Assembly (NCBI RefSeq): GCF_900107455.1
Contig: NZ_FNQB01000004.1
Coordinates: 630,193 to 694,192 of the forward strand
DNA from: Asanoa ishikariensis
GTDB taxonomy: Bacteria > Actinomycetota > Actinomycetes > Mycobacteriales > Micromonosporaceae
Length of the DNA stretch: 64,000 nucleotides
Direction: 5' to 3'
A program made the translations under genes and the position numbers. Positions 1 to 64,000 of this stretch are shown piece by piece (positions within the stretch are counted from its first letter, which is position 1; every line of letters begins with the position of its first letter). Under the pieces are notes generated by a model. That model saw nothing but the letters and a program-made list of their open reading frames with translations, had not been told where the DNA came from and did no database searches.

Positions 1-2
1 CG

Positions 3-455
3 TGGGACGCCACCTCGATGACCAAGATCCCCGGCGTCAAGGTCGGTGTCGCGCCGACGGTCAAGGGTCCCCAAGGCCGCTCGATGATCAGCAACTCGAA
101 CGCCAACAACATCTACGCGGGTACGAAGAACCTCGACTCGACGTGGAAGTGGGTCACCTACATGGGCTCGGAGGCGTGCCAGTCGACCGCCGGCGCGGAC
201 GCCACGTTCCTCCCGTCGATCGCCAAGTCGCTCCAGGCCGCGGTCGACGCGCAGAAGAAGGACGGGCTCGACCTGACCGGCTTCGTGAACGCGCTGAACA
301 ACGGCGAGCTGTACCCGGCCCCGCCGACCGCCAACGGCCAGCAGCTCGTGGACACGATCCAGCCGCTGTTCGAGGCGTACTTCAGCGGTGAGAAGGACAA
401 GGCCGTGTTCCCCGAGATGGCCGCGAAGACACAGGAGATCCTCGCGAAGCAGTAG
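3..455 (+). CDS. Sugar ABC transporter substrate-binding protein, C-terminal part (truncated by window edge)
   Basis: The reading frame is open from the first bases of the window and stops at 455, giving the last 150 residues of a protein. The segment has the look of the C-terminal lobe of a CUT1-type extracellular solute-binding protein: a GRSMISNSNANNIYAGTKN stretch, then a helical tail ending in KTQEILAKQ, as in the part of these proteins where the remodelled host-facing helices follow the last strand. The family captures sugars outside the membrane and delivers them to ABC permeases. A strong hairpin follows directly, so this is probably the last gene of its transcript. The sugar cannot be told from this fragment. 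The class assignment is good but rests on a partial protein. Confidence 0.75.
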   Translation, partial: WDATSMTKIPGVKVGVAPTVKGPQGRSMISNSNANNIYAGTKNLDSTWKWVTYMGSEACQSTAGADATFLPSIAKSLQAAVDAQKKDGLDLTGFVNALNNGELYPAPPTANGQQLVDTIQPLFEAYFSGEKDKAVFPEMAAKTQEILAKQ

Positions 456-463
456 CACCCGGT

Positions 464-493
464 GCCGGGGGCGGGCGCTGTTCCGCCCCCGGC
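464..493 (+). terminator. Hairpin terminator after the substrate-binding protein gene
   Basis: An 11-bp perfect inverted repeat (GCCGGGGGCGG and its complement) encloses an 8-nt loop and begins 8 bases after the stop codon. There is no T-tract, which is usual for terminators of high-GC actinobacteria. It separates the upstream gene from the ROK regulator. Confidence 0.6.
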
Positions 494-557
494 GCGCCGG
501 CTGCCGTATCGTCCATGTGCGACCTAGCGCCGGCTCTTTGAGCAAAGGATTCCAGCA

Positions 558-1727
558 ATGCATCAACCAGGCGCCGCCGTCGCGCTCCTCAAGGGAGCGT
601 CCGCGGCAGCCGCCGACGTCTTCCGGGCCATCCTGACCCGGGGCCCGATCAGCCGGATCGACATCGCGCGGCTCCTGGGCCTCTCGCAGGCGGCGGTCAC
701 CAAGGCGGTCGGCCCGCTGTTGGACGTCGGACTCGTCTCCGACGAGCTCGAGCTTCCGCGCGACGGCCAGCCGGGCCGTCCGGCCAACCCGCTGATGGTC
801 GTCGCCGACGCGCTGCTCTCGATCGGCATCAAGGTCAATGCGGACGAGATCGTGGGCGTGGCGACGGACCTGCGCACGACGGTGCTCGCCGCCAACCGGC
901 GCGCGCTGAAGACCACCACACCGCAGGCGACCGTCGACGCCATCGCGGCGACGGTGGCGGACCTGGCCGACGCACTCGGCGACCGCGCCGACCGCCTCTG
1001 CGCGGTAGGGGTCAGCGTCTCGGGCGACGTCGACGCACACAGCGGCGTCGTCCGCGAGTCGGCCATCATGGGCTGGACGGACGTGCCGTTGGGCGCCCTA
1101 CTGGCTGGCCGACTGGACCGCGAGGTGCTGGTCGAGAACGACGTCCGCGCGCTGACGATCGGCGAACACTGGTTCGGCGTCGGTGTCGGCACGGACCTGT
1201 TCGCGATCGTCACGATCGGCCGAGGCATCGGCAGCGGCCTGCACGTCAACGGCGAGGTAGTCGAGGGCGCCTACGGCGTAGCCGGCGAGATCGGTCATCT
1301 CCCACTCACGTCGCCGGACCGGATCTGCCCCTGCGGCCGCCGAGGCTGTGTCGAGGCGGTAGCCGGCACACCCGCGATCGTCGCCGAGGTGTCCCGCGCC
1401 CACGGCCGAGACCTGTCGATCGGCGAGATCGTCGAACTGGCACACGAAGGCGACCCGGCCGCGGTCCAGACGTTCGAACACGCGGCGACGGTGATCGGCA
1501 CCGCGATCGCGACGTTGGTCAACCTCACCGGCCCCGAACTGGTCATCATCGGCGGCGAGGCGGTCAGCAACTTCGACCTCTTCGAGCCGCACCTGCGGGC
1601 GTCCTTCGCCGAACACGCCTTCGGAGCGGCCGGCCGCTGCCAGATCGTCACCAGGCCGCACACGTTCGAGGACTGGGCGCGCGGCGCGTCGGCCGCCGCC
1701 ATCCGGCACCTCGCCGAAAACCGATAG
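558..1727 (+). CDS. ROK-family transcriptional regulator (NagC/XylR type)
   Basis: This 389-residue protein has a winged helix-turn-helix at its N-terminus (about residues 20-75, with SRIDIARLLGLSQAAVTKAV as recognition region) followed by a ROK sugar-kinase-like fold. The ROK zinc motif CPCGRRGC is complete (Cys257, Cys259, Cys264), and the GExGH-like segment GEIGHLP precedes it. The family represses sugar uptake or catabolic genes and is released by a sugar or sugar phosphate. It lies downstream of and in the same direction as a sugar-binding protein gene, so regulation of that transporter is the natural guess. An HTH is present, so it is a regulator rather than a plain glucokinase. The inducer is unknown. 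Confidence 0.9.
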   Translation: MHQPGAAVALLKGASAAAADVFRAILTRGPISRIDIARLLGLSQAAVTKAVGPLLDVGLVSDELELPRDGQPGRPANPLMVVADALLSIGIKVNADEIVGVATDLRTTVLAANRRALKTTTPQATVDAIAATVADLADALGDRADRLCAVGVSVSGDVDAHSGVVRESAIMGWTDVPLGALLAGRLDREVLVENDVRALTIGEHWFGVGVGTDLFAIVTIGRGIGSGLHVNGEVVEGAYGVAGEIGHLPLTSPDRICPCGRRGCVEAVAGTPAIVAEVSRAHGRDLSIGEIVELAHEGDPAAVQTFEHAATVIGTAIATLVNLTGPELVIIGGEAVSNFDLFEPHLRASFAEHAFGAAGRCQIVTRPHTFEDWARGASAAAIRHLAENR

Positions 1728-1761
1728 GTCACGGACGGGCCGACCGCTGATACTGGCCCTC

Positions 1762-2271
1762 GTGGCGAAGGAAGACGTTCTGGCCAAGGTCGAGGCCGAC
1801 CTGCGCCGCGGCCACTCGCATCCCGCGATGCAACGCCTGTCCAGCCTCACGGCCGCGTACCCGGACGACCTGGATGTGCGCGCCGCCCGGGCGGCGCTCT
1901 GCCGGCAGGTCGGCAACCTGACCGAGGCCGGCCGGTGGGGCTTCCTCACCGAGGACACGGGCGAACAAGAGATCGCCGCGTTCGAGCGGGCCTATCCGGT
2001 CGCCTGGACGCGGCTGCGCGCACTGAGGCTCATCGCCGACCCGATGGACCGGCTCGGGCCGGTGGCCAAGGCCCGCCTGAGCCGGCTGACCGCCCAGGCC
2101 GCCGACGAGCCACCGGGCCCCGTGCTGTGGACGGCGTCCGGCCCCGCACCCCACGATCCCGCCGCACCACGGCGCGACGCCGTCTGGGCGTTGGCGATCG
2201 CGGCGGCCCTCATCGCGGTGTGTGGTCTGGCCGGCCTAGGGCTGGTCACCCTGGTTCGCTGGGTCTTCTAG
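1762..2271 (+). CDS. Small protein with C-terminal membrane anchor (DUF6584-like)
   Basis: This 169-residue protein starts at a GTG 34 bases after the ROK gene. The first 110 residues are helical and tetratricopeptide-like in character (VEADLRRGHSHPAMQRL, then SLTAAYPDDLDVRAARA), and the last 30 form one hydrophobic transmembrane segment. The N-terminal pattern matches a small actinobacterial family that I recall as DUF6584; I cannot confirm this without a search. No catalytic motif is visible and its function is unknown. Its 3' end overlaps the convergent gene by 36 bases. Confidence 0.65.
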   Translation: MAKEDVLAKVEADLRRGHSHPAMQRLSSLTAAYPDDLDVRAARAALCRQVGNLTEAGRWGFLTEDTGEQEIAAFERAYPVAWTRLRALRLIADPMDRLGPVAKARLSRLTAQAADEPPGPVLWTASGPAPHDPAAPRRDAVWALAIAAALIAVCGLAGLGLVTLVRWVF

Positions 2272-2898
2272 GCTCTTGCGGAGGCCGACGAGCAGCGCCT
2301 CTCCTGCCGCGTCGTTGGACCACAGCGACGTGCTCAGATCGGACAGGCTCAACAGCCGTCCCACCGCCACGCTGAGGGCGTCGGCAGGGCCGGACAACCA
2401 CCAGTCGCACTGGCCGGCGTCCGACCACAGCAGGATCATGACTCCGTCGCGCTCGAACCTGAACTGCGTGTGTCCGGGCCAGCCGTGCGTGGCGGGTTGT
2501 TCGTCGAAGTCGGCTCGCAATCGCGCCAGCGAGTCGTCGTCGAGCTCGGCCGCCTGAGCTTGAAGCAGCGGTCCGCGGTGGACGCACCGACGATCCCACC
2601 GCCGGGCCGCGAGATAGCTCGCGACGTCCGGCGTGTAGACGATCGTGCCTCCGCTGTCGCCGACCACGACGGGGAGCGCCGGGTCGTCCAGCGGCACTCC
2701 CCAACTGCACACGCCCTGGTTCTCGACGGCGATCACCAGCACGGGTGTGGGCCATTCGGGGAAGCGCCGGTCCGGGTCCTCGTGGAGGTCGATGACCACG
2801 TGACGCGGAAAGACCACCTGGTCGTCGTACGTTGTGGCCAGCTCGTCGGCCACCGCCGCGGTGATCAGCGACCTGACCGCCGCGGGGACGTCCTCCAC
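2236..2898 (-). CDS. Conserved hypothetical protein
   Basis: This predicted soluble protein of 220 residues has no signal peptide or membrane segment. It contains a compact PTPVLVIAVENQGVCSWGV stretch in the first third and a Trp/Asp-rich strand region (LLWSDAGQCDWWLSG) in the second half. That composition is reminiscent of actinobacterial SMI1/KNR4-like or immunity-type proteins, but I do not recognise a defined family. It sits 5 bases after the end of the mannose-6-phosphate isomerase gene in the same direction, so it may be translated from the same mRNA. Function is unknown. Confidence 0.6.
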   Translation of the reverse strand: MEDVPAAVRSLITAAVADELATTYDDQVVFPRHVVIDLHEDPDRRFPEWPTPVLVIAVENQGVCSWGVPLDDPALPVVVGDSGGTIVYTPDVASYLAARRWDRRCVHRGPLLQAQAAELDDDSLARLRADFDEQPATHGWPGHTQFRFERDGVMILLWSDAGQCDWWLSGPADALSVAVGRLLSLSDLSTSLWSNDAAGEALLVGLRKSLEDPANQGDQP

Positions 2899-2903
2899 GG
2901 CGT

Positions 2904-3896
2904 TCAGAGGGCCGGCGGGCGGCAGCGGATCAGTTCGACGTCGCCCTCCACGTGGACGCGGCCGGTGTTGTGTGCTGTCAGGACGGTCATCCCGGGGCGC
3001 AGCGGCAGGGACTCGTTGGTCGACCAGGTCAGGCGGCCTTCACCCGAGAGGACCGCGGCGATCGAGAAGCTGGGATCCCACGTGGACGGTCCACTGTGGC
3101 GGTTCGCACGGAAGAACTCGTCCGCGTACCTCGGGAAGATGTGCGGGTCGTCGAGGCGCCCGCGGAGTTCCTTGAGGGTTTCGGCCGGGACGGCCTGGCG
3201 GCGGACGCAGGGGAGCGCCGCGTCGAAGCCGATGCCCAGATGGCCGTCGCGGGGGCCGTCGACCGCGAAGCCGTCGTACTCCAGGAGCAGTGAGAGGTCC
3301 GCGGCCTGCTGGAGTTCGAGGAGCAGGATGCCGGGTCCGATCGCGTGCGGGTAGCCGGCCGGCACGAAGATCGTGTCGCCGGCTGTCACCTCGACGGTGT
3401 GCAGGGCCTCGAGCATCGCCGGGCGGTCCTGGCGGGCCACCCAGTCGGCCAGGGTCGCCGGTGGGACGTCCGCTCGGAAGCCGAGGTGCACCTTGGCGCC
3501 CGGTTCGGCGGACAGGATGATCCAGGACTCGGTCTTGCCGTTGCGGCAACCCAGGTGCGACTGCGCGAACGCGTCGTCAGGGTGTGCGTGCACCGGCAGC
3601 CGTTCGCCGGCGTCGAGCAACTTGACCAGCAGGGCCGGGTCGGCGCCGAAGCGGTCGACGTGTGCCGCGCCGAGCCAGTGCACCGGGTCGTCGGCGATCG
3701 CGGCCCGCAGCGACCGGCCGTCCGGCAGCACGGTCAACCCCAGCGAGTCGAAGCCGGCGACGGTGGTCGCGGAACCTACCCAGTCCTCCGGCACGTGGTC
3801 GCCCGTGGGAGCGGAGCCACGGAACGCGGCGATCCGGTCGCCGCCGAGGTAGAACCGGTCCGCCGGCTGGTTGGCGGGTAGCGCGATGACGGTCAT
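2904..3896 (-). CDS. manA: Class I mannose-6-phosphate isomerase
   Basis: This 330-residue protein of the cupin-type phosphomannose isomerase family interconverts mannose 6-phosphate and fructose 6-phosphate in the cytoplasm. The zinc-site region is seen as LPVHAHPDDAFAQ (two His) followed by GKTESWIIL (Glu), and the third His lies in PAGYPHAIGPG, as in type I enzymes. The start was placed at the ATG at 3896 because GGAGGAG stands 6 bases before it; an upstream in-frame ATG at 3935 has no such site. It follows the P-loop kinase gene by 35 bases and is likely co-transcribed with it, which suggests joint handling of hexose phosphates. Confidence 0.88.
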   Translation of the reverse strand: MTVIALPANQPADRFYLGGDRIAAFRGSAPTGDHVPEDWVGSATTVAGFDSLGLTVLPDGRSLRAAIADDPVHWLGAAHVDRFGADPALLVKLLDAGERLPVHAHPDDAFAQSHLGCRNGKTESWIILSAEPGAKVHLGFRADVPPATLADWVARQDRPAMLEALHTVEVTAGDTIFVPAGYPHAIGPGILLLELQQAADLSLLLEYDGFAVDGPRDGHLGIGFDAALPCVRRQAVPAETLKELRGRLDDPHIFPRYADEFFRANRHSGPSTWDPSFSIAAVLSGEGRLTWSTNESLPLRPGMTVLTAHNTGRVHVEGDVELIRCRPPAL

Positions 3897-3931
3897 GTGG
3901 ATCTCCTCCGGGTTACGGGGGCTGGCGGTGA

Positions 3932-4864
3932 TCATTGGTGCGGATGCTCCGGCGCGTCAAGCCCTGCCAGCACGGCGCGGACCTGTGCGGCGGGGGAGTC
4001 GGCGGCGTCGACCGCGAGGTGCGGGGCATTGGGCGGGTCGAGGTCGACCCGGTCGAGGAACGCCCCGAGGTCGGCGAGTTTGCGCCGGTCGCGGTCGGCG
4101 CCGCGCCCTTCCATCCGGGCGCGGAGCAGGCTCGGCGTGACCCGCAGCCAGACCAGAAGTGGGCGTCCGTCGACCGCGCTCCATTCGGTCCGGCGACGGT
4201 CGCGATCGTGGGTGGGCGTGGCGGCACCAGCGCGGCCGGCGCCGCCGGCGCGGTCGGCACCGAAATGGGCGGCGGCGCAGGCGGGGTCGGCGCGGGCGCG
4301 GGACGCGGCGGACTGGTCGGCGGGCGCGGGCCGGTCGGCACCGGCGCGGTCAGCGTCGGCGGGCCGGTCGGCGGCGGCAGACCGGTCAGCACCGGAGAAG
4401 GCGGCGACACCGCGGCCGCCGGCACTGGAGCGGTCGGAGGCCGCGGGCCGGTCGGCACCGAAATGGGCGGCGGCGGCGCCGTCGGCACCGGAGTGGGCGG
4501 CCCCGGCGTGGTCGGCACCGGAGCGGTTGGAGGCGGCGGTGAGTCGGTCGGCGATGCGATGCCACGCCGCCGGGTCGCGTCGTTCGGTGGTGAACGGGGC
4601 GACGAGCACGACGGGGTTGCCGGCCGCGAGGTTGTCGACGGCGGCGGCGTAGAGAGCTTCATACCGAGCGAATCGCGTCGCCCCGGCGAGGCGAGGGTCA
4701 TCGAGGTCGTCGGTGCCCAGCAGGTCCGCGATCACCGAGGTCAGAGGCTGGGTCAGCACGTCCTGGTCGAGCAGCGTCGCACCGAGTCGGCGGGCCAGCG
4801 CCGCCCCGAGCACGGTCTTGCCGCTCGCCGGTGGACCGGCGACGAGCAAAGTGGACAAACCCAC
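3932..4864 (-). CDS. P-loop kinase-like ATPase with a long low-complexity insert
   Basis: This protein of 310 residues begins with a Walker A motif (GPPASGKT, about residues 9-16) and ends with a kinase-like LID region (RARMEGRGADRDRRKL) and a C-terminal helix, as in small-molecule kinases of the gluconokinase/shikimate-kinase type. Between about residues 115 and 230 lies an Ala/Asp/Gly/Arg-rich insert built from imperfect units such as AHFGADR, SGADR and AAADRP, absent from ordinary kinases of about 180 residues. The DNA of the insert carries a 27-bp exact direct repeat. The GTG at 4864 was preferred because AGAGGAG precedes it; a GTG at 4912 is possible. The substrate is unknown; the neighbouring manA suggests a sugar or sugar acid. 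Confidence 0.65.
   Translation of the reverse strand: MGLSTLLVAGPPASGKTVLGAALARRLGATLLDQDVLTQPLTSVIADLLGTDDLDDPRLAGATRFARYEALYAAAVDNLAAGNPVVLVAPFTTERRDPAAWHRIADRLTAASNRSGADHAGAAHSGADGAAAAHFGADRPAASDRSSAGGRGVAAFSGADRSAAADRPADADRAGADRPAPADQSAASRARADPACAAAHFGADRAGGAGRAGAATPTHDRDRRRTEWSAVDGRPLLVWLRVTPSLLRARMEGRGADRDRRKLADLGAFLDRVDLDPPNAPHLAVDAADSPAAQVRAVLAGLDAPEHPHQ
4251..4475. repeat. Exact 27-bp direct repeat inside the kinase gene
   Basis: The same 27 bases occur at 4251-4277 and at 4449-4475, 198 bp apart, which keeps frame (66 codons). The repeat encodes the AAHFGADR block of the kinase insert. Many shorter GGTCGGCACCG-like copies lie between and around the two. This looks like an internal tandem expansion and not a mobile element. 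Confidence 0.8.
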
Positions 4865-4981
4865 CGCGCAGCACGCTCCTCTCGCCGCGACGCAGCGTGA
4901 CGAACAGGTCACGCTCGATATCGCACAGCCGTTTCAGGAAACGATCCAGTCACGAAACCTGCCTGAAAACTCTTCGTCATC

Positions 4982-5061
4982 TTGACAGTCATGAAGGCGA
5001 GTGCACATAGTGCGAACACCGCTGTGACATCGATTACCTCGTCCGGTGACAACGATTACCT
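4982..5061 (+). promoter_or_regulatory. Promoter and tandem operator of the PfkB/FGGY/ABC operon
   Basis: TTGACA at 4982-4987, an 18-base spacer and CATAGT at 5006-5011 form a good sigma-70-type promoter. Downstream, the 16-mer GTGACAxCGATTACCT occurs at 5024-5039 and again at 5046-5061, 22 bp apart, so the copies face the same side of the helix. Boxes in the leader just after the start point fit repression by roadblock. The LacI protein encoded as second gene of the operon is the obvious candidate binder; that link is inferred. Confidence 0.6.
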
Positions 5062-5087
5062 GGCGAGCCCGAAGAGGGGACCGATCA

Positions 5088-6074
5088 GTGCTGATCGCGA
5101 CGCCCAACCTGTGTCTGGATAGGACACAGCTCGTCCCAGAGTTGGTGCTGGGCGGGGTGATGCGCGCCCGTTCCGTGGAGGTCACGGCCGGCGGCAAGGG
5201 TGTCAACATCGCGCGGGTCGCCCGGTCTCACCAGCGAAAAGCCACCGTCGTCGGCCTGGTCGCCGACCGGGACCGGGAACGCCTGCTGCGCCTGCTCGCA
5301 GAGGAAGGCGCCGACGTCGTCGACGTGCCGATGCCGGGCGACACCCGCAACGCGATCATCATGATCGAGCAGCCCGGCGGCCGTACGACGATCGTCAACG
5401 AGCAGGGCTCCACGATCGACGCCGACATCTGGGAACGCTACCGGGACGCCGTCGCGGCCAACCTCCCCGCCCACCTCACGCTGTCCTGCTCGGGCAGTCT
5501 CCCGCCGGGAGCGCCGGAGGACGGCTACGGGCAGCTCGTCGAACTCGCACACACCGCCGGTGTGCTGGCCGTCGTCGACACCGCGCCCGGTGCCCTGCGC
5601 GCCAGCCTGGCCAGCGGCCCCGACCTGGTCAAACCCAACCTCCAGGAAGCCGAGGCGGCGATCTCCGGCACCTCGGGCCTGGTACTCACCGACGCCGACG
5701 GCGACGTCCGGGAACGCGCGATGGACGCGGCGGCCACGCTGTGCGCGCTCGGCGCCCGCAACGCCGCGGTCACCGCCGGCGCCCACGGCGCCGCCCTGGC
5801 CGAAGGCGCGGCAAACCGGGTGCGCTGGTTCCCGGCGATGAAGGTCCAGGTGGTCAGCGCGGTAGGCGCCGGCGACTCCTTCCTCGGCGGCGTCCTGCTC
5901 GAGCTGGAAGCCAACGACACGCCCGACTGGGCCGCCGCGATCCTGCGCGGCTCGGCCACGGCCAGCGCCTCCTGCGAGCAGCTACGCGCCGGCGGCGTCG
6001 ACCCGAACCGCGCGGCAGAACTGCTGGCCCAACTCCGCAAACAGCCCACCGAGCCCGCCCGGCGGTTGTCGTGA
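5088..6074 (+). CDS. PfkB-family sugar-phosphate kinase (1-phosphofructokinase/LacC type)
   Basis: This 328-residue protein belongs to the ribokinase/PfkB superfamily and most resembles the hexose-phosphate kinases FruK and LacC, which phosphorylate a ketose monophosphate to a bisphosphate. The substrate motif GGKGVNIARV is near residue 36 and the ATP/anion-hole motif GAGDSF contains the catalytic base Asp263. The GTG at 5088 is chosen because the protein then begins directly with VLIATPNLCLDRT, the normal start of the family; an upstream GTG at 5046 lies inside an operator repeat. It is the first gene of a seven-gene operon with a LacI regulator, a second kinase, an aldolase and an importer, and its stop overlaps the next start (GTGA). 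Confidence 0.85.
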   Translation: MLIATPNLCLDRTQLVPELVLGGVMRARSVEVTAGGKGVNIARVARSHQRKATVVGLVADRDRERLLRLLAEEGADVVDVPMPGDTRNAIIMIEQPGGRTTIVNEQGSTIDADIWERYRDAVAANLPAHLTLSCSGSLPPGAPEDGYGQLVELAHTAGVLAVVDTAPGALRASLASGPDLVKPNLQEAEAAISGTSGLVLTDADGDVRERAMDAAATLCALGARNAAVTAGAHGAALAEGAANRVRWFPAMKVQVVSAVGAGDSFLGGVLLELEANDTPDWAAAILRGSATASASCEQLRAGGVDPNRAAELLAQLRKQPTEPARRLS

Positions 6075-7069
6075 AGGCCCCACGGCCCCGGTTGCGGGAT
6101 GTCGCGGAGGCCGCGCAGACGAGCACCAAGACCGCGTCGCGGGTGATCAACGGGGACGTTCGCGTCTCGGCCAGCACCCGGGCCCGGGTCGAGCAGGCCG
6201 TCGTCGACCTCGGCTACCGGCCGGACCCCCTCGCACGGTCGTTGCGGCTCGGCCAGGACGAGACCATCGGCGTGGTGGTCGACGAGGTCGGTGACCCGTT
6301 CTTCGCCAGCGTGATCGGCGAGATCGAGCGGATGGCGCTCGACCGGGGCGTCTCGGTCATCATCGCCAGCACGCGCCGGCTCGCGGAGCGGGAGCGGATC
6401 GTGCTCGACGGCCTGCTCCAGCGCCGGGTCGCCGGGCTCATCATCGCGTCCATTTCGGACACTCACGCGTACCTGCGTACCTCACCCTGCCCCTTGGTCT
6501 TCATCGACCGGGCGGCCGAGGACCTCGCGGCCGACGCGGTGGTCGTCGACGACCGTGGTGGTGCCCGGATGGCCATCGAGCATCTGATGCGGCACGGCCA
6601 CCGGCGGATCGCCTACATCGGCGACCGGCTGGACACAGCGACGGCGCGGTACCGGCTGGCCGGCTACCGGGACGCGTTGGAGGCCGCCGGCATCGCCCCC
6701 GACGAGGATCTGGTCGCCGAGGTCGAGCCGGCCAAGGGTGACGCCGGTGTCGCGGCCGAGACGTTGCTGCGCCTGGCAAACCCACCGACGGCCATTTTCA
6801 GTGCCAACACCCGGTGCTCGCTGGGTACGTTGCCGACCGTTCACCGGCTGCGCCGGACCGACATCGGCTTCGTCTCGTTCGGTGACTTCGCGATGGCCGA
6901 CACGATCACCCCGGCGATCACCATCATCGAGCACTCGCCGGAGCTGATCGGCCGGCTCGCGGCGGAGCGGCTGTTCAGCCGGTTGGCCGGCGAGGACCCG
7001 CCGGTGGAGACGATCCTGGCGCCGCTGCGGGTGGTGCCGCGCGGCAGCGGAGAGCTGGGGCCGGCATGA
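6071..7069 (+). CDS. LacI-family transcriptional regulator of the operon
   Basis: This 332-residue protein has an N-terminal LacI helix-turn-helix (RLRDVAEAAQTSTKTASRVING, about residues 7-28) with the hinge helix near residue 55 and a periplasmic-binding-protein-like effector domain. It starts at a GTG overlapping the previous stop and ends with ATGA overlap to the FGGY kinase, so all three are translationally coupled. Encoding the regulator inside the operon suggests autoregulation, probably through the twin boxes at 5024-5061. The effector would be the imported sugar or its phosphate; it cannot be read from the sequence. Confidence 0.88.
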   Translation: MKAPRPRLRDVAEAAQTSTKTASRVINGDVRVSASTRARVEQAVVDLGYRPDPLARSLRLGQDETIGVVVDEVGDPFFASVIGEIERMALDRGVSVIIASTRRLAERERIVLDGLLQRRVAGLIIASISDTHAYLRTSPCPLVFIDRAAEDLAADAVVVDDRGGARMAIEHLMRHGHRRIAYIGDRLDTATARYRLAGYRDALEAAGIAPDEDLVAEVEPAKGDAGVAAETLLRLANPPTAIFSANTRCSLGTLPTVHRLRRTDIGFVSFGDFAMADTITPAITIIEHSPELIGRLAAERLFSRLAGEDPPVETILAPLRVVPRGSGELGPA

Positions 7070-8466
7070 CCGAGCTCGTGGCCGGGGTCGACCTCGGCAC
7101 CACCGACACCAAGGCCGTCCTGACCCGCCCGGACGGCGAGACCGTCGCGTTCGCCCGCAAACCGACGACGTGGACGCACAAGCCGGACGGCCGGCTGGAG
7201 ACCACCGGCGCCGCGCTCGCGAACGACGTGCTGCGCGCCCTCGCCGCGGCGGTCGACGAAGCCGAGAAGAGCACGGGTGGCCCGGTAAAGATCACCGGCA
7301 TCGGCATCGCCGGCCTCGCCGAGAGCGGCGTCATCCTCGACGAGCACGGCAACGAGACCTCCCCGGTGATCGCCTGGTTCGACGAGCGGGGCATGGCCGA
7401 GCTGACCGCGCAAGGGCCCGCGTTCGTCAGCGAGTTCCCGCGCCGCACCGGGCTGCCGTTCGGCACCCAGTGGAGCCTGCCGAAGCTGCTCTGGATGCGC
7501 GATGCCGGCATCCGCCTGGACCACGCGTCGCGGTGGCTGAACATGCCGGAGTACGTGGCGTACGCGCTCACCGGCGAACGGGTCAGCGAGCCGTCGTTGG
7601 CCTCCCGCACCGGCCTGCTCGACCAGGCGACCGGGCGGCCGTGGTCGGAAGCGCTCGAGCGGATCGGCGTCAAAGCGGCGTTCCTGCCGGAGCTGCTGGC
7701 GGCCGGTCAACGAGCCGGCACAGTAAAGATCAATAACCACGCGTTGAACGGCGCCGCGGTCACCGTCGCGGGGCACGACCACCCGGTCGCCGCGATCGGA
7801 GCCGGTGCCACCGGCCCCGAGGACCTGTTCAACTCGTGCGGCACCGCCGAGGTCCTGCTGCGCTCGGTGCCCCGGATCCTGACCGACGACGAGCGTTCGA
7901 CCCTGGTCGGGCTGGGCGTCGACGCGGGCCGGCACGTGCTGCCGGGGCATGGCGTGCTGATCGGCGGGATGCGGTCCGGGTTGGTGATGCGCCGCGTCCT
8001 GGCCCTCGTCGGCGCCGACGAGCCGGCGCGGCGCGACGAGCTCGACCGGCGATGGCGACCCGACACCGCCAAGGGCGACGGCGTCACCGTGTTGCCCGCC
8101 GCGCCGCACGACAACGACGTGACGCTGCGGCTGCGCGACGGCGCGGGCCCGGACCAGTTGTGGGCGGCCACTCTCGCATACCTCAATGAGCAGACCGAAG
8201 CCCTGCTCGCGGCGGTCAACTCGGTGGTCGGCGAGCACCGCACGGCGGTCGCGGCCGGCGGGTGGACCCGGATGGACAGCGTACGAACAGCGAAAGCGGC
8301 GGTGATCCCGCGTCTGCGGATCTCCGCGCTCGAACAACCGGGTGCCCGTGGTGCGGCGATGTTCGCCGCCTGCGCCGCCTACGACGTCCCGTTCGACAAG
8401 GTGACGCGGCAGTTCCAGAACCCGGCCGTCGCCACGGAAAGGACCACACATGACAGCCCGAAATAG
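7066..8466 (+). CDS. FGGY-family carbohydrate kinase
   Basis: This 466-residue protein has the two-domain FGGY fold: DLGTTDTKAVL at the N-terminus is the first phosphate motif, and GIAGLAESGVILDEHG and the segment WFDERGMAEL carry the usual substrate-side residues. The C-terminal half has the ATP-binding region AGGWTRMDSVRTAK. Family members use ATP to phosphorylate pentuloses, hexuloses or polyols. Together with the PfkB kinase and aldolase it would supply the first of two phosphorylations. The 3' end overlaps the aldolase gene by 17 bases. The exact sugar is unknown; gluconate-, xylulose- and tagatose-type substrates all remain open. Confidence 0.85.
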   Translation: MTELVAGVDLGTTDTKAVLTRPDGETVAFARKPTTWTHKPDGRLETTGAALANDVLRALAAAVDEAEKSTGGPVKITGIGIAGLAESGVILDEHGNETSPVIAWFDERGMAELTAQGPAFVSEFPRRTGLPFGTQWSLPKLLWMRDAGIRLDHASRWLNMPEYVAYALTGERVSEPSLASRTGLLDQATGRPWSEALERIGVKAAFLPELLAAGQRAGTVKINNHALNGAAVTVAGHDHPVAAIGAGATGPEDLFNSCGTAEVLLRSVPRILTDDERSTLVGLGVDAGRHVLPGHGVLIGGMRSGLVMRRVLALVGADEPARRDELDRRWRPDTAKGDGVTVLPAAPHDNDVTLRLRDGAGPDQLWAATLAYLNEQTEALLAAVNSVVGEHRTAVAAGGWTRMDSVRTAKAAVIPRLRISALEQPGARGAAMFAACAAYDVPFDKVTRQFQNPAVATERTTHDSPK

Positions 8467-9358
8467 CGGCCTCGGGTCGATCGCGGACGCCGACGGCGTG
8501 TTCTCGATCGTCGCGATGGACCAGCGCAACACGCTGCGGCGGATGTTCGCCGCGGTCGGCCAGGAGGCCACCGACGCCGACATCCGGCAGGCGAAGATCG
8601 ACGTCGCCGGTGCCCTCACGCCGCTGGCCAGTGCCATCCTGCTCGACCCGACCTACGGGGTGCCGGCCACGACCGAGGCGGGCGCGCGGGCGGCTAGCTG
8701 CGGCCTGCTGGTCGCGGCCGAACCGGCGGACCGGGGCAACTACAACGGCGAGCCGCGTACGCACCGCGACCCGAAGCAGGACGCCGAGTGGGTCCGGGCC
8801 CAGGGCGGCGACGCGGTCAAGTTCCTCGTGCAGCTACGCCCCGGCCGGCCGGTCGGCGACGGCCCGGACATCTCGGCGGAGGTGCTCGACATCGTCCGCG
8901 AGGTCGCCGCCGACTGCCGGGCGGCCGGCGTGCCGTCGGTCGTCGAGAACCTGATCTACCAGTTGCCCGGCGAGCAACTGACCGAGCAGCAGCGCGAGGA
9001 CCTGATCGTCGAGGCGGCCGTGCAGATCGCGGACACCGGCGTCGACCTGGTCAAGATCGAGTACCCGGGCTCCGCCAAGGGCTGCCGCCGAGTCGCCGAG
9101 ACGGTCAAGGCGCCGTGGGCGGTGCTCTCGGCCGGCGTGGGCTTCGATGAGTTCCAGAACGTCCTGCGGGTGAGCTGCGACGAGGGCGGCGCGTCGGGCT
9201 TCATCGCCGGACGCTCGATCTGGAAAGAGGCCATCGGCCTCGAAGGGACGGCACGGCAGGAGTTCCTGGACACCGTTGCGCGCCAACGGTTGCAGACCTG
9301 CCTCGACACGGTCGCCGGGCGGGCACGGCCCTGGCACGAGGCGGTGAGCAAAGCATGA
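8450..9358 (+). CDS. Class I aldolase, LacD/YihT family (ketose-bisphosphate cleavage)
   Basis: This 302-residue TIM-barrel protein opens with VAMDQRNTLRRMF, the N-terminal signature of tagatose-1,6-bisphosphate (LacD) and sulfofructose-phosphate (YihT) aldolases. The presumed Schiff-base lysine lies in DLVKIEYPG in the second half, followed by SAGVGFDEF and GFIAGRSIWKEA that line the phosphate site. The family splits a ketose phosphate to dihydroxyacetone phosphate and an aldehyde without metal. Position after two kinases fits cleavage of a ketohexose bisphosphate. A sulfoquinovose role seems less likely because no sulfoquinovosidase or isomerase is nearby. It couples by ATGA to the transporter ATPase gene. 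Confidence 0.8.
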   Translation: MTARNSGLGSIADADGVFSIVAMDQRNTLRRMFAAVGQEATDADIRQAKIDVAGALTPLASAILLDPTYGVPATTEAGARAASCGLLVAAEPADRGNYNGEPRTHRDPKQDAEWVRAQGGDAVKFLVQLRPGRPVGDGPDISAEVLDIVREVAADCRAAGVPSVVENLIYQLPGEQLTEQQREDLIVEAAVQIADTGVDLVKIEYPGSAKGCRRVAETVKAPWAVLSAGVGFDEFQNVLRVSCDEGGASGFIAGRSIWKEAIGLEGTARQEFLDTVARQRLQTCLDTVAGRARPWHEAVSKA

Positions 9359-10113
9359 CTGCGGTCCTCGAGGCGCGCGGCATCACCAAGCACTATGGAC
9401 ACGTCGAGGCGCTGACCGATGCCAACTTCGACGTGCAGGCCGGTGAGGTGGTCGCCCTGATCGGCGACAACGGCGCCGGCAAGAGCACGCTCGTCCGGAT
9501 CCTCTCCGGTGCCGAGTCCGCCGACGGAGGCGAGGTGCTCTTCGACGGCAAGAAGATAACCCTGACGTCGCCGACGGACGCCCGCGAGCTCGGCATGGAG
9601 ACCGTCTTCCAGGACCTCGCGCTGGCGCCGCACCTGTCGCCGGTGCAGAACATGTACCTGGGCCGCGAAGTCATGCGCAAAGGCCTGCTCGGCATGCTCG
9701 GCTTCATGGACAACAAGGCGATGCGCGACGGCAGCCGCAGCGCGTTCGACCGCCTCGGTGCGACCGTGCGCGACCTGAACGGCACGGTCGGCGGGATGTC
9801 CGGTGGTCAGCGCCAGGGCATCGCGGTCGCCCGGGCGGCCGCCTGGGCGCAGAAGGTCATCTTCCTCGACGAGCCGACCGCGGCGCTGGGCGTGGTGCAG
9901 ACCCAGAACGTGCTGGACCTGGTCCGGCGGGTCAGCGGAGAGGGCATCGGCGTCGTGTTCATCAGCCACTCGATGCCCCACGTGATGGAGGTCGCCGACC
10001 GCATCCAGGTGATGTGGCGCGGTCGCCGGGTGGCCACCTACAACAAGGCGGACACCTCGATGGAGCAACTGGTGTCCGCGATGACCGGTGCCGTGGCACA
10101 GGAGGCATCATGA
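9355..10113 (+). CDS. Sugar ABC transporter ATP-binding protein (single-domain, CUT2 type)
   Basis: This 252-residue ATPase has Walker A GDNGAGKST, signature MSGGQRQGIAVARA and Walker B VIFLDEPTAALG. It pairs with an RbsC-like permease, yet it holds one nucleotide-binding domain rather than the two of RbsA-like proteins (about 500 residues). It therefore must dimerise, as in FrcA/XylG-short types known from actinobacteria and rhizobia. The preceding and following genes overlap by four bases. The transporter should import the substrate of the kinase-aldolase pathway. Confidence 0.9.
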   Translation: MTAVLEARGITKHYGHVEALTDANFDVQAGEVVALIGDNGAGKSTLVRILSGAESADGGEVLFDGKKITLTSPTDARELGMETVFQDLALAPHLSPVQNMYLGREVMRKGLLGMLGFMDNKAMRDGSRSAFDRLGATVRDLNGTVGGMSGGQRQGIAVARAAAWAQKVIFLDEPTAALGVVQTQNVLDLVRRVSGEGIGVVFISHSMPHVMEVADRIQVMWRGRRVATYNKADTSMEQLVSAMTGAVAQEAS

Positions 10114-11192
10114 GCACGTCCACCACCAGCGCACCGGCCTCCACTGAGGACGCACCCACCAGCCGCCTGTCGCGGATTTCCCGTCTCCAGGCCCTGCAGA
10201 TCCTGATCCTGCTGGTGGTCACGATCGCGGTGTTCACGGCGCTGCGCCCGGACACCTTCCTCACCGGGTTCAACATCCGCGGCATCGTGCAGAACACGGC
10301 CATCTACGCGGTGCTCGGCGTCGGCATGACGTTCGTCATCATCACCGGCGGCATCGACCTGTCCGTCGGCAGCGTGCTGGTGTTCAGCGGCGTGGTGGCG
10401 GACAAGATCATGGTGGCGTACGGCGGGCAGGGCTGGGGGACCGTCCTCGTCGGACTCGTCGCCGCCCTCGCCTCCGGCCTGGCCTGGGGTCTGCTCAACG
10501 GCATCCTGGTGGCCAAGGCGAAGGTGCCGCCCCTCGTGGTGACGCTCGGCTCGCTGAGCGCCGCACTGGGCTTCGCCCAGATCATCACGAAGGGCCTCGA
10601 CCTGCGCGACGCGCCGCAGACCCTGGTCAACGACATCGGCTTCGGCAACATCGTCGGCCAGGTGCCCACCATCGCCGTCGTCTCCGCGGTGGTCGTCATC
10701 CTCGGCATCGTGCTGCTGCACCGCACCCGCTTCGGCCTCTACACGTACGCCATCGGCTCCAACGCCGAGGCCGGCCGCCGCGCCGGCGTCAAGGTCGACC
10801 GACACCTGATCAAGGTGTACGCGTTCGCGGGGTTGCTGGCCGGGTTCGCCGGCCTGCTCAACCTCGGCTTCTTCCAGTCCACGACGATCGGCGGCCAGTC
10901 CAACACGCCGCTGAACGTCATCGCCGGCGTCGCGATCGGCGGCACCAGCCTGTTCGGTGGCATCGGGTCCGTGTTCGGCACCGTCATCGGACTGTTCATC
11001 CCGATCGTGCTGCAGAACGGGTTCATCCAGACCGGCGTCCAGCCGTTCTGGCAGCAGGTCGTCGTCGGCGCGGTGCTCGTCGCCGTGGTCTACGTCGACC
11101 AGCTCCGTCGCGCAGCGGCAGTGAGAGGCACAAAAACACGCCTGCCATTCCTGTCCCGTGCAGGAAGCACATCGAGAAAGGGTTCAGCATGA
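10110..11192 (+). CDS. Sugar ABC transporter permease (RbsC/XylH family)
   Basis: This 360-residue membrane protein begins with a short polar Ser/Thr-rich N-terminus and then about ten hydrophobic segments. It holds the family stretch GMTFVIITGGIDLSVGSVL and the GANAEAG-like coupling loop YAIGSNAEAGRRAGVKV. The ATG at 10110 follows GGAGG by 4 bases and overlaps the ATPase stop, which decides the start against a longer frame. It forms the transmembrane channel as a homodimer. The substrate is unknown. Confidence 0.9.
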   Translation: MSTSTTSAPASTEDAPTSRLSRISRLQALQILILLVVTIAVFTALRPDTFLTGFNIRGIVQNTAIYAVLGVGMTFVIITGGIDLSVGSVLVFSGVVADKIMVAYGGQGWGTVLVGLVAALASGLAWGLLNGILVAKAKVPPLVVTLGSLSAALGFAQIITKGLDLRDAPQTLVNDIGFGNIVGQVPTIAVVSAVVVILGIVLLHRTRFGLYTYAIGSNAEAGRRAGVKVDRHLIKVYAFAGLLAGFAGLLNLGFFQSTTIGGQSNTPLNVIAGVAIGGTSLFGGIGSVFGTVIGLFIPIVLQNGFIQTGVQPFWQQVVVGAVLVAVVYVDQLRRAAAVRGTKTRLPFLSRAGSTSRKGSA

Positions 11193-12181
11193 AGCGCAAG
11201 TCAACCGCCATAGTCGCCGCGTTGGCCGCCGTCGCGCTCGGCGCGGCCGCCTGTGGCTCCGACACCGACAGCGGCGGTACGACCGCCGGCGGGGCGAAGG
11301 ACGGCAACTACAAGCTGGCATTCGTCCAGGGTGTAGCCGGCGACGCGTTCTACATCACCATGGAGTGCGGCATCAAGGAGGAGGCGGCCAAGGAAGGCGC
11401 CACCGTCACCACCCAGGGTGCCCAGAAGTTCGACCCGACGCTGCAGACCCCCGTGCTGCAGTCGGTCATCGCCTCCAAGCCCGACGCGATCCTGATCGCA
11501 CCGACCGACGTCTCCGCGATGCAGCAGCCGATCGCGCAGGCCAAGGCCCAGGGCATCAAGATCGTCCTGGTCGACACCACGCTCAACGACCCGTCGGTCG
11601 CCGTGTCGGCGATCTCGTCCGACAACACCGCCGGTGGCAAGGCGGCGTTCGAGGCGATCCAGAAGCTCGCCCCCAACGGCGGCAAGGTGCTCGGCGTCGG
11701 CGTGCAGCCCGGCATCAGCACCACTGACGCCCGCGACAAGGGCTTCGCCGACGCCGCGAAGGCCGACTCGAAGTTCACCTACCTGGGCGTGCAGTACTCG
11801 CAGAACGACCCGGCCAAGGCCGCGTCGATCGTGAGCGCTGCGCTGCAGAAGGACCCCGACATCGTCGGCATCTTCGCGTCGAACCTCTTCTCGGCGCAGG
11901 GTTCGGCGACGGGCATCCGCCAGGCCGGCAAGCAGGGCAAGGTCAACGTCGTCGGCTTCGACGCCGGCCCGGAGCAGATCAAGGCGCTCCAGGACGGCAC
12001 CGTGCAGGCGCTGATCGCCCAGCAGCCGGGCGACATCGGCGTCCAGGGCGTGCAGCAGGCCATCAAGGCGCTCAAGGGCGAGTCGAACGAGGCCAAGATC
12101 CAGACCGGCTCGACCATCATCACCAAGGACACCATCGACAGCGCGGAGGGCAAGGCGGCCGCCTACAAGGCGAGCTGCTGA
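11189..12181 (+). CDS. Sugar ABC transporter substrate-binding lipoprotein (RbsB type)
   Basis: This 330-residue protein has a lipoprotein signal peptide with lipobox GAAAC (lipidated Cys near residue 23) followed by a Gly/Thr/Ser linker. The mature part is a two-lobed periplasmic-binding fold of the ribose/galactose type (GDAFYITMECGIKEEAAKEG, DTTLNDPSV, VVGFDAGPEQIKAL). It is anchored outside the membrane and feeds the permease above. As the last gene of the operon it is followed by a strong terminator hairpin. The ATGA overlap with the permease gene shows coupling. Confidence 0.9.
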   Translation: MKRKSTAIVAALAAVALGAAACGSDTDSGGTTAGGAKDGNYKLAFVQGVAGDAFYITMECGIKEEAAKEGATVTTQGAQKFDPTLQTPVLQSVIASKPDAILIAPTDVSAMQQPIAQAKAQGIKIVLVDTTLNDPSVAVSAISSDNTAGGKAAFEAIQKLAPNGGKVLGVGVQPGISTTDARDKGFADAAKADSKFTYLGVQYSQNDPAKAASIVSAALQKDPDIVGIFASNLFSAQGSATGIRQAGKQGKVNVVGFDAGPEQIKALQDGTVQALIAQQPGDIGVQGVQQAIKALKGESNEAKIQTGSTIITKDTIDSAEGKAAAYKASC

Positions 12182-12196
12182 CGCTGTCCGGCAGCC

Positions 12197-12229
12197 GGCC
12201 CGGCACCCCGCGCCTCGGGGTGCCGGGCC
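12197..12229. terminator. Terminator of the 5-12 kb operon
   Basis: A perfect 14-bp inverted repeat (GGCCCGGCACCCCG with its complement) around a 5-base loop lies 15 bases after the binding-protein stop. It sits between two convergent genes, so it can serve both strands. There is no T-tract. Confidence 0.7.
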
Positions 12230-12235
12230 GCACCT

Positions 12236-13144
12236 TCACCGGTCGAGGGTGACCGCGATGTCGGTGACGGGAGCCTGGCCGGCGAACGAGCCGATCACGT
12301 CAGCCCGGCCGGTCAGCAGGGAGATCTGATAGAAGCGCTGGCGGCCGTCGACCTTCAGCGTCGCGTACGCCGTGTTGGCGCGGGTCTTGCCGGCCCGCAG
12401 GTCGCTGACGATGTCGAGGCCGGCGTCGCCGGTCGCGTCGACGCCCAGCGCGCCGGTCGGCGCGAGCTCGCCCTGGTTCGCCGGCGATTGCACCACGATC
12501 TGGTCCGTCGTCGTGTTCAGGTCGAACAGGGTGGTCGCCGTCGTCGCGTCCAGGTCGTTGTTGGTGTACGCCGCCGCCGTCACGCCGACCGCCGCCGTGG
12601 AGGCCGGGGGCACCGTGAGCGTCGTGTCCGTGGCCGTCGTGCCGGCCGCCGGTGCGCCCGCGGGGTCGTCGATGTTGTGGCGCAGGTTCTGTCCGGTGTC
12701 GCTGACGACCCGCAGCCGGTTGGCGGCCGGATTGAAGTCGACGCCGAAGCGCGTCCCGAGCAGCGGCACGGTGAGCCGAGAGACCTGGGCCGCCCGGGCG
12801 TTCGTCGTGTTCAGGGTGTAGACGCCACCCTGGTTCCCGACTCCGTACAGCTTGCCGTCCTGCACCCGGAAGTCGATGCCGACGAGGCGCGTGTCGCCGG
12901 TCAGGCCCTTGACGACGCCGACCCGGCGCGCGTCGCCGGGGCGGTCGGCCCGGAAGCTCACCAGGTCGCCGCCACGGGTCAGCCCGACGACCCGCGGCGC
13001 CGCGTCGGACTGCCGCGAGCTGCCCACCAGCAGTGCGTCGGCCGGCGCGGAGCCGGACGACCCCCGCAGCGCACCGATCGCGAGCGTGCCGACGGCGACC
13101 GCGCCGACGGCGGCGAGCACACCGGCGATCATCTTCTTCCGCAT
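12236..13144 (-). CDS. Exported DUF4394-domain protein
   Basis: This protein of 302 residues has an N-terminal signal or anchor (KKMIAGVLAAVGAVAVGTLAIGAL) and a repetitive beta-propeller-like body. The phrases RLVGIDFRVQDGKLYGVG, LGTRFGVDFNPAANRLRVVSDTG and TLFDLNTTTDQIVVQSP are characteristic of DUF4394, whose molecular role is not established. The ATG at 13144 stands 5 bases after GGAGG, preferred over the GTG at 13156. It lies alone, convergent with the ABC operon. Cell-surface or secreted location is inferred from the signal. Confidence 0.85.
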   Translation of the reverse strand: MRKKMIAGVLAAVGAVAVGTLAIGALRGSSGSAPADALLVGSSRQSDAAPRVVGLTRGGDLVSFRADRPGDARRVGVVKGLTGDTRLVGIDFRVQDGKLYGVGNQGGVYTLNTTNARAAQVSRLTVPLLGTRFGVDFNPAANRLRVVSDTGQNLRHNIDDPAGAPAAGTTATDTTLTVPPASTAAVGVTAAAYTNNDLDATTATTLFDLNTTTDQIVVQSPANQGELAPTGALGVDATGDAGLDIVSDLRAGKTRANTAYATLKVDGRQRFYQISLLTGRADVIGSFAGQAPVTDIAVTLDR

Positions 13145-13241
13145 CCGATCCTCCACTCAGGTCACGCCGCCCGGAGTGGGCCGGCATACCCCTGATTCGG
13201 AGTCCGGCGGGGAGTGGACAGGTGCCGATACCCGACACCGC

Positions 13242-13979
13242 TCATTCCCGTTCGTACACGGTGACGTGCCTGGTGCTCTTGCCCGTGAACGGGGAGCGGT
13301 CCCAGTCGGTGTAGCGCGCCGTGCGTCGCAGGCCGGCCAGCCGGGCCATCAGGTCGAGCTCGCTGGGCCAGGCATAACGCAGGAGCAGGGGCCGCAGCGT
13401 CGTGCCGGCGGCGTCGATCGTCACCCGCTGGTAGGTGACCGTCTGGGCCACCGGGTCGTGGATCTGGTACTCCATGTCGACCGACTCCTCGGTCAACGCC
13501 CGCGCCGCCACCCGCTGCCCGTTGTCGAACGCGGCCACGTCCTGGACGAACGCCTCGATGACGAACCGCCCGCCCGGCCTCAGCACCCGGGCGACGTTGC
13601 GGAAGCAGTCGACCTGCCGCTCCTGCGAGGTCAGGTTGAACAGGGTGTTGAAGACCAGATAGGCCATGTCGTACGGCCCGTCGATGCCCTCCAGGTCGGC
13701 CATGTCACCGACGACGACGGGGATGCCTGCCCCGCCGGGCCGGGCACGCATCCGTTCGACCATGGCGGCGGAGCCCTCGATGCCCTCGACCCGGACGCCG
13801 CGTGCCGCCAGGGGGAGCGTCACCCGCCCGGTGCCGGCGGCCAGCTCGAGCACCCGGCCGCCGGCCGGGACGAGCGCGGCGAGGAAAGCCACGGCAGCGG
13901 TCGGGTCCAGCTCCGTGCGGTCGTCGTACTCGTGTGCGTAGCGGTCGCCGTAGAAGTCAGGGTCGCCGAAGCTGCTCAT
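13242..13979 (-). CDS. Class I SAM-dependent methyltransferase
   Basis: This 245-residue protein carries motif I VLELAAGTGRVTLPLAARG (about residues 39-57), then GIEGSAAMVERMR and a post-motif region VARVLRPGGRFVIEAFV. It belongs to the Methyltransf_25/11 type of small-molecule or lipid methyltransferases. It is divergent from the DUF574 methyltransferase gene with 92 bases between them. The acceptor is unknown. Confidence 0.85.
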   Translation of the reverse strand: MSSFGDPDFYGDRYAHEYDDRTELDPTAAVAFLAALVPAGGRVLELAAGTGRVTLPLAARGVRVEGIEGSAAMVERMRARPGGAGIPVVVGDMADLEGIDGPYDMAYLVFNTLFNLTSQERQVDCFRNVARVLRPGGRFVIEAFVQDVAAFDNGQRVAARALTEESVDMEYQIHDPVAQTVTYQRVTIDAAGTTLRPLLLRYAWPSELDLMARLAGLRRTARYTDWDRSPFTGKSTRHVTVYERE

Positions 13980-14071
13980 GCCGACCGAGCCAACCAGCGG
14001 CCGCCGGGTTTGGCCATCGAATTGCGCGGGCTCGGTAAGATCAGGATCTTGACGGCGGAAGGCGAGACAAC

Positions 14072-14887
14072 GTGGACGGTCCGAACGAGACAGTGCGGAA
14101 GCCGGCCACGTCGGCCCGGATGTACGACTTCTACCTGGGTGGCGCCCACAACTTCGCGGCGGACCGGCGGGCGGCGCTGAAGGTCATCGAGCAGTACCCG
14201 ACGGTGCCCGCGGTGGCGCGCACGAACCGGGCGTTCCTGGGCCGGGCGGTGCGGTTCCTCGCCGACGCCGGCGTGCGGCAGTTTCTCGACATCGGCTCCG
14301 GGATTCCCACGTCCGGCAACGTCCACGAGATCGCCCAGCGTTCCGTGCCCGAGGCCCGGGTCGTCTACGTCGACATCGACCCGGTGGCGGTGGCGGAGAG
14401 CCGCGAGATCCTGCACGGCAACGACCTCGCGACGGCGATCCACGGCGACCTGCGCGACCCCAAGGCGATCCTCGACGACCCCGGGGTGCACGGGATGCTC
14501 GACCTCACCCGTCCCGTCGCGGTGGTGCTGGCCGCGGTCCTGCACTTCGTGCCCGACGACACCCAGGCGCACGGGGTGGTCGACGAGCTACTCACGGCCC
14601 TGCCGGCGGGCAGCCACCTGGTCATCTCGCACGGCGCGGCCGAGACGTTCCTGCTGGGCGACGAACGCACGGCCGCGGCGCGGTCCGTCTACACGCGACA
14701 GACCTCGACGGCGGGCAAGCCCCGTACCCGGGAGGAGGTCTCGCGTTTCTTCGGCGCCCGCTGCGAGCTCGTCGAACCCGGAGTGAGCTGGGCTCCGGAC
14801 TGGCGACCGGCAGCGGACGACCCGACGGACTTCGAGAACGACACCCGCCGCAGCGGCATGTGGGCCGCCGTCGGCCGACTGCTCTAG
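14072..14887 (+). CDS. DUF574-type SAM-dependent methyltransferase
   Basis: This 271-residue protein matches the actinomycete-specific S-adenosyl methyltransferase family once named DUF574 (Methyltransf_19). The evidence is the N-terminal ARMYDFYLGGAHNFAADRRAA, the SAM motif FLDIGSGIPTSGNVHEIAQ and VVYVDIDPVAVAESREIL. These proteins occur in many copies in actinomycetes, often beside regulators, and their acceptors are mostly unknown. The start is the GTG at 14072; no strong ribosome site is visible. Its stop overlaps the convergent unknown gene by four bases. Confidence 0.88.
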   Translation: MDGPNETVRKPATSARMYDFYLGGAHNFAADRRAALKVIEQYPTVPAVARTNRAFLGRAVRFLADAGVRQFLDIGSGIPTSGNVHEIAQRSVPEARVVYVDIDPVAVAESREILHGNDLATAIHGDLRDPKAILDDPGVHGMLDLTRPVAVVLAAVLHFVPDDTQAHGVVDELLTALPAGSHLVISHGAAETFLLGDERTAAARSVYTRQTSTAGKPRTREEVSRFFGARCELVEPGVSWAPDWRPAADDPTDFENDTRRSGMWAAVGRLL

Positions 14888-15771
14888 TCGTCGTCCTCGG
14901 CGGTCAGCACCCAGGACACCCCTTGCTCGGGGTCTTCCATCGCCAGGCGCACGTACATCATCGGCTCGGCGGGCTGGCGCCAGGCGACGCAGCGCAACCG
15001 GTCGACGAAGCCAGTGACGAGTCGCGGGTCGTGTGTGCCGGCCATCGCGATCAGCGCCGTCCACAGCGCGACCCGTCCCACGGCCCGCCCGGACGCTCCG
15101 CCGTACGCCCGGTCGCCGCTGGCTAGGTGCACCAGGTCCGAGTACGCCGAGGAGAACGGAATCTCCCAGGCGGAGCACTCGTCCGGCGCCGTCGCCGACG
15201 CGGCTTCCCAGGCGGTGGCACGGAACGCTCTGGCCTGCGCGGCCGTCGACAAACCGGCCAGGACCGGCACGGCCGGATGATCAATGCTGGCCGCCGGCGT
15301 GGACGGCAACCGCGCCGGGTCGGCCAGGTCGGGCGGACAGGCCCACACGGAGCCGCTCCTACCGCGCCGGGCGTATCCGGGAACCTCGTGCTCGTCCCAG
15401 CCCGCCGCCTCCCACGGTTCGAGGCACAGCGGGGCGGCCGGCCGCATCGACGTCAGGTCTTCGCTGCCGCGCAGGTCCTCGCCCCACAGAACGCGCATCT
15501 GAGTGACGAGAGAACGGATGCGCGGATCGGTGAGATGCGGGTCGAGATCCCGCCATGGGTGGTGGGAGGCGACCTCCCACAACGGTCCGAGATATCCCCG
15601 GTCGTCCGTGAACAGCTCGGCCGCAGCGGCGGCGGCGGAAGCCGGAGCCTCGAATGCCACGAGGTGCGCCGCCTCACGGCGTGCATCCTCGGGCGCTGGG
15701 CCGGCGGCGAAGTCGAGCAGGTCACCCCAACGGCCGGCGTCGGCCATCCGGTTCAGGTCGCGGGTAGCCAC
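14884..15771 (-). CDS. Conserved hypothetical protein
   Basis: This 295-residue, predicted cytoplasmic protein is rich in Ala, Trp and acidic residues, with no signal peptide, membrane segment or recognisable motif. Coding character is clear from its continuous strong third-position GC. It ends in an acidic tail (TAEDDD). It lies 19 bases downstream of the TetR gene in the same direction and could be read from the same promoter. I do not recognise the family and assign no function. Confidence 0.6.
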   Translation of the reverse strand: MATRDLNRMADAGRWGDLLDFAAGPAPEDARREAAHLVAFEAPASAAAAAAELFTDDRGYLGPLWEVASHHPWRDLDPHLTDPRIRSLVTQMRVLWGEDLRGSEDLTSMRPAAPLCLEPWEAAGWDEHEVPGYARRGRSGSVWACPPDLADPARLPSTPAASIDHPAVPVLAGLSTAAQARAFRATAWEAASATAPDECSAWEIPFSSAYSDLVHLASGDRAYGGASGRAVGRVALWTALIAMAGTHDPRLVTGFVDRLRCVAWRQPAEPMMYVRLAMEDPEQGVSWVLTAEDDD

Positions 15772-15790
15772 CCGCCCATTCTGCCGGTGG

Positions 15791-16372
15791 TCAGTCGAGG
15801 CAGTGCAGGGCGACCTCGGCGGAGCGCATCAGGGCGGCGCGGTCCGAGTTGATGGCGCCCATCACGCGCAGGCCCTGCAGGGTGCTCACCAGAAAGCCGG
15901 CCAGGTCGCCGGCGTTGCGGTCGGCCGGGATCTGGCCGCGTAGCTGCGCCTCGGCGATCAGGTCGTAGAGCGCCAGCTCCAGCGATTGGGTCGTCGAGCG
16001 GAGTCGGTCGACCACCCGGGGATCGAAGTGTGCCCGCTCCATGGCGGCGCCGACGATGAGGCAGGCCATGCGTTGCCCGTCGCCGACGATGTCGTCGATC
16101 ACGCCGACGAAGACCGCCCGGATGACACCGCGGGCGTCGTCGCTGGAGCGCAGGATCTCGACCAGGGGTGTCGCGTAGCGCTGCCGGTAGCGGTCGAGCG
16201 CGGCCAGGTAGAGGCCTTCCTTGCTGCCGAACGCGGCGTACAGCGAGCCGCTGCCCAGGTTCGTCGCCTCGGCCAGGTCGCGCATGGAGGCGCCTTCGTA
16301 GCCCTTGGCCCGGAACACCCCCATCGCGGCGTCCACGGCGGCGTCGAGGTCGAACTCCCGGGTGCGTGCCAT
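15791..16372 (-). CDS. TetR/AcrR-family transcriptional regulator
   Basis: This 193-residue protein has the N-terminal TetR helix-turn-helix (MRDLAEATNLGSGSLYAAFGSKEGLY, about residues 29-54) and a helical ligand-binding C-terminal domain. The start at 16372 gives the usual family N-terminus (MARTREFDLDAAVDAAM) and lies 7 bases after a good -10 element, which suggests a leaderless mRNA. It is divergent from an SDR gene; both promoters carry the same 11-base box, so it most likely represses both itself and the SDR. The inducer is unknown. Confidence 0.88.
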   Translation of the reverse strand: MARTREFDLDAAVDAAMGVFRAKGYEGASMRDLAEATNLGSGSLYAAFGSKEGLYLAALDRYRQRYATPLVEILRSSDDARGVIRAVFVGVIDDIVGDGQRMACLIVGAAMERAHFDPRVVDRLRSTTQSLELALYDLIAEAQLRGQIPADRNAGDLAGFLVSTLQGLRVMGAINSDRAALMRSAEVALHCLD

Positions 16373-16379
16373 GCCCTGA

Positions 16380-16408
16380 ACGCTACCTCTATCTGGAACG
16401 ATTGCCAA
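16380..16408 (-). promoter_or_regulatory. TetR gene promoter with operator half-site in the spacer
   Basis: On the minus strand TTGGCA (16403-16408), a 17-base spacer and TAGCGT (16380-16385) form the promoter. The spacer begins with ATCGTTCCAGA, the same 11-mer found at the SDR promoter. The -10 lies 7 bases before the ATG, so the transcript is probably leaderless. Confidence 0.65.
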
Positions 16409-16495
16409 AGTTGTTTGCGCGCCTAAGACCCAGGTGAGCCCCGACTTCGTGAGCCCAATGTCCGGTTCGATCCCGCCGCTGTGGCTGCCGTTACT

Positions 16496-16524
16496 TTGCC
16501 GATCGTTCCAGAAACGATTAGCGT
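16496..16524 (+). promoter_or_regulatory. SDR promoter with a perfect TetR-type operator as spacer
   Basis: TTGCCG (16496-16501) and TAGCGT (16519-16524) are separated by exactly 17 bases, and those 17 bases are the inverted repeat ATCGTTCCAGAAACGAT (6-bp arms). A dimeric repressor bound here would cover both hexamers. Confidence 0.7.
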
Positions 16525-16563
16525 CTCGACCCGTACAGCGAACGACTGCGACGGGAGAGCGTG

Positions 16564-17319
16564 ATGTCTGGAACGTTGGAATCGAAGGTGCTCGTGGTGA
16601 CCGGTGGAACGCAGGGCATGGGCCTCGCGTTCGCGCGTCGCGCCGCCGCCGAAGGCGCCCGCGTGGTGATCGGTGCCCGCGACAAGGAGCGCGGCGACCA
16701 GGTGGTCGACGAGCTAAGGAGCGCGGGCGGCAGCGCCGTCTTCGTGCCGACCGACGTGACGGTCGAGGAGGAGATGGCGCGGCTGGTCGACACGGCGGTG
16801 TCGGAGTTCGGGCGGCTCGACGGCGCGTTCAACAATGCCGGCGGCGGGCCGATGGCCAGCATCCGCGAGGCTGACAGCGGGATGTGGCACCGGTCGCTCG
16901 CGCTCAACCTGACGAGCGTCTTCTACGGCCTCAAGTATCAGCTTCCCGCGATCGTCGCGGCCGGCGGCGGGGCGATCGTCAACAACGCCTCGGTGTCCGG
17001 CGTCAAGGGTGACCCGACGCAGGCCGCCTACAACGCCGCCAAGCACGGTGTCATCGGCCTGACCCGGTCGGCCGCGCTCGACGTGGCCCGCTCGGGTGTC
17101 CGGGTGAACGCCCTGGTCACCGGCCTGATCGACACGCCCATGTGGCAGGGGGTCGTCAATCGCGATCCGGTGGCCGCGGAGCGCTACCTGTCGACGCAGC
17201 CGACCGGGCGCGCCGGCACCGCCGAGGAGGTCGCGGCGCTGACCGCGTTCCTGCTCAGCGACGAGTCCGCCTTCGTCAGTGGCGCGGCCATCGCGATCGA
17301 CGGCGCCTTCAGCGCCTGA
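16564..17319 (+). CDS. SDR-family oxidoreductase
   Basis: This 251-residue classical short-chain dehydrogenase has the cofactor motif TGGTQGMG (about residues 13-20), NNAG near residue 90, catalytic Ser in NNASVSG, and YNAAK (Tyr and Lys). The Arg in GARDKERG after the second strand suggests NADP(H) preference. Such enzymes reduce or oxidise small carbonyls and alcohols. The ATG at 16564 follows GGGAGAG by 4 bases. It is controlled by the divergent TetR gene, which suggests an inducible role such as detoxification; the substrate is not known. Confidence 0.9.
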   Translation: MSGTLESKVLVVTGGTQGMGLAFARRAAAEGARVVIGARDKERGDQVVDELRSAGGSAVFVPTDVTVEEEMARLVDTAVSEFGRLDGAFNNAGGGPMASIREADSGMWHRSLALNLTSVFYGLKYQLPAIVAAGGGAIVNNASVSGVKGDPTQAAYNAAKHGVIGLTRSAALDVARSGVRVNALVTGLIDTPMWQGVVNRDPVAAERYLSTQPTGRAGTAEEVAALTAFLLSDESAFVSGAAIAIDGAFSA

Positions 17320-17328
17320 CGCACGCGA

Positions 17329-17359
17329 CGGCCCGCCACCCGTGAAGGGTGACGGGCCG
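17329..17359. terminator. Bidirectional terminator between SDR and ThuA-fusion genes
   Basis: A hairpin with 13-base arms (one internal mismatch; CGGCCCG is fully paired) and a 5-base loop begins 10 bases after the SDR stop and ends 16 bases before the stop of the convergent gene. Confidence 0.65.
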
Positions 17360-17374
17360 CCGCCTAGCGATGGG

Positions 17375-20300
17375 TCAGCCGAACTGGACCCAGTTGAGGT
17401 TGACGAGGCCGGTCGTCGGGCCGCCGGTGACGCCGCCGAAGACCAGGTAGAGCTTGTGCGGGCCGGCCGGCTGGCTGACCGCGACCGAGGTCTCGACGAA
17501 GGCGCCGTTGCCCGTCGTCGCGTTCAGGGTCGCTGTGCCCACCACCGGACCGGTCGGCGAGTCGAACCGGAGCTCGACCGTGGCCCGCGGGGTGCCCGCC
17601 GTGGCCGCCGAACCGCCCGAGTGCCGCAGTGTCACCGTCGACACCCCGCCCAGGTTGATCGGGTCGAAGGCGATGTTGTCGCCCGGGTCGATGCCGTTGA
17701 CGTGCTGGCCGCCGCCGGTGTCACCGGTGTTGCCGATCGTCACGTTGGTCTGCACCTGCGCGAACTCGGCCTGCTGCCGTGGCGTCTGGATGATCGCCTG
17801 GCCGACCGTGGTCAGCGGCGGCTGGCCGCCACCACCCAGGTCCGTGTACGACGCGCTGATGCCGCCGTAGAGATAACCGCCCGCGTGGTCGGCGCCGTCA
17901 GCGGGGGACTGCACCGTGCCCGTGCACCCGGTGGTGGAGCTGTCCGGGTGGCCGTGCGTGTCGTGGCCGAGCACGAACGTCACCACGACGCGCGAGCAGT
18001 CGATCGGACCGTCCTCAGGATCCGAGACCTCGACCGTGTACGGAATCGGGTCGCCCCAGTTGAAGAAAGTGCCCGCCAACGGCGTGGTGACCCGCACCGT
18101 CGGCGCGGTGTTGCCGACCACGATGACCGTCGTCAGGACGCCGGTCTTGCCGCTCGAGTCGGTCACTGTCAGCTTGGCCACATAGGACCCGTTCTGGGTG
18201 TACGTGAAGGACGGGTTCGGGTCGGCCGAGTCGACCGTGCCGTCGTTGGTGAAGTCCCACGCGTACGAGATGGACTCGCCCGGGTCCGGGTCGAAGGTGC
18301 CGGCCGAGGAGAAGGCGACGTTCAGTGGTGCCTGCCCGGAGGTCGGCGTCGCGGTCACCTTGACGACCGGCGACCGGGTGCCCTTCACGTAGCGGATGAC
18401 GGAGAGCTGGGCGTCCGGGTTGGCGTTGAAGAAGCCGTCACCGTACTCGAGCACGTACAGCGCGCCGTCGGGGCCGAACTGCATCTCCATCGGGTTGTCG
18501 AACAGCGTGCCGGGCAGGAACTGCTCGACGCCGTTCAGGTTGCCCTTGCCGTCCGTGCGCATCATGAACAGCTTGTCGCGGGTGAACTCGCCGAAGACGA
18601 CCGCGTTGTTGAAGTACTCCGGGAACTTCACCTGCGAGGTGCTGTCCGCGTCGTACTTGTAGATCGGGCCGCCGTGCGGTCCGACGCCGCCCGTGCCGAT
18701 CACCGGCCACTTGAAGTCGCAGGCGATGGGCGGGTTCTGCAGGTACGCGCTGCCGCACGGCGTGCGGGCCTCGTACGTGTACCAGAACTGGGGCTGCTGC
18801 ACCGCGGGAAGCACGGTCAGGCCCGTGTTGTGCCGCGAGTCGTTGACCGGCGCACCGCAGTTGAACGGCTCGCCCGACGTACGCGTCGCGAAGTCGAAGT
18901 CGAAGTAGGGCAGGCTCGGCGAGACGCACAGCGGCCAGCCGTAGTTGCCGGCCTTGTTGGCGCTGAACCACCGGCCGGTGCCCTCCGGCCCACGCGTCGG
19001 GTTGGAGACCCGCGAGTCGGGGGAGTAGTCGGCGATGTAGAGCCGGCCCGTGCTGTCGACGTCGAACCGGAACGGGTTGCGCAGACCCATCAGGAAGATC
19101 TCCGGACGGGTCTTGCTGGTGTGGTCCTGTGCCTCGGGGAACAGGTTGCCGGCCGGCGACGTGTAGGTGCCGTTCGCCTTCACCTTGATCCGCAGCACCT
19201 TGCCGCGCAGGTCGTTGGTGTTGGCCGAGGAGCGCCGGGCGTCGTAGCCGGGACCCTGGTTGGCCGAGTCGTTGATCGGCGTGAAGCCGTCCGAGCCACC
19301 GGCGTTGGTGTCGTCACCGGTGATCAGGAACAGGTTGCCCTTGCCGTCGAACTTGACCTGGCCGGCGACGTGGCAGCAGATGCCGCGGTCGACGTCGACC
19401 CGGATGATCTGCTGCTCGGAAGCCAGGTCCAGGTGCGGTGCGGGGCTGTCGACCAGCTTGAACCGGGAGAGCTGGTTGTAGCCCTTGAACTTGTCCCACG
19501 TGGTGGGGTCGGCGTTGGTGGCCGGAGCGTCGCCCTCGTTGACGCCCGGGGTGGCCGGGTTGTCGACGGGCGTGTTGAGCTGCGGCGCGTAGTAGACGTA
19601 GACCCACTTGTTGGTGGCGAAGTCCGGGTCGATCGCCAGCGTCTGCAGGCCGTCCTCGTCGTGCGAGTAGACCGGCATCGTGGTGATCACCGGGCTGGCG
19701 TTGGTCGCCGGGTCGTAGAGCCGGATCTGGCCGCCGCGGGTGTTGTGCAGCACCCGGCCGTCGGGCAGCACGGCCAGCGACATCGGCTCGCCGGGCTCGT
19801 CGTTGAGCGTGACCTTCTCGTAGTTGGCCAGCACGGTCGCGCCGCAGTCGCCCTCGACCACGCCGGACGCCCACTGGATGCCCCCGAGCAGGTGCTTCTT
19901 GTAGGCACCGGCCCGGTAGGTCTCGATCGAGTGGCCGAGGCCCGTGTAGAACGACCGGCCGCCCTGGTAGTCCTTGCACCAGCTGATCGGGTGGTCGAAG
20001 CCCATCGTGCCGCCGGTGACGCTCTTCTCGTCGACTGTGGCGAGCACGTGCGACTGGCCGCGGACGTTGGCGGTGAAGTTGTACCACTCCTCCGTCAGGG
20101 TCAGCGCGCGCGGCACCGTCTCCGTGGCCGGGTGCACCCGGTCCGCGACGTCGACATTGCCGGGCTCGACGCCGGTGACACTGGCCACCTTGGCGCCGAC
20201 GAGGGTCTGGTAGAACGGCCAGTCCGGCTCGGTCTCGGCCGCCGCGTGCACGCCGACGTAGCCGCCACCGGCCTTGATGTAGGCCTCGAACGCGCCCTGC

Positions 20301-20698
20301 TGGGTCGGGTTGAGGATGTCACCGGTGGTGTTCAGGAACACCACGGCGCGGAAGTTGGCCAGGTTCGCCGCGGTGAAGTCGGCCGCGTTCTGCGAGGCGG
20401 TGACCGTGAAGCCGTTGTCCTGGGCCAGAGCCCGGATCGTGGCCACACCGTCCTGGATGGACGGACGGCGTACGCCGGCGGTCTTCGTGAAGACCAGCAC
20501 CTTGTAGTTCTTGGGCGCCCGGGCCTCGGAACGTAGGGCGGCCGGGCCGTTCTCGGCCGCGACCAGTGGCTCGGGGGCCGTCGCGGGATCGGTTGGGCGG
20601 GGGTCCGCTATGGCGCTGGCCGGAGCCAGCGCCACGAGCGGCAGCCCGATGGTCGCCGCGGCCAGCACAGCCAGCCGTCGACGAAGGGTGGTTGGCAT
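17375..20698 (-). CDS. Secreted ThuA - glucose/sorbosone-dehydrogenase-like - PKD - CBM fusion protein
   Basis: This large protein of 1107 residues has an N-terminal signal peptide (RRRLAVLAAATIGLPLVALAPASA). Then follow a ThuA domain (about residues 70-290, with KVLVFTKTAGVRRPSI and GGYVGVHAAAETE), a PQQ-type sugar-dehydrogenase beta-propeller (about 310-720, with SLAVLPDGRVLHNTRGG and VYVYYAPQL), a PKD repeat (about 730-820) and a C-terminal CBM6-like beta-sandwich. ThuA-type domains act in keto-sugar metabolism, and the propeller family oxidises sugars. The start at 20698 follows GGAGGAAG. It lies 97 bases after the Tat-exported isomerase gene in the same direction, so extracytoplasmic oxidation of a glycan is the inferred role. 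Its electron acceptor and substrate are unknown. Confidence 0.87.
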   Translation of the reverse strand: MPTTLRRRLAVLAAATIGLPLVALAPASAIADPRPTDPATAPEPLVAAENGPAALRSEARAPKNYKVLVFTKTAGVRRPSIQDGVATIRALAQDNGFTVTASQNAADFTAANLANFRAVVFLNTTGDILNPTQQGAFEAYIKAGGGYVGVHAAAETEPDWPFYQTLVGAKVASVTGVEPGNVDVADRVHPATETVPRALTLTEEWYNFTANVRGQSHVLATVDEKSVTGGTMGFDHPISWCKDYQGGRSFYTGLGHSIETYRAGAYKKHLLGGIQWASGVVEGDCGATVLANYEKVTLNDEPGEPMSLAVLPDGRVLHNTRGGQIRLYDPATNASPVITTMPVYSHDEDGLQTLAIDPDFATNKWVYVYYAPQLNTPVDNPATPGVNEGDAPATNADPTTWDKFKGYNQLSRFKLVDSPAPHLDLASEQQIIRVDVDRGICCHVAGQVKFDGKGNLFLITGDDTNAGGSDGFTPINDSANQGPGYDARRSSANTNDLRGKVLRIKVKANGTYTSPAGNLFPEAQDHTSKTRPEIFLMGLRNPFRFDVDSTGRLYIADYSPDSRVSNPTRGPEGTGRWFSANKAGNYGWPLCVSPSLPYFDFDFATRTSGEPFNCGAPVNDSRHNTGLTVLPAVQQPQFWYTYEARTPCGSAYLQNPPIACDFKWPVIGTGGVGPHGGPIYKYDADSTSQVKFPEYFNNAVVFGEFTRDKLFMMRTDGKGNLNGVEQFLPGTLFDNPMEMQFGPDGALYVLEYGDGFFNANPDAQLSVIRYVKGTRSPVVKVTATPTSGQAPLNVAFSSAGTFDPDPGESISYAWDFTNDGTVDSADPNPSFTYTQNGSYVAKLTVTDSSGKTGVLTTVIVVGNTAPTVRVTTPLAGTFFNWGDPIPYTVEVSDPEDGPIDCSRVVVTFVLGHDTHGHPDSSTTGCTGTVQSPADGADHAGGYLYGGISASYTDLGGGGQPPLTTVGQAIIQTPRQQAEFAQVQTNVTIGNTGDTGGGQHVNGIDPGDNIAFDPINLGGVSTVTLRHSGGSAATAGTPRATVELRFDSPTGPVVGTATLNATTGNGAFVETSVAVSQPAGPHKLYLVFGGVTGGPTTGLVNLNWVQFG

Positions 20699-20795
20699 TT
20701 CTTCCTCCGGGGTGGTGGGTTGCCTTGCCTCGGAGGCCGGGCGCGCGCCGCCGCGCCCGGCCCGTTTCACAAATGAAGCGGGGTGTAGCCGAAAA

Positions 20796-21899
20796 TCAGT
20801 GGCCGCGCTTGTAGATGGTCAGCTCGGACATGTTCTGGTAGGAGATCTCCGCGAACTGCAGCGACTGGCCGGGGTTGGCCGCGCCGCCGGGTGCGCTGTC
20901 CTGCTCCCAGTTGGCGTGGCGGTAGTCAGCGTCGCCGATCGTCTCGAAGAACTGCTGGAAGTTGATGTCGCCCTCGCCGAGCGGCGTCATCTCGTACCCG
21001 TTGGCCAGCGCGTTGTTGCGATTGCCGTCCTTGGCGTGGAACAGCGGGAACCGGTCGCCGCGCGAGGCCACGTTGAGGATCGGGTCGAACAGGTCGGTGC
21101 GCTCGACGCCGCGCTTGTCGATGAACTTCTGGTGCTTGTACCGGGCCACGTACGCCCAGTAGATGTCGAGCTCGAAGAAGACGTACTTCGGGTCGGCCTT
21201 GCCGAAGAAGTACTCCAGGCGCCGCATGCCGGACGACCGGGTGGGCTTGCCGTTGGCGTCCAGCGGGCCCTCGTCGAGCAGGAACGAGTAGGCCGCGTCG
21301 TGGTTGTGCGTGTAGAGCTTCATGCCGCGCTTGCGGGCCTGCCGGCCGAGCTCGTTCCAGACGTCCGCCGCGGCGTCCCAGTCCGCGCGGTAGTTGGAGT
21401 TGGTCGGGTCGGAGCCCGTGCCGATGTGCTTCATGCCCAGCGCCTCGGCGATGTCGAGCTGCGCGGTGAAGGTGGTGGGGTTCACCGACGCGTGCGTGCC
21501 GTTGGCGATCAGCCCGTTGTCGTCGAGGATCTTGCGGATCTCCGCCGGGGTGATCTGCCGGCCGAGGATCGAGGTGTGCTGGTTGTAACCGGCGAACTCG
21601 ACCTCCTTGTAGCCGAGCTCGGCGATCCGGGCCAGGACCCGCTCGAAGCCGTAGGGCACGCCGCTGTCGTCCGGCGCCGCCGAGATCCGGTCCCGCACCG
21701 AGTAGAGGATGATGCCACGCCGCTTCTCCGGGATCAGCTCCTCGGAGTGCAGGCCCCGGGTGCCGATGGCGGGCGTGCTGGTGGACAGCACGGGCAGTCC
21801 GGCGGCACCGATCGCGGCGCCGGCGGCGGCTGAGGCCTTCAGGATGTTGCGCCGGGTCAGGCGGCGGCGCTCGGCGGGGTCCATCGGAGTTTCGGTCAT
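20796..21899 (-). CDS. Tat-exported sugar phosphate isomerase/epimerase-like protein
   Basis: This 367-residue protein has a twin-arginine signal (LTRRNILKASAAAGAAIGAAG, about residues 13-33) followed by an AP-endonuclease-2/xylose-isomerase-like TIM barrel. Barrel landmarks are GYKEVEFAGY, LYTHNHDAAYSF and FELDIYWAYVA, with His, Glu and Asp residues suited to a divalent metal. Exported members act on free or glycosidic sugars rather than phosphates, and relatives cleave or isomerise 3-keto-glycosides; that is family knowledge, not shown here. A longer frame exists to 22025, but the ATG at 21899 follows GAGAGGA and gives a normal Tat signal. A LacI-type box lies upstream. Confidence 0.85.
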   Translation of the reverse strand: MTETPMDPAERRRLTRRNILKASAAAGAAIGAAGLPVLSTSTPAIGTRGLHSEELIPEKRRGIILYSVRDRISAAPDDSGVPYGFERVLARIAELGYKEVEFAGYNQHTSILGRQITPAEIRKILDDNGLIANGTHASVNPTTFTAQLDIAEALGMKHIGTGSDPTNSNYRADWDAAADVWNELGRQARKRGMKLYTHNHDAAYSFLLDEGPLDANGKPTRSSGMRRLEYFFGKADPKYVFFELDIYWAYVARYKHQKFIDKRGVERTDLFDPILNVASRGDRFPLFHAKDGNRNNALANGYEMTPLGEGDINFQQFFETIGDADYRHANWEQDSAPGGAANPGQSLQFAEISYQNMSELTIYKRGH

Positions 21900-21970
21900 C
21901 GTCGTCCGTCCTCTCGGCGGCAGGGTCTGCCGCCAACTGCGCGCCGGCAGGTGAAGCCGTCGCGGGGGGA

Positions 21971-22025
21971 TGAATCGATTCAGGCGCCGCCGATGCGCCT
22001 GTACAGGCGTGGTCAGATCTGACAA
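21971..22025 (-). promoter_or_regulatory. Promoter with LacI-type operator for the Tat-isomerase gene
   Basis: TTGTCA (minus strand, 22020-22025) and TACAGG (21998-22003) with a 16-base spacer form a plausible promoter. A perfect 12-base palindrome TGAATCGATTCA lies just downstream at 21971-21982, identical to the box in front of the alpha-rhamnosidase gene. A second perfect palindrome, GTCAGATCTGAC (22012-22023), overlaps the -35. Confidence 0.6.
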
Positions 22026-22300
22026 GGGGCAGGTGCCGCGGTGCCACGCGCGGCGGGCGACCGGCTCTGGGATGACCGGGCGTCCCGTGGTGTGTCCTGT
22101 GTGTTACGGGAGACGATAATGTCAGTCGATGGCAAAAGATAGATGGTTGCGAACGAAAGTTCTTTGTAGATCACCGGAACTTTTGCACGATCGGCAGAAA
22201 GCCGTGCCGCAACGAAACTGAACTCACGCTAGTGAATATTTACGCAGGTCGTCAAGGATGTTTGCGCCATCGCAACGTGTTCGCATAGCGAACGACCCGT
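22026..22300. other. AT-richer gene-free stretch with inverted repeats
   Basis: No gene is seen between the promoter above and the mannonate dehydratase stop. The part around 22100-22260 is clearly less GC-rich than its surroundings. It holds AAAGTTC/GAACTTT arms (22156-22162 and 22177-22183) and GTTCGC-ATA-GCGAAC (22279-22293). The latter may end the operon on the minus strand; the former could be a distal regulator site. Also present is CGATGGCAA near 22127, a word shared with the LacI/ABC intergenic region at 29.4 kb. Confidence 0.4.
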
Positions 22301-23509
22301 TCACCAGCTGTGCAGGGTGCCGTCTTCGAGGCGGTTGACCGGCAGCGCGGCGGGTCGGTAGGGGAACGCGGCGGCCAGGTCCTCGTCGATGTCGACGCCC
22401 AGGCCGGGCTCCTCCGACGGGTGCAGGTAGCCGTCGGCGAAGTGGTAGCCGTGCGGGAACACCGCGTCGGTCTCCGCCGTGTGTCGCATGTACTCCTGCA
22501 AACCGAAGTTCGGGATCGCTACGTCGAGGTGCAGCGCCGCGGACATGCACACCGGCGACAGGTCCGTCGCGCCGTGCGAGCCGCTGCGCACCTGGTAGAG
22601 CGCGGCCAGGTCGAAGATCCGGCGAAGGTGGGTGATGCCGCCGGCGTGCACGACGGTGGCCCGGATGTAGTCGATGAGCTGCTCGGTGATGAGCTGCTGG
22701 CAGTCCCAGATGCCACTGAAGATCTCGCCGATGGCGATCGGTGTCGTGGTGTGCTGGCGAATCAACCGCAGGCTGTCCTGAAGCTCGGCCGGCGTCGGGT
22801 CTTCCATCCAGGTCAGCGCGTACGGCTCCAGGCTCTTGCCGAGCCGGCCCGCCTCGATCGGGGTCAGCCGGTGGTGCACGTCGTGCAACAGCCGCAGGTT
22901 CGGACCGAACTCGTCACGGACCTGGGCGAACACGCCCGGCGTGTGGGCCAGATAGCGCTCGGTCGACCAGACCGCCTCGGTCGGCACCGCCGCGTCGGCC
23001 GGCTCGTAGAACATCTTGTCGCCGCTGACGCCGTACGTGGTGGCCAGCCCCGGTACCCCCGCCTGCACCCGCACGGCCTTGTAGCCGAGGTCGACATAAC
23101 GGGCGACCTCGGCCAGCACGCCCTCGACGGTCTCGGCGTTGGCGTGCCCGTACACCGTCACGCCCTCTCGGCTGCGACCGCCGAGCAACTGGTAGACCGG
23201 CATGCCGGCGGCCTTGCCCTTGATGTCCCAGAGTGCCGTGTCGACCGCCGCGATCGCGGTCATCGTCACCGGCCCGCGTCGCCAGTAGGCACCCTTGTAG
23301 AGGTAGTTCCAGGTGTCCTCGATCCGGGACGCGTCGCGGCCGATCAGGGCGGGCACCACGTGGTCGCGCAGGTAACTGGCCACCGCCAGCTCACGCCCGT
23401 TGAGCGTGGCGTCGCCGACGCCGGTGAGGCCGTCGTCGGTGACCAGCTTGAGGGTGACGAAGTTGCGACCGGGGCAGGTGACGATCACCCGCGCGTCGAC
23501 GATCTTCAC
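22301..23509 (-). CDS. manD: D-mannonate dehydratase (enolase superfamily)
   Basis: This 402-residue protein matches the ManD subgroup: [22 protein letters not shown] at the N-terminal capping domain and [12 protein letters not shown] with the loop Arg/Tyr. The barrel metal ligands appear as LLHDVHHR (Asp), WMEDPTPAE (Glu) and IGEIF (Glu), with a late [14 protein letters not shown] strand. The family dehydrates D-mannonate to 2-keto-3-deoxygluconate; some members act weakly or on gluconate. It is the last gene of the seven-gene operon and lies 15 bases after the epimerase gene. Mannonate could derive from a uronic acid, but no uxaC or kdgK is in view. Confidence 0.87.
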
Positions 23510-23524
23510 GGCTGCCTCCGTGGG

Positions 23525-24364
23525 TCAACCCGCGAGGGTACGCAGGTAGGCGAGGTTGTCCCGGGTGCGCTCCGCCAGCGGTAGCGCCGTCGAGAAGTCT
23601 TCCACGGTCACCCAGCCGTCGTAACCGACCTCCCGCAGCGCGGTGAAGTACGCCCCGAGGTCGGCCTGCCCTTCGCGCAGCGGCGCCCAGTCCGCCGCCC
23701 ATGCGGTCGACCCGTCAGCCCGAGTGCCGACCGGCCGCCAGGCGACGTTCTTGACGTGCACGTGCGCGAGGTACGGCCCGAGCAGCTCGAACGCCGCCCG
23801 GTGCTCCTCGTGCCCCTCGATGACGAGGTTGCCGACGTCGTGGATGACCGCTACGTGGCCCGGGTCCAACCCTTCGACCAGGCGCAGCGCGGCCGACGCG
23901 GACGCGGCGATGGTGCCGTGGTGGAGCTCGACCAGCGCCGTGACGCCGTGCGTCGCCGCCCGCTGCGCGGCCCACGCCAGGTCGTCCCGGGTCGTCGCGA
24001 ACAGGTCCGGGTACGGCGCCATGCCCAGTTTGGGCATGGTCACCCGGACCCGACCGGCGCCGAGCGCCGCGGTCGCCGCCAGCACACGTTCGATGCCGTC
24101 GTGGTCACTGGCGGGCACGTACGCGCCGACGCCCGAGAAGTCGAGCCCGGCCGCTCGGGTGATCCGGGAGATCTCCGGCAGGCTCTCCTCCAGCCCGCGC
24201 AGCGGCCAGGTGGCCCGGTTGCCGGCCCAGAAGCCCGGCACCTCGGCGTCGTCCTGGTCGGTCACCCGCCACTCGACCCCGTCCCAGCCCTGCGCGGCCA
24301 GCTCCCGGGCGGCCTCCTCGGGCGTCCATTGTGGTGTGGAGGCGGTGAACACCGAGAACCGCAT
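23525..24364 (-). CDS. Sugar phosphate isomerase/epimerase (TIM barrel) 1
   Basis: This 279-residue cytoplasmic AP-endonuclease-2-type barrel starts RFSVFTASTPQWTPEEAA. Metal-site residues appear in ALVELHHGTI (Glu, His), AVIHDVGN (Asp, His) and LAHVHVKNVAWRP (His). Family members epimerise or isomerise sugars, or cleave keto-glycosides when next to Gfo/Idh oxidoreductases. The start codon overlaps the stop of the Gfo/Idh gene (TGATG). The exact reaction is unknown. Confidence 0.82.
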   Translation of the reverse strand: MRFSVFTASTPQWTPEEAARELAAQGWDGVEWRVTDQDDAEVPGFWAGNRATWPLRGLEESLPEISRITRAAGLDFSGVGAYVPASDHDGIERVLAATAALGAGRVRVTMPKLGMAPYPDLFATTRDDLAWAAQRAATHGVTALVELHHGTIAASASAALRLVEGLDPGHVAVIHDVGNLVIEGHEEHRAAFELLGPYLAHVHVKNVAWRPVGTRADGSTAWAADWAPLREGQADLGAYFTALREVGYDGWVTVEDFSTALPLAERTRDNLAYLRTLAG

Positions 24365-25410
24365 CAGGAGACCTCCGCGACCTTGACGGGGCGGCCGAGC
24401 GTGGCCGACAGGTACACCGCGTGCACGACCGCGACCGCGAGCAACCCGTCGCGCAGCCCGACCCCGGGTGGCCGCCCCCCGTCGATGGCGGCCACCACGT
24501 CGTCGTACTGGCGCAGATGGCCGAGTACGAAGCTGTCCGGCGGTTTCGGCGCCCCGCGCAGCTCACTGACCGGCACCGCGTCGGAGGCCCTGGCCGGCCC
24601 CGCACCGGCGTGCAGGTACTCGAGCTGGTCGTCGTGGATGACCGCTGAACCGTCGGTGCCGTGGAGCTGGAGCCGCACCCCGATGCCAGGACGGCCGGCG
24701 GTGGTGGCGTGCAGCGTGGCCAGCGCGCCGGACGCGAACCGCAGCGTCGCCACGGCGACGTCCTCCACCTCGATGTCCTCGTGCGCCAGCCGGGCTGTGT
24801 ACGCGAACACCTCGACCGGCTCGCCGAGCAGCCACAGCAGCAGGTCGACGGTGTGCACGCCCTGGTTCATCAGCGCGCCACCGCCGTCCAGGGCCTGGGT
24901 GCCGCGCCAGGCGGCCGAGTCGTAGTAGGCCTGCGCCCGCCACCATGGCACGGACGCGACCGCGGAGGTGAGGCGACCGAGCCCGCCGCCGTGCGCAGCC
25001 GCGGCGACCGCGACGCTGGCCGGGTCGAACCGGTGCTGACTGACCACGGAGGCGACCAGCCCACGCGCGGCGAACTCGTCGGCGCGGTCGGCGAGCCGGC
25101 GGGCCGGTCCGACCGCGGCGTCGAGCGGCTTCTCGACGAGCACGTGCGCGCCGGCGGCCAGCGCCTGCTCGGCGAGCTCGGCGTGCAGCCCCGACGGCGT
25201 GCAGACGGTGACCAGCCCACCCGGGGTCAGCGCCTCGGCGAGGTCGGCGAACGGCTCGGCGCCGCCCGCGCGGGCCGCGAGTCGCTCCCTGGCGACCGGG
25301 TCGGTGTCGACGACCGCGGCGACGTGCAGTCGGGGATGCCGGAGCACGGCGTCAGCGTGGGTCTCGCCGATGATGCCGGCACCGACGACGGTGACGGGGA
25401 TGGTGGTCAT
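24364..25410 (-). CDS. Gfo/Idh/MocA-family oxidoreductase
   Basis: This 348-residue NAD(P)-dependent dehydrogenase has the Rossmann motif VVGAGIIGETHADAVLRHP (about residues 7-25), the conserved EKPLDAAVG (Lys of the EKP motif) and the GxxxNQGVHTVDLLLWLLGEP helix typical of the C-terminal domain. Such enzymes oxidise sugar hydroxyls, often at C3. Its position between two isomerase/epimerase genes, with four-base overlaps, suggests successive steps of oxidation and lysis or epimerisation of a sugar or glycoside. Confidence 0.87.
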   Translation of the reverse strand: MTTIPVTVVGAGIIGETHADAVLRHPRLHVAAVVDTDPVARERLAARAGGAEPFADLAEALTPGGLVTVCTPSGLHAELAEQALAAGAHVLVEKPLDAAVGPARRLADRADEFAARGLVASVVSQHRFDPASVAVAAAAHGGGLGRLTSAVASVPWWRAQAYYDSAAWRGTQALDGGGALMNQGVHTVDLLLWLLGEPVEVFAYTARLAHEDIEVEDVAVATLRFASGALATLHATTAGRPGIGVRLQLHGTDGSAVIHDDQLEYLHAGAGPARASDAVPVSELRGAPKPPDSFVLGHLRQYDDVVAAIDGGRPPGVGLRDGLLAVAVVHAVYLSATLGRPVKVAEVS

Positions 25411-26240
25411 GCCGTCTGCACTCCGATCTCGTTGGTGAGTGCGGCGAACGCCCGGGCGGCCCGGCCGAACTCCGCCGGACCCGAGAACCCGCCGGTGGCA
25501 CTCTGCATCGCGAGGTGCGGCTCCAGCGAGGCGAAACCGGCGTAGCCGTCGTCGCGCAGCGCGGTCAACGTCGCCCGCAACTCACCGTCGCCCTCGCCCG
25601 CCGGCACGACCTCGCCGGTCGCCGCGATCGCGTCCTTGACCTGGAGATATTCGAGGTGCGGCCGGAGCATCGCGTAGCCGTCGGTGAACGGGCGCACGCC
25701 GACTTGCACGAAGTTGGCGTTGTCCCAGGCGACCTTCAGCGCGGAGGAGCCGACCGACTCGACCAGATCGCGTACCCGGTCCGGTATGTCGCCGTAGATC
25801 TCCTTCTCGTTCTCGTGCACCAGCACGACGCCTTCCCGCTCGGCGACGGTGGCCCAGTCCCGCACGCGGCGCAGCACCTCGTCGCGGATGTCGCCGGCTT
25901 TAGTCCCTGGCGGGCGGTAGAACGAGAACAGCCGGATGTAGCGGCAGCCGAGCCGGTGCGCGGCCGCGATGGCCCGGCCCAGCCGGTCGAGCTCGCCGGC
26001 TGGGTCCTCGGTGATCAGCACCTTGCCGATCGGCGACGCGATCGCGGAAACCTCCATGTCGCGCTCGGCGAGCAGAGTCGCCACGCGGTCGAGCTGCTCC
26101 GAGGAAAGGTCGACCACGTTGACGTCCCAGGCGCTGCGCAGCTCCAGGTGCCGGGCGCCGAGGGCGGACAGCACCGCGAGCTGCACCACCGGGTCCGGGT
26201 CGATCTCGTCGCCGAAGCCGGACAGGTGCCACACCGTCAC
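25407..26240 (-). CDS. Sugar phosphate isomerase/epimerase (TIM barrel) 2
   Basis: This 277-residue barrel has HLSGFGDEIDPDPVVQLAVL at its start and metal-site residues in HLELRSAW (Glu), VLVHENEKEIYGD (His, Glu), KVAWDNANFVQ (Asp) and YLQVKDA. The GTG at 26240 overlaps the stop of the permease gene (GTGA) and follows GGAGG; the frame extends further upstream to 26537 only as a shadow inside the permease. It is distinct from the barrel at 23525 and may do a separate step of the same pathway. Confidence 0.82.
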   Translation of the reverse strand: MTVWHLSGFGDEIDPDPVVQLAVLSALGARHLELRSAWDVNVVDLSSEQLDRVATLLAERDMEVSAIASPIGKVLITEDPAGELDRLGRAIAAAHRLGCRYIRLFSFYRPPGTKAGDIRDEVLRRVRDWATVAEREGVVLVHENEKEIYGDIPDRVRDLVESVGSSALKVAWDNANFVQVGVRPFTDGYAMLRPHLEYLQVKDAIAATGEVVPAGEGDGELRATLTALRDDGYAGFASLEPHLAMQSATGGFSGPAEFGRAARAFAALTNEIGVQTA

Positions 26241-27100
26241 CGCACGCCTCCCGTGGTCAGGCCGGCCACCAGATATCGCTGGAACACAAGGTAGAGCGCC
26301 ACCACCGGGACGGCGCAGACCAGCGCGGCCGCCATCAACTGCCCGTACACCGGAAGCGCCCCGCCTTCCTGGCTGGCGCCGAAGATCTGCAACTCGACCG
26401 CGGCGGTGCGGGTGTCCGGGTTGGTCAGCACGGAGGCGAACAGCACGTCGTTCCAGCCGAGCAGGAACGCGAACACCCCGCTGACCACCAGGCCGGGCCA
26501 GCTCAGCGGCGCGATCACCCGGGTCAGCACCCGCCACGGCGAGGCGCCGTCGACCCGGGCCGCCTCGTCGAGCTCCGGCGGCAGCTCACGCAGGTAGGTG
26601 ACCATCACCCAGGTGGAGAACGGCAGGGCGAAGGTGAGGTACGTGATGAGCACCGCCCACCGGGTGCCGATGATGGTGACGCCCAGGGCCGTGGCGGCGC
26701 TGGCGAACAGCACGAACACCGGGAGCAGCAGCAGCGTGCCAGGGATGCTCTGCAACGCGAGCAGGGCGCGCAGCACGGCGATGCGGCCGCGGAAGGCATA
26801 GCGCACGAGCACGTACGCGGACAGCAGCGCGACGAACGCGCTCACCACGGCCACGGCACCCGCCACCAGCACGCTGTTGACGAGGCCCCGGCCGAGGTTC
26901 GTGGTCGACCAGATCTTGGCGTAGTTGTCGATGTGGAAGCCGTCGGGCCACAGCGCGCCGCGGGCCACCGCGAGGTCGGAGCTGACGCTCGCGAGCGCCA
27001 TGTAGGCCAGCGGGCCGAGCACGACCAGCAGCAGCACGGTGAGCACGACCGCGCGCAGTGGCCCGGGCAGCAGGCGGGCGACCTCTTCGGAGCGTCTCAT
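26237..27100 (-). CDS. Carbohydrate ABC transporter permease (MalG type)
   Basis: This 287-residue protein has six predicted membrane segments. The EAA loop, which contacts the ATPase, is ELDEAARVDGASPWRV (about residue 190). It forms a heterodimer with the MalF-type permease encoded just upstream. Both ends overlap neighbouring genes by four bases. No ATPase gene is in the operon. Confidence 0.9.
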   Translation of the reverse strand: MRRSEEVARLLPGPLRAVVLTVLLLVVLGPLAYMALASVSSDLAVARGALWPDGFHIDNYAKIWSTTNLGRGLVNSVLVAGAVAVVSAFVALLSAYVLVRYAFRGRIAVLRALLALQSIPGTLLLLPVFVLFASAATALGVTIIGTRWAVLITYLTFALPFSTWVMVTYLRELPPELDEAARVDGASPWRVLTRVIAPLSWPGLVVSGVFAFLLGWNDVLFASVLTNPDTRTAAVELQIFGASQEGGALPVYGQLMAAALVCAVPVVALYLVFQRYLVAGLTTGGVR

Positions 27101-27984
27101 CGTCGCCCCAGTCCCGTGTCGAGCCGCACCGCGCGCAGGTAGACCGCCATCGGGATGGCCACCAGGATCAGCGAGACCACGGCCATCGCGACGCTGAGGC
27201 CGAACTCGAAGTTCTGGAAGCTCTCCACATAGGTCAGCACGGGCAGCACCTCCACGTCGTAGGGGCTGGGCACGCCGAAGAGCACGAACGGCAGCGTGAA
27301 GCTGTTGACGTTGTGCAGGAACGAGATAACGAGCGCGAGCGAGACCGGGCCGCGCAGCTGCGGGAGGATGACATGGCGCAGCTTGGCCCACCAGCCGGCG
27401 CCGTCGAGCGCGGCGGCCTCGTGCACGGTGGCGTCCAGCGACTGCAGGCCCGCGGCGGCCAGCAGGTAGACCAGCGGCCAGCCGGCCCAGAGCTGCACGA
27501 TGACCAGCGCCCAGAAGCTGCGTGGACCGTTGAGCCACAGCCCGCTCGTGCCGAGCACCTCGTTGGCGACGCCGTCGGGCTGGAAGATGATGCGCCAGGT
27601 GCTGCCGACCACGAAGGCGGGCAGCACGTACGGGACGAGCAGCACCGAGCGGACCAGACCGCGGCCCTTGAACCGGTCCTGGGTCGCCACCGCCGCGGCC
27701 AGCCCGATCGGCAGGCAGCCGACCGTGACCAGCGCCGAGTAGCCGACGCTGAGGCCGATCGCGTGCACCAGGTGTGAGTCGCGGACCGCCTCGACGTAGT
27801 TGGCGAACCCGATGAAGTCGGCGCCGACCCACTCGCGGATCGAGTACTGGTCGAGGTCGAGCAGCGAGATGTAGAGGGCGAGGGCGAGCGGGACGAGGAT
27901 GACCAGGAGGGTGAGCACACCACCCGGCAGGAACATCCAGAGTGGACGTCCCCGCCGGGTGGCGGTGCGGCGCGGCCGGGTCAC
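27097..27984 (-). CDS. Carbohydrate ABC transporter permease (MalF type)
   Basis: This 295-residue permease has six membrane segments, a basic N-terminus (TRPRRTATRRGRP) and an EAA-like loop EAAALDGAGWWAKLRHVILP. It imports sugar together with the MalG-type partner and the lipoprotein encoded at 27981-29312. The start overlaps the stop of the binding-protein gene. Confidence 0.9.
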   Translation of the reverse strand: MTRPRRTATRRGRPLWMFLPGGVLTLLVILVPLALALYISLLDLDQYSIREWVGADFIGFANYVEAVRDSHLVHAIGLSVGYSALVTVGCLPIGLAAAVATQDRFKGRGLVRSVLLVPYVLPAFVVGSTWRIIFQPDGVANEVLGTSGLWLNGPRSFWALVIVQLWAGWPLVYLLAAAGLQSLDATVHEAAALDGAGWWAKLRHVILPQLRGPVSLALVISFLHNVNSFTLPFVLFGVPSPYDVEVLPVLTYVESFQNFEFGLSVAMAVVSLILVAIPMAVYLRAVRLDTGLGRR

Positions 27985-29312
27985 TTCGCCTTGTCGAGCG
28001 CTTCTTGCGCGGTGCTCTGGGCCTGGCCGAGCAGGCCGGCCAGCTTGCCGTCGTCGACCTTTCCGGCGGACAGGTCGGGGATCGACTGGACGACGACGTT
28101 GGTCAGGGCGAGCTGCACCTGGCCCCAGCCGCCGGTGAAGGGCGTGTTCAGCGACTTGCCCGCGGACTCGACGATCGCCGCCAGGGCCGGGTCGCTGCCC
28201 AACGCGGTGGCGGCGGCCTGGTTGGTCGGCAGCTCACCGAACGTCTTGTAGTAGCTGGTCTGCGACTCCTCGCTGGTCAACTGCTTGAGCAGGGCGAGCG
28301 CGAGGTCCTTGTGCTTGCTGTATTTCGCGACCACCACGTTGTCGCCGGACAGGATGCTGGTCGCGGCCACGCCACCGGACGGGAGGCTGGTCGCGCCGGG
28401 CGGGATCGTCGGCATCACGGCGTACGCGTATTTCCCGGCGACCTTCGACTTGTCGAGGCTCACCTTGGAGCTCGCGGAGACCATCGGCAGGTACGCGGCC
28501 TTGCCCTCACCGAACGCGGCGATCGCCTGCGCGTTCTTCCAGCCGACGGCGGCCGGGTCGACCACCTTGTCGGTGGCCAGCCAGCCCAGGTAGGCCTGGT
28601 AGGCGGCCTTCGTGTTGGGCCCGTCGAGGGAGGCCTTGCCGTCCTTCACGACCGGGGTGCCGGCCTGCGTGGTCATCGCCCAGATGAACTTCCACGGGTC
28701 GAAGCCGTCGGCGTAGCCGACCGCCAGCCCGTACGCGCCGTCCTTGGTGAGCTGCTTGGCCTGGTCGCGCAGGCCGTCCCAACTGTCGGCCGGCTTGTCG
28801 ATGCCGGCCGCGGTCAGCAGGTCCTTGTTGTAGGCCATCACGAACGGCCGGCTGGCGAACGGGATGCCGACCTCGTGCTCCTTGTCGGGCCCGGAGATGC
28901 CCAGCGTGGCCGGCAGGAACCGGTCCCGGCCGCCGACCTTGTCCCAGTCGTCCTTTGTCAGTTCGACGAACGCGCCGGTGGCGTACGCGGTCGGGGTGAA
29001 GGTCGTGCCGAGCGCGTAGATGTCCGGGCCCTGTCCGGCGACCACCGACGTCTGGATCTTCGTCAGCTCGTCGTTGGCGGACGCGAACGTCTCGAACCGT
29101 ACGCTGGCGCCGGTCTCCGCCTTGAACTTGTCGGAGACCTCGGTGAACCACGCGCGTTGCTGCTCGGGGTAGATGTTGTTGACGCCCATGAGCATGGTGA
29201 GGGTGACACCGGAGTTGTCACCGGACGCTGTGTCGTCGTCGGAACCGCAGGCCGTCAGCGTCGAGCCCAGCAGGAGCGCGCCGGCCAACGCGGCGAGTTG
29301 TCGTCTGTTCAT
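27981..29312 (-). CDS. Extracellular sugar-binding lipoprotein (CUT1)
   Basis: This 443-residue family-1 solute-binding protein has a lipobox LTAC (Cys about residue 21) after a short hydrophobic signal and then a Asp/Ser-rich linker. The mature part has DIYALGTTFTPTAYATGAF, IPFASRPFVMAYNKDLL and GAYGLAVGY typical of MalE/UgpB-like proteins. A ribosome site GAGGAG precedes the ATG. It is the first gene of the seven-gene operon, whose promoter region is shared with a divergent LacI gene. The ligand is unknown, possibly a uronic-acid-containing or keto glycoside. Confidence 0.9.
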   Translation of the reverse strand: MNRRQLAALAGALLLGSTLTACGSDDDTASGDNSGVTLTMLMGVNNIYPEQQRAWFTEVSDKFKAETGASVRFETFASANDELTKIQTSVVAGQGPDIYALGTTFTPTAYATGAFVELTKDDWDKVGGRDRFLPATLGISGPDKEHEVGIPFASRPFVMAYNKDLLTAAGIDKPADSWDGLRDQAKQLTKDGAYGLAVGYADGFDPWKFIWAMTTQAGTPVVKDGKASLDGPNTKAAYQAYLGWLATDKVVDPAAVGWKNAQAIAAFGEGKAAYLPMVSASSKVSLDKSKVAGKYAYAVMPTIPPGATSLPSGGVAATSILSGDNVVVAKYSKHKDLALALLKQLTSEESQTSYYKTFGELPTNQAAATALGSDPALAAIVESAGKSLNTPFTGGWGQVQLALTNVVVQSIPDLSAGKVDDGKLAGLLGQAQSTAQEALDKAK

Positions 29313-29363
29313 CGGAACTCCTCGGGGCGGCGAGGGAGTGGGGGTGATCGATGTTGTTTCCGG

Positions 29364-29424
29364 ACGCTAGTCAGGCCCGTCCGGCGGTGACAACCGTTTG
29401 CCATGTGTTGCCATCGATGGTTGG
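29364..29424 (-). promoter_or_regulatory. Promoter and putative LacI operator between SBP operon and LacI gene
   Basis: On the minus strand TTGTCA (29388-29393), an 18-base spacer and TAGCGT (29364-29369) form a promoter for the SBP operon. Upstream of it, TTGCCAT occurs twice (29398 and 29409) and overlaps the palindrome CCATCGATGG (29411-29420). This is a likely site for the divergently encoded LacI protein. Confidence 0.55.
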
Positions 29425-29433
29425 CTGGCGCTC

Positions 29434-30441
29434 GTGGAGAGCGGACGCCGACGGCCGGTCACCATCGCCGACATCGCGGCGGCCACCGGCGTGGCCGTGT
29501 CGACGGTCTCGCGTGCCCTGTCCCGGCCGTCCAGGGTGAGCCCGGCGACCCGGGAGCGGATCCAGGCAGCGGCCCGCTCGATGGACTACGTGCCGCACCC
29601 ACCGGCCCGGGCGCTGGCCTCCGGGCGCACCAGGACGGTCGCGCTGGTCGTCTCCGACGTCACCAACCCGTTCTACTTCGGCATGATCCGCGGCACCCAG
29701 CAGCAGTTGAAGGCCGCCGGTTACGCACACCTCTTGATCGACACCGAAGACTCGGCCGAGCACGAGATCGAGATGCTGCACACCATGCGGCGGTCTTTGG
29801 ATGGCGCGATCCTCGGCGCCTCCCGGCTGCCGGCCCGGGCACTCGTGGCGTTGGCCGGCGAGATCCCCCTGGTGACCGTCAACCGCAACGTGCGCGGCGT
29901 GCCCAGCGTCGTGATCGACACTCCGGCGGGCATCGCGCAGGCGGTCGAGCACCTGGTCTCGCTCGGACACCGCGACATCGTGTACGTGTCGGGCCCGACC
30001 CAGTCGTGGTCCAACCAGGCGCGCTGGCAGGCGATGCGGGGAGCGCTGGAGCGGCACGGGCTGGGCGCTCAGCGGGTCGGCCCGTTCCCGTCCGGCCGGG
30101 GCTCCGGCACCGCGGCCGCCGACGCCGTGCTCAACAGCGGCGCCACCGCCTGCGTCGCGTTCAACGACCTGTTCGCGCTCGGCATGCTGACCCGGCTGCG
30201 CGAGCGCGGCGTGCGGGTGCCCGCCGACCTGAGCGTGGTGGGCTGCGACGACATCTTCGGCGCCGACTTCAGCAACCCGCCGCTGACGACGTTGACGGCA
30301 CCGATCGAGCAGGCCGGCCGCATGGCGGTGTCGCTGCTGGTCGCCGGCCTGGACCACCGGGCGCCGCAGCCACAGCGCCGGACGGTGGTGCTGCCGACCT
30401 ACCTGACCGTACGCGAGTCGACCGGGCCGTTGACCGATTAA
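29434..30441 (+). CDS. LacI-family transcriptional regulator
   Basis: This 335-residue regulator has the LacI helix-turn-helix VTIADIAAATGVAVSTVSRAL (about residues 8-28) and a sugar-binding-protein-like effector domain (VSDVTNPFYFGMIRG, then VGCDDIFGADFSNPPLTTL). I place the start at the GTG at 29434 because this gives the common family N-terminus and leaves the palindrome in the leader; a TTG at 29398 would add 12 residues. It is divergent from the SBP-permease-isomerase-manD operon and probably represses it. The last codons and stop are part of the PadR operator downstream. Confidence 0.87.
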   Translation: MESGRRRPVTIADIAAATGVAVSTVSRALSRPSRVSPATRERIQAAARSMDYVPHPPARALASGRTRTVALVVSDVTNPFYFGMIRGTQQQLKAAGYAHLLIDTEDSAEHEIEMLHTMRRSLDGAILGASRLPARALVALAGEIPLVTVNRNVRGVPSVVIDTPAGIAQAVEHLVSLGHRDIVYVSGPTQSWSNQARWQAMRGALERHGLGAQRVGPFPSGRGSGTAAADAVLNSGATACVAFNDLFALGMLTRLRERGVRVPADLSVVGCDDIFGADFSNPPLTTLTAPIEQAGRMAVSLLVAGLDHRAPQPQRRTVVLPTYLTVRESTGPLTD

Positions 30442-30461
30442 CTCTAGCTATATAGAGTTAA
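30430..30461 (+). promoter_or_regulatory. Leaderless PadR promoter inside a perfect inverted repeat
   Basis: TTGACC (30430-30435), a 17-base spacer and TAGAGT (30453-30458) form the promoter. TTAACTCTA (30438-30446) and TAGAGTTAA (30453-30461) are 9-bp perfect arms around GCTATA, so the -10 lies within the right arm. The expected start point falls on the ATG at 30465. PadR proteins bind such AT-rich palindromes, so autorepression is likely. Confidence 0.75.
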
Positions 30462-30464
30462 CGC

Positions 30465-30770
30465 ATGGTCCGCAGCCGACGCCCCTCCGCACAGACCACG
30501 GCCGTCGTCCTGGCGCTGGCTTCGGAGCCGTCCGCCTGGCGCTACGGCTACGAGCTCTGCCAGCAGCTCGACCTCAAGCCCGGTTCGCTCTACCCGATCC
30601 TGATGCGACTGACCGACCGCGGCCTGCTCGAGGCGACCTGGGAGACCAACGGCCCCGCCGGGCGGCCGCCGCGTCACCTCTACCGGTTGACCGGTTCGGG
30701 GAGGACGCTGGCCACCGAGCTCGCGGCAGCCCCGGCGCCTCCGTGGAGAGCCGGGTGGCAGGCGACATGA
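30465..30770 (+). CDS. PadR-family transcriptional regulator
   Basis: This 101-residue winged-helix protein has the PadR landmarks YGYELCQQLDLKPGSLYPILMRL (about residues 26-48) and a wing with PPRHLYRLTGSGR. The long C-terminal dimerisation helix of some PadR proteins is absent, so it belongs to the short class. It overlaps the following membrane-protein gene by four bases (ATGA). This is the usual PadR plus membrane-partner arrangement, in which the regulator controls the pair. Confidence 0.88.
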   Translation: MVRSRRPSAQTTAVVLALASEPSAWRYGYELCQQLDLKPGSLYPILMRLTDRGLLEATWETNGPAGRPPRHLYRLTGSGRTLATELAAAPAPPWRAGWQAT

Positions 30771-31852
30771 TTCTTCTGCTCGCGTGGACGATCGCCTACG
30801 GGGTGGTGCTCACGCTGGTCGACGAGCGACCCGGGCCGGTCTCCGTCGTCGTGGGATGGGCCGTCGTGCCGCTGCTGTGGGTGGCGCTGTCCCAGCTCCG
30901 CTGGGCCGTCGGCCGGGTGTCCGTGACCGATCCAGCGACACGGTTGCTCTCCGCCGCGGTGGCGGCGCTGCCGACCGGTCGGCGGGGGTGGGGCCGGGCG
31001 ATGCTCGCCGAGCTTGCCTCGCTGGAGGGGCGAGCGGCCCGCTGGCGGTTCGCGCTGAGCTGTGTCCGGGCCACCCTGTCGCTGCCACCGGCGGGCGGGT
31101 GGCCGGTGCCCACGGCGGTGGTCGCTCTGGCGGTGGCCGCGGTCGCGGCGGTCGGGCGCGCGGCGATGCCCGGGCTGACGGTGTTCGCGATGACGTTCAC
31201 GGGGCTGGTCGGCGCGCTCGCGGCGACGGCGGTCGCCCGCTCACACCGGCCCCGGCTCGCGGTGCCCGCGGTCGTTGTGACGCTCGGCGTGGCGGCGGCG
31301 ATCGCCGCGACCGTGTACTTCCTGCGCCACGAGCCCGCCACCCACCTTGCGGCGCCGGCTGCGGTGGCCCTCGCGGTCGCGCTGGCAGGCTGCCTGTTCG
31401 TCGCGCTCGCCGGCCCACGCTCATCCCACCTCGGCGCCGGCGCGGGGGTCGTGTTCGCGGCGTGGTTCCTCCTGTCGAACCGCTCCGGTGAGCCGCCGGC
31501 GGTCCTCGTGCCCCTGCTGGGCGCGGTGCTGGTGTTGGTGCCGATGGCCGCCTTCTTCGTCCCGGCCTTCGTGGCCGGCCGCTCCGGCCGCTCGTTCCGG
31601 CCGGGCCTGCGGGCGGCAATGTGGACGGTGGCCGTCGCGATGCCGCTCACCTACGCGGTCTGGCTGCCGGAAGCGCTGCGCCGCCACGCGATCGACGGCC
31701 GAACCCTCGACGGCGAGCTACTAGCCCCGGCCAGCGCGAACCTGGCCGACGCCCTGGCCTTCTGCCTAGCCATCTTCCCGATCTTCGGCCTCGCACTCGG
31801 GCTGGCCGGAGCCGCCCTCGGCGCCCGCAACGCGCCGGCGGTGCGTCGGTAA
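30767..31852 (+). CDS. Multipass membrane protein paired with PadR
   Basis: This 361-residue protein has about nine or ten hydrophobic segments. A cytoplasmic loop near residue 75 holds RRGWGRAMLAELASLEGRAARWRFALSC-type sequence; this GxAMLAEL block recurs in actinobacterial membrane proteins next to PadR genes. No transport or enzyme motif is recognised. The ATG at 30767 overlaps the PadR stop; a GTG at 30743 is an alternative. Function is unknown; a membrane-stress or lantibiotic-type sensor role is possible but unsupported. Confidence 0.7.
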   Translation: MILLLAWTIAYGVVLTLVDERPGPVSVVVGWAVVPLLWVALSQLRWAVGRVSVTDPATRLLSAAVAALPTGRRGWGRAMLAELASLEGRAARWRFALSCVRATLSLPPAGGWPVPTAVVALAVAAVAAVGRAAMPGLTVFAMTFTGLVGALAATAVARSHRPRLAVPAVVVTLGVAAAIAATVYFLRHEPATHLAAPAAVALAVALAGCLFVALAGPRSSHLGAGAGVVFAAWFLLSNRSGEPPAVLVPLLGAVLVLVPMAAFFVPAFVAGRSGRSFRPGLRAAMWTVAVAMPLTYAVWLPEALRRHAIDGRTLDGELLAPASANLADALAFCLAIFPIFGLALGLAGAALGARNAPAVRR

Positions 31853-32010
31853 GTTCGCCGTCGGCGTTGGCCACGCGCCGGCAGGGTCACGGTGAGTTCG
31901 TCGTCGGCGCGGTCGGGGTGCCCCCATCGTCCCGTCCGCGCCGACGCCGCCGCAACAAGGACGACCCCCCGTCGTCCTGTGCGGGTGTCAGCCTGCCAGC
32001 GGGGCGGGGT

Positions 32011-32026
32011 CGGGCTCATGAGCCCG
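32011..32026. terminator. Palindrome between convergent genes
   Basis: CGGGCTCATGAGCCCG is a perfect 16-base palindrome, 5 bases from the stop of the ThuA gene and 158 bases from the membrane-protein stop. It may end transcripts from one side, although the absence of a loop makes this weak. The rest of the 179-base gap shows no gene. Confidence 0.35.
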
Positions 32027-32031
32027 GGTAC

Positions 32032-32676
32032 TCAGTGAGCGCCGCGTAGCCAGTCGGCCGCCCTGCGCACCAGGGCGACGTGCCCCGGCGAGGCGTAGGA
32101 GCGCAGGTCGTGCCCGAACGCGTCATAGACCACCCGGCCGCCGCCGACCTCGCGCGCCCAGACGGCGGGTCCGCTGGCGTGCACGTACACCGGCGTTAGG
32201 TCGTCGACCAGGTCCAGGTCGGTGTAGCGCTCGTCGATGACCTCGAAGTCGCCCAGGCCGTCGGCGATCGGGTGGGCGACCTCGGTGCGCCGGACCAGGT
32301 TCGGCTCGATGTCCGGATGGAACGTGCGGCCGTGCTCCCAGACCGCTCCGATCGTCGCGCGCCAGGTCGGGTCGCCGGGGAACGCGACCGTCGCGCTGTG
32401 CATCGCGAGCAGCCCGCCGCCGCCGGCCAGGAAGTCCGCCACGGTGGCGGCGAACACGGCGTCCTCCGGCACGGGCTCGAGCCGGTACGCGGTCGCGTTG
32501 ACGACGAGCAGGCGGGCTCCGGCCAGCGCCGTCTTGAGCTGGTCGACCTCGGTGACGACCGTCACTGAGCCGGGCGGGCCGAGCAGATCGGCCAGCGCGG
32601 CACTGGTCGCCGGCAGGTCGTGCCAGGGATCGGCGTGGTCACCCTGGCCGCTGAAGATGACGGTGTCACTGCGCAT
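32032..32676 (-). CDS. ThuA-domain protein
   Basis: This 214-residue cytoplasmic protein is a single ThuA (glutamine-amidotransferase-like) domain. It starts TVIFSGQGDHADPWHDLP, has the elbow GGGLLAMHSATVAF near residue 90 and ends with a GGGRVVYDAFGHDLRSY segment. ThuA proteins are linked to keto-sugar metabolism. A second ThuA domain is found in the secreted fusion protein at 17.4-20.7 kb. It is divergent from an ArsR-type regulator, likely its controller. Confidence 0.83.
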   Translation of the reverse strand: MRSDTVIFSGQGDHADPWHDLPATSAALADLLGPPGSVTVVTEVDQLKTALAGARLLVVNATAYRLEPVPEDAVFAATVADFLAGGGGLLAMHSATVAFPGDPTWRATIGAVWEHGRTFHPDIEPNLVRRTEVAHPIADGLGDFEVIDERYTDLDLVDDLTPVYVHASGPAVWAREVGGGRVVYDAFGHDLRSYASPGHVALVRRAADWLRGAH

Positions 32677-32696
32677 GAGAGGCCTGATTTCGATGA

Positions 32697-32726
32697 TTGG
32701 CGAAACGTCGAAGCCAAGGCTAGCAT
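32697..32726 (+). promoter_or_regulatory. Leaderless promoter of the ArsR-type gene
   Basis: TTGGCG (32697-32702), an 18-base spacer and TAGCAT (32721-32726) form the promoter, and the -10 ends 6 bases before the ATG at 32733. TTTCG and CGAAA (about 32688-32705) form a small inverted repeat across the -35, a possible operator for both divergent genes. Confidence 0.6.
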
Positions 32727-32732
32727 GAGGCG

Positions 32733-33056
32733 ATGCGCGCCCTGCACCATCCAGATCTCGCCTCGATCGAGCTCGCCACGCTGCTCGCGGCGCTCTCCGA
32801 TCCGGTGCGGCTGAGTGTCGTGCGCCAACTGGCGTCCTCCGGCGGGGTGGTGTGCGGCAAGTTCGACGCGCTCTCCGAGGTGAGCATGTCGACGCTCTCG
32901 CACCATCTCAAGGTGCTCCGCGAGGCGGGCGTCCTGCGGGTCACGCCGAGCGGCAGCTTCCGCCTCCACGAGCTACGCGCGGCCGAGGTCGACGCCCGCT
33001 TCCCCGGCGTGCTTCCCGCCGTCACCGCCAACCTCGACGTCCGGGTGCCGGCCTGA
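32733..33056 (+). CDS. ArsR-type helix-turn-helix regulator
   Basis: This 107-residue winged-helix protein has ALSDPVRLSVVRQLA (about residues 19-33) and the recognition helix in MSTLSHHLKVLREAGVL. Metal-binding cysteine pairs of metalloregulatory ArsR proteins are absent (a single Cys in VVCGKFD), so it is probably not a metal sensor. It is divergent from the ThuA gene by 56 bases and probably represses it and itself. Confidence 0.85.
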   Translation: MRALHHPDLASIELATLLAALSDPVRLSVVRQLASSGGVVCGKFDALSEVSMSTLSHHLKVLREAGVLRVTPSGSFRLHELRAAEVDARFPGVLPAVTANLDVRVPA

Positions 33057-33146
33057 CGCTCTCGCTCAGCCCCGACGAGGTGCCGACCACGACCCGTCCC
33101 GAGCGCTCGGCGAAGGTCCCAGTCGCCCATGCGGTCGGCACGGACT

Positions 33147-34358
33147 TCAGGCCCGGTCCGCCGGCTGAGGCTGAGGCGTTCGTGCACTGGGACCGCTGGC
33201 AGCGGTTCGGCCCAAGGAGACACCGGTGAGCAGCGCGGCGAAGCCGAAGAGCAACGCGATGACGGTCAGTGCCCGCAGCACGGTGATCTGGTCGCCGAGC
33301 AGGCCGAGCAGTGGGGGACCGGCGAGGAACGCGCAGTAGCCGATGGTGGCGACCACGCTGACCCGACCGGCCGCCCGGTCCGGGTCCTCGGCAGCGGCGG
33401 TCATCCCCACCGGGAATCCGAGCGCGGCGCCCAGGCCCCACAGCAGCGCACCGGCCAGGGCCAGCGGCAGCACCGGCGCGAACACGAACAGGGCGGTGCC
33501 GGCCAGACCCAGGACGGCGAGGACTCGCAGCACGGGGACCTTGCCGTAGCGGTGTAACAACCACGGGCCGCACCAACGGCCGATGGTCATCGCGGTGAGG
33601 AAGGCCGCGAAGGCCAGCGTGCCGATGGCCGGCGCCGCGCCGTGGCCGTCGACCGAGGCGATCACGATCCAGTCGTTGCCGGCGCCCTCGGCCAGGGTGA
33701 AGGCGAGCACGAACAGTCCGATCAGGATGGTGCGCGGCTCGCGCCACGCGCCGAACCCGGTCCGCGCGGCCGGTGCGCCCGGTTCGCGGCCGTCCGGGAG
33801 GAAGCGGCGGGCGTAGCCGGGCACGACCGTGGCGACCAGCACGGCGATGGCGGTGAGGTGGATGGCGACCGGCACCTTCAGGGCGACCATCGCGGCGCCG
33901 ACCAGCGCGCCCACGACCGTGCCGACCGAGAAGCCGGCGTGCAGGCGGGACATGATCGTCCGGTCCAGGTGCCGCTCGACGTTCGTGCCCTGGAGGTTCA
34001 TCGCGACGTCCCAGGCACCGGTGCCGACGCCGAGCACGAACAGCCCGACCACGACCGGAGCGACGCCGACCAGCGCGCCGAACGCGGCGGTCGCGAGGCC
34101 GACGGCGAACAGCACGGCGCTGACCTGGACGACCCGCCGGGAGCCGAACCGGGCCACGACCGAGCCCGACAGGATCAGCGCGAGCACCGAACCGGCGGAG
34201 CCGGACAGCAGGGTCAGACCCAGCCCGGCGGGGTCGAGGTGGAGTTGGTCGCGGATCTGGGGGATCCGGGCGAACAGGCTCGCGAACGCCAGGCCCGACG
34301 CGCCGAACGCCGCGAACGTGGCGACTGTCGCGCGGCGGACCGCCGGGTCCGGAGTCAC
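33147..34358 (-). CDS. MFS transporter of the rhamnose operon
   Basis: This 403-residue protein has twelve hydrophobic segments and the MFS loop SVVARFGSRRVVQ between helices 2 and 3. It belongs to the FucP/YfkF-like group (VGTGAWDVAMNLQGTNVERHLDR is a hallmark of a family annotated as sugar MFS). The GTG at 34358 overlaps the rhaB stop (GTGA), so it is the last gene of the rhaI-rhaEW-rhaB transcript. It may import L-rhamnose by proton symport or export a product. The longer open frame upstream of 34358 is a shadow of the next genes. Confidence 0.83.
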   Translation of the reverse strand: MTPDPAVRRATVATFAAFGASGLAFASLFARIPQIRDQLHLDPAGLGLTLLSGSAGSVLALILSGSVVARFGSRRVVQVSAVLFAVGLATAAFGALVGVAPVVVGLFVLGVGTGAWDVAMNLQGTNVERHLDRTIMSRLHAGFSVGTVVGALVGAAMVALKVPVAIHLTAIAVLVATVVPGYARRFLPDGREPGAPAARTGFGAWREPRTILIGLFVLAFTLAEGAGNDWIVIASVDGHGAAPAIGTLAFAAFLTAMTIGRWCGPWLLHRYGKVPVLRVLAVLGLAGTALFVFAPVLPLALAGALLWGLGAALGFPVGMTAAAEDPDRAAGRVSVVATIGYCAFLAGPPLLGLLGDQITVLRALTVIALLFGFAALLTGVSLGRTAASGPSARTPQPQPADRA

Positions 34359-35773
34359 CTGAGCCGGCCGTCCGCCGCGTCCCACGCGGTGGCATCGGCG
34401 CGCGGCTCGAAGCGGTGCAGCTCGTGCGTCTCGCGGACCAGCTTGCGCAGCGCGGCCAGGTCGCCTCGCACGGCGCCGGCCGCGCGGGCCTGCACCAGCA
34501 CGTTGCCGACCGCGGTGGCCTCCACCGGACCGGCCAGCACCGGCAGGCCGCAGGCGTCGGCGGTGAGTTGGCAGAGCAGCGCGTTGCGGGCGCCGCCACC
34601 GACCAGATGCACCACGGCGATGTCCCGCCCGGACAGCTCGGCGGCCGCCCGCACGGCCCGGCGGTGGGCCAGGGCGAGACTGTCCATGATGCACCGAAGC
34701 ACAGCCGGCCGGGTCGACGGTGGCGCCTGCCCGGTGCGCCGGCAGTACGCGGCGATCCGCTCGGGCATTCCGCCCGGCGGCAGGAAGACGGGGTCGTCGG
34801 CGTCGACGACGGCGCCGAACGCCGGTGAAGCCTCGGCCGCGCGCAGCAACGGCTCGAGGTCGGGGTCGCCCCACTCCCGCAGGCACTCCTGGAGCAGCCA
34901 GAGGCCCATCACGTTGCGCAGGTACCGGATCGTCCCGTCGACGCCGCCCTCGTTGGTGAAGTTGGCCAACCGGCTCGCCTCGGTGAGCACCGGCGCGTCG
35001 AGCTCGACGCCGACCAGGGACCAGGTGCCGCAGGAGATGTACGCGAAGTCCGTGCCGTCGGCCGGCACCCCGACCACCGCCGACGCGGTGTCGTGCGAGC
35101 CGACCGCGACGACCTCGGTGGGGTAGGGGAGTCCGGCGTCGGCCCGCACCTGGCCGATTCGGTCGCCCGGCCGGCGCAGCGGCGGGAACAGCCCGGCGGG
35201 CAGGCCGGCGTCGGCGATCAGCTCCGTGGCCCAGGCGCGCGTGCGGACGTCGTACAACTGGGTGGTCGAGGCGTTGGTCTCCTCGGCGCCGAGCTCGCCG
35301 GTCAGCCAGTACGCGATCAGGTCCGGGATCAGCAGCAGGTGCCGGGCGGCCGCGAGCTGCGGAGTGCCGGCCGACGCGACGAGTTGGTAGAGCGTGTTGA
35401 ACGGAAGCTGCTGAAGCCCGGTGGTGGCGTAGAGCCGTTGCTCGCCGAGGCGTTCCGCGGTCGCCCGCCAGCCGTCGGTGCGGGCGTCGCGGTAGTGCAC
35501 GGGGTTGCCGAGCAGCGCACCGGTCGCGTCGACCAGGCCGTAGTCGACCGCCCACGAGTCGATGCCGACGCTGTCGACGGGGCCGGCGGCGCGTAGGCCC
35601 GCCAGGACACCGGCGTGCAGCGCCAGCACGTCCCAGTGCAGCGTGCCGGCCGCGCGTACCGGCTGGTTGGGGAACCGGTGCGCGGTCGTCAGGTCCAGCC
35701 GTCCGGCGCCCACCCGGCCGACCACGACGCGCCCGCTGGACGCGCCGAGGTCGACCGCGGCGAACGCGTTCAC
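34355..35773 (-). CDS. rhaB: Rhamnulokinase
   Basis: This 472-residue FGGY kinase starts FAAVDLGASSGRVVVGRV and holds GIDSWAVDYGLVDATGALL and HYRDARTDG, all typical of RhaB. The later GSHDTASAVVGVPA and HLVGGGARNALLCQLTADA segments line the ATP site. It phosphorylates L-rhamnulose at C1. Genes for the isomerase and the aldolase precede it in the operon with four-base overlaps. Confidence 0.92.
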   Translation of the reverse strand: MNAFAAVDLGASSGRVVVGRVGAGRLDLTTAHRFPNQPVRAAGTLHWDVLALHAGVLAGLRAAGPVDSVGIDSWAVDYGLVDATGALLGNPVHYRDARTDGWRATAERLGEQRLYATTGLQQLPFNTLYQLVASAGTPQLAAARHLLLIPDLIAYWLTGELGAEETNASTTQLYDVRTRAWATELIADAGLPAGLFPPLRRPGDRIGQVRADAGLPYPTEVVAVGSHDTASAVVGVPADGTDFAYISCGTWSLVGVELDAPVLTEASRLANFTNEGGVDGTIRYLRNVMGLWLLQECLREWGDPDLEPLLRAAEASPAFGAVVDADDPVFLPPGGMPERIAAYCRRTGQAPPSTRPAVLRCIMDSLALAHRRAVRAAAELSGRDIAVVHLVGGGARNALLCQLTADACGLPVLAGPVEATAVGNVLVQARAAGAVRGDLAALRKLVRETHELHRFEPRADATAWDAADGRLR

Positions 35774-37794
35774 CGCAGGAACGCCGCGGGGACGCCGGCG
35801 TCGACGGGGATGTGCACGCCGGTGGTGTGGGACAGGTCGCCGGCGGTGAGGGCGAAGACGGCGTTGGCGACGTTCTCCGGCAGCACTTCTTGTTTGAGGA
35901 GGGTGCGTTGGGCGTAGTAGGTGCCGAGGTCTTCTTCTTTGACGCCGTAGACGGCGGCGCGTTTGGCTCCCCAGCCGCCGGAGAAGATGCCGGAGCCGCG
36001 TACGACACCGTCGGGGTTGATGCCGTTGACCCGGATGCCGTGCCCACCGAGCTCGGCGGCCAGGAGGCGGACCTGGTGGGCCTGGTCGGCTTTGGCGGCG
36101 CCGTAGGCGACGTTGTTGGGTCCGGCGAAGACGGAGTTCTTGGAGGAGATGTAGATGATGTCGCCGCCCATGTTCTGGGCGACGAGGATCCGGGCGGCTT
36201 CGCGGGAGACGAGGAAGGAGCCGCGGGCCATGACGCCGTGTTGGAGGTCCCAGTCGCCGTCGGTCGTCTCGAGCAGGGGCTTGGAGATGGACAGGCCGGC
36301 GTTGTTGACGACCAGGTCCACGCCACCGAACGCGATCGCCGCTTCCCGGAGGGCGGTGACGATGGCCGCGGTGTCGGTGACGTCGGCCGTGACCGGGATC
36401 GCGACGTCGGTGCCGCCGATCTCGGCCGCTACGCGCGCGGCGGCGGTGCCGTCACGGTCGGCCACGACGACGCAGGCGCCTTCGGCGGCGACGCGGTGGG
36501 CGATGGCACGGCCGATGCCGGAGCCGCCGCCGGTCACGAACGCGACCCGGGTCGCTAAGGGCTTCGGCTTGGGCATGCGCTGGAGCTTGGCTTCTTCGAG
36601 GGCCCAGTACTCGATGCGGAACTTCTCGGCCTCGTCGATGGGTGCGTAGCGGGAGACGGCTTCGGCGCCGCGCATCACGTTGATGGCGTTGACGTAGAAC
36701 TCGCCGGCGACCCGCGCGGTCTGCTTGTTGGCGCCGAACGAGAACATTCCGACGCCGGGTACGAGGACGATGGCCGGGTCGGCGCCACGCATCGCCGGCG
36801 AGTCGGCGTTGGCGTGCCGCTCGTAGTAGGCGCGGTAGTCGTCCCGATATGCCGTGTGGAGCTCCTGGAGCCGGGCGACGACGGTCTCCAACGGTGCGTC
36901 CGGCGCCAGGTCGAGGACCAGTGGGCGGACCTTGGTGCGCAGGAAGTGGTCGGGGCAGGACGTGCCCAGGGCGGCCAGCCGCGGGTGCTCCGCGCGCGCG
37001 AGGAAGTCGAGGACCACGTCCGCGTCGGTGAAGTGGCCGACCATCCGGCGGTCGGTGGACGCCAGGCCGCGGATGACGGGGGCCAGCGCGGCGGCCCGCT
37101 CCCGGCGGGCGTCCTCGGGAAGCGACTCATGGACCACAGGGCCGAACGGCTCGGGCCGGCCGTGCTCGGCGATGTAGGCGGCCGCGGTGCGGATGATGTC
37201 GAGGGCGTTGGCCTCGCACTCGTCGCTGGTCGCGCCCCACGCGGTGATGCCGTGCCCGCCGAGGATCACGCCGATCGCGGCCGGGTTGGCGCGCTTGACC
37301 GCGGCGATGTCCAGGCCGAGCTGGAAGCCGGGCCGGCGCCACGGCACCCACAGGACCCGGTCGCCGAAGATCTCCTTGGTCAGCGCCGGCCCGTCGGCCG
37401 CGGTCGCGAGGGCGATCCCGGAGTCGGGGTGCAGGTGGTCGACGTGTGCGACGTCGACCAGGCCGTGCATCGCGGTGTCGATCGACGGCGCCGCACCACC
37501 ACGCCCGTGCAGGCAGTAGTCGAACGCGGCGACCATCTCGTCCTCACGCTCGACGCCCGGGTAGACGTCGACCAGCGCCCGCAGCCGATCCAGCCGCAGC
37601 ACCGCCAACCCGGAAGCCGTCAACGTGCCCAGATCGCCGCCGGAGCCCTTGACCCACAACAGTTCCACGTCGCCGCCGGTCACCGGATCGGTGTCGGTGC
37701 CCTTCGCGGACGTGTTCCCGCCCGCGTAGTTCGTGTTGCGGGGGTCGGCGCCGAGCCGGTTCGACCGCGCGATCAACTCTTCGACAGCGGACAC
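35770..37794 (-). CDS. rhaEW: Bifunctional rhamnulose-1-phosphate aldolase / lactaldehyde dehydrogenase
   Basis: This 674-residue fusion has a class II aldolase/adducin domain (about residues 1-400; metal histidines in HLHPDSG and GGHGITAWG) and an SDR domain (about 415-674). The SDR domain carries VTGGGSGIGRAIA, NNAGLSISKP and a YGAAK active site. The first cleaves L-rhamnulose 1-phosphate to dihydroxyacetone phosphate and L-lactaldehyde; the second oxidises lactaldehyde to L-lactate with NAD. The GTG at 37794 with GGGGAG in front is chosen; an ATG at 37809 would overlap the rhaI end by 13 bases. The part from about 35800 to 36600 is less GC-biased, with T-rich codons, than its surroundings. 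Confidence 0.92.
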   Translation of the reverse strand: MSAVEELIARSNRLGADPRNTNYAGGNTSAKGTDTDPVTGGDVELLWVKGSGGDLGTLTASGLAVLRLDRLRALVDVYPGVEREDEMVAAFDYCLHGRGGAAPSIDTAMHGLVDVAHVDHLHPDSGIALATAADGPALTKEIFGDRVLWVPWRRPGFQLGLDIAAVKRANPAAIGVILGGHGITAWGATSDECEANALDIIRTAAAYIAEHGRPEPFGPVVHESLPEDARRERAAALAPVIRGLASTDRRMVGHFTDADVVLDFLARAEHPRLAALGTSCPDHFLRTKVRPLVLDLAPDAPLETVVARLQELHTAYRDDYRAYYERHANADSPAMRGADPAIVLVPGVGMFSFGANKQTARVAGEFYVNAINVMRGAEAVSRYAPIDEAEKFRIEYWALEEAKLQRMPKPKPLATRVAFVTGGGSGIGRAIAHRVAAEGACVVVADRDGTAAARVAAEIGGTDVAIPVTADVTDTAAIVTALREAAIAFGGVDLVVNNAGLSISKPLLETTDGDWDLQHGVMARGSFLVSREAARILVAQNMGGDIIYISSKNSVFAGPNNVAYGAAKADQAHQVRLLAAELGGHGIRVNGINPDGVVRGSGIFSGGWGAKRAAVYGVKEEDLGTYYAQRTLLKQEVLPENVANAVFALTAGDLSHTTGVHIPVDAGVPAAFLR

Positions 37795-37796
37795 GC

Positions 37797-38978
37797 TCAG
37801 GCTCCCCATCCGGCGGCGTTGCCACCGACACGCTCGGCTTTGACGGTCTCGTAGTAGCCGGACCGCTTGTAGGCGCCGACCGGATCGGAGTCCAGGCCCA
37901 GGTCCGCGCGCAGGTCGCGCAGCAGCGGCCGGACGTCGGTGTGATAGGCGTCCATCAACACGTCGTTGGCTTCGAGCACGTCACCATTCTGCTGTGCGGC
38001 GGCGAGCGCGTCAGCATCCACGAGCAGTGCTTTGGCGGTCGCTTCCTGCACGTTCATCACCGAGCGGATGACGGCCTGGATCTTCGGTTCGAGGTTGTGG
38101 CACTGGTCGAGCATGAATGCGATGCCCGCCTCCGGCTTGAGCACGTCGGCGCTCACGATCTCGCACATGATCCGGAAGAGCTGGAACGGGTCGGCCGCGC
38201 CGACCATCAGGTCGTCGTCGGCGTAGAAGCGGGAGTTGAAGTCGAACCCGCCGAGCTTGCCGGCCCGCAGCAGGATCGCGACGATGAACTCGATGTTCGT
38301 ACCCGGTGCGTGGTGTCCGGTGTCGATGACCACCTGTGCCTTGTCGCCCAGGGTCAGGCAATGCGCGTACGCGGTGCCCCAGTCCGGCACGTCGGTGACG
38401 TAGAACGCCGGCTCGAAGAACTTGTACTCCAGCAGCATCCGCTGGTCGTCGCCGAGCCGGTCGTAGACGGCGGCCAGCGCTTCGGAGAGCCGGTCCTGCC
38501 GGTTCCGGATGCTGTCCTGGCCCGGGTAGTTGGTGCCGTCGGAGAACCACAGCTTGAGGTCGCGGGACCCGGTGGCGTCCATGATGTCCACACACTCGAC
38601 CAGATGCGCGAGGGCCTTGGCGCGGATGCGGGCGTCAGGGTTGGTGACGGAGCCGAGCTTGTAGTCGTCGTCCTGGAAGACGTTGGAGTTGATCGCCCCC
38701 AGCCCGACGCCGCGCTCCTTGGCAAAGGCGGCCAGGGCGGCGTAGTCGTCGACCTTGTCCCACGGGATGTGCAGCGCCACGGTCGGCGCGACACCCGTGA
38801 AGCGGTGCACGGTGGCGGCGTCGGAGATCTTCTCGAACGGGTCCCGCGGCACACCTTCCTGGGCGAACACCTTGAACCGCGTGCCGGAGTTCCCGAACGC
38901 CCACGAGGCCGTCTCGACTCGCTGATCGCGCAACGCCGCCAGCACGCGGCTGCGGGTGGACGGGGCAAGCTCGGTCAT
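37797..38978 (-). CDS. rhaI: L-rhamnose isomerase (RhaI type)
   Basis: This 393-residue TIM-barrel isomerase is of the Pseudomonas stutzeri RhaI type. Evidence is WAFGNSGTRFKVFAQ at the N-terminus and the metal-binding residues in LLEYKFFEPAF (Glu), VVIDTGHHAPG (Asp, His) and GFDFNSRFYADDDL (Asp). It converts L-rhamnose to L-rhamnulose. It is the first gene of the operon; GGAGG stands 6 bases before the ATG. The promoter and a LacI-type box lie directly upstream. Confidence 0.93.
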   Translation of the reverse strand: MTELAPSTRSRVLAALRDQRVETASWAFGNSGTRFKVFAQEGVPRDPFEKISDAATVHRFTGVAPTVALHIPWDKVDDYAALAAFAKERGVGLGAINSNVFQDDDYKLGSVTNPDARIRAKALAHLVECVDIMDATGSRDLKLWFSDGTNYPGQDSIRNRQDRLSEALAAVYDRLGDDQRMLLEYKFFEPAFYVTDVPDWGTAYAHCLTLGDKAQVVIDTGHHAPGTNIEFIVAILLRAGKLGGFDFNSRFYADDDLMVGAADPFQLFRIMCEIVSADVLKPEAGIAFMLDQCHNLEPKIQAVIRSVMNVQEATAKALLVDADALAAAQQNGDVLEANDVLMDAYHTDVRPLLRDLRADLGLDSDPVGAYKRSGYYETVKAERVGGNAAGWGA

Positions 38979-39006
38979 GTTCGGTCCTCCGTGCGCGGCC
39001 TCTTTG

Positions 39007-39060
39007 TGAAACGTTTCATGGAACGAATCGAAGATATCCGTCCCCGCACGGGGGAGTCAA
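39007..39060 (-). promoter_or_regulatory. rhaI promoter and LacI-type operator
   Basis: On the minus strand TTGACT (39055-39060), an 18-base spacer and TATCTT (39031-39036) form the promoter. The palindrome TGAAACGTTTCA (39007-39018) begins about 6 bases after the expected start point, in a position to block transcription. Confidence 0.75.
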
Positions 39061-39064
39061 GGTA

Positions 39065-39076
39065 TGAGACGTTTCA
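39065..39076 (+). promoter_or_regulatory. LacI-type operator in front of the rha regulator gene
   Basis: TGAGACGTTTCA differs by one base from the rhaI box. It overlaps the likely -35 region of the LacI gene, whose -10 is TACGCT at 39087-39092, 8 bases before the ATG. This suggests autoregulation. Confidence 0.6.
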
Positions 39077-39100
39077 GAAGGTCGCGTACGCTGATCCACC

Positions 39101-40126
39101 ATGGCGGCGAGCATCAAGGAGGTCGCGCAGCGGGCTGGCGTGTCGCTCGGCACGGTGAGCAACGTGCTCAACCGCCCCGACATCGTGTCACCGCAGACCC
39201 GCAAGCGCGTGCAGGAAGCGATCGAAGAGCTCGGCTTCGTCCGCAACGACTCGGCCCGGCAGCTCCGCGCCGGCCGCAGCCGCACGGTGGCGATCGTCGT
39301 CCTCGATGTGTCGAACCCGTTCTTCACCGACGTGGTCCGCGGCGCGGAGTCGATCGTCGAAGGAGCCGGCGGCATGGTGGTCGTCTGCAACAGCGGCGGC
39401 GACGCGGCCCGCGAACACCGGCACCTGGACGTCCTGGAGGAGCAACGGGTCCAGGGCATCCTGGTCACCCCGGTCAGCGACGGCAAGCAGCCCCGGCTGG
39501 ACCGCATTGTCACGCGCGGCATCCCGGTGGTCCTGGTCGACCGCGGCGCCGGCCTGGCCAACCAGTGCTCGGTGGCGGTCGACGACGTCCTCGGCGGCCG
39601 CATCGCGGCGGAGCACCTGGCCGAGCGCGGTCACCGCCGGATCGCCTTCGTCGGCGGCCCGATGGCCCTGCGCCAGGTCACCGACCGACGCACCGGCGCC
39701 GAGGCGGCCCTGGCGGAGCAGGGGCTGCCGGCCCCGCTGGTGGTCGAGACCCCGATGCTCTCGGTCTCCGCCGGCCGCCAGGCCGCCGACGAGATCGTCG
39801 GGCTACCCACGACCCGCCGCCCGACGGCCATCTTCTGCGCCAACGACCTGGTCGCGCTGGGGGTGCTCCAGGCGCTGACGGCACACGGGCTGCGGGTGCC
39901 GGACGACATCGCCCTGGTGGGCTACGACGACATCGAGTTCGCGGCGGGCGCGGCCGTGCCGCTCTCGTCGGTGCGCCAGCCCCGGGAGCAGCTCGGCCGC
40001 ACCGCCGCGCAGCTCCTCCTGGAGGAGTCCACGGACCCGGAACACCACGAACACCGCCACGTCGTCTTCCAGCCGGAGCTAGCCGTTCGTCAATCCAGCG
40101 AACGCAAACGCCGCCGAACCCGATAA
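39101..40126 (+). CDS. LacI-family regulator of the rhamnose region
   Basis: This 341-residue protein has a canonical LacI helix-turn-helix, IKEVAQRAGVSLGTVSNVL (about residues 5-23), hinge region NDSARQLRAGRS, and a periplasmic-binding-like effector domain ending FAAGAAVPLSSVRQP. The gene is divergent from rhaI. The recognition-helix residues SLGTVSN fit binding to TGAAxCGxTTCA boxes, which occur on both sides of the intergenic region and at four more promoters in the window. It is therefore the best candidate for a rhamnose or rhamnulose-responsive repressor; this is inference. Confidence 0.9.
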   Translation: MAASIKEVAQRAGVSLGTVSNVLNRPDIVSPQTRKRVQEAIEELGFVRNDSARQLRAGRSRTVAIVVLDVSNPFFTDVVRGAESIVEGAGGMVVVCNSGGDAAREHRHLDVLEEQRVQGILVTPVSDGKQPRLDRIVTRGIPVVLVDRGAGLANQCSVAVDDVLGGRIAAEHLAERGHRRIAFVGGPMALRQVTDRRTGAEAALAEQGLPAPLVVETPMLSVSAGRQAADEIVGLPTTRRPTAIFCANDLVALGVLQALTAHGLRVPDDIALVGYDDIEFAAGAAVPLSSVRQPREQLGRTAAQLLLEESTDPEHHEHRHVVFQPELAVRQSSERKRRRTR

Positions 40127-40435
40127 CCAAGCTTTCTTACTCGGGTCCGCGGTGGTCCGGACCGTTCCTCCCGCGAGGGACCGCTGCGCTGCGCTCCGCT
40201 CGCCAGGCCCGTCGTGGGACCTCCCGATGTGGTCACGCCCGTGGTAGGCCCGCTCTCGCGGGCCGTACATGCGAAAGCATGTCGCCACATGCTTTCGCAT
40301 GTACACGCCCAGGACGGGCACATCGTCGGCGCGCGACGTCGACGGGACACTGATTGCAACGCTGGAACAACGCGCCCGGGCCGGCCCGCGCGAGCTGTCG
40401 CCGGCCTCGGTCGCGGCAGGCGAGAACTCCGCTGC
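40127..40435. other. Gene-free gap holding two large hairpins
   Basis: No gene is supported in this 309-base gap between the convergent LacI and GNAT genes. GC-rich inverted segments appear around 40145-40165 (GGTCCG-type), and the two hairpins listed separately follow at 40247-40304. The remaining sequence shows no promoter or coding character. Confidence 0.6.
40247..40304. terminator. Two adjacent perfect hairpins
   Basis: GGCCCGC-TCTC-GCGGGCC (40247-40264) is followed without a gap by an 18-bp perfect inverted repeat, arms 40265-40282 and 40287-40304, with loop CGCC. The second hairpin reads GTACATGCGAAAGCATGT in its left arm. The place between convergent genes suits a bidirectional terminator; the lack of T-tracts and the unusual length of the second stem are notable. 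Confidence 0.6.
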
Positions 40436-40981
40436 CTATGTGGTCTCTTCGCGCCGGCCGACGCAGTCGAACTCCCAGAAGGCGCTGGAGTAGACGAACG
40501 TCCCCGTCATCCAGGGCTCGTAGGCGGACAGCTTCAGAACCTGGAAGGCCGCGTCCGGGATCCGCAGCGAGGGCTTGCGGAAGCCGTGGTCGACGGCCGG
40601 GGTGAAGCCCGCGCGCGAGTAGTAGGCCGGGTCGCCCTCCAGGAACACCAGCGGGACGCCGCGCTCGTCGAGCCGCCGCAGACCCTCGTGGATCAGGGCG
40701 GAGCCGACCCCGCGGCGTTGCCACCGCGGCGCTACCGAGAGCGGGCTCAGCGAGCGCACAGGGACAAGGCGCTGCGGCGCGTCGACCAGCCCTCGGCTGA
40801 ACATGACGTGCCCGACGACCTCGTCCGCCTCCTCGCACACGAGCGACAGCACGTCCGGGTCGTCGCGCCGCAGCGCACCGACGAGCAGAGCCACGGTGTC
40901 GCCGTGCGCACCTCCAAAGGCGGTGCGGACAACGGAAGCTATGGCGTCGTGGTCACGCACCTGCTCGACACGAAGAGGCAT
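40436..40981 (-). CDS. GNAT-family N-acetyltransferase
   Basis: This 181-residue protein has the GNAT core: DEVVGHVMFSRGLVD strand, then SLSPLSVAPRWQRRGVGSALIHEGLRRL, the acetyl-CoA pyrophosphate loop (Q/RxxGxG/A seen as QRRGVGSA). YYSRAGF near the C-terminus resembles the YhbS-type subgroup. The acceptor is unknown. The start at 40981 lies 7 bases after a -10 element, suggesting leaderless translation; a frame start at 41008 lies upstream of this promoter. Confidence 0.87.
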   Translation of the reverse strand: MPLRVEQVRDHDAIASVVRTAFGGAHGDTVALLVGALRRDDPDVLSLVCEEADEVVGHVMFSRGLVDAPQRLVPVRSLSPLSVAPRWQRRGVGSALIHEGLRRLDERGVPLVFLEGDPAYYSRAGFTPAVDHGFRKPSLRIPDAAFQVLKLSAYEPWMTGTFVYSSAFWEFDCVGRREETT

Positions 40982-40988
40982 GGCGCGC

Positions 40989-41018
40989 AACCTAACGACG
41001 AGCATCACAGGCTGCCAA
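40989..41018 (-). promoter_or_regulatory. Leaderless promoter of the GNAT gene
   Basis: On the minus strand TTGGCA (41013-41018), an 18-base spacer and TAGGTT (40989-40994) precede the ATG by 7 bases. Confidence 0.55.
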
Positions 41019-41037
41019 CCGAATTAACCCACGAGAT

Positions 41038-41880
41038 TCAGCCTTTGATCGCTCCGCTCGTCATACCCGCGACGATCCTGCGGTTGAAGAACAGGAACAT
41101 GACCAGCGGGGGGATGGTGATCAGGAGGATGTTCATGAAGAGCAGGTTGTACTGGGACGTGAACTGGCTCGAGAAGTTGTAGAGGGTTAGCTGGACCGTG
41201 GCGTTCTGGTCGCCGGGCAGGAAGTACAGCGGGTTCACGAAGTCGTTGAAGACCGTGACCGACTGGACCACGATGACCGTGATCGCTACCGAGCGCAGCA
41301 GCGGGAAGATGACCCGGAAGAACAGGCGGAACGGGGACGCGCCGTCGATGATGGCGGCCTCGTCGAGCTCTCGGGGGATCGTCGCGATGAAGGCGCGGAA
41401 GAGCAGGATCGCGAACGAGATGCCGAACGCCACCTCGACCAGGATCAGGCCCGGCATGGTGCGGAACAGCCCGAGCTTTTGCAGGACCCAGATGGTGGGT
41501 ACGACCGCCGGCGGGATGATCAGGCCCGACAGCACCAGGAAGTTGATCAGGATGTTCCACTTCGACTTCCGGCGCTGCCACACATAGGCGACCATCGCGG
41601 CCAGCACCACCATGATGGCCACGCTCGCGACCGTCAGGATCGTGCTGTTGATGAACGCGATGATGAGCATGTAGTCGCGGGCCCGGACCACGTCCACGAA
41701 GTTCTGGACCACCTGGAAGTTCTCCGGCCAAGAGAAGTCCAGCAGTGCCGCCTGTTGCCGGTCTTTGACCGCGGTCAGCACGATGAACGCGAACGGCACC
41801 AGGAAGACCACAATGGACACCGGGATCGCGACGATGCTGAGCCAGTAGTTGCGCCGAGGACGCCGACGGGCAGCGGTCAC
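41038..41880 (-). CDS. Carbohydrate ABC transporter permease (MalG type), rhamnose region
   Basis: This 280-residue permease has six membrane segments and an EAA loop ELDEAAIIDGASPFRLFFRVIFP. It ends with the IVAGMTSGAIKG tail common in this group. The GTG start overlaps the stop of the partner permease (GTGA). It is the last gene of a three-gene CUT1 transcript. Confidence 0.9.
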   Translation of the reverse strand: MTAARRRPRRNYWLSIVAIPVSIVVFLVPFAFIVLTAVKDRQQAALLDFSWPENFQVVQNFVDVVRARDYMLIIAFINSTILTVASVAIMVVLAAMVAYVWQRRKSKWNILINFLVLSGLIIPPAVVPTIWVLQKLGLFRTMPGLILVEVAFGISFAILLFRAFIATIPRELDEAAIIDGASPFRLFFRVIFPLLRSVAITVIVVQSVTVFNDFVNPLYFLPGDQNATVQLTLYNFSSQFTSQYNLLFMNILLITIPPLVMFLFFNRRIVAGMTSGAIKG

Positions 41881-42800
41881 AGCTCGACCTCCTTGCGCGA
41901 CAGGAACCAGTACAGCGGCAGGATGATGGCCGTCACGACCAGGAATAGGATCACGTTGCCGGCGGTGGACAGGCCGTAGAACCCCGCCTGGTACTGCTTG
42001 TAGATGACCGACGCGATCACGTCCGACGTGAAGCCTGGGCCGCCCCGCGTCATCGCCCAGATCAGGTCGAACGAGCGCAGGCCGCCGATCAGCGACAGGA
42101 TGACCACCGTGACGGTGGCCGGGCGGGCCAGCGGCAGCACTATCTTGAAGAAGCTGGCCGTCGCGCTGGCGCCGTCGACGCGGGCCGCCTCGAAGTACTC
42201 CTGCGGGATCGAGACGATGCCCGCGATGAAGATGAGCGTCGCTAAGCCCACGCCCTTCCAGACGTCGACCAGAGCCACCGAGAGCAGCGCGTACGAAGGG
42301 TCGGTCAGCCAGCCCGGGCCCTGGACACCGATGGCCGCAAGCGACTCGTTGATCAGGCCGCGTTCCGGGTTCATCAGCACCGTGAAGGTCAGCCCCACGC
42401 CGATGGTGCTGACCAGCACGGGGAAGAAGACGACCGAGCGCAGGTAGCCCCGGCCGATGATCTGCGAGGTCAGCAACACGGCCAGGAGCAGGCCGAGTAC
42501 GACCTTCAGGCTGGACGTGACCACCGCGTAGACCAGGGTGTGGGTCAGGCCCGAGACCAGCGCCGGCTCGCGGAAGAAGTTGACGAAGTTCTCGAAGCCG
42601 ATGAAGTGCGAGTCGAAGATCGTCCAGCGGGTCAGGCTGAAGTAGAACGACGCGAACGTCGGCACCAGGAAGAGCACGCCGTAGATGAGCGCGGCGGGCA
42701 GATAGAACCAGGAGGGGTACGGGCTGCGTTTGCGCTTGCGTCGCGCCGGCAGCTCGGTCCCTTCTCCGTGGTGCGCGCGTTGAGCCTCGATCGTCGTCAT
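41877..42800 (-). CDS. Carbohydrate ABC transporter permease (MalF type), rhamnose region
   Basis: This 307-residue permease has a basic cytoplasmic N-terminus, six membrane segments and the EAA loop EYFEAARVDGASATASFFKIVLP. It acts with the MalG-type permease and the lipoprotein encoded at 42860. There is a hairpin between its gene and the upstream binding-protein gene. No ATPase gene is nearby. Confidence 0.9.
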   Translation of the reverse strand: MTTIEAQRAHHGEGTELPARRKRKRSPYPSWFYLPAALIYGVLFLVPTFASFYFSLTRWTIFDSHFIGFENFVNFFREPALVSGLTHTLVYAVVTSSLKVVLGLLLAVLLTSQIIGRGYLRSVVFFPVLVSTIGVGLTFTVLMNPERGLINESLAAIGVQGPGWLTDPSYALLSVALVDVWKGVGLATLIFIAGIVSIPQEYFEAARVDGASATASFFKIVLPLARPATVTVVILSLIGGLRSFDLIWAMTRGGPGFTSDVIASVIYKQYQAGFYGLSTAGNVILFLVVTAIILPLYWFLSRKEVEL

Positions 42801-42819
42801 CGCACGGCCTCTCGTCGCG

Positions 42820-42853
42820 GACGCCGCGCGATCACAGGGGATCGCGCGGCGTC
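42820..42853 (-). terminator. Stem-loop between binding-protein and permease genes
   Basis: Perfect 14-bp arms (GACGCCGCGCGATC and complement) enclose the 6-base loop ACAGGG, 6 bases after the binding-protein stop. Such intercistronic stems act as partial terminators or 3'-end protectors and raise binding-protein levels over the permeases. Confidence 0.65.
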
Positions 42854-42859
42854 ACATCC

Positions 42860-44185
42860 CTACCAGCCCGGCAGACCGAGCTGTTGGGCCTGCTTCTCGA
42901 CGTCCCGGTCGTACAGCGCGGCACCGTCCGGTGCCTTGCGGATGCCGGAACCCACCTCGACGCAGATCTGCTCGAGCGACGGACCCTTCACCGGGGAGAG
43001 GAACTCCAGCGCCAGGCTGGACCCACCCGGCTTGTCGATGTAGGGCTGCATGTCCTTGATCGACTGTGGCACGTCGGCCGGCAGGTCACAACCCTCGACC
43101 GCGAACGGGCCGGTCGGCGGGGTGGCCTTGGCCTGCGAGGTGCAGCCGTCGGGGCTGGCGATGAAGGCGAGCAGCTTCTTGGCCGCGTCGAGCTTGGCGC
43201 CGCTCGTCGAGGTCGGGATGTAGGCGCCGGCGGGTGCCCACACGGTCAGGCCGTTGGACGCCGCGTCGTCGCCGGGGAGCGCGAACAGACCGATGTCGTT
43301 GACCTTGTCCGCGTTGTTGATCGCGATGTTGGCGATGGCCGCCGTCAGCATCGGGTAGTGCGCGCCCTCGCCGAGGGCGAGCATCCGCTGGCCGTCCTCG
43401 TACTTGGCCGAGGCGAAGTCCTTGTTGAGGTAGCCGGCGTCGTGCACGTCCTGGAGGTGCTGGAAGCCCTCCAGCGCCGCCGGGGTCGTCGCGTACTTGG
43501 CCTGGTTCTTCGTGTACTTGTCGGCCCAGCCCGGGTCGGCCGCCGAGATGTTGTGGAAGTCGCCGAGGATGAACAGTTGCGAGGTCCAGGTCTCCTGGTA
43601 CGTCTGGATGACCGGCGCGACCTTGCCGTCCGCCTTGATCTTCGCGTTGTTGGCCATGAACTCGGACCAGGTCTTGGGCACCTGCAGGCCCAGCCGCTCG
43701 TACACCTTGCGGTTGTAGAGGACCGCGCCGCCCATGAAGGTGCCGAACGGGGAGCCGTAGAGCTTGCCGCCCGCGCTCACCGTGGTCTTGAAGTTCTCGT
43801 CGAGTTGGCCGGCGTAGGACTGGTCGTCGAGGGAGACCAGGTTCTGCTCGGGCTTGAGGGCCTGGAACAGCGATCCGGAGTTGTAGAAGAAGACGTCGCT
43901 CATGTCGCCGGTGGACAGCCGGGTCTTGACGATGTTGTCACCCTCGGTGCCCTGCGGCCGGGTCTCGACCTTGACGGTGATGTCCGGGTTCTTCGCGGTG
44001 AAGTCCTTGACGACCTGCTCGGCCGTCTTGACGGTCGCTTCCGCGTTGTCAACCAGGAGCGAGATGGCGGTCTTGCCGCCTTCCTCGCTGGAGCCGAGGC
44101 TCCCGGCACTGCACGCGGTGAGCGCGACGGCGCTGACCACGGCGGCCGCGCACGCCAGCAGGCGCCGCGGCGGGACGTCGAACAT
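42860..44185 (-). CDS. Extracellular sugar-binding lipoprotein (CUT1), rhamnose region
   Basis: This 441-residue lipoprotein has the lipobox LTAC near residue 25 and family-1 binding-protein features (DVFFYNSGSLFQALKPEQ, YGSPFGTFMGGAVLYNRKVYERLGL). It ends with conserved LGLPGW. It is the first gene of the importer transcript and carries a LacI-type box in its leader. This links it to the rhamnoside regulon, so rhamnose or a rhamno-oligosaccharide is its likely ligand. Confidence 0.9.
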   Translation of the reverse strand: MFDVPPRRLLACAAAVVSAVALTACSAGSLGSSEEGGKTAISLLVDNAEATVKTAEQVVKDFTAKNPDITVKVETRPQGTEGDNIVKTRLSTGDMSDVFFYNSGSLFQALKPEQNLVSLDDQSYAGQLDENFKTTVSAGGKLYGSPFGTFMGGAVLYNRKVYERLGLQVPKTWSEFMANNAKIKADGKVAPVIQTYQETWTSQLFILGDFHNISAADPGWADKYTKNQAKYATTPAALEGFQHLQDVHDAGYLNKDFASAKYEDGQRMLALGEGAHYPMLTAAIANIAINNADKVNDIGLFALPGDDAASNGLTVWAPAGAYIPTSTSGAKLDAAKKLLAFIASPDGCTSQAKATPPTGPFAVEGCDLPADVPQSIKDMQPYIDKPGGSSLALEFLSPVKGPSLEQICVEVGSGIRKAPDGAALYDRDVEKQAQQLGLPGW

Positions 44186-44208
44186 GGCCTACCTCCGAGA
44201 GGGGTGTA

Positions 44209-44263
44209 TGAATCGTTTCAGTTGAAGTAACCAGACATTAACGGGAGCATCCATCGCGGTCAA
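44209..44263 (-). promoter_or_regulatory. Promoter and LacI-type operator of the rhamnose-region importer
   Basis: On the minus strand TTGACC (44258-44263), a 17-base spacer and TAATGT (44235-44240) form the promoter. TGAATCGTTTCA (complement TGAAACGATTCA) lies at 44209-44220, about 10-20 bases after the expected start point. Confidence 0.75.
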
Positions 44264-44275
44264 CCCCCTCGTGTG

Positions 44276-47077
44276 CTAAGCCAGCAGCGCGGCCAACCGG
44301 TCACGGAACGCCTCGGCCCGGGGTGCGAGCCCGGCCGGTGCGAGCGCCTCCGCGACCTCGATCGCGGGCGCGTCCAGATAGGGCAACGTGCGGCCGGCCG
44401 CGTCCCGGTCGTCGCCCGTGACCTCGAACTCCGCCGCCAGTGCCAGGACCGCCGCCCAGGTGGGCTCGTGGTCGAGCACGTCACGGACCGTCGGGTCACC
44501 AGCCAGTTCCTGATCGCGGGGGTACGGGTCGGCGCACTCGAACTCGTGACTGCCGTGCCCGACCTCGACCGGGTCGCTGCCGTCCGGCAGGTGGACGGTC
44601 GCCCTGCTGCCCACCGGCAGCCGCACGGTCAGCGTGAACCGGCCGTCCGCCCTCTGCCATCCCACCGCCGCCTCGCCGTACGGCGTGAGATGCCGGGCGG
44701 CGGCCGAGCTCAGCACGGGACCGGGCAGCGGCCGCACGGTGATCTTCCGGTAGCCCGGCGCGGCCGGTGCCAGACCGGCGACCGCGCGGTGCAGCCAGTC
44801 CGCCACCGCACCCAGGGCGTAGTGGTTGAAGGAGGTCATCTCGCCCGGGTTGATCCGACCGTCCGGCAGCATGCTGTCCCAGCGCTCCCAGACCGTCGTC
44901 GCGTCCATCGTGACCGCGTAGAGCCACGACGGCACGCCGGTCTGCATGAGCAGCCGGTGCGCGACGTCGACCGCGCCGGCCGAGGTCAGCGCGTCCGCGA
45001 TCAGCGGGGTGCCGACGAAACCGGTGCTGATCCGGAAGCCGGAGGTACGCACCAGGTCGGCCAGCCGCCGGCCGGCACCGGCCCGCTCCCGCTCGCCGGG
45101 CAGCAGCGCCCACTCCAACGCCAGCGCGTACACGGTCGGCGCGTCGCTGATCACCCGGCCGCCGGCGGTGACGTACTCGCGGGCGAACGCCTCCCGGGTC
45201 CGCGCGGCCAGGTCGGCGTAGTGCTGTTCGGTGTCGTGGTCACCCAGCACGGCGGCGGCCCACGCGACGAGCTCGGCCGAGCGGGCCAGGTGCGCGGTGG
45301 CGATGACGTCGGGGTCGGCCTTCGCGGCGGCCGGCGCCTCCGGTGGTGCGGTCGGGTCGAGCCAGTCGCCGAACTGGAAGCCGCCCGTCCACAGGCAGTC
45401 CTTGCCGGCCAGCCCGGCGAGCCGGTCGACCCAGGCGCGCATGCTGGGGAACTGCTTCTCGAGCACGCCGGCGTCGCCGGTGCGCTGGTAGATCACCCAG
45501 GGCACGATCGTCGCGGCGTCACCCCAGGCCGCCGCCGCCGGGCGTTCGGTGCGCAGCACGTCCGGGATCACGAACGGCACCGAGCCGTCCGGGTACTGCT
45601 CAGCGGCGAGGTCGGCGAGCCAGTTCGTGAGGAAGCCGGCCGCGTCGAAGAGGAACGTCGCCGTCGGCGCGAACACCTGGATGTCGCCGGTCCAGCCGAG
45701 CCGCTCGTCGCGCTGCGGGCAGTCGGTCGGCACGTCCAGGAAGTTGCCCCGGGCGCTCCACACCACGTTGTCGTGGAACCGGTTGAGCAGCGGGTGCGAC
45801 GACTCGAACCAGCCGGTCCGGCGCAGGTCGGTGCCGACGACGACGGCCTCGATGTCGGTCGCTTCGAGCGAGTCGACGCCGCTGATTTCCGCGTAGCGGA
45901 AGCCGTGGAACGTGAACACCGGCTCCAGGGTCACCTCGTCGGGGCCGGCGAGGACGTACGTGTCGGTCGCCTTGGCGGTCTTGAGCGGGCGCACGCCGAG
46001 CTCGCCGTTCTCCAACACCTCGGCGTGGCGGATCGTCACCTCTTTGCCGGCCCCCAGGTCGCGGACCCGCAGGCGGACCCAGCCGACCAGGTTCTGACCG
46101 AAATCGACCAGGGTACGACCGGACGGCGAGGTGGAGACGGCGACCGCCGGCAGCACCTCGGTGACCCGCACCGGCGGGCCCTCGGGCGCGACCAGCCGGC
46201 CGAGGTCGGCGTCGAGCACGTCGACCGCGTCGGTGGTGTCCGCCGGGCGGGCGGGTCGGCGCAGGTCGGTGCGCTGGCCGTCGTAGTTGTCGTTGGCCAG
46301 CACGTCCGTCTCGCCGGCCGTCCAGCTCTCGTCAGTGGCGAGGGTGTGCGTCCGGCCGTCCGCGGTGGTCACCTCGAGCTGGGCCAGCAGGGCCAGGCGC
46401 TCGCCGTAGAGCGCACGGCCGCCGCGCCAGCCGAGCCGCCCGCGGAACCAGCCGTTGCCGAGCGCCACGTCGAGCGTGTTGGCACCGCTCTTCAGCAGAC
46501 CCGTGACGTCGTACGCGCGATAGCGCAGCCGGTGCGGGTAGCTCGTCCAGCCGGGTGCCAGCTCGTCGTCGCCGACCCGCTGCCCGTTGAGCTCCGCGCG
46601 GTGCAGTCCGTGGCTGGTCACGTAGAGCCGGGCCCTGGTGATCTCGCCGGGCACGTCGAGGCGCCCGCGCAGCAGCGGCGCGGGCTGGTCGGGGGCGCCC
46701 AGGGTGCGCGGGCTGACGAACCGGGCGGTCCAGTCGCCCTGGTCGAAGAGCCCGCCCTCGGCGTGGGCGGCCGGGCTCCAGTCGGTCCACTCGCCGGCGG
46801 TGTCGCGGACCCGGACCCGGACCGTGACCCGCTGCCGGGACGCGATCGGGGCCGCGGGCCACGGCACGAGAACCTGCTCGGGGGAGTCGACCAGGTGGGT
46901 CTGCGGCGAGTCACCGTCGACGGTGGTCTCGAGCTCGTAGGCGACGGCCGCGAACTCCGCCGGCGCCTCGGGGATCTGCCAGGACAGGCTCGGGGTCCGG
47001 CTCGGCACGGCGAGGACGGTGCCGTCGTCGGTCCGGTGTGCGAAGCGGACGGGGGTGGGTGCGGCAGTGCGGACCAT
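44276..47077 (-). CDS. Alpha-L-rhamnosidase, GH78
   Basis: This 933-residue enzyme has N-terminal beta-sandwich domains (a Bac_rhamnosid_N region with LYVTSHGLHRAELNGQRVGD, about residues 170-330) and an (alpha/alpha)6 barrel. The GH78 signature DCPQRDERLGWTGD lies near residue 465, and a C-terminal beta domain follows. No signal peptide is visible, so it should work in the cytoplasm on imported rhamnosides. The ATG at 47077 after GGGAG is preferred; a longer frame to 47119 would run through the operator. It is divergent from the secreted GH3 gene. Confidence 0.92.
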   Translation of the reverse strand: MVRTAAPTPVRFAHRTDDGTVLAVPSRTPSLSWQIPEAPAEFAAVAYELETTVDGDSPQTHLVDSPEQVLVPWPAAPIASRQRVTVRVRVRDTAGEWTDWSPAAHAEGGLFDQGDWTARFVSPRTLGAPDQPAPLLRGRLDVPGEITRARLYVTSHGLHRAELNGQRVGDDELAPGWTSYPHRLRYRAYDVTGLLKSGANTLDVALGNGWFRGRLGWRGGRALYGERLALLAQLEVTTADGRTHTLATDESWTAGETDVLANDNYDGQRTDLRRPARPADTTDAVDVLDADLGRLVAPEGPPVRVTEVLPAVAVSTSPSGRTLVDFGQNLVGWVRLRVRDLGAGKEVTIRHAEVLENGELGVRPLKTAKATDTYVLAGPDEVTLEPVFTFHGFRYAEISGVDSLEATDIEAVVVGTDLRRTGWFESSHPLLNRFHDNVVWSARGNFLDVPTDCPQRDERLGWTGDIQVFAPTATFLFDAAGFLTNWLADLAAEQYPDGSVPFVIPDVLRTERPAAAAWGDAATIVPWVIYQRTGDAGVLEKQFPSMRAWVDRLAGLAGKDCLWTGGFQFGDWLDPTAPPEAPAAAKADPDVIATAHLARSAELVAWAAAVLGDHDTEQHYADLAARTREAFAREYVTAGGRVISDAPTVYALALEWALLPGERERAGAGRRLADLVRTSGFRISTGFVGTPLIADALTSAGAVDVAHRLLMQTGVPSWLYAVTMDATTVWERWDSMLPDGRINPGEMTSFNHYALGAVADWLHRAVAGLAPAAPGYRKITVRPLPGPVLSSAAARHLTPYGEAAVGWQRADGRFTLTVRLPVGSRATVHLPDGSDPVEVGHGSHEFECADPYPRDQELAGDPTVRDVLDHEPTWAAVLALAAEFEVTGDDRDAAGRTLPYLDAPAIEVAEALAPAGLAPRAEAFRDRLAALLA

Positions 47078-47097
47078 GGGGGCTCCCAGTGGCTCTG

Positions 47098-47147
47098 TGA
47101 ATCGATTCAAGCCTCTCATCTTCCAGCCCTCGCGCTCGGGTCGTCAA
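47098..47147 (-). promoter_or_regulatory. Promoter and LacI-type operator of the rhamnosidase gene
   Basis: On the minus strand TTGACG (47142-47147), an 18-base spacer and GAAGAT (47118-47123) form a moderate promoter. The perfect palindrome TGAATCGATTCA (47098-47109) lies at the start point. Confidence 0.65.
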
Positions 47148-47173
47148 CCCCTCACTTTTCGCGAGGCCCGGGG

Positions 47174-47225
47174 TTGACCCATCGACCGCTGTGCTCCTAA
47201 CCTGGCGGGCGGTTGAATCGTTCAA
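47174..47225 (+). promoter_or_regulatory. Promoter and operator-like box of the secreted GH3 gene
   Basis: TTGACC (47174-47179), an 18-base spacer and TAACCT (47198-47203) form the promoter. TTGAA-TCG-TTCAA (47213-47225) follows just after the start point. This box is one base shorter at its centre than the other LacI-type boxes here. Confidence 0.65.
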
Positions 47226-47253
47226 AGCCCCATCCGTCCTCCGGAGGCTGACG

Positions 47254-49512
47254 ATGCACATCCGCTTACCCATCGCGCGGCGCCGCCTGGCGCTGACGCT
47301 GGCCGCCCTGCTCGCACTGCCGGCCGTGCAGTTCGTGAGCGTGCCCACCGGAGCCGCGGCCGAGGCCGACTGCGCCCGCGTGCCCTGGATGAACCGGCAC
47401 AAGTCACCCGAGCAACGCGCCCGCGCCCTGCTGGCGGCGTCGACTCTCGACCAGAAGCTGCGCTGGCTCGACGAGCAGTCGGCCAACAACCCGGCGCAGA
47501 CCACGTTCACCACCGCCCGACCCCGCGAGGTGCCGGCCGACCAGTTCACCCCGATCACCTTCACCATGCCGGCGCAGGTGGCCTGCACGCCGACGATCCA
47601 GTACAGCGACGCACCGTCGGCGATCGCCGGGGCCGGTGCGGGCGTCACGGTGTTCCCGGCCAACGTCTCGCTCTCGGCGTCGTGGGACACCGCGCTGGCC
47701 CGCGAGAAGGGCGTCGCGATGGGCCACGAGGCGTGGCGCAAGCAGCGCAACGTGCTGCTCGGGCCGGGCATCGCCAGCGGCCGTGACCCGCGCAGCGGGC
47801 GCACCTCCGAGTACCTCGGCGAGGACCCCGTGCTCTCCGGGCTGATGGCGGCCGCGTACAGCCGGGGCGTCGGCGCCAACCCCGCCGAGCCGGTCGAGTC
47901 GGTGCTGAAGCACTACGTCGCCAACGAGCAGGAGATCGACCGCAACAACAGCTCGTCCAACGTGGACCCGCGGACCTTGCGGGAGCTCTACACACTGCCG
48001 TACGAGATCGCCATCGACCGCGGCGACGTCGGCGGCGTGATGTGCGCGTTCAACCAGGTCAACCACGAGTGGTCGTGCGGCAGCAAGCTCCTGCTCGACC
48101 AGATCCTCAAGCGGGAGATCGGTTTCGACGGCTGGACGGTCACCGACTTCGGCGGCCGGCACGGGCTGACCGACAACCCGCCGTCCCTGCGCGCCGGCCT
48201 CGACCAGGAGCTCAACGCCTGGCGCTACTGGACCCCGATGGCGATCAAGGACCTGATCTCCGCGGGTACGTTGCGCGTCGCCGACGTCGACGAGGCCGCG
48301 TACCGGATCGTCCGCGCGCACATCGCGGCCGGGCTGTTCGACGTGCCGCGGATCGCCGCGCCCGACGCCGACGTCTCGACCCCGGGCAGCGTCGCCCTGG
48401 CGCGGACCTTGGCCGAACGTGGCTCGGTGCTGCTCAAGAACGCCGGCGACGTGCTGCCCCTGACCTCGGGCGCTGAGCGGATCGCGGTGATCGGACCGAC
48501 CGCCGTCAACACGGCCGCGACCGGCGACATCGACGCGTCCAGCGTCTGCCTGCACACCGCGCCGAACATCCCGTGCAGCGCGGCGGCGCCGCTCGACGCG
48601 ATCACCGCCCGTGCCCCCGGCACCGTCACGTACGCGTCCGGCAGCGACCTGACCGTCGCGGCGCAGACGGCCGCCGCGGCCGACGTCGCGGTCGTGTTCG
48701 GCTACTACCAGGAGGGCGAGTTCGCGGACCGGCCGAACATCGCGCTCGACGGCAACGGCGACGCCCTCATCGCGGCGGTGGCGGCGGCCAACCCGAACAC
48801 GGTCGTCGTGCTCCAGACCGGCGGACCCGTGCTGATGCCGTGGCTCGACGACGTCAAGGGCGTGCTGGAGGTCTGGTACGCCGGCGAGCAGGTCGGCCCC
48901 GCGACCGCCGCGTTGCTGTTCGGCGACGCCGCGCCGAGCGGGAAGCTGACCCACTCGTTCCCACGCGCCGAGGCCGACCTGCCCACCGCCGGACACCCGG
49001 ACCGCTATCCCGGCGTGTTCGCCGACGGCTCCGTGGTGCGCCCGCCGGGCAACACGGACCCGCGACAGGTGAACTACGGCGAGGGCCTCCAGGTCGGGTA
49101 CCGCTGGTACGCGGCGCAGGACGTGGAGCCGCTGTTCCCATTCGGGCACGGGCTCTCGTACACCTCGTTCGCGTACCGCGACCTGCGGGTCGAGCGCGGG
49201 AAGGACGGTCTTCGGGTCCGCTTCAAGCTGACGAACACCGGTCAGCGGACCGGCACCGAGACCGCGCAGGCCTATGTGGAGTTGCCGGCGTCGGCGGGCG
49301 AGCCCGCCAAGCGGCTGCTCGGCTGGCAACGGGTCACCCTGGCACCGGGCCGCTCCACCACCGTCGAGCTCAGGCTGAGCGCGGCCGACCTGGCCGACCT
49401 GCACCTGCTCCAGCACTGGGACGGCCGGTGGACCACGTCGAAGGGCCGGTACACCGTTACCGTCGGCGGATCGTTCGACACCGCTCTCACCGACCGCTTC
49501 GTCCTACGCTGA
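47254..49512 (+). CDS. Secreted GH3 glycoside hydrolase
   Basis: This 752-residue protein has a signal peptide (RRRLALTLAALLALPAVQFVSVP, cleavage likely near GAAAEA). The GH3 N-terminal barrel has the nucleophile Asp298 in WTVTDFGGRHG, the KHYVANEQEIDRNNSS substrate loop is intact, and a GH3 C-terminal domain and a fibronectin-III-like end follow. The family cleaves beta-glucosides, xylosides or related links. GGAGG 6 bases before the ATG at 47254 decides the start. It is probably the extracellular enzyme that attacks plant glycosides before uptake; the exact specificity is unknown. Confidence 0.9.
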   Translation: MHIRLPIARRRLALTLAALLALPAVQFVSVPTGAAAEADCARVPWMNRHKSPEQRARALLAASTLDQKLRWLDEQSANNPAQTTFTTARPREVPADQFTPITFTMPAQVACTPTIQYSDAPSAIAGAGAGVTVFPANVSLSASWDTALAREKGVAMGHEAWRKQRNVLLGPGIASGRDPRSGRTSEYLGEDPVLSGLMAAAYSRGVGANPAEPVESVLKHYVANEQEIDRNNSSSNVDPRTLRELYTLPYEIAIDRGDVGGVMCAFNQVNHEWSCGSKLLLDQILKREIGFDGWTVTDFGGRHGLTDNPPSLRAGLDQELNAWRYWTPMAIKDLISAGTLRVADVDEAAYRIVRAHIAAGLFDVPRIAAPDADVSTPGSVALARTLAERGSVLLKNAGDVLPLTSGAERIAVIGPTAVNTAATGDIDASSVCLHTAPNIPCSAAAPLDAITARAPGTVTYASGSDLTVAAQTAAAADVAVVFGYYQEGEFADRPNIALDGNGDALIAAVAAANPNTVVVLQTGGPVLMPWLDDVKGVLEVWYAGEQVGPATAALLFGDAAPSGKLTHSFPRAEADLPTAGHPDRYPGVFADGSVVRPPGNTDPRQVNYGEGLQVGYRWYAAQDVEPLFPFGHGLSYTSFAYRDLRVERGKDGLRVRFKLTNTGQRTGTETAQAYVELPASAGEPAKRLLGWQRVTLAPGRSTTVELRLSAADLADLHLLQHWDGRWTTSKGRYTVTVGGSFDTALTDRFVLR

Positions 49513-49517
49513 CGGTC

Positions 49518-51890
49518 ATGGACTATCGATCCCTGGCCGAGTCGCTCGACCTCGCGGACAAGGTTCGGCTGCTGACCGGCGCGAGCGTCTTCACGCTCGC
49601 GCCGGCTCCGGCGATCGGCCTCGGCGAACTGCGCATGTCCGACGGACCCACCGGTGTACGCGGCCTGAGGTTCTCCGGCGGCCCGGTGGTGACGCTGTTC
49701 CCCAACGCCACCCTGCTCGCCTCCGCGTGGAGCTCGGAAGCCATGTACGAGGTCGGTCGGCTGCTGGCCGAGGAGGCGATGGCACAGCGGATCCACGTGG
49801 TCCTCGGCCCGACGATCAACCTGCACCGCTCACCACTCGGCGGCCGGCTGTTCGAGGCGTTCTCCGAGGACCCGCTGCTGACCGGCAAGCTTGCGGCGGC
49901 GTACGTCCGCGGCATGCAGGACAGCGGGGTCGGCGCCTGCCTCAAGCACCTGGTCGCCAACGAGTCCGAGACCGACCGCACCACCGTCGACAGCGTGGTC
50001 GACGAGGCGACGCTGCGCGAGCTCTACCTGCTGCCGTTCGAGATCGCCGTGGCGGAGGCGGACGCCTGGTCCGTGATGGCCGCCTACAACGACGTCAACG
50101 GCGTGCCGGCGACCGAGCACGACCACGTGATCAACGAGATCCTCAAGGGTGAGTGGGCGTACACCGGGCTCGTGGTCTCGGACTGGTTCGCCACCAAGAG
50201 CGCCGCACCCGCCGCCAACGGCGGTCTCGACCTGGTGATGCCCGGTCCCTCCGGGCCTTGGGGGGACGCACTCGTGGCGGCCGTCGCCGCCGGCGAGGTG
50301 CCCGAGGCGGTCGTCGACGAGCACGTCGCGCGGTTGCTGCTGTTGGCCGACCGGGTCGGTGCGCTGGGCACGCCGCGCACCTGGCCGGCCGCGCTGCCCG
50401 CGCCGGACAGCCCGGCCCGGCGTGCGCAGTTGATCCGGCTCGCGGCGGCCGGGATGACCGTGCTGACCAACCGCGACGACGCGCTGCCGTTGGCCCGCGG
50501 CGGCAGCATCGCCCTGGTGGGCCGGCACGCCGTCGAGACGATCTGCATGGGCGGAGGCTCGGCCCAGGTCAACCCGCCCTATCAGGTCAGCATCGCCGAG
50601 GGGCTGACCGCTGCGCTCGGCGAAACGGCGACCTTGACCGTGGCCGACGGAGTGGAGGTCAGGTCGCGCGCGGTGCCCGCCCGGCCCGGGTTCCTGACCG
50701 ACGTGCGGTGGACGCTGTTCGCCGCCGACGGGACGGTGCTCGACACCCGCCTGTCCGCGACGTCGACGGTGGTCGGCTTCGACGACGGGCTGGCTGGGCA
50801 GGTCGCCACGGTGTCCTTCACCGGCCGGTTCGTGGCCGGCGGCCCCGTCGAGGTGGGCGCGATCGGTGCGGGCTCGTGGCAGTTGCGGGTCGGTGACCAG
50901 AGCCTGGCGTACGAGCTCACGGTGCCGCCCGGCGGCATCGGCGCGGAGATCCTGGCGCCACCGTCGGCGACCGGCGTGCTCACCGCCGCGCCCGGTGACC
51001 TGCTGACCGGCTCGCTCACGCTGCGCGCCGGCGACGGACCCATGGGTGGAGTCGGCCGCTACGGCGTCGTTGCCCGGCCGGCGCCGGCCGACCCCGACGA
51101 GGTAATCGCCACCGCGGTCGCCGCGGCGGCAGCGGCCGACGTCGCGGTGGTGGTCGTCGGCCTCACCGAGGAGGAGGAGACGGAGGCGGTCGACAAGCAC
51201 ACGTTGCGGCTGCCGGGGCGGCAGGACGACCTGGTCTTCGCCGTCGCGCGGGCGGCCCGGCGGACCGTGGTGGTGGTCAACGCCGCGACACCGGTGCTGA
51301 TGCCGTGGCTGGACGAGGTCGCCGCGGTCCTCTGGATCGGGCTGCCCGGGCAGGAGGGCGGTCACGCGGTCGCGGCCACGTTGCTCGGCGACATCGAGCC
51401 GACCGGGAGGCTGGTCACCACCTTCCCGGCGGCGGACGAGGCGAGCCCGGCCTGGTCGGTGACGCCGGTCGCCGGGAAGCTGCCGTACACGGAGGGCACG
51501 TTCGTCGGCTATCGGGGCCATCACGCCGGCCGGGCGCCGTCGCCCGCGTTCTGGATGGGGCACGGCCTGGGCTACAGCCGCTGGGCGTACGCCGACGCGT
51601 CCTGGTCGGGGACGACCGTCCACGTCACCGTGACGAACACCGGTTCGCGGGCGAGCCGCGAAGTGGTCCAGGTGTACTTCGCACCGTCCGAAGAGGACCA
51701 GCCGGTACGGCTCGTGGGTTGGTGGGCGGTGCAGGCGGAGCCGGGCGCGTCGGTGCCGGTCACGGTGCCGTGCGACAGCCGGCTCTGGCGGCGCTGGGAC
51801 ACCGCGACCGGCGGATGGACCATGTTGGCCGGTGGGCGGCTCCTCGTCACGCGGGGCCTCGGCGACGTCCGCGCCACCCTCGACATCTAG
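49518..51890 (+). CDS. Cytoplasmic GH3 glycoside hydrolase
   Basis: This 790-residue GH3 enzyme has no signal peptide. The nucleophile is Asp222 in LVVSDWFATKS; KHLVANESETDRTTVDS and GRLFEAFSEDPLLTG are the usual GH3 loops. A PA14-like insertion (about residues 390-500, with VRWTLFAADGTVLDTRL) splits the C-terminal domain, as in several beta-glucosidases. A fibronectin-III-like domain ends the protein. It begins 5 bases after the secreted GH3 stop and is likely co-transcribed, so the two act outside and inside the cell. Confidence 0.9.
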   Translation: MDYRSLAESLDLADKVRLLTGASVFTLAPAPAIGLGELRMSDGPTGVRGLRFSGGPVVTLFPNATLLASAWSSEAMYEVGRLLAEEAMAQRIHVVLGPTINLHRSPLGGRLFEAFSEDPLLTGKLAAAYVRGMQDSGVGACLKHLVANESETDRTTVDSVVDEATLRELYLLPFEIAVAEADAWSVMAAYNDVNGVPATEHDHVINEILKGEWAYTGLVVSDWFATKSAAPAANGGLDLVMPGPSGPWGDALVAAVAAGEVPEAVVDEHVARLLLLADRVGALGTPRTWPAALPAPDSPARRAQLIRLAAAGMTVLTNRDDALPLARGGSIALVGRHAVETICMGGGSAQVNPPYQVSIAEGLTAALGETATLTVADGVEVRSRAVPARPGFLTDVRWTLFAADGTVLDTRLSATSTVVGFDDGLAGQVATVSFTGRFVAGGPVEVGAIGAGSWQLRVGDQSLAYELTVPPGGIGAEILAPPSATGVLTAAPGDLLTGSLTLRAGDGPMGGVGRYGVVARPAPADPDEVIATAVAAAAAADVAVVVVGLTEEEETEAVDKHTLRLPGRQDDLVFAVARAARRTVVVVNAATPVLMPWLDEVAAVLWIGLPGQEGGHAVAATLLGDIEPTGRLVTTFPAADEASPAWSVTPVAGKLPYTEGTFVGYRGHHAGRAPSPAFWMGHGLGYSRWAYADASWSGTTVHVTVTNTGSRASREVVQVYFAPSEEDQPVRLVGWWAVQAEPGASVPVTVPCDSRLWRRWDTATGGWTMLAGGRLLVTRGLGDVRATLDI

Positions 51891-52522
51891 GCCCGCGCGA
51901 TCAGGATGCCGCCCGGCGGTGGGTCGTCGGGTTCGAGCAGCATTTCGGCCTCGACCGTGAAGCCCGCGTCACGCAGCCAGCCGCTGACGCGGGCCAGGGG
52001 GCGGCGGTACACGTACACGTTCATGGGGTGTCCGCCGTAGCCCTCGGTCTTGTGCTTCGCGCGGTCACCGACGTGGAAGCCGAGGAGCACCGGGCCGCCG
52101 GGGCGCACCACCCGGTGGAACTCGCGCAGGATCGCGGGCACCTCGGGCTCCGGCACGTGCACCAGCGACCAGAAGGCGAGCAGCCCGGCCAGGTCGGCGT
52201 CGGGGAGGTCGAGGGCGGTCATCGTGCCCACCTCGAACCGCAGGCCCGGATGGTCCCGCCGGGCCACCTCGACCATCGCCGGCGACAGGTCGATGCCGAA
52301 CGCGTCGACGCCCAGGCCGGCCAGGTGCGCGGTGACGTGGCCGGGTCCGCAGCCCACGTCCGCGACGGGTCCGCCGCCGGCCCGGTCCACCAGGTCGGCG
52401 AAGAGCGCGAGGGCCGCCCGTAGGTACGGGGCGCCGTCGAGAGAGCCGATCATGTGCTCGGCGTAACTCACGGCGACCGTGTCGTACGAGGTTCGGGTGT
52501 CCGCCAGCCAGGTGTCCGTCAC
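51887..52522 (-). CDS. Class I SAM-dependent methyltransferase
   Basis: This 211-residue protein has motif I VADVGCGPGHVTAHLAGLG (about residues 53-71), DAFGIDLSPAMVEVARRDHP, and FHRVVRPGGPVLLGFHVGD. The GTG at 52522 is chosen since it gives the typical DTRTSYDTVAVSYAEH start of this actinobacterial family; the frame is open to 52690 without a better site. It overlaps the convergent GH3 end by four bases. The acceptor is unknown. Confidence 0.85.
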   Translation of the reverse strand: MTDTWLADTRTSYDTVAVSYAEHMIGSLDGAPYLRAALALFADLVDRAGGGPVADVGCGPGHVTAHLAGLGVDAFGIDLSPAMVEVARRDHPGLRFEVGTMTALDLPDADLAGLLAFWSLVHVPEPEVPAILREFHRVVRPGGPVLLGFHVGDRAKHKTEGYGGHPMNVYVYRRPLARVSGWLRDAGFTVEAEMLLEPDDPPPGGILIARA

Positions 52523-52574
52523 CCGGACAGGGTAATGGTGGGTAGGTTCAGGGAAGGTCACAGCGGGAGGGCGC

Positions 52575-54164
52575 ATGGCGGTGCGAACGGTCGACGCGGT
52601 GGTGATCGGTGCGGGGCACAACGGCCTGGTGGCTGCCAACCTGCTGGCGGACGCCGGGTGGGAGGTGCTGGTTCTGGAGGCCACCGACACGGCCGGGGGA
52701 GCCGTGCGGACCGCCGAGCTGACCGTGCCCGGCTTCCACCACGACGTCTACAGCGCGTTCTATCCGCTGGGTGCCGCGTCGCCGGTGTTGCGCGAGCTCG
52801 ACCTGGAGTCACACGGGCTGGCCTGGCATCACGCGCCGGCCGTGCTCGCGCACGTGCTGCCCGACGACCGGTGCGCGGTGCTGTCCCGCGACGTGGACTC
52901 GACCGCGGCCTCGTTGGCGGCGTTCGACGAGCGCGACGCGGAGGCGTGGACCGCCGAGGTGCGGCGCTGGGAGCGTGTTGGCTCCCCGTTCCTGGAGGCG
53001 ATTCTGCGACCGTTCCCGCCGGTACGCGCGGGCGCGCGCCTGGCGGCCCGGCTCGGCCCGGCCGGTGCGCTGGACTTCGCCCGGTTCTCCGTGTTGCCGG
53101 TCCGCGAGTTCGGCCGGGAGAGGTTCCACGGCGAGGGCGCCCGGCTGTTGTTCGCGGGCGGCGCGTTGCACACCGACCTGGGTCCGGAGCAGGCGGGCAG
53201 CGCTCTCTACGGGTGGCTGTTGGCCATGCTCGGCCAATCCATCGGATTCCCGGTGCCGGTCGGTGGCGCGGGACAACTGGTCTCGGCGCTGCTGCGCCGG
53301 TTGTCGGCCCGTGGGGGCACCGTCGAGTACGGCCGGCCGGTCGCTCGCGTCTTGCATGCCCGCGGGACCGCGGTCGGTGTCGAGGACGTGCACGGCGAAC
53401 ACGTGCGGGCGCGACGGGCGGTGCTGGCCGACGTGCCGGCGCCCTTCCTCTACTCGGAGCTGGTCGGGCTGGACGCGCTGCCGGCCGGATTCACCCGGCA
53501 CCTGCGGGGGTTCCAGTGGGACAACAGCACGATCAAGGTGGACTGGGCGCTGTCGGCGCCGGTGCCCTGGACGGCTGCTGGCGCGCGCGGAGCCGGGACG
53601 GTTCACCTGGGCTCCCTGGCCGGGTTGACGGCGTACGGCGCCGCGTTGGCGCGGGGTGAGGTGCCCTCCGAGCCGTTCGTCCTGATCGGACAGATGACGA
53701 CGTCCGACCCCAGCCGGTCGCCGGCGGGCACGGAGTCGCTGTGGGCGTACACCCACGTGCCGCAACAGGCGGCCGGCGATGTCGACCGTCTCCAGGCGCA
53801 GGCGGAGCTCATGGAGGACCTGATCGAACGCCACGCGCCCGGGTTCCGCTCGTCGATCCTCGGGCGGCACGTGCAGCTACCGGGCGATCTGGAGCACGGC
53901 AACCCGAGCCTGTTCGGCGGTGCCATCAACGGGGGCACCTCTGCGTTGCACCAGCAGCTTTTCTTCCGGCCGGTGCCGGGGCTGGGCCGCGCTGACACGC
54001 CGATCGACCGGCTCTACCTGGCCGGCTCGTCGGCGCATCCGGGCGGGGGAGTGCACGGCGGCCCCGGCTCCAACGCGGCCCACGCGGCGCTGGCCCGCAA
54101 CGGTGCCGCGGGTCCGGCGTACGCGGCGGTCGTCGGCGCACTCCACCGCCGCCTCTACCGCTGA
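52575..54164 (+). CDS. FAD-dependent phytoene-desaturase-like oxidoreductase
   Basis: This 529-residue flavoprotein has an N-terminal dinucleotide-binding motif VIGAGHNGLVAANLLADAG (about residues 10-28) and a C-terminal FAD-contacting end YLAGSSAHPGGGVHGGPGSNAA. It belongs to the large CrtI/PYROXD2-like group. There are no carotenoid synthesis genes nearby, so a carotenoid role is not supported and the substrate is unknown. It is divergent from the methyltransferase gene with 52 bases between starts. Confidence 0.85.
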   Translation: MAVRTVDAVVIGAGHNGLVAANLLADAGWEVLVLEATDTAGGAVRTAELTVPGFHHDVYSAFYPLGAASPVLRELDLESHGLAWHHAPAVLAHVLPDDRCAVLSRDVDSTAASLAAFDERDAEAWTAEVRRWERVGSPFLEAILRPFPPVRAGARLAARLGPAGALDFARFSVLPVREFGRERFHGEGARLLFAGGALHTDLGPEQAGSALYGWLLAMLGQSIGFPVPVGGAGQLVSALLRRLSARGGTVEYGRPVARVLHARGTAVGVEDVHGEHVRARRAVLADVPAPFLYSELVGLDALPAGFTRHLRGFQWDNSTIKVDWALSAPVPWTAAGARGAGTVHLGSLAGLTAYGAALARGEVPSEPFVLIGQMTTSDPSRSPAGTESLWAYTHVPQQAAGDVDRLQAQAELMEDLIERHAPGFRSSILGRHVQLPGDLEHGNPSLFGGAINGGTSALHQQLFFRPVPGLGRADTPIDRLYLAGSSAHPGGGVHGGPGSNAAHAALARNGAAGPAYAAVVGALHRRLYR

Positions 54165-54271
54165 GGCGAGTCCGCGGGCGTGAGCTACGGAAGCTGAAAA
54201 AGCCGTCAGAAAGCGGCCTCCGACAGGATCAGCTAGTCGAACTCTCAGCCACGTGGACAAGGAGTGCCTGC

Positions 54272-54835
54272 ATGATCCGTCGAATCCTAGGAACGTTACT
54301 GGCCGCCACCTTGGTAGCCGCCGGCTTGACGGCTTTCGCCGCCACCCCCGCGGCCGCGGCCGCGGTGTGCAACGACAACGACCCGCTGCGCGGTCCCTAC
54401 TGGTGGGCCGGCGTCGACGCTGTCGCCGACAGCGGGACCCGGAAGGTCCTCGCGGTCAGCGATCCGTGGGCGCAAAACTCCACCACGTACATCTGGGACT
54501 ACAACAACGACAACCGGCAGAAGTGGTACATGGACTGCACGAGCGACGGCGTCTACTTCATGCGTCTCGCGTCGAACACGGCGCTCTGCCTGACCGACCG
54601 GGGCGCCGGGTTCGCGGCGGTGATCTGGCCGTGCGGGTGGTCAGATCCGGGAATGTACTGGGAACAGCACGGCGCGGGACAGGCATACACGGTCTACGAC
54701 GGCTTCGCGTCGAGCTACCGGTTCGTCAGCTTCCACTCACGACGCTGCCTCGACGTCTTCAACGGCGACTCCGGCAACGGCACGATGGTGACCACCTGGA
54801 ACTGCAACGGTCTCAACAACCAGCGCTGGTACTGA
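54272..54835 (+). CDS. Secreted ricin-type beta-trefoil lectin-like protein
   Basis: This 187-residue protein has a signal peptide (RRILGTLLAATLVAAGLTAFAATPAAA) and a single carbohydrate-binding beta-trefoil. QxW-type repeats are visible as NRQKWY and NNQRWY, with Cys pairs suited to disulfides (about residues 33, 95, 107, 120, 155 and 178). No catalytic domain is attached, so it probably only binds glycans outside the cell, perhaps as an inhibitor, adhesin or helper. It stands alone. Confidence 0.83.
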   Translation: MIRRILGTLLAATLVAAGLTAFAATPAAAAAVCNDNDPLRGPYWWAGVDAVADSGTRKVLAVSDPWAQNSTTYIWDYNNDNRQKWYMDCTSDGVYFMRLASNTALCLTDRGAGFAAVIWPCGWSDPGMYWEQHGAGQAYTVYDGFASSYRFVSFHSRRCLDVFNGDSGNGTMVTTWNCNGLNNQRWY

Positions 54836-55054
54836 CGGCGACGCACCTGACCGACCGACCTCCGGACATCAGGGGGCCGGTGCGGTCGGGCGCGCCGAGC
54901 GGGACCTTGCCTGCGTCGATCCTCAGCTGCGATTCCGAGAATGCCGGACATGGGAACGCGATCGCGATACAGTGAATGATTGCTCCGGTTCGGCGGCCCG
55001 CCGCCCGTCCGATGTGGACCATGCGGCTGGCGTTCCATGCTGTGAGGATTCGAC

Positions 55055-55699
55055 ATGACGACAATCGCGATGATCGGTGCGGGACAGATCGGCAGTCAGC
55101 TCGCCCGCGAGGCGGTGCGGCACGGGTATGACGTCGTGATCAGCAACTCGCGTGGTCCCGAGACGCTCGCCGGGCTGGTACGGGAGCTCGGCCCGTCCGC
55201 TCGGGCCGCGTCCGCACGCGAAGCGGCCGCGGCCGGGGACTTCGCCGTGGTCGCCGTGCCGCTCAAGAACTATTCGCAGGTGCCCGTCGATCAGCTCGCC
55301 GGCAAGATCGTGATTGATACCAACAACTACGACGCCGACCGCGACGGCCCCATCGAGGCGATCGACGACGGCACGGCGACCGTCTCCGGCCTGCTGCAGG
55401 AGCACCTGCCCGCCAGCAAGGTCGTCAAGGGGTTCAACCTCATCCTGGCGCCGGACATCACCACCGATGGCAGGCCCAAGGGCGCGTCCGACCGCCGTGC
55501 GCTCGCGACGGCGAGCGACTACCCGGAAGCGGTCGCGTTCATCACCGCGTTCTACGACGAGCTCGGGTACGACACCGTGAGCTCAGGAGACCTCGACACA
55601 AGCTGGCGCTTCGACCGCGACGACGATCCCGCCTACACGGTGGCTCCGCAAACCGTCGAGGAGCTCACGGCCAACCTCGCGCGCGCCGAACGCGCCTGA
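55055..55699 (+). CDS. F420-dependent NADP reductase-like NAD(P)-binding protein
   Basis: This 214-residue Rossmann protein starts TTIAMIGAGQIGSQLAREAV and continues with VVISNSRGPETL and DFAVVAVPLKNYSQV, the pattern of the F420_oxidored/NADP-binding_F420 family. Many such proteins reduce small substrates or F420; which applies here is open. The latter part (WRFDRDDDPAYTV) is variable. No neighbour gives a clear context. Confidence 0.82.
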   Translation: MTTIAMIGAGQIGSQLAREAVRHGYDVVISNSRGPETLAGLVRELGPSARAASAREAAAAGDFAVVAVPLKNYSQVPVDQLAGKIVIDTNNYDADRDGPIEAIDDGTATVSGLLQEHLPASKVVKGFNLILAPDITTDGRPKGASDRRALATASDYPEAVAFITAFYDELGYDTVSSGDLDTSWRFDRDDDPAYTVAPQTVEELTANLARAERA

Positions 55700-55850
55700 C
55701 CTCGACGCAGCCGCGGGTGAGGTGCCCGCCGAGCCGCGGGCCGACCTCGGCGTACGCGGCGTCGAGGTCGCGGATCAGTCCGTCGCGGTAGAGGGGGGCT
55801 AGCGGTGGCGCAGCACGGTGTCGCGGTCATCGGTGCCCCCACCGGCGGCT

Positions 55851-56720
55851 CTATCGCTGAGCGGGAGTCCAGTCGTCGTACTCCCAGCTGAACTTCCGTG
55901 CCCGGTTCGCCGGGACCCAGTGGACGCCGACCGCCTCGGCGAAACGCGCATCCGCCGCACGCGTCTGGGCGCGCGCGGTCAACAGCTCGCCCGAGCCGCG
56001 GACCGCTACGGCCCACATCAGCTCCCGCGCGTTCGGCTCGCCTCCGTGCCTCTCGGCGTCGTCGACGCGTTTCGCCGCTGCCCGCAACGCCTGCCGACCT
56101 GCCAGGGTCGGCCATGGGGCCTTCAACAGCAGCCAGCCGACGACCGCGCAGGTACCGACCACCACCAGGATGCCGGCGGTGGCGCCGCGGGCCGCCTCGG
56201 CGCGGTTGCCGACCAGCGAGAGCAGCCGGAGGACGCCGAACGCCGCGGCCAACCAGAGCGGGACGGTGGTCACCTGGAACCAGCGCCGCCGCTCGGGTGA
56301 GGAGAGCAGCCCGCGCCGGGCGAGCTTGAGGTGCAGGGCGGCGGCCGCGGCCCGTACGTCCCGGTCGGCCAGTGCCCGTGGCCAGCTCGACGGTTCCCGC
56401 AGCCGAGCATGGATGGCGACCATCAGCGGCGGCGCGCCTGTGGGGAGTGGACCCGTCACGTCGAGGACTGACGCGGGTCCGAGGTTGATGGCGCCCTTGC
56501 GGTGCAGGCCGACCGCGCAGGTGAGCGTCGCGAGGTGGAACCCGCCGTTCAGATAGGCGAGGTCGACGGCGCCGGGTGTTCGGCGGCCCGGGTCGCCGCC
56601 GGGCCAGAGCCACACCACCGCCCGGGCCGCCAGCGCGACCACGAGGGCAGCGCCGGCCAGGGCGACGTAGAGGGAAAGGAAGTAGGCGCCGCCGGAGTTC
56701 CACAAAGACACGACCGTCAT
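55851..56720 (-). CDS. Membrane protein of TIGR04222 type
   Basis: This 289-residue protein has an N-terminal transmembrane segment, a cytoplasmic domain starting DLAYLNGGFHLATLTCAVGLHRKGAI, then two central membrane segments and a soluble C-terminal tail. The AYLxGG pattern followed by an alternating helix matches the actinobacterial TIGR04222 domain, whose function is not known. The ATG at 56720 is chosen over one at 56738. It lies 27 bases after the DoxX-like gene, in the same direction. Confidence 0.7.
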   Translation of the reverse strand: MTVVSLWNSGGAYFLSLYVALAGAALVVALAARAVVWLWPGGDPGRRTPGAVDLAYLNGGFHLATLTCAVGLHRKGAINLGPASVLDVTGPLPTGAPPLMVAIHARLREPSSWPRALADRDVRAAAAALHLKLARRGLLSSPERRRWFQVTTVPLWLAAAFGVLRLLSLVGNRAEAARGATAGILVVVGTCAVVGWLLLKAPWPTLAGRQALRAAAKRVDDAERHGGEPNARELMWAVAVRGSGELLTARAQTRAADARFAEAVGVHWVPANRARKFSWEYDDWTPAQR

Positions 56721-56747
56721 TGTGCGGTGCCGGCGCACGCCGCCGCT

Positions 56748-57098
56748 TCAGCCGTTGTGAGCGATGTTCACAACAAGGGCGGCCACCACGGTAATGAAGA
56801 AGACGCCCCACCCGACGAGGTTGCGGGACCCGACGCGCAGGTGGGCGACGAGCGCGCCGACGAAGTACAGGACGAGGCCGATCGAGGCGAGGATCCCCAG
56901 CAGCGGCACCGCGAACCCGGCCAGCAGCCCGACGGAACCCGCCGCGAGGAACGCGCCCAGCATCGGCATCCAGCTGTGTGGCAGGCGCTTCATGTCGAGC
57001 TGCGCCTTGGGATAGTCGTGGCCGGCGAAGTAGGTGACGGCGGCGATCGCGGTGAAGACCGAGGCGAGAATGGTGACGGTGACGTAGGCGCCGAACAT
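56748..57098 (-). CDS. DoxX-like small membrane protein
   Basis: This 116-residue protein has four hydrophobic segments and resembles DoxX/DoxX_2 proteins (FTAIAAVTYFAGHDYPKAQLDMKRLP at the start, then LGAFLAAGSVGLLAG). GGAGGAG 5 bases before the ATG at 57098 fixes the start, although the frame is open to 57194. DoxX relatives are linked to redox or quinone functions in some bacteria. Here no function can be assigned. Confidence 0.8.
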   Translation of the reverse strand: MFGAYVTVTILASVFTAIAAVTYFAGHDYPKAQLDMKRLPHSWMPMLGAFLAAGSVGLLAGFAVPLLGILASIGLVLYFVGALVAHLRVGSRNLVGWGVFFITVVAALVVNIAHNG

Positions 57099-57182
57099 GG
57101 GTTCTCCTCCGGGTGTGGTCCCACAGAGGACGGCACAGCCCCGACGGATGTGCCGCGTCGTGACCCGAGTCACAACAAGCAT

Positions 57183-57207
57183 GGAACCACCCAACGATGG
57201 CCGGTCC
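57183..57207 (+). promoter_or_regulatory. Candidate ECF-type promoter of the sigma-factor gene
   Basis: GGAACC (57183-57188), a 15-base spacer and GTCC (57204-57207) fit the general ECF pattern, 24 bases before the ATG. An inverted repeat GTGAC-CCGA-GTCAC (57160-57173) stands upstream. Autoregulation by the encoded sigma factor is inferred. Confidence 0.5.
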
Positions 57208-57230
57208 TCTTATCCGGTGAGGGGGTCACC

Positions 57231-57749
57231 ATGGCTGCACGGTCGGACCGGGAACGGGAGTTCGCCGAGTTCGTCGCGCTGCGCTATGCCGACCTGGTCC
57301 GCACGGCGGTGCTGCTCACCGGCGACCGCGGGCACGCGGAGGATCTCGTGCAACGGGCCCTGCTGGCGGTGTTCCGGTCCTGGGACCGGCTCGATCGCGT
57401 CGCCAACGCGGAGGCCTACACCCGCACGACCATGGTGCGCCTGGCATCGCGGTGGTGGCGGCGCCGGTGGCGGGCGGAGGTACCGACGCAATGGCTGCCG
57501 GACCGGCCGATCGGCGACCACGCGCCGGATGTGGACACGGCCGAGGTCGTACGCCAGGCATTGGCGTCACTGCCGTGGGCGCAACGGGCCGTGCTGGTGA
57601 TGCGCTATTTCGAGGAACGGTCCGAGGCGGAGATCGCCGAAGTGCTCGGCTGCTCGCCGGGCACGGTGAAGAGCCGGGCCAGCCGCGGCCTGGCGGCATT
57701 GCGCGCGGTCGTCCACATCGAGGGGGTGTCGGGTCGTGAACGAGGCTGA
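57231..57749 (+). CDS. SigE-family ECF RNA polymerase sigma factor
   Basis: This 172-residue sigma factor has region 2 ([41 protein letters not shown], given as residues 12-52) and region 4 ([44 protein letters not shown], residues 115-158). It belongs to the actinobacterial SigE group of ECF factors. Its 3' end overlaps the kelch-like membrane protein gene by 14 bases. That protein has an N-terminal cytoplasmic part and one membrane segment and may act as anti-sigma factor. Confidence 0.9.
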
Positions 57750-59040
57750 GTCGGTACGCGCTCTGCTGGTCACGGTGGCCGAGCGCGGGGCAGGGGAGCA
57801 GATCGTCCCACCGGTCGCTGACCTGATCGGGCGGGCGCGCCGATCTCGCCGGCGGCGTCAAACGGTCGCCTGCGCGGTCGTCCTAGCGGTGGCGGCCGCC
57901 GTCGCGGTGCCGCAGGCGGTCCTGGACCGGGGGCCGGCGGAGCGATCGGTTGCCCCTTCCTGGCAGGGATATCCGGCGACCGGTCCGGGCACGGCGATCG
58001 CGCTGGCAGCCGGGCGTTGGAGCAGGTTGCCGTCAGCGCCGATCCCCGGGCGGTCGGACGCGGCGACGGCCTGGACCGGCACCGAGATGCTTGTCTGGGG
58101 CGGCCGAGTGGCGGACTCGGCGCGCGCCGACGGGGCCGCCTACCGGCCTTCGGATCAGCGGTGGACGGTCCTCCCGCCGGCGCCGCTGACGGCCCGCTTC
58201 GGCATGGCGTACACGTGGACCGGCGCCGTGTTGTTCGTCTGGGGTGGGGGCGACACCACTGCGGACGGCGCTGTCTACGACCCGGCGGCGCGGATCTGGC
58301 GGCTCCTGCCGACGTCGCCGCTGTCCCCGCGCACAGATGCGACAGCGCTCTGGACCGGACGCGAGGTGCTGGTCCTCGGCGGACGGTCCGAGGACGGACG
58401 CGCCCTGGTCGACGCGGCCGCCTACGACCCCGCTACCTCGCGGTGGCGGTCGCTGCCCGCGTTGCCGGCGCCGCCCGACCACCCCGTGGACTATCTCGTG
58501 CCGGTGGTCACGGGCGACCAGGTCTACGTGTGGGCGCCGTGGGCGCACCGGGTGCACACGTCCCCGAACACCATCCACACGAACTACGCCGTTGATCTGT
58601 TCCGCTTCGACACCCGGACCGATACGTGGTCCACGCCCGAGCTGACCGGCGATGCTCCGGCTGGTGCGCGCCAGCCCCTCTGGACGGGGCGGGAGATCAT
58701 CGTCCCGGCCGCTTTCCCGTACCGGCCAGGCTCTGGCCCCATCGTCGTCAACCTCCGCGGCAGCCGCCTCGACCCGGCCGACGGGCGATGGCGAACCATG
58801 ACCCACGGCCCGATCGACGACCGGAACGGCCAATACGTCTGGACCGGCGCGGCTGTCATCTCTTTCGACAACGCGGGTGCGGGAGCCGTCTGGGATCCCG
58901 GCGCGGACCGCTGGACCACAATCCCGGACGCGCCGCGGGCACCCGCCGAGAGCGCTTCGATGGTCTGGACCGGAACGCACCTGTTGATCTGGGGAGAGCT
59001 CGGCCCGCCCGAGAGCGCCGGCCTCAGCTACGGAAGCTGA
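57736..59040 (+). CDS. Membrane-anchored kelch-like protein, likely sigma-factor partner
   Basis: This 434-residue protein has a short cytoplasmic N-terminus, an Arg-rich stop (RRSRRRRQT) and a transmembrane segment (about residues 43-60). A six-bladed kelch-type propeller outside the membrane follows: repeats of [46 protein letters not shown] and [13 protein letters not shown]. Anti-sigma partners of SigE-type factors often have such a single membrane pass. The GTG start lies within the end of the sigma gene. Ligand or signal sensed is unknown. Confidence 0.8.
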
Positions 59041-59059
59041 ACCCCGCGCAGAAACGTCG

Positions 59060-59090
59060 TTGACAGCCCATTGATCATTTTCGGTACGAT
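59060..59090 (+). promoter_or_regulatory. Promoter of the tRNA-like / SDR transcript
   Basis: TTGACA (59060-59065) matches the consensus; TACGAT (59085-59090) follows after 19 bases. The expected start point is only a few bases before the first tRNA-like gene. Confidence 0.55.
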
Positions 59091-59102
59091 CGCCGCAAGG
59101 TA

Positions 59103-59176
59103 GGGCCTGTAGCGCAGGGGTGGTCGCGCCGCATTCCACTAGGCGGAGGATGCCGGTTCGAGTCCGGTCGGGCCTT
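59103..59176 (+). tRNA. tRNA-like gene 1 with enlarged anticodon loop
   Basis: The 74 bases fold as a class I cloverleaf: 7-bp acceptor (GGGCCTG with CGGGCCT, two G-U pairs), TA at positions 8-9, 3-bp D-stem, 5-base variable loop AGGAT, and a T-arm GCCGG-TTCGAGT-CCGGT. The acceptor could be extended to 9 bp by A-T and T-A pairs. The anticodon stem CCGC/GCGG has an A-G mismatch below an 8-base loop TTCCACTA, so the anticodon is ambiguous: CCA if the second T is U33, UCC if the first. No CCA end is encoded. It may be a degenerate copy of gene 2 or a functional odd tRNA. Confidence 0.5.
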
Positions 59177-59189
59177 ACCCCTCGCGTGG

Positions 59190-59262
59190 TGGCCGGTAGC
59201 GCAGTGGTTGACGCGCCGCACTCCAAATGCGGAGGACGCCGGTTCGAGTCCGGCCCGGCCAC
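59190..59262 (+). tRNA. tRNA-Trp-like gene, anticodon CCA
   Basis: These 73 bases give a regular cloverleaf: acceptor TGGCCGG/CCGGCCA, TA at 8-9, 3-bp D-stem GCG/CGC with 10-base loop, G26, anticodon stem CCGCA/TGCGG with 7-base loop CTCCAAA, variable AGGAC and T-arm GCCGG-TTCGAGT-CCGGC. The anticodon is CCA, which would read UGG (Trp). The acceptor can extend to 9 bp (GGTGGCCGG/CCGGCCACC), after which C and CCA follow at 59264-59267. The sequence does not look like an ordinary actinobacterial tRNA-Trp. It stands 26 bases before the SDR start codon. Confidence 0.65.
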
Positions 59263-59288
59263 CCCCAGGCGCAGAGGTGAACAAGGCG

Positions 59289-60611
59289 ATGAACGGTGAC
59301 GAGCTCGAGGCCCTGCTGCGGGCGCTCGGTGAGGTTCGCGAGCTGCCCGTCGACGATCCTGCCCGGCTGCGCGTCCAGCGTGCGGTCGACGGCCTGGTCA
59401 AGGATGCCCAGCGGCAGCGGCGAGCCAACCGCCGGCGACAGACCTCGGCCGCCGACCGGGCGGTAGTTGCCACGGCGGCCACTGGTGCGGCGGACCGGGC
59501 CGACGGCGAACCGGTCCCCGCCGCCGAGCCGGTCGATCGCGGCCGGACGCGCCGGGAGCGGCGTTGCTATGCCTGCTTCGGCCGATTCCGCGACGTCGAC
59601 GCGTTCTACCACGCGCTTTGCCCGAGCTGTGCTGACCTTCACCGCCAGCACCGCGATGCCAGAGCCGATCTGCGTGGCCGGCGTGCGGTGGTGACCGGTG
59701 GTCGGGTCAAGATCGGTTATCAGGTGGCCCTGAAGTTGCTGCGTGACGGCGCGGCGGTCACGGTGGTGACGCGCTTCCCGGCGGACGCCGCGCGCCGGTA
59801 CGCGCAGGAGCGGGATGCCGCGACCTGGCTGCCGGCACTGCGAATCATCGGTGCCGACCTGCGTGACCCGCGCCAGGTGCTGGACCTTGCCGAGCGGTTG
59901 GCCGAGGGCGGCCTGGACATTTTGATCAACAACGCGGCCCAGACGGTACGGCGGCCGCTCTGGGCGTTCCAGCCGCTCGTGGCGACGGAGCTCCTGGCGG
60001 TCGGCGCGGTCGAGACCGTGACCGGCTACCGACCCGGTGCGGCTCCACCCGAATGGCAGGCGGCGCTTGAAACGGCGGGTTCGGCGCTGGCGGGCGACAC
60101 CGACGCCACCGGCGCGTTGGTGGTCCGCGGCTCCGCGAACTCCTGGACGGCCCGGATCGGCGAGATCGACCCGGTGGAACTGCTGGAAGTACAGCTCGTC
60201 AACGTCGTGGCCCCGTTCCTGCTGGTCGACCGGCTCCGCGGGGCACTGAGCAAAGCCGGCCCGAGCTACGTGGTGAACGTGAACGGCCGCGAGGGCTGGT
60301 TCGGCGAGAACGGCCCCGGCCCCGAGCGCCACCCGCACACCTCCGTCAGCAAGGCGGCGCTCAACATGCTGACCCGGGTCGGCGCGGCCGACCTGGCGCG
60401 ACACCGGGTGTACATGTGCGGTGTCGACACAGGATGGGTCACCGACGAGAACCCGGCCGACATCAAGGCGCGTCGCGCCTCCTCCGGCTGGCGACCGCCA
60501 CTGGACGTGGTGGACGCGGCAGCGCGGATCTACCACCCGATCATCAGCGGTGAGTCCGGAGCACCCTTGCACGGCGTGCTGCTGAAGAACTACGCCGTCG
60601 TGCCGTGGTAG
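59289..60611 (+). CDS. Zinc-finger SDR-like protein downstream of tandem tRNA-like genes
   Basis: This 440-residue protein has a helical N-terminus (residues 1-45), an Arg/Ala linker and a four-cysteine zinc-finger-like motif (Cys93, Cys96, Cys111, Cys114; CYACF to CPSC). An SDR-type Rossmann domain from residue 133 follows (VTGGRVKIGYQVALKLL; NNAAQTVRR). The usual YxxxK active site reads TSVSK (Thr351 to Lys355), so the catalytic tyrosine is missing, although the fold and HPHT context are kept. The ATG at 59289 follows AGGTGA by 8 bases; the frame upstream runs through tRNA-like gene 2 and is not coding. The reaction, if any, is unknown; the finger suggests nucleic-acid or protein binding. 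Confidence 0.8.
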   Translation: MNGDELEALLRALGEVRELPVDDPARLRVQRAVDGLVKDAQRQRRANRRRQTSAADRAVVATAATGAADRADGEPVPAAEPVDRGRTRRERRCYACFGRFRDVDAFYHALCPSCADLHRQHRDARADLRGRRAVVTGGRVKIGYQVALKLLRDGAAVTVVTRFPADAARRYAQERDAATWLPALRIIGADLRDPRQVLDLAERLAEGGLDILINNAAQTVRRPLWAFQPLVATELLAVGAVETVTGYRPGAAPPEWQAALETAGSALAGDTDATGALVVRGSANSWTARIGEIDPVELLEVQLVNVVAPFLLVDRLRGALSKAGPSYVVNVNGREGWFGENGPGPERHPHTSVSKAALNMLTRVGAADLARHRVYMCGVDTGWVTDENPADIKARRASSGWRPPLDVVDAAARIYHPIISGESGAPLHGVLLKNYAVVPW

Positions 60612-60612
60612 G

Positions 60613-61077
60613 TCAGGCCGCCTCCGAGACGGTCTTGAGGCGGCCGAGGCCCTTCTCGAAGTCGGGGCCGATCATCTGGTCCATCGACTTGAAGATGCCC
60701 ATCAGCCGGATGCCGAGGCTCTTCGGGCCGATCATCGTCCAGGTGACCCGGGACCCGTCGGCCGCCGGCTCGACCCGGAACATGATCTCGTTGCGGGACT
60801 TGAAGGGCTTCTCGAAGGCCAGGTCGATCTTCACGTCGGACGGCTCCTGCGCGGAGACGATCTCCATGCGGCCGACGCCGGCCTGCTTGTTGCCCGACCA
60901 CGAGTAGGCCGCGCCGGGTCCGGCCGGGGCGCCCGAGTAGTGACGCTGCAGCGCCGGGTCGACATCTTCCCACGGCGACCACTGTGTCCAGTTGTGAAAG
61001 TCCGCGATCTTCTCGTAGATCCGGGCCGGCGGCGCCGCGATCTCGATCGATCTCACTACCGTGTACGTTTCGGTCAC
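60613..61077 (-). CDS. SRPBCC-family (polyketide cyclase/START-like) protein
   Basis: This 154-residue helix-grip protein starts YTVVRSIEIAAPPARIYEKIADFHNWTQWSPWEDVDP, a usual start of the polyketide_cyc2 group, and ends with a long helix (MIGPDFEKGLGRLKTVSEA). Such proteins bind hydrophobic ligands in a central cavity; few have known function. It is convergent with the SDR gene, one base apart. Confidence 0.87.
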   Translation of the reverse strand: MTETYTVVRSIEIAAPPARIYEKIADFHNWTQWSPWEDVDPALQRHYSGAPAGPGAAYSWSGNKQAGVGRMEIVSAQEPSDVKIDLAFEKPFKSRNEIMFRVEPAADGSRVTWTMIGPKSLGIRLMGIFKSMDQMIGPDFEKGLGRLKTVSEAA

Positions 61078-61132
61078 GGCCCGTCAGCGTACGCCCGAAT
61101 GAACGTCCATGGTGGTCATTCACCCGTAGAAG

Positions 61133-61780
61133 CTACGGCGCTTCCAGGTAGTTGAGGACCGCCAGCACCCGCCTGTTGTCGTCGCCGTCCGGAAGCAGGC
61201 CCAGCTTCCCGAAGATGTTGTTGATGTGCTTGTTGACCGCCTTCTCCGTGACGCCCAGGCGGCTCGCGATGCCGGCGTTCGCGCGGCCCTCGGCCATCAG
61301 TCGCAGCACCTCGCGCTCGCGTGGCGTCAGGCGGGCGATCGTCTCCTCCTGGCCCCGCCGGGAGAGCAGGTCCGCGACCACGTCGGGGTCGAGGACCGTG
61401 CCGCCGGCGGCCACGATCCGGACCGCCTCGACGAACCGGGCCACGTCCGCGACCCGGTCCTTGAGCAGGTAGCCGAGGCCGCCGCGGCCGTCCGACAGCA
61501 GCTCCCGTGCGTAGAGCACCTCGACGTGCTGGGAGAGGACCAGGACCGGGAAGCCGGGGGTACGCGCCCGCGCCTGCGCCGCCACCCGCAGCCCTTCGTC
61601 GGTGAACGAAGGTGGCAGCCGGACGTCGACGATCGCGACGTCGGGGGACAGGTCGGCGATGGCCGTGCGGAGCTCCGGGGCCGTGGCGGCCGTGGCCACC
61701 ACCGTCTCGCCGTACGCGGTCAGTATCCGGGCCAGGCCGTCCCGCAGCAGCGCCTGGTCCTCGCCGATCACGACCCGCAC
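61133..61780 (-). CDS. LuxR/NarL-family response regulator
   Basis: This 215-residue regulator has a receiver domain (VVIGEDQALLRDGLARIL; phosphorylation Asp in VAIVDVRLPP, near residue 54; Lys in YLLKDRV). The C-terminal LuxR helix-turn-helix is LTPREREVLRLMAEG to AVNKHINNIFGKLGL. The GTG at 61780 follows GGAGG by 4 bases and overlaps the kinase stop by 13 bases, so the kinase and regulator are coupled. Targets are unknown; the divergent transporter genes are candidates. Confidence 0.9.
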   Translation of the reverse strand: MRVVIGEDQALLRDGLARILTAYGETVVATAATAPELRTAIADLSPDVAIVDVRLPPSFTDEGLRVAAQARARTPGFPVLVLSQHVEVLYARELLSDGRGGLGYLLKDRVADVARFVEAVRIVAAGGTVLDPDVVADLLSRRGQEETIARLTPREREVLRLMAEGRANAGIASRLGVTEKAVNKHINNIFGKLGLLPDGDDNRRVLAVLNYLEAP

Positions 61781-62952
61781 GGGACCTCCATCGCGAGCAC
61801 CGTCGGGCCGCCCGGCGGGCTGGTCACGGCCAGGCGGCCGTCGAAGGCGCCCAGCCGCTTGCACACGCCGGCCAGGCCGCCGGCCGGTGGGATGCCGGCG
61901 CCGCCCGCGCCGTCGTCGCCGACCTCGACCAGCAGGTTCTGGGCGCGAGCGCGCAGGTTGACCCAGGCGCGCGTCGCGCCGCTGTGCTTGGTGACGTTGG
62001 CCAGCGCCTCCGCGATCGCGAAATAGAGCGCGGCCTCGACCGGTGCCGCCGCACGCACCCCTGGGTCGGCGAAGACCGTGGTCGGCACCGGCAGCACCAC
62101 CGCGAGCGCGCGGACCGCCTCGACCAGCCCGCGTTCGGCCAGCACCGGCGGGTGGATGCCGCGGACCAGGCGGCGCAGGTCGGCCAGCGCCTGGCCGCTG
62201 GTGTCGCGGGCCTCGGCGAGCAGTGCCTCCGCCTTGGCCGGGTCGGTGCGGATGAGCTGCTCGGCGAGGCCGATCGTCATGCCGAGCGCCGCGATCCGCG
62301 CCTGCGCGCCGTCGTGGAGGTCCTTCTCGATGCGGCGTAGCTCGGCGGCGCCGGAGTCGAGCGCGTCCGCGCGGGTCACCTCGAGCCGGTCGACCCGGGC
62401 CTCCAGGGCGTACCGGGGCGGGCTGAGCAGCGCGGCGCTGAACCTGGCGTGCAGGTCGAGGAAGGCGGGCGCGCCGGCGATCAGGACGGCCACCGCGAGC
62501 ACGCCGATGCCCACCGCCACCGGCCAGAACTGGTGCTCGGTGCCGACCGTGAGCACCACCGGGGCGATCACCAGGCCGAGGCCCGCCCACGCCGTCAGCG
62601 CGACCGGTACGAGGCCCATCGCGGTGCCGACCGGCACGTTGAGGACGAGCCAGAGCAGGTCGCGCCAGGTCGCCGGGTCGGCGAGCTGGCGGAGCCCGTG
62701 CGCCGGCCCGCGGTAGGGGCGGTCGATCCGCACCCCTGACCAGGCTCGGCCGCGTTCCCGCTGCTCGTCGGCGTAGCGCCGGACGGCCGCCAGCGCGCGG
62801 GGTGCGAGCACCAGGCCGATGCCGAGGGGCAGCAGCGCGATGGAGATGGCGGCGGCGATGAACAGGAGGAGGCCGCCGAGCGAGCGTGCCGCGAGCTCGA
62901 TGCCTCGCAGACCCGCCTCGCGCGCAGCCGCGATCCGGTCTTCCCACTCCAT
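61768..62952 (-). CDS. Two-component sensor histidine kinase (HisKA_3 type)
   Basis: This 394-residue kinase has an N-terminal sensor with about four membrane segments (residues 25-165). The dimerisation/phosphoacceptor region is RRIEKDLHDGAQARIAALGMTIGLAEQ with His in DLHDG, and a HATPase domain follows (ALANVTKHSGATRAWV; GDDGAGGAG). It pairs with the NarL-type regulator encoded next. The start at 62952 gives the usual short cytoplasmic helix; the frame is open further upstream without sense. The signal is unknown. Confidence 0.88.
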   Translation of the reverse strand: MEWEDRIAAAREAGLRGIELAARSLGGLLLFIAAAISIALLPLGIGLVLAPRALAAVRRYADEQRERGRAWSGVRIDRPYRGPAHGLRQLADPATWRDLLWLVLNVPVGTAMGLVPVALTAWAGLGLVIAPVVLTVGTEHQFWPVAVGIGVLAVAVLIAGAPAFLDLHARFSAALLSPPRYALEARVDRLEVTRADALDSGAAELRRIEKDLHDGAQARIAALGMTIGLAEQLIRTDPAKAEALLAEARDTSGQALADLRRLVRGIHPPVLAERGLVEAVRALAVVLPVPTTVFADPGVRAAAPVEAALYFAIAEALANVTKHSGATRAWVNLRARAQNLLVEVGDDGAGGAGIPPAGGLAGVCKRLGAFDGRLAVTSPPGGPTVLAMEVPCGS

Positions 62953-63034
62953 CGTTCGCCCATTCTCCCGCGCCGCGGCGCCGCTGTCGGTAGGGGAAAC
63001 CCCACCTTCGTGCCCATCGATCCAAGTCGTTTTA

Positions 63035-63061
63035 TGTGGGCCGTCGACATATCGACCCACA
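63035..63061. promoter_or_regulatory. Compound inverted repeat between kinase and ABC genes
   Basis: TGTGGG-CC-GTCGA (63035-63047) faces TCGAC-CCACA (63052-63061) around CATA, an 11-base match with a two-base bulge. It lies between divergent genes and may be bound by the response regulator or another regulator. Confidence 0.4.
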
Positions 63062-63124
63062 CCCATCCGCTCGTAGGTTTTGCACCTCGCCGCGGTGTGG
63101 CGCGCGACACAGACAGGAGGCGCG

Positions 63125-63883
63125 ATGGTCGAGACAGTGCTCGCCACCCACGCCCTGACCCGCGACTTTCGCGGATTCCGGGCGGTCGACGGTGTCGACC
63201 TGGCCGTCGCGGCCGGCACCGTGCACGCGCTGGTCGGCCCGAACGGTGCGGGCAAGACTACCTTGTTCAACCTCTTGACCGGATTTCTGCGGCCCACCTC
63301 AGGACGCATCGAAGTGGGTGGCCGCGACATCACCGGGCTGCCGCCGGAGCGGATCGCCGGGCTGGGGGTGGCCCGCTCGTTCCAAATCACCAGCCTGTTC
63401 CCGATGCTGTCCGCCCGCGAGCACGTGGAGCTCGCGCTCCAGAGCCGGGGCCGGCTCGGCTGGCAGTTCTGGCGCTCGGCGAAGCTGCTCGGCCGGTTCC
63501 GGGAGCGGGCCGACGAGCTGCTCGCCATGGTCGGGCTCGAGGGCCTGGCCGACGTGCCGTCCGACGCCCTCCCGTACGGCCGCAAGCGCGCCCTCGAACT
63601 GGCTCTCGCGCTCGCCCTCGACCCGGTGGTGCTGCTGCTCGACGAGCCGACCGCGGGGATGGGCCTGGAGGACGTCGACCGCACCGTCGACCTGGTCGAC
63701 CGGGTCCGGGCCGGGCGCACGGTCGTGCTGGTCGAGCACAACATGAGCGTCGTCGGGCGGCTCGCCGACCAGGTCACCGTGCTCCAGGCCGGCCGGGTGC
63801 TGGCCGAGGGCGGCTACGCCGAGGTGCGGGCCGACGAACGGGTGATCACCGCCTACCTAGGAGCGCCTGATGCTGCGGGTTGA
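63125..63883 (+). CDS. ABC transporter ATP-binding protein (LivG type)
   Basis: This 252-residue ATPase has Walker A GPNGAGKTT (about residues 39-47) and Walker B VVLLLDEPTAGM; the signature is a degenerate LPYGRKRALELALAL as in LivG proteins. ARSFQITSLFPMLSAREHV is the LivG-like Q-loop region. It belongs to the branched-chain amino acid/urea (HAAT) class. AGGAGG 4 bases before the ATG fixes the start. The next gene overlaps by 14 bases. Confidence 0.88.
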   Translation: MVETVLATHALTRDFRGFRAVDGVDLAVAAGTVHALVGPNGAGKTTLFNLLTGFLRPTSGRIEVGGRDITGLPPERIAGLGVARSFQITSLFPMLSAREHVELALQSRGRLGWQFWRSAKLLGRFRERADELLAMVGLEGLADVPSDALPYGRKRALELALALALDPVVLLLDEPTAGMGLEDVDRTVDLVDRVRAGRTVVLVEHNMSVVGRLADQVTVLQAGRVLAEGGYAEVRADERVITAYLGAPDAAG

Positions 63884-64000
63884 GGGACTGCGCGCCTGGT
63901 ACGGCGAGGCCACCGTGCTGCGCGACGTCGCGTTGACGGTCGCTCCCGGCGAGGTGGTCACGCTGGTCGGGCGCAACGGCGCCGGCAAGTCCACGCTGCT
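63870..64000 (+). CDS. ABC transporter ATP-binding protein (LivF type), N-terminal part
   Basis: The first 43 codons are present before the window ends. They hold LRVEGLRAWYGEATVLRDVAL and the Walker A motif GRNGAGKST, typical of LivF. TAGGAG stands 6 bases before the ATG. It is the second ATPase of the transporter begun at 63125; permease and binding-protein genes would be expected beyond the window. Confidence 0.85.
   Translation, partial: MLRVEGLRAWYGEATVLRDVALTVAPGEVVTLVGRNGAGKSTL

Follow-up and report, generated by a model that had tools for sequence, protein, structure and literature searches.

Why does a pair of tRNA-like genes lead directly into a zinc-finger SDR gene in Asanoa ishikariensis, whose genome (9.09 Mb in 11 contigs) is 99.96% complete? 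We have analyzed this locus in a window of 64,000 nucleotides (630193-694192 of its contig), which is the whole stretch of DNA under study; all coordinates below are those of the window, and all features lie on its forward strand. What it contains is the smallest version of an RNA-protein module of actinomycetes, and the existence of a conserved module of tRNA-likes and a pseudo-SDR protein is near certain.

A probable promoter was read in the sequence at 59060-59090, with TTGACA at 59060-59065, a 19-nt spacer and TACGAT at 59085-59090. The first-pass annotation of this DNA had called it consensus-like; both boxes are present, but the promoter is weaker than claimed, with a spacer of 19 nt and with no site at 59060-59090 in a sigma-70 scan for spacings of 16-18 nt. 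The first RNA, tRNA-like 1 (59099-59179), has D, anticodon and T arms and an acceptor helix lengthened to 11 bp (59099-59109 paired with 59169-59179), that is, an extension of 4 bp, and its match to Rfam RF00005 covers 59103-59176 with 38.4 bits (gathering score 29). Its anticodon loop in the cloverleaf fold (59134-59141, TTCCACTA) has 8 nt and a mismatched A-G closing pair, and ARAGORN likewise gives an 8-nt loop, with a 4-base anticodon, ccac, and an amino acid that cannot be named. The second, tRNA-like 2 (59188-59263), has an acceptor helix of 9 bp (59188-59196 with 59255-59263), an extension of 2 bp, and is matched by RF00005 at 59190-59262 with 62.3 bits; ARAGORN names it tRNA-Trp(CCA). 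Its anticodon loop, CTCCAAA at 59221-59227, is a 7-nt loop with U33, and the 8-nt loop of tRNA-like 1 is not. Two class I cloverleaves 13 bases apart had been reported from the letters alone: Rfam RF00005 and ARAGORN find both cloverleaves and the 13-base gap (Rfam coordinates), but the acceptor is not an ordinary one, since the helix is extended.

The start codon (ATG at 59289) follows tRNA-like 2 after 26 bases and has its own ribosome-binding site, GAGGTG at 59274-59279, both as previously annotated. The gene (59289-60611; coding part 59289-60608, with the stop up to 60611) encodes 440 amino acids. The absence of a visible terminator was also borne out, no terminator-like site being found in 58900-60750. 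Since tRNA-like 2 has no TANNNT box of its own, tRNA-like 2 and the SDR gene probably use the first promoter, and the spacing together with the absence of a second -10 box suggests a joint transcript of both tRNA-likes and the SDR gene.

The protein was assigned as a type A zinc-finger pseudo-SDR on the basis of Pfam, tree, structure model and Foldseek. Its N-terminal part consists of long basic helices, ahead of a four-cysteine finger (Cys93, 96, 111 and 114; 59565-59630) and the SDR domain, which Pfam adh_short matches on residues 133-224 (E 2.9e-16). All four cysteines are invariant in an alignment of 26 homologues, made up of 20 type A and 6 type B proteins. The structure model has a pLDDT of 86.6 and a pTM of 0.85, and all 50 Foldseek matches listed for it are SDR-family structures. 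The description as a four-cysteine finger joined to an SDR domain without the catalytic tyrosine proved correct, and the loss goes further: in comparison with solved SDRs, the catalytic Tyr is replaced by Thr and the catalytic Ser is also gone (the window protein has Gly there and the consensus Ala), while the Lys is retained. Of what defines a classical SDR enzyme, the Rossmann SDR fold is present and the Ser-Tyr-Lys set is incomplete. Named relatives come from Actinoplanes, Paractinoplanes and Winogradskya and, farther off, from Murinocardiopsis. Plasmid records gave four matches at E <= 1e-30, and one of the two inspected carries no annotation. A phage origin was rejected, since none of 50,697 phage records contains a pseudo-SDR homologue (tblastn, E <= 1e-5); a match to phrog_3142 covers the SDR part only.

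Is the neighbourhood of RNA and protein a coincidence? Homologues were gathered by protein search alone, some of their loci being hand-picked from the match list, and tRNA-likes were sought afterwards with a covariance model, R1. A tree of 106 homologues contains 44 rows of type A and 62 of type B; eight partial or duplicate proteins (L001, L002, L004, L007, L083, L084, L131 and L137) were left out, among which L083 has a tRNA-like and L084 has none at the threshold used. Upstream tRNA-likes scoring at least 55 bits were found in 36 of the 44 type A loci and in 0 of the 62 type B loci (Fisher p = 7e-21, which is a guide only, the rows being related and not independent). The eight type A loci without one are L074, L075, L079, L125, L128, L130, L132 and L142, and L125 contains a decayed RNA copy of 34.7 bits. 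Since this tree was made by a quick method, with a long-branch warning and a midpoint root, types A and B are two sides of one branch rather than two demonstrated clades; a smaller, careful tree contains a branch, supported at 100/99, that has 10 linked rows to one side.

Because none of the 36 loci was chosen by its RNA, the link is a conserved one, and chance neighbourhood is ruled out. The first-pass annotation had tied the protein to the RNAs and had named a general absence of the RNAs from homologues as the observation that would speak against the tie. Such an absence is not seen in type A and is complete in type B, whose proteins are like type A in architecture and invariant residues, so that the zinc-finger SDR fold is possible without RNAs. 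The conserved pair thus upholds the tie itself. Control of translation by ordinary tRNAs, which had been offered as one form of it, is unlikely, given the hypervariable anticodon loops and the lengthened acceptor helix. That the protein and the tRNA-likes act together is, at the level of sequence, well supported. Ordinary tRNA genes that lie near an SDR gene by coincidence retain practically no probability: Rfam and ARAGORN do label the RNAs as tRNAs, but the contrast of 36/44 with 0/62 refutes coincidence, and the extended helix and variable anticodons also speak against it.

The RNAs also differ from ordinary tRNAs. R1 was built from 54 RNAs, including those of the loci discussed here and none from a type B locus, after a spurious cloverleaf (L073, 2129-2217) had been removed from the alignment. 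With R1, tRNA-like 1 and tRNA-like 2 score 81.0 and 92.5 bits, respectively, whereas no ordinary tRNA of the genome exceeds 60.5, the scores of the discussed loci being high by construction because the model includes their RNAs. In the 54-RNA alignment, 91.6% of the cloverleaf cells are paired, with a covariation of 0.486 versus 0.166 after shuffling, and the five T-stem pairs are formed in 99.6% of cells. Beyond the 7-bp acceptor stem lies a helix of four further pairs, paired in 72.7% of cells in the 54 RNAs, whose covariation is 0.60 versus 0.20 when shuffled and at most 0.33 when slid; the outermost pair is the weakest and is unpaired in 26 of 54. A measure of change on both sides of these pairs (4/4) is uninformative, since 496 of 500 shuffles reach the same value. 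The first-pass annotation had mentioned neither this lengthened acceptor helix nor the hypervariable anticodon loops described below.

The wider pool of 144 RNAs includes one ordinary tRNA-Met beside L212, which was removed in the counts of 143 RNAs and 82 loops. Counted up to four pairs, the extension has three or four pairs in 99 of 143 RNAs, one or two in 18 and none in 26, with a mean of 2.71 bp; the mean in own-genome ordinary tRNAs (52 of the 56 found by ARAGORN) is 0.31 bp. For the loci grouped with that of the window, the extension is mostly 4 bp in the first RNA and ranges from 0 to 3 bp in the second. Used alone, RNAfold gave no complete cloverleaf for the two RNAs of the window, and in 115 of the 144 its minimum-energy fold closes three or more of the outermost acceptor pairs. 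The 3' ends of the tRNA-likes vary, and CCA is not regular. Of the parts of a decoding tRNA, the D, anticodon and T arms are thus predicted here, and an acceptor stem of 7 bp is not, though the stem may be trimmed in the cell. A TANNNT box lies 9-14 nt upstream of the acceptor in 105 of the 144 tRNA-likes (shuffled mean 3.7) and in 10 of 55 ordinary own-genome tRNAs. From such a box, transcription would probably begin close to the outermost pairs of the long helix or right at its outer end.

In tRNAs generally, few parts are as conserved as the anticodon loop. For loci closely related to that of the window (16 first and 13 second RNAs), the loop was compared with the body, excluding the anticodon stem, for segments of equal length, which limits the comparison to 79 of 120 pairs for RNA 1 and leaves 78 of 78 for RNA 2. 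For RNA 1, the loop differs at 251/553 sites (0.454 per site) and the body at 214/4346 (0.049); for RNA 2, the corresponding values are 201/546 (0.368) and 352/4290 (0.082). The next most variable segments are the 5' acceptor strand in RNA 1 (0.146) and the 3' acceptor strand in RNA 2 (0.214). Thirteen of the 16 first-RNA loops are distinct. L039 and L089 agree throughout the body of their first RNA (0/55 differences) but differ at 4 of the 7 loop positions, and L095 and L096 are distinguished by a swap of the RNA 2 anticodon arm.

Across the sampled lineages, 82 standard arms contain 52 distinct loops and 19 central triplets. Since U33 (66/82), a purine at 37 (64/82) and C36 (59/82) are frequent, the loop is variable but not free everywhere. 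The pair A32-U38, which is the tuning pair of Escherichia coli tRNA-Ala(GGC), accompanies NGC triplets in 7 of 10 distinct loops versus 7 of 42 others (p 0.002, for a test set after the data were seen), and this resemblance hints at a decoding-like reading of the loop. The remaining 61 of the 144 arms are non-standard, with bulged stems, loops of 6, 8 or 9 nt, or a constant Trp-like arm. In L068-L072, nearly the same arm is kept in five genomes of four genera, which argues against universal diversification. Loops equal to a tRNA loop of the own genome number 9 of 83, one of them that of the ordinary tRNA-Met, versus 5.6 expected from column shuffling (P 0.09); for distinct loops, the numbers are 6 of 53 versus 2.9 (P 0.05). 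Since exact mimicry of host loops is not significant, a decoy acting by such mimicry was rejected as a candidate, and the decoy version is unproven.

How does the unit come and go, and what else does it carry? In one congener (G003), the kelch-like and SRPBCC genes that flank the unit in the window adjoin each other, 69 bp apart, without RNAs or SDR gene; by comparison of the flanking genes, the missing stretch is 59041-60610. This empty site suggests that the unit was gained or lost as a whole. In four other congeners, the SRPBCC gene stands beside genes from elsewhere in the window (two) or there is no alignment past it (two), and the SDR is absent at E <= 1e-30 from all five congeners searched. 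At E <= 1e-12, R1 matches occur in 24 of the 394 genomes taken from the class, in 47 of the 250 from family f31 and in 94 of the 246 from genus g92 (by our guess, Streptomyces-like).

In 79 of these loci we cataloged which gene comes next after the RNAs; L153-L235 were taken as the highest-scoring R1 matches and not as a random sample, and most of these stop 1.5 kb past the RNA, so that a further LRR or ankyrin gene may be missed. This gene encodes an SDR in 39 loci; in 8 others its product is an LRR protein, in 3 it is an ankyrin protein, and the remaining loci are 18 Trp-like orphans, 10 other orphans and one unparsed; R1 matches thus exist also without an SDR gene nearby. Among the orphans (27 of 28 compared as DNA), similarity over 250 bases downstream was found only between L211 and L222 and between L224 and L230. 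Units contain one to three tRNA-likes; 18 of the 39 SDR loci have a single RNA, and loci with several carry differing loops. From the last RNA to the start of the SDR match there are 25-197 nt in 36 of the 39.

Within the stretch covered, an LRR gene follows the SDR gene in 6 of the 39 SDR loci, and an ankyrin gene follows the LRR gene in 7 of the 8 LRR loci; for the eighth (L156), it is seen in the longer stretch L239. Read in order, L240 contains a tRNA-like, the SDR gene, the LRR gene, a pair of tRNA-likes, the ankyrin gene and a last tRNA-like. In part, the LRR and ankyrin genes share a predicted operon with the SDR gene. That the same RNAs stand upstream of such other genes had escaped the first-pass annotation. 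The LRR protein matches PF13516. The ankyrin protein has an Ank_2 match in its C-terminal part only, and the 50 matches listed in its structure search are ankyrin folds or fusions with them. An LRR gene was not found in the window's own genome at E <= 1e-5, in a search without a positive control. A known defence gene was rejected as an identity of these partners: neither the SDR nor the LRR protein is matched by a PADLOC model, and the ankyrin protein has a weak match to one PDC model (E 3.9e-6), within the repeats only. No effector or catalytic domain is evident in the partner proteins scanned. A MoxR/VWA-like pair is convergent to the unit in three Streptomyces-like loci, all sharing one locus.

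What, then, does the module do? Conflict or surveillance is the leading, unproven function. The best explanation, to which we give a probability of roughly 35% on the present analysis, is an RNA-baited surveillance or conflict system resembling a tripwire, in which the protein would hold the RNAs and the loop would be read from outside. The promoter would start transcription at, or a few bases from, the outer end of the extended acceptor helix, and the products would be one to three tRNA-likes followed by the pseudo-SDR mRNA, to which other lineages add LRR and ankyrin proteins. The pseudo-SDR most likely binds the constant RNA body and the long acceptor helix, by way of its basic N-terminal helices, its four-cysteine finger and a nucleotide-binding domain without the catalytic Ser and Tyr, and the anticodon loop may stay exposed and face outward. 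Since the loop changes fast while the body is constant, we take the loop as the surface that is read from outside the module. Its reader would most likely be an anticodon-reading factor, for example an anticodon nuclease or a tRNA-targeting factor from an invader or a rival. The protein partners might, speculatively, sense attack on the loop or its capture, and rapid change of the loop would then reflect conflict.

Speaking for surveillance are the linkage, the empty site, the long covarying helix, the -10 box in register, the variation of the loops, the scattered presence across genomes and the LRR and ankyrin repeat partners. Speaking against it are the PADLOC results (none for SDR and LRR, weak for the ankyrin repeats), the absence of a phage homologue among the records searched, the lack of an obvious effector domain, host-loop identity that does not exceed chance, the constraints on the loop, the nearly constant arm of L068-L072, the 26 of 143 RNAs without an extension and the 8 of 44 type A genes that remain open although no RNA is recognizable before them. 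A broader proposal, which is tentative, is that the unit represents a new class of RNA-protein immune or rivalry system in multicellular actinomycetes, in which a pseudo-dehydrogenase displays the RNAs. Their loops would be diversified like antigen-binding loops, hostile tRNA-targeting factors would read, cut or capture them, and the RNA would be the variable receptor, with LRR and ankyrin partners in fuller versions.

The main rival to surveillance is a codon-addressing role at the ribosome, where uncharged or unusual tRNAs in the ribosome or a decoding factor would modulate translation and the triplet would pick the codons (mostly GNN). The D and T arms are tRNA-like, U33, purine 37 and C36 prevail in the 82 standard loops, and the A32-U38 pair goes with NGC triplets, by a test devised after the data were seen. 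We still regard this role as rather unlikely: the acceptor helix is lengthened in most RNAs, 3' ends lack a regular CCA, U33 is absent in 16 of 82, and some of the 61 non-standard arms have bulged stems or loops of 6, 8 or 9 nt. Besides, nearly identical bodies bear many triplets, and so they have no obvious aminoacylation identity. Decidedly unlikely is an RNA-guided or adaptor system, whose loop would pair with cellular or foreign RNA, this target then being acted on by one of the proteins (SDR, LRR or ankyrin); a constant body with a short, exposed, hypervariable segment would suit it, as would several RNAs per locus with loops unlike each other, but a stretch of 7 nucleotides is hardly specific, there are constraints on C36-A37 and U33, and the partners scanned have no visible catalytic domain.

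Two further readings were weighed. If the tandem RNAs bound and silenced the protein encoded behind them, as in a type III toxin-antitoxin, the gene order (which is that of ToxIN) and the joint absence of RNAs and gene from one congener would be accounted for. This is very unlikely, because 8 of 44 type A genes persist as open frames without recognizable RNAs, which is not what restraint of a toxin by the RNA would lead one to expect; type B homologues have no RNA at all, the fold is that of an SDR and not of a ToxN-like RNase, and no terminator stands between RNA and gene. A 5' processing or expression device, in which the tRNA-likes would only set the 5' end or the dosage of the SDR mRNA and loop variation would be neutral, agrees with the close spacing in 36 of 39 SDR loci. 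Neutral drift, however, should also strike the D and T arms, and the loop of RNA 1 has about nine times more differences per site than the body, whose stems covary; R1 matches also occur without a gene nearby, and such a device appears equally improbable.

In gene order the unit resembles type III toxin-antitoxin systems such as ToxIN, where RNA repeats in tandem precede a protein gene. The unit is like ToxIN in having tandem structured RNAs immediately upstream of a protein gene, and unlike it in that the RNAs are cloverleaves, the pseudo-SDR is not a ToxN-like endoribonuclease, no terminator is seen, and the RNAs are absent from 8 of 44 type A loci in which the gene is retained. We know of no variable-RNA receptor system other than guide RNAs, and we found no counterpart to a tRNA-body family that varies mainly in the loop and is tied to a disabled enzyme and repeat proteins. 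Searches of open-access literature outside bioRxiv listed no description of a tRNA-like/pseudo-SDR unit, and other papers could exist.

The nearest to it among described systems are allo-tRNAs and a pseudo-tRNA of Bacillus cereus, and MoxR-vWA conflict systems are a further comparison. Allo-tRNAs, in the part of PMC7609411 that treats them, have acceptor/T stems of 8/4 or 9/3 bp, 12 bp together, and many have SerRS identity (Mukai et al. 2017 in PMC7609411); their anticodons are very diverse, and the RNAs are partly unusable for translation in E. coli and in some cases polycistronic (PMC7609411). The tRNA shape and the diverse anticodons are common to both, with 19 triplets in 82 standard arms here, whereas the RNAs described here mostly have a 7-bp acceptor stem with three or four additional pairs and a T stem of 5 bp, and section 7 of PMC7609411 does not mention an SDR, LRR or ankyrin partner. 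The tRNAOther of Bacillus cereus is, in the relevant part of PMC3399842, a pseudo-tRNA with no function in translation, and is thus alike as a tRNA-like RNA outside translation; as presented there, it is a single Bacillus RNA without a hypervariable family or a dedicated protein partner (PMC3399842). MoxR-vWA conflict systems are variable and preponderant in multicellular prokaryotes (PMC7159879); in the main text of that paper no RNA component is seen, and "tRNA" occurs once, in a reference. Set beside these, the unit looks like an undescribed RNA-plus-protein system of actinomycetes. If the loop is the recognition surface, it would be a variable-RNA receptor system, and if the RNA enters the ribosome, a new means of addressing codons; either reading can be checked in culturable actinomycetes.

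Three loci from other genomes carry decayed tRNA-like sequences that adjoin open SDR genes: L090 (2937-3016, 43.0 bits), L093 (1406-1482, 41.8 bits) and L125 (1297-1375, 34.7 bits), each scored under covariance model R1, with 55 bits as the threshold for counting an RNA as present. In every case the decayed sequence is the second or the sole RNA of its locus. Such remnants next to intact reading frames suggest that RNAs have been lost.

Among the orphans, which have no SDR, LRR or ankyrin gene as the first gene behind them, 18 tRNA-likes (L160, L161, L164, L172, L174, L180, L182, L211, L213, L215, L217, L221, L222, L224, L226, L227, L230, and L234) share a near-constant Trp-like loop that reads CTCCAAA or differs from it only slightly. 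When 17 of the 18 were compared at the DNA level, no shared neighbour emerged. Two orphan pairs with related arms, L158/L214 (ACGGCAT/ACGTCAT) and L209/L231 (CGCATGT/CTCATGT), are without a known partner gene. Behind the orphan at L153, an ORF on the opposite strand (1657-1953) has a ParE_toxin match right at the cut-off (23 bits). In the genome of A. ishikariensis itself, outside the window, 22 Rfam tRNA matches are packed into less than 4 kb (G000:C2:1892645-1896405), possibly a mobile-element tRNA array.

The SDR part is matched by phrog_3142, a FabG-like phage protein family of 596 positions (E 1.4e-30 and 1.3e-35), despite which the 440-residue window protein had no match in 50,697 phage records (tblastn, E <= 1e-5). 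At L236, L237, and L238, a single syntenic locus common to the three Streptomyces-like loci, two genes are convergent to the SDR gene: one encodes a MoxR-type ATPase (AAA_5), the other a metallopeptidase/VWA-like protein (DUF2201), both domains being called by a Pfam scan of L236. Past these two genes lies a Trp-like tRNA-like with the loop CTCCAAA. The MoxR-type ATPase weakly matches MkoA of PADLOC (E 4.3e-8, 40 residues).
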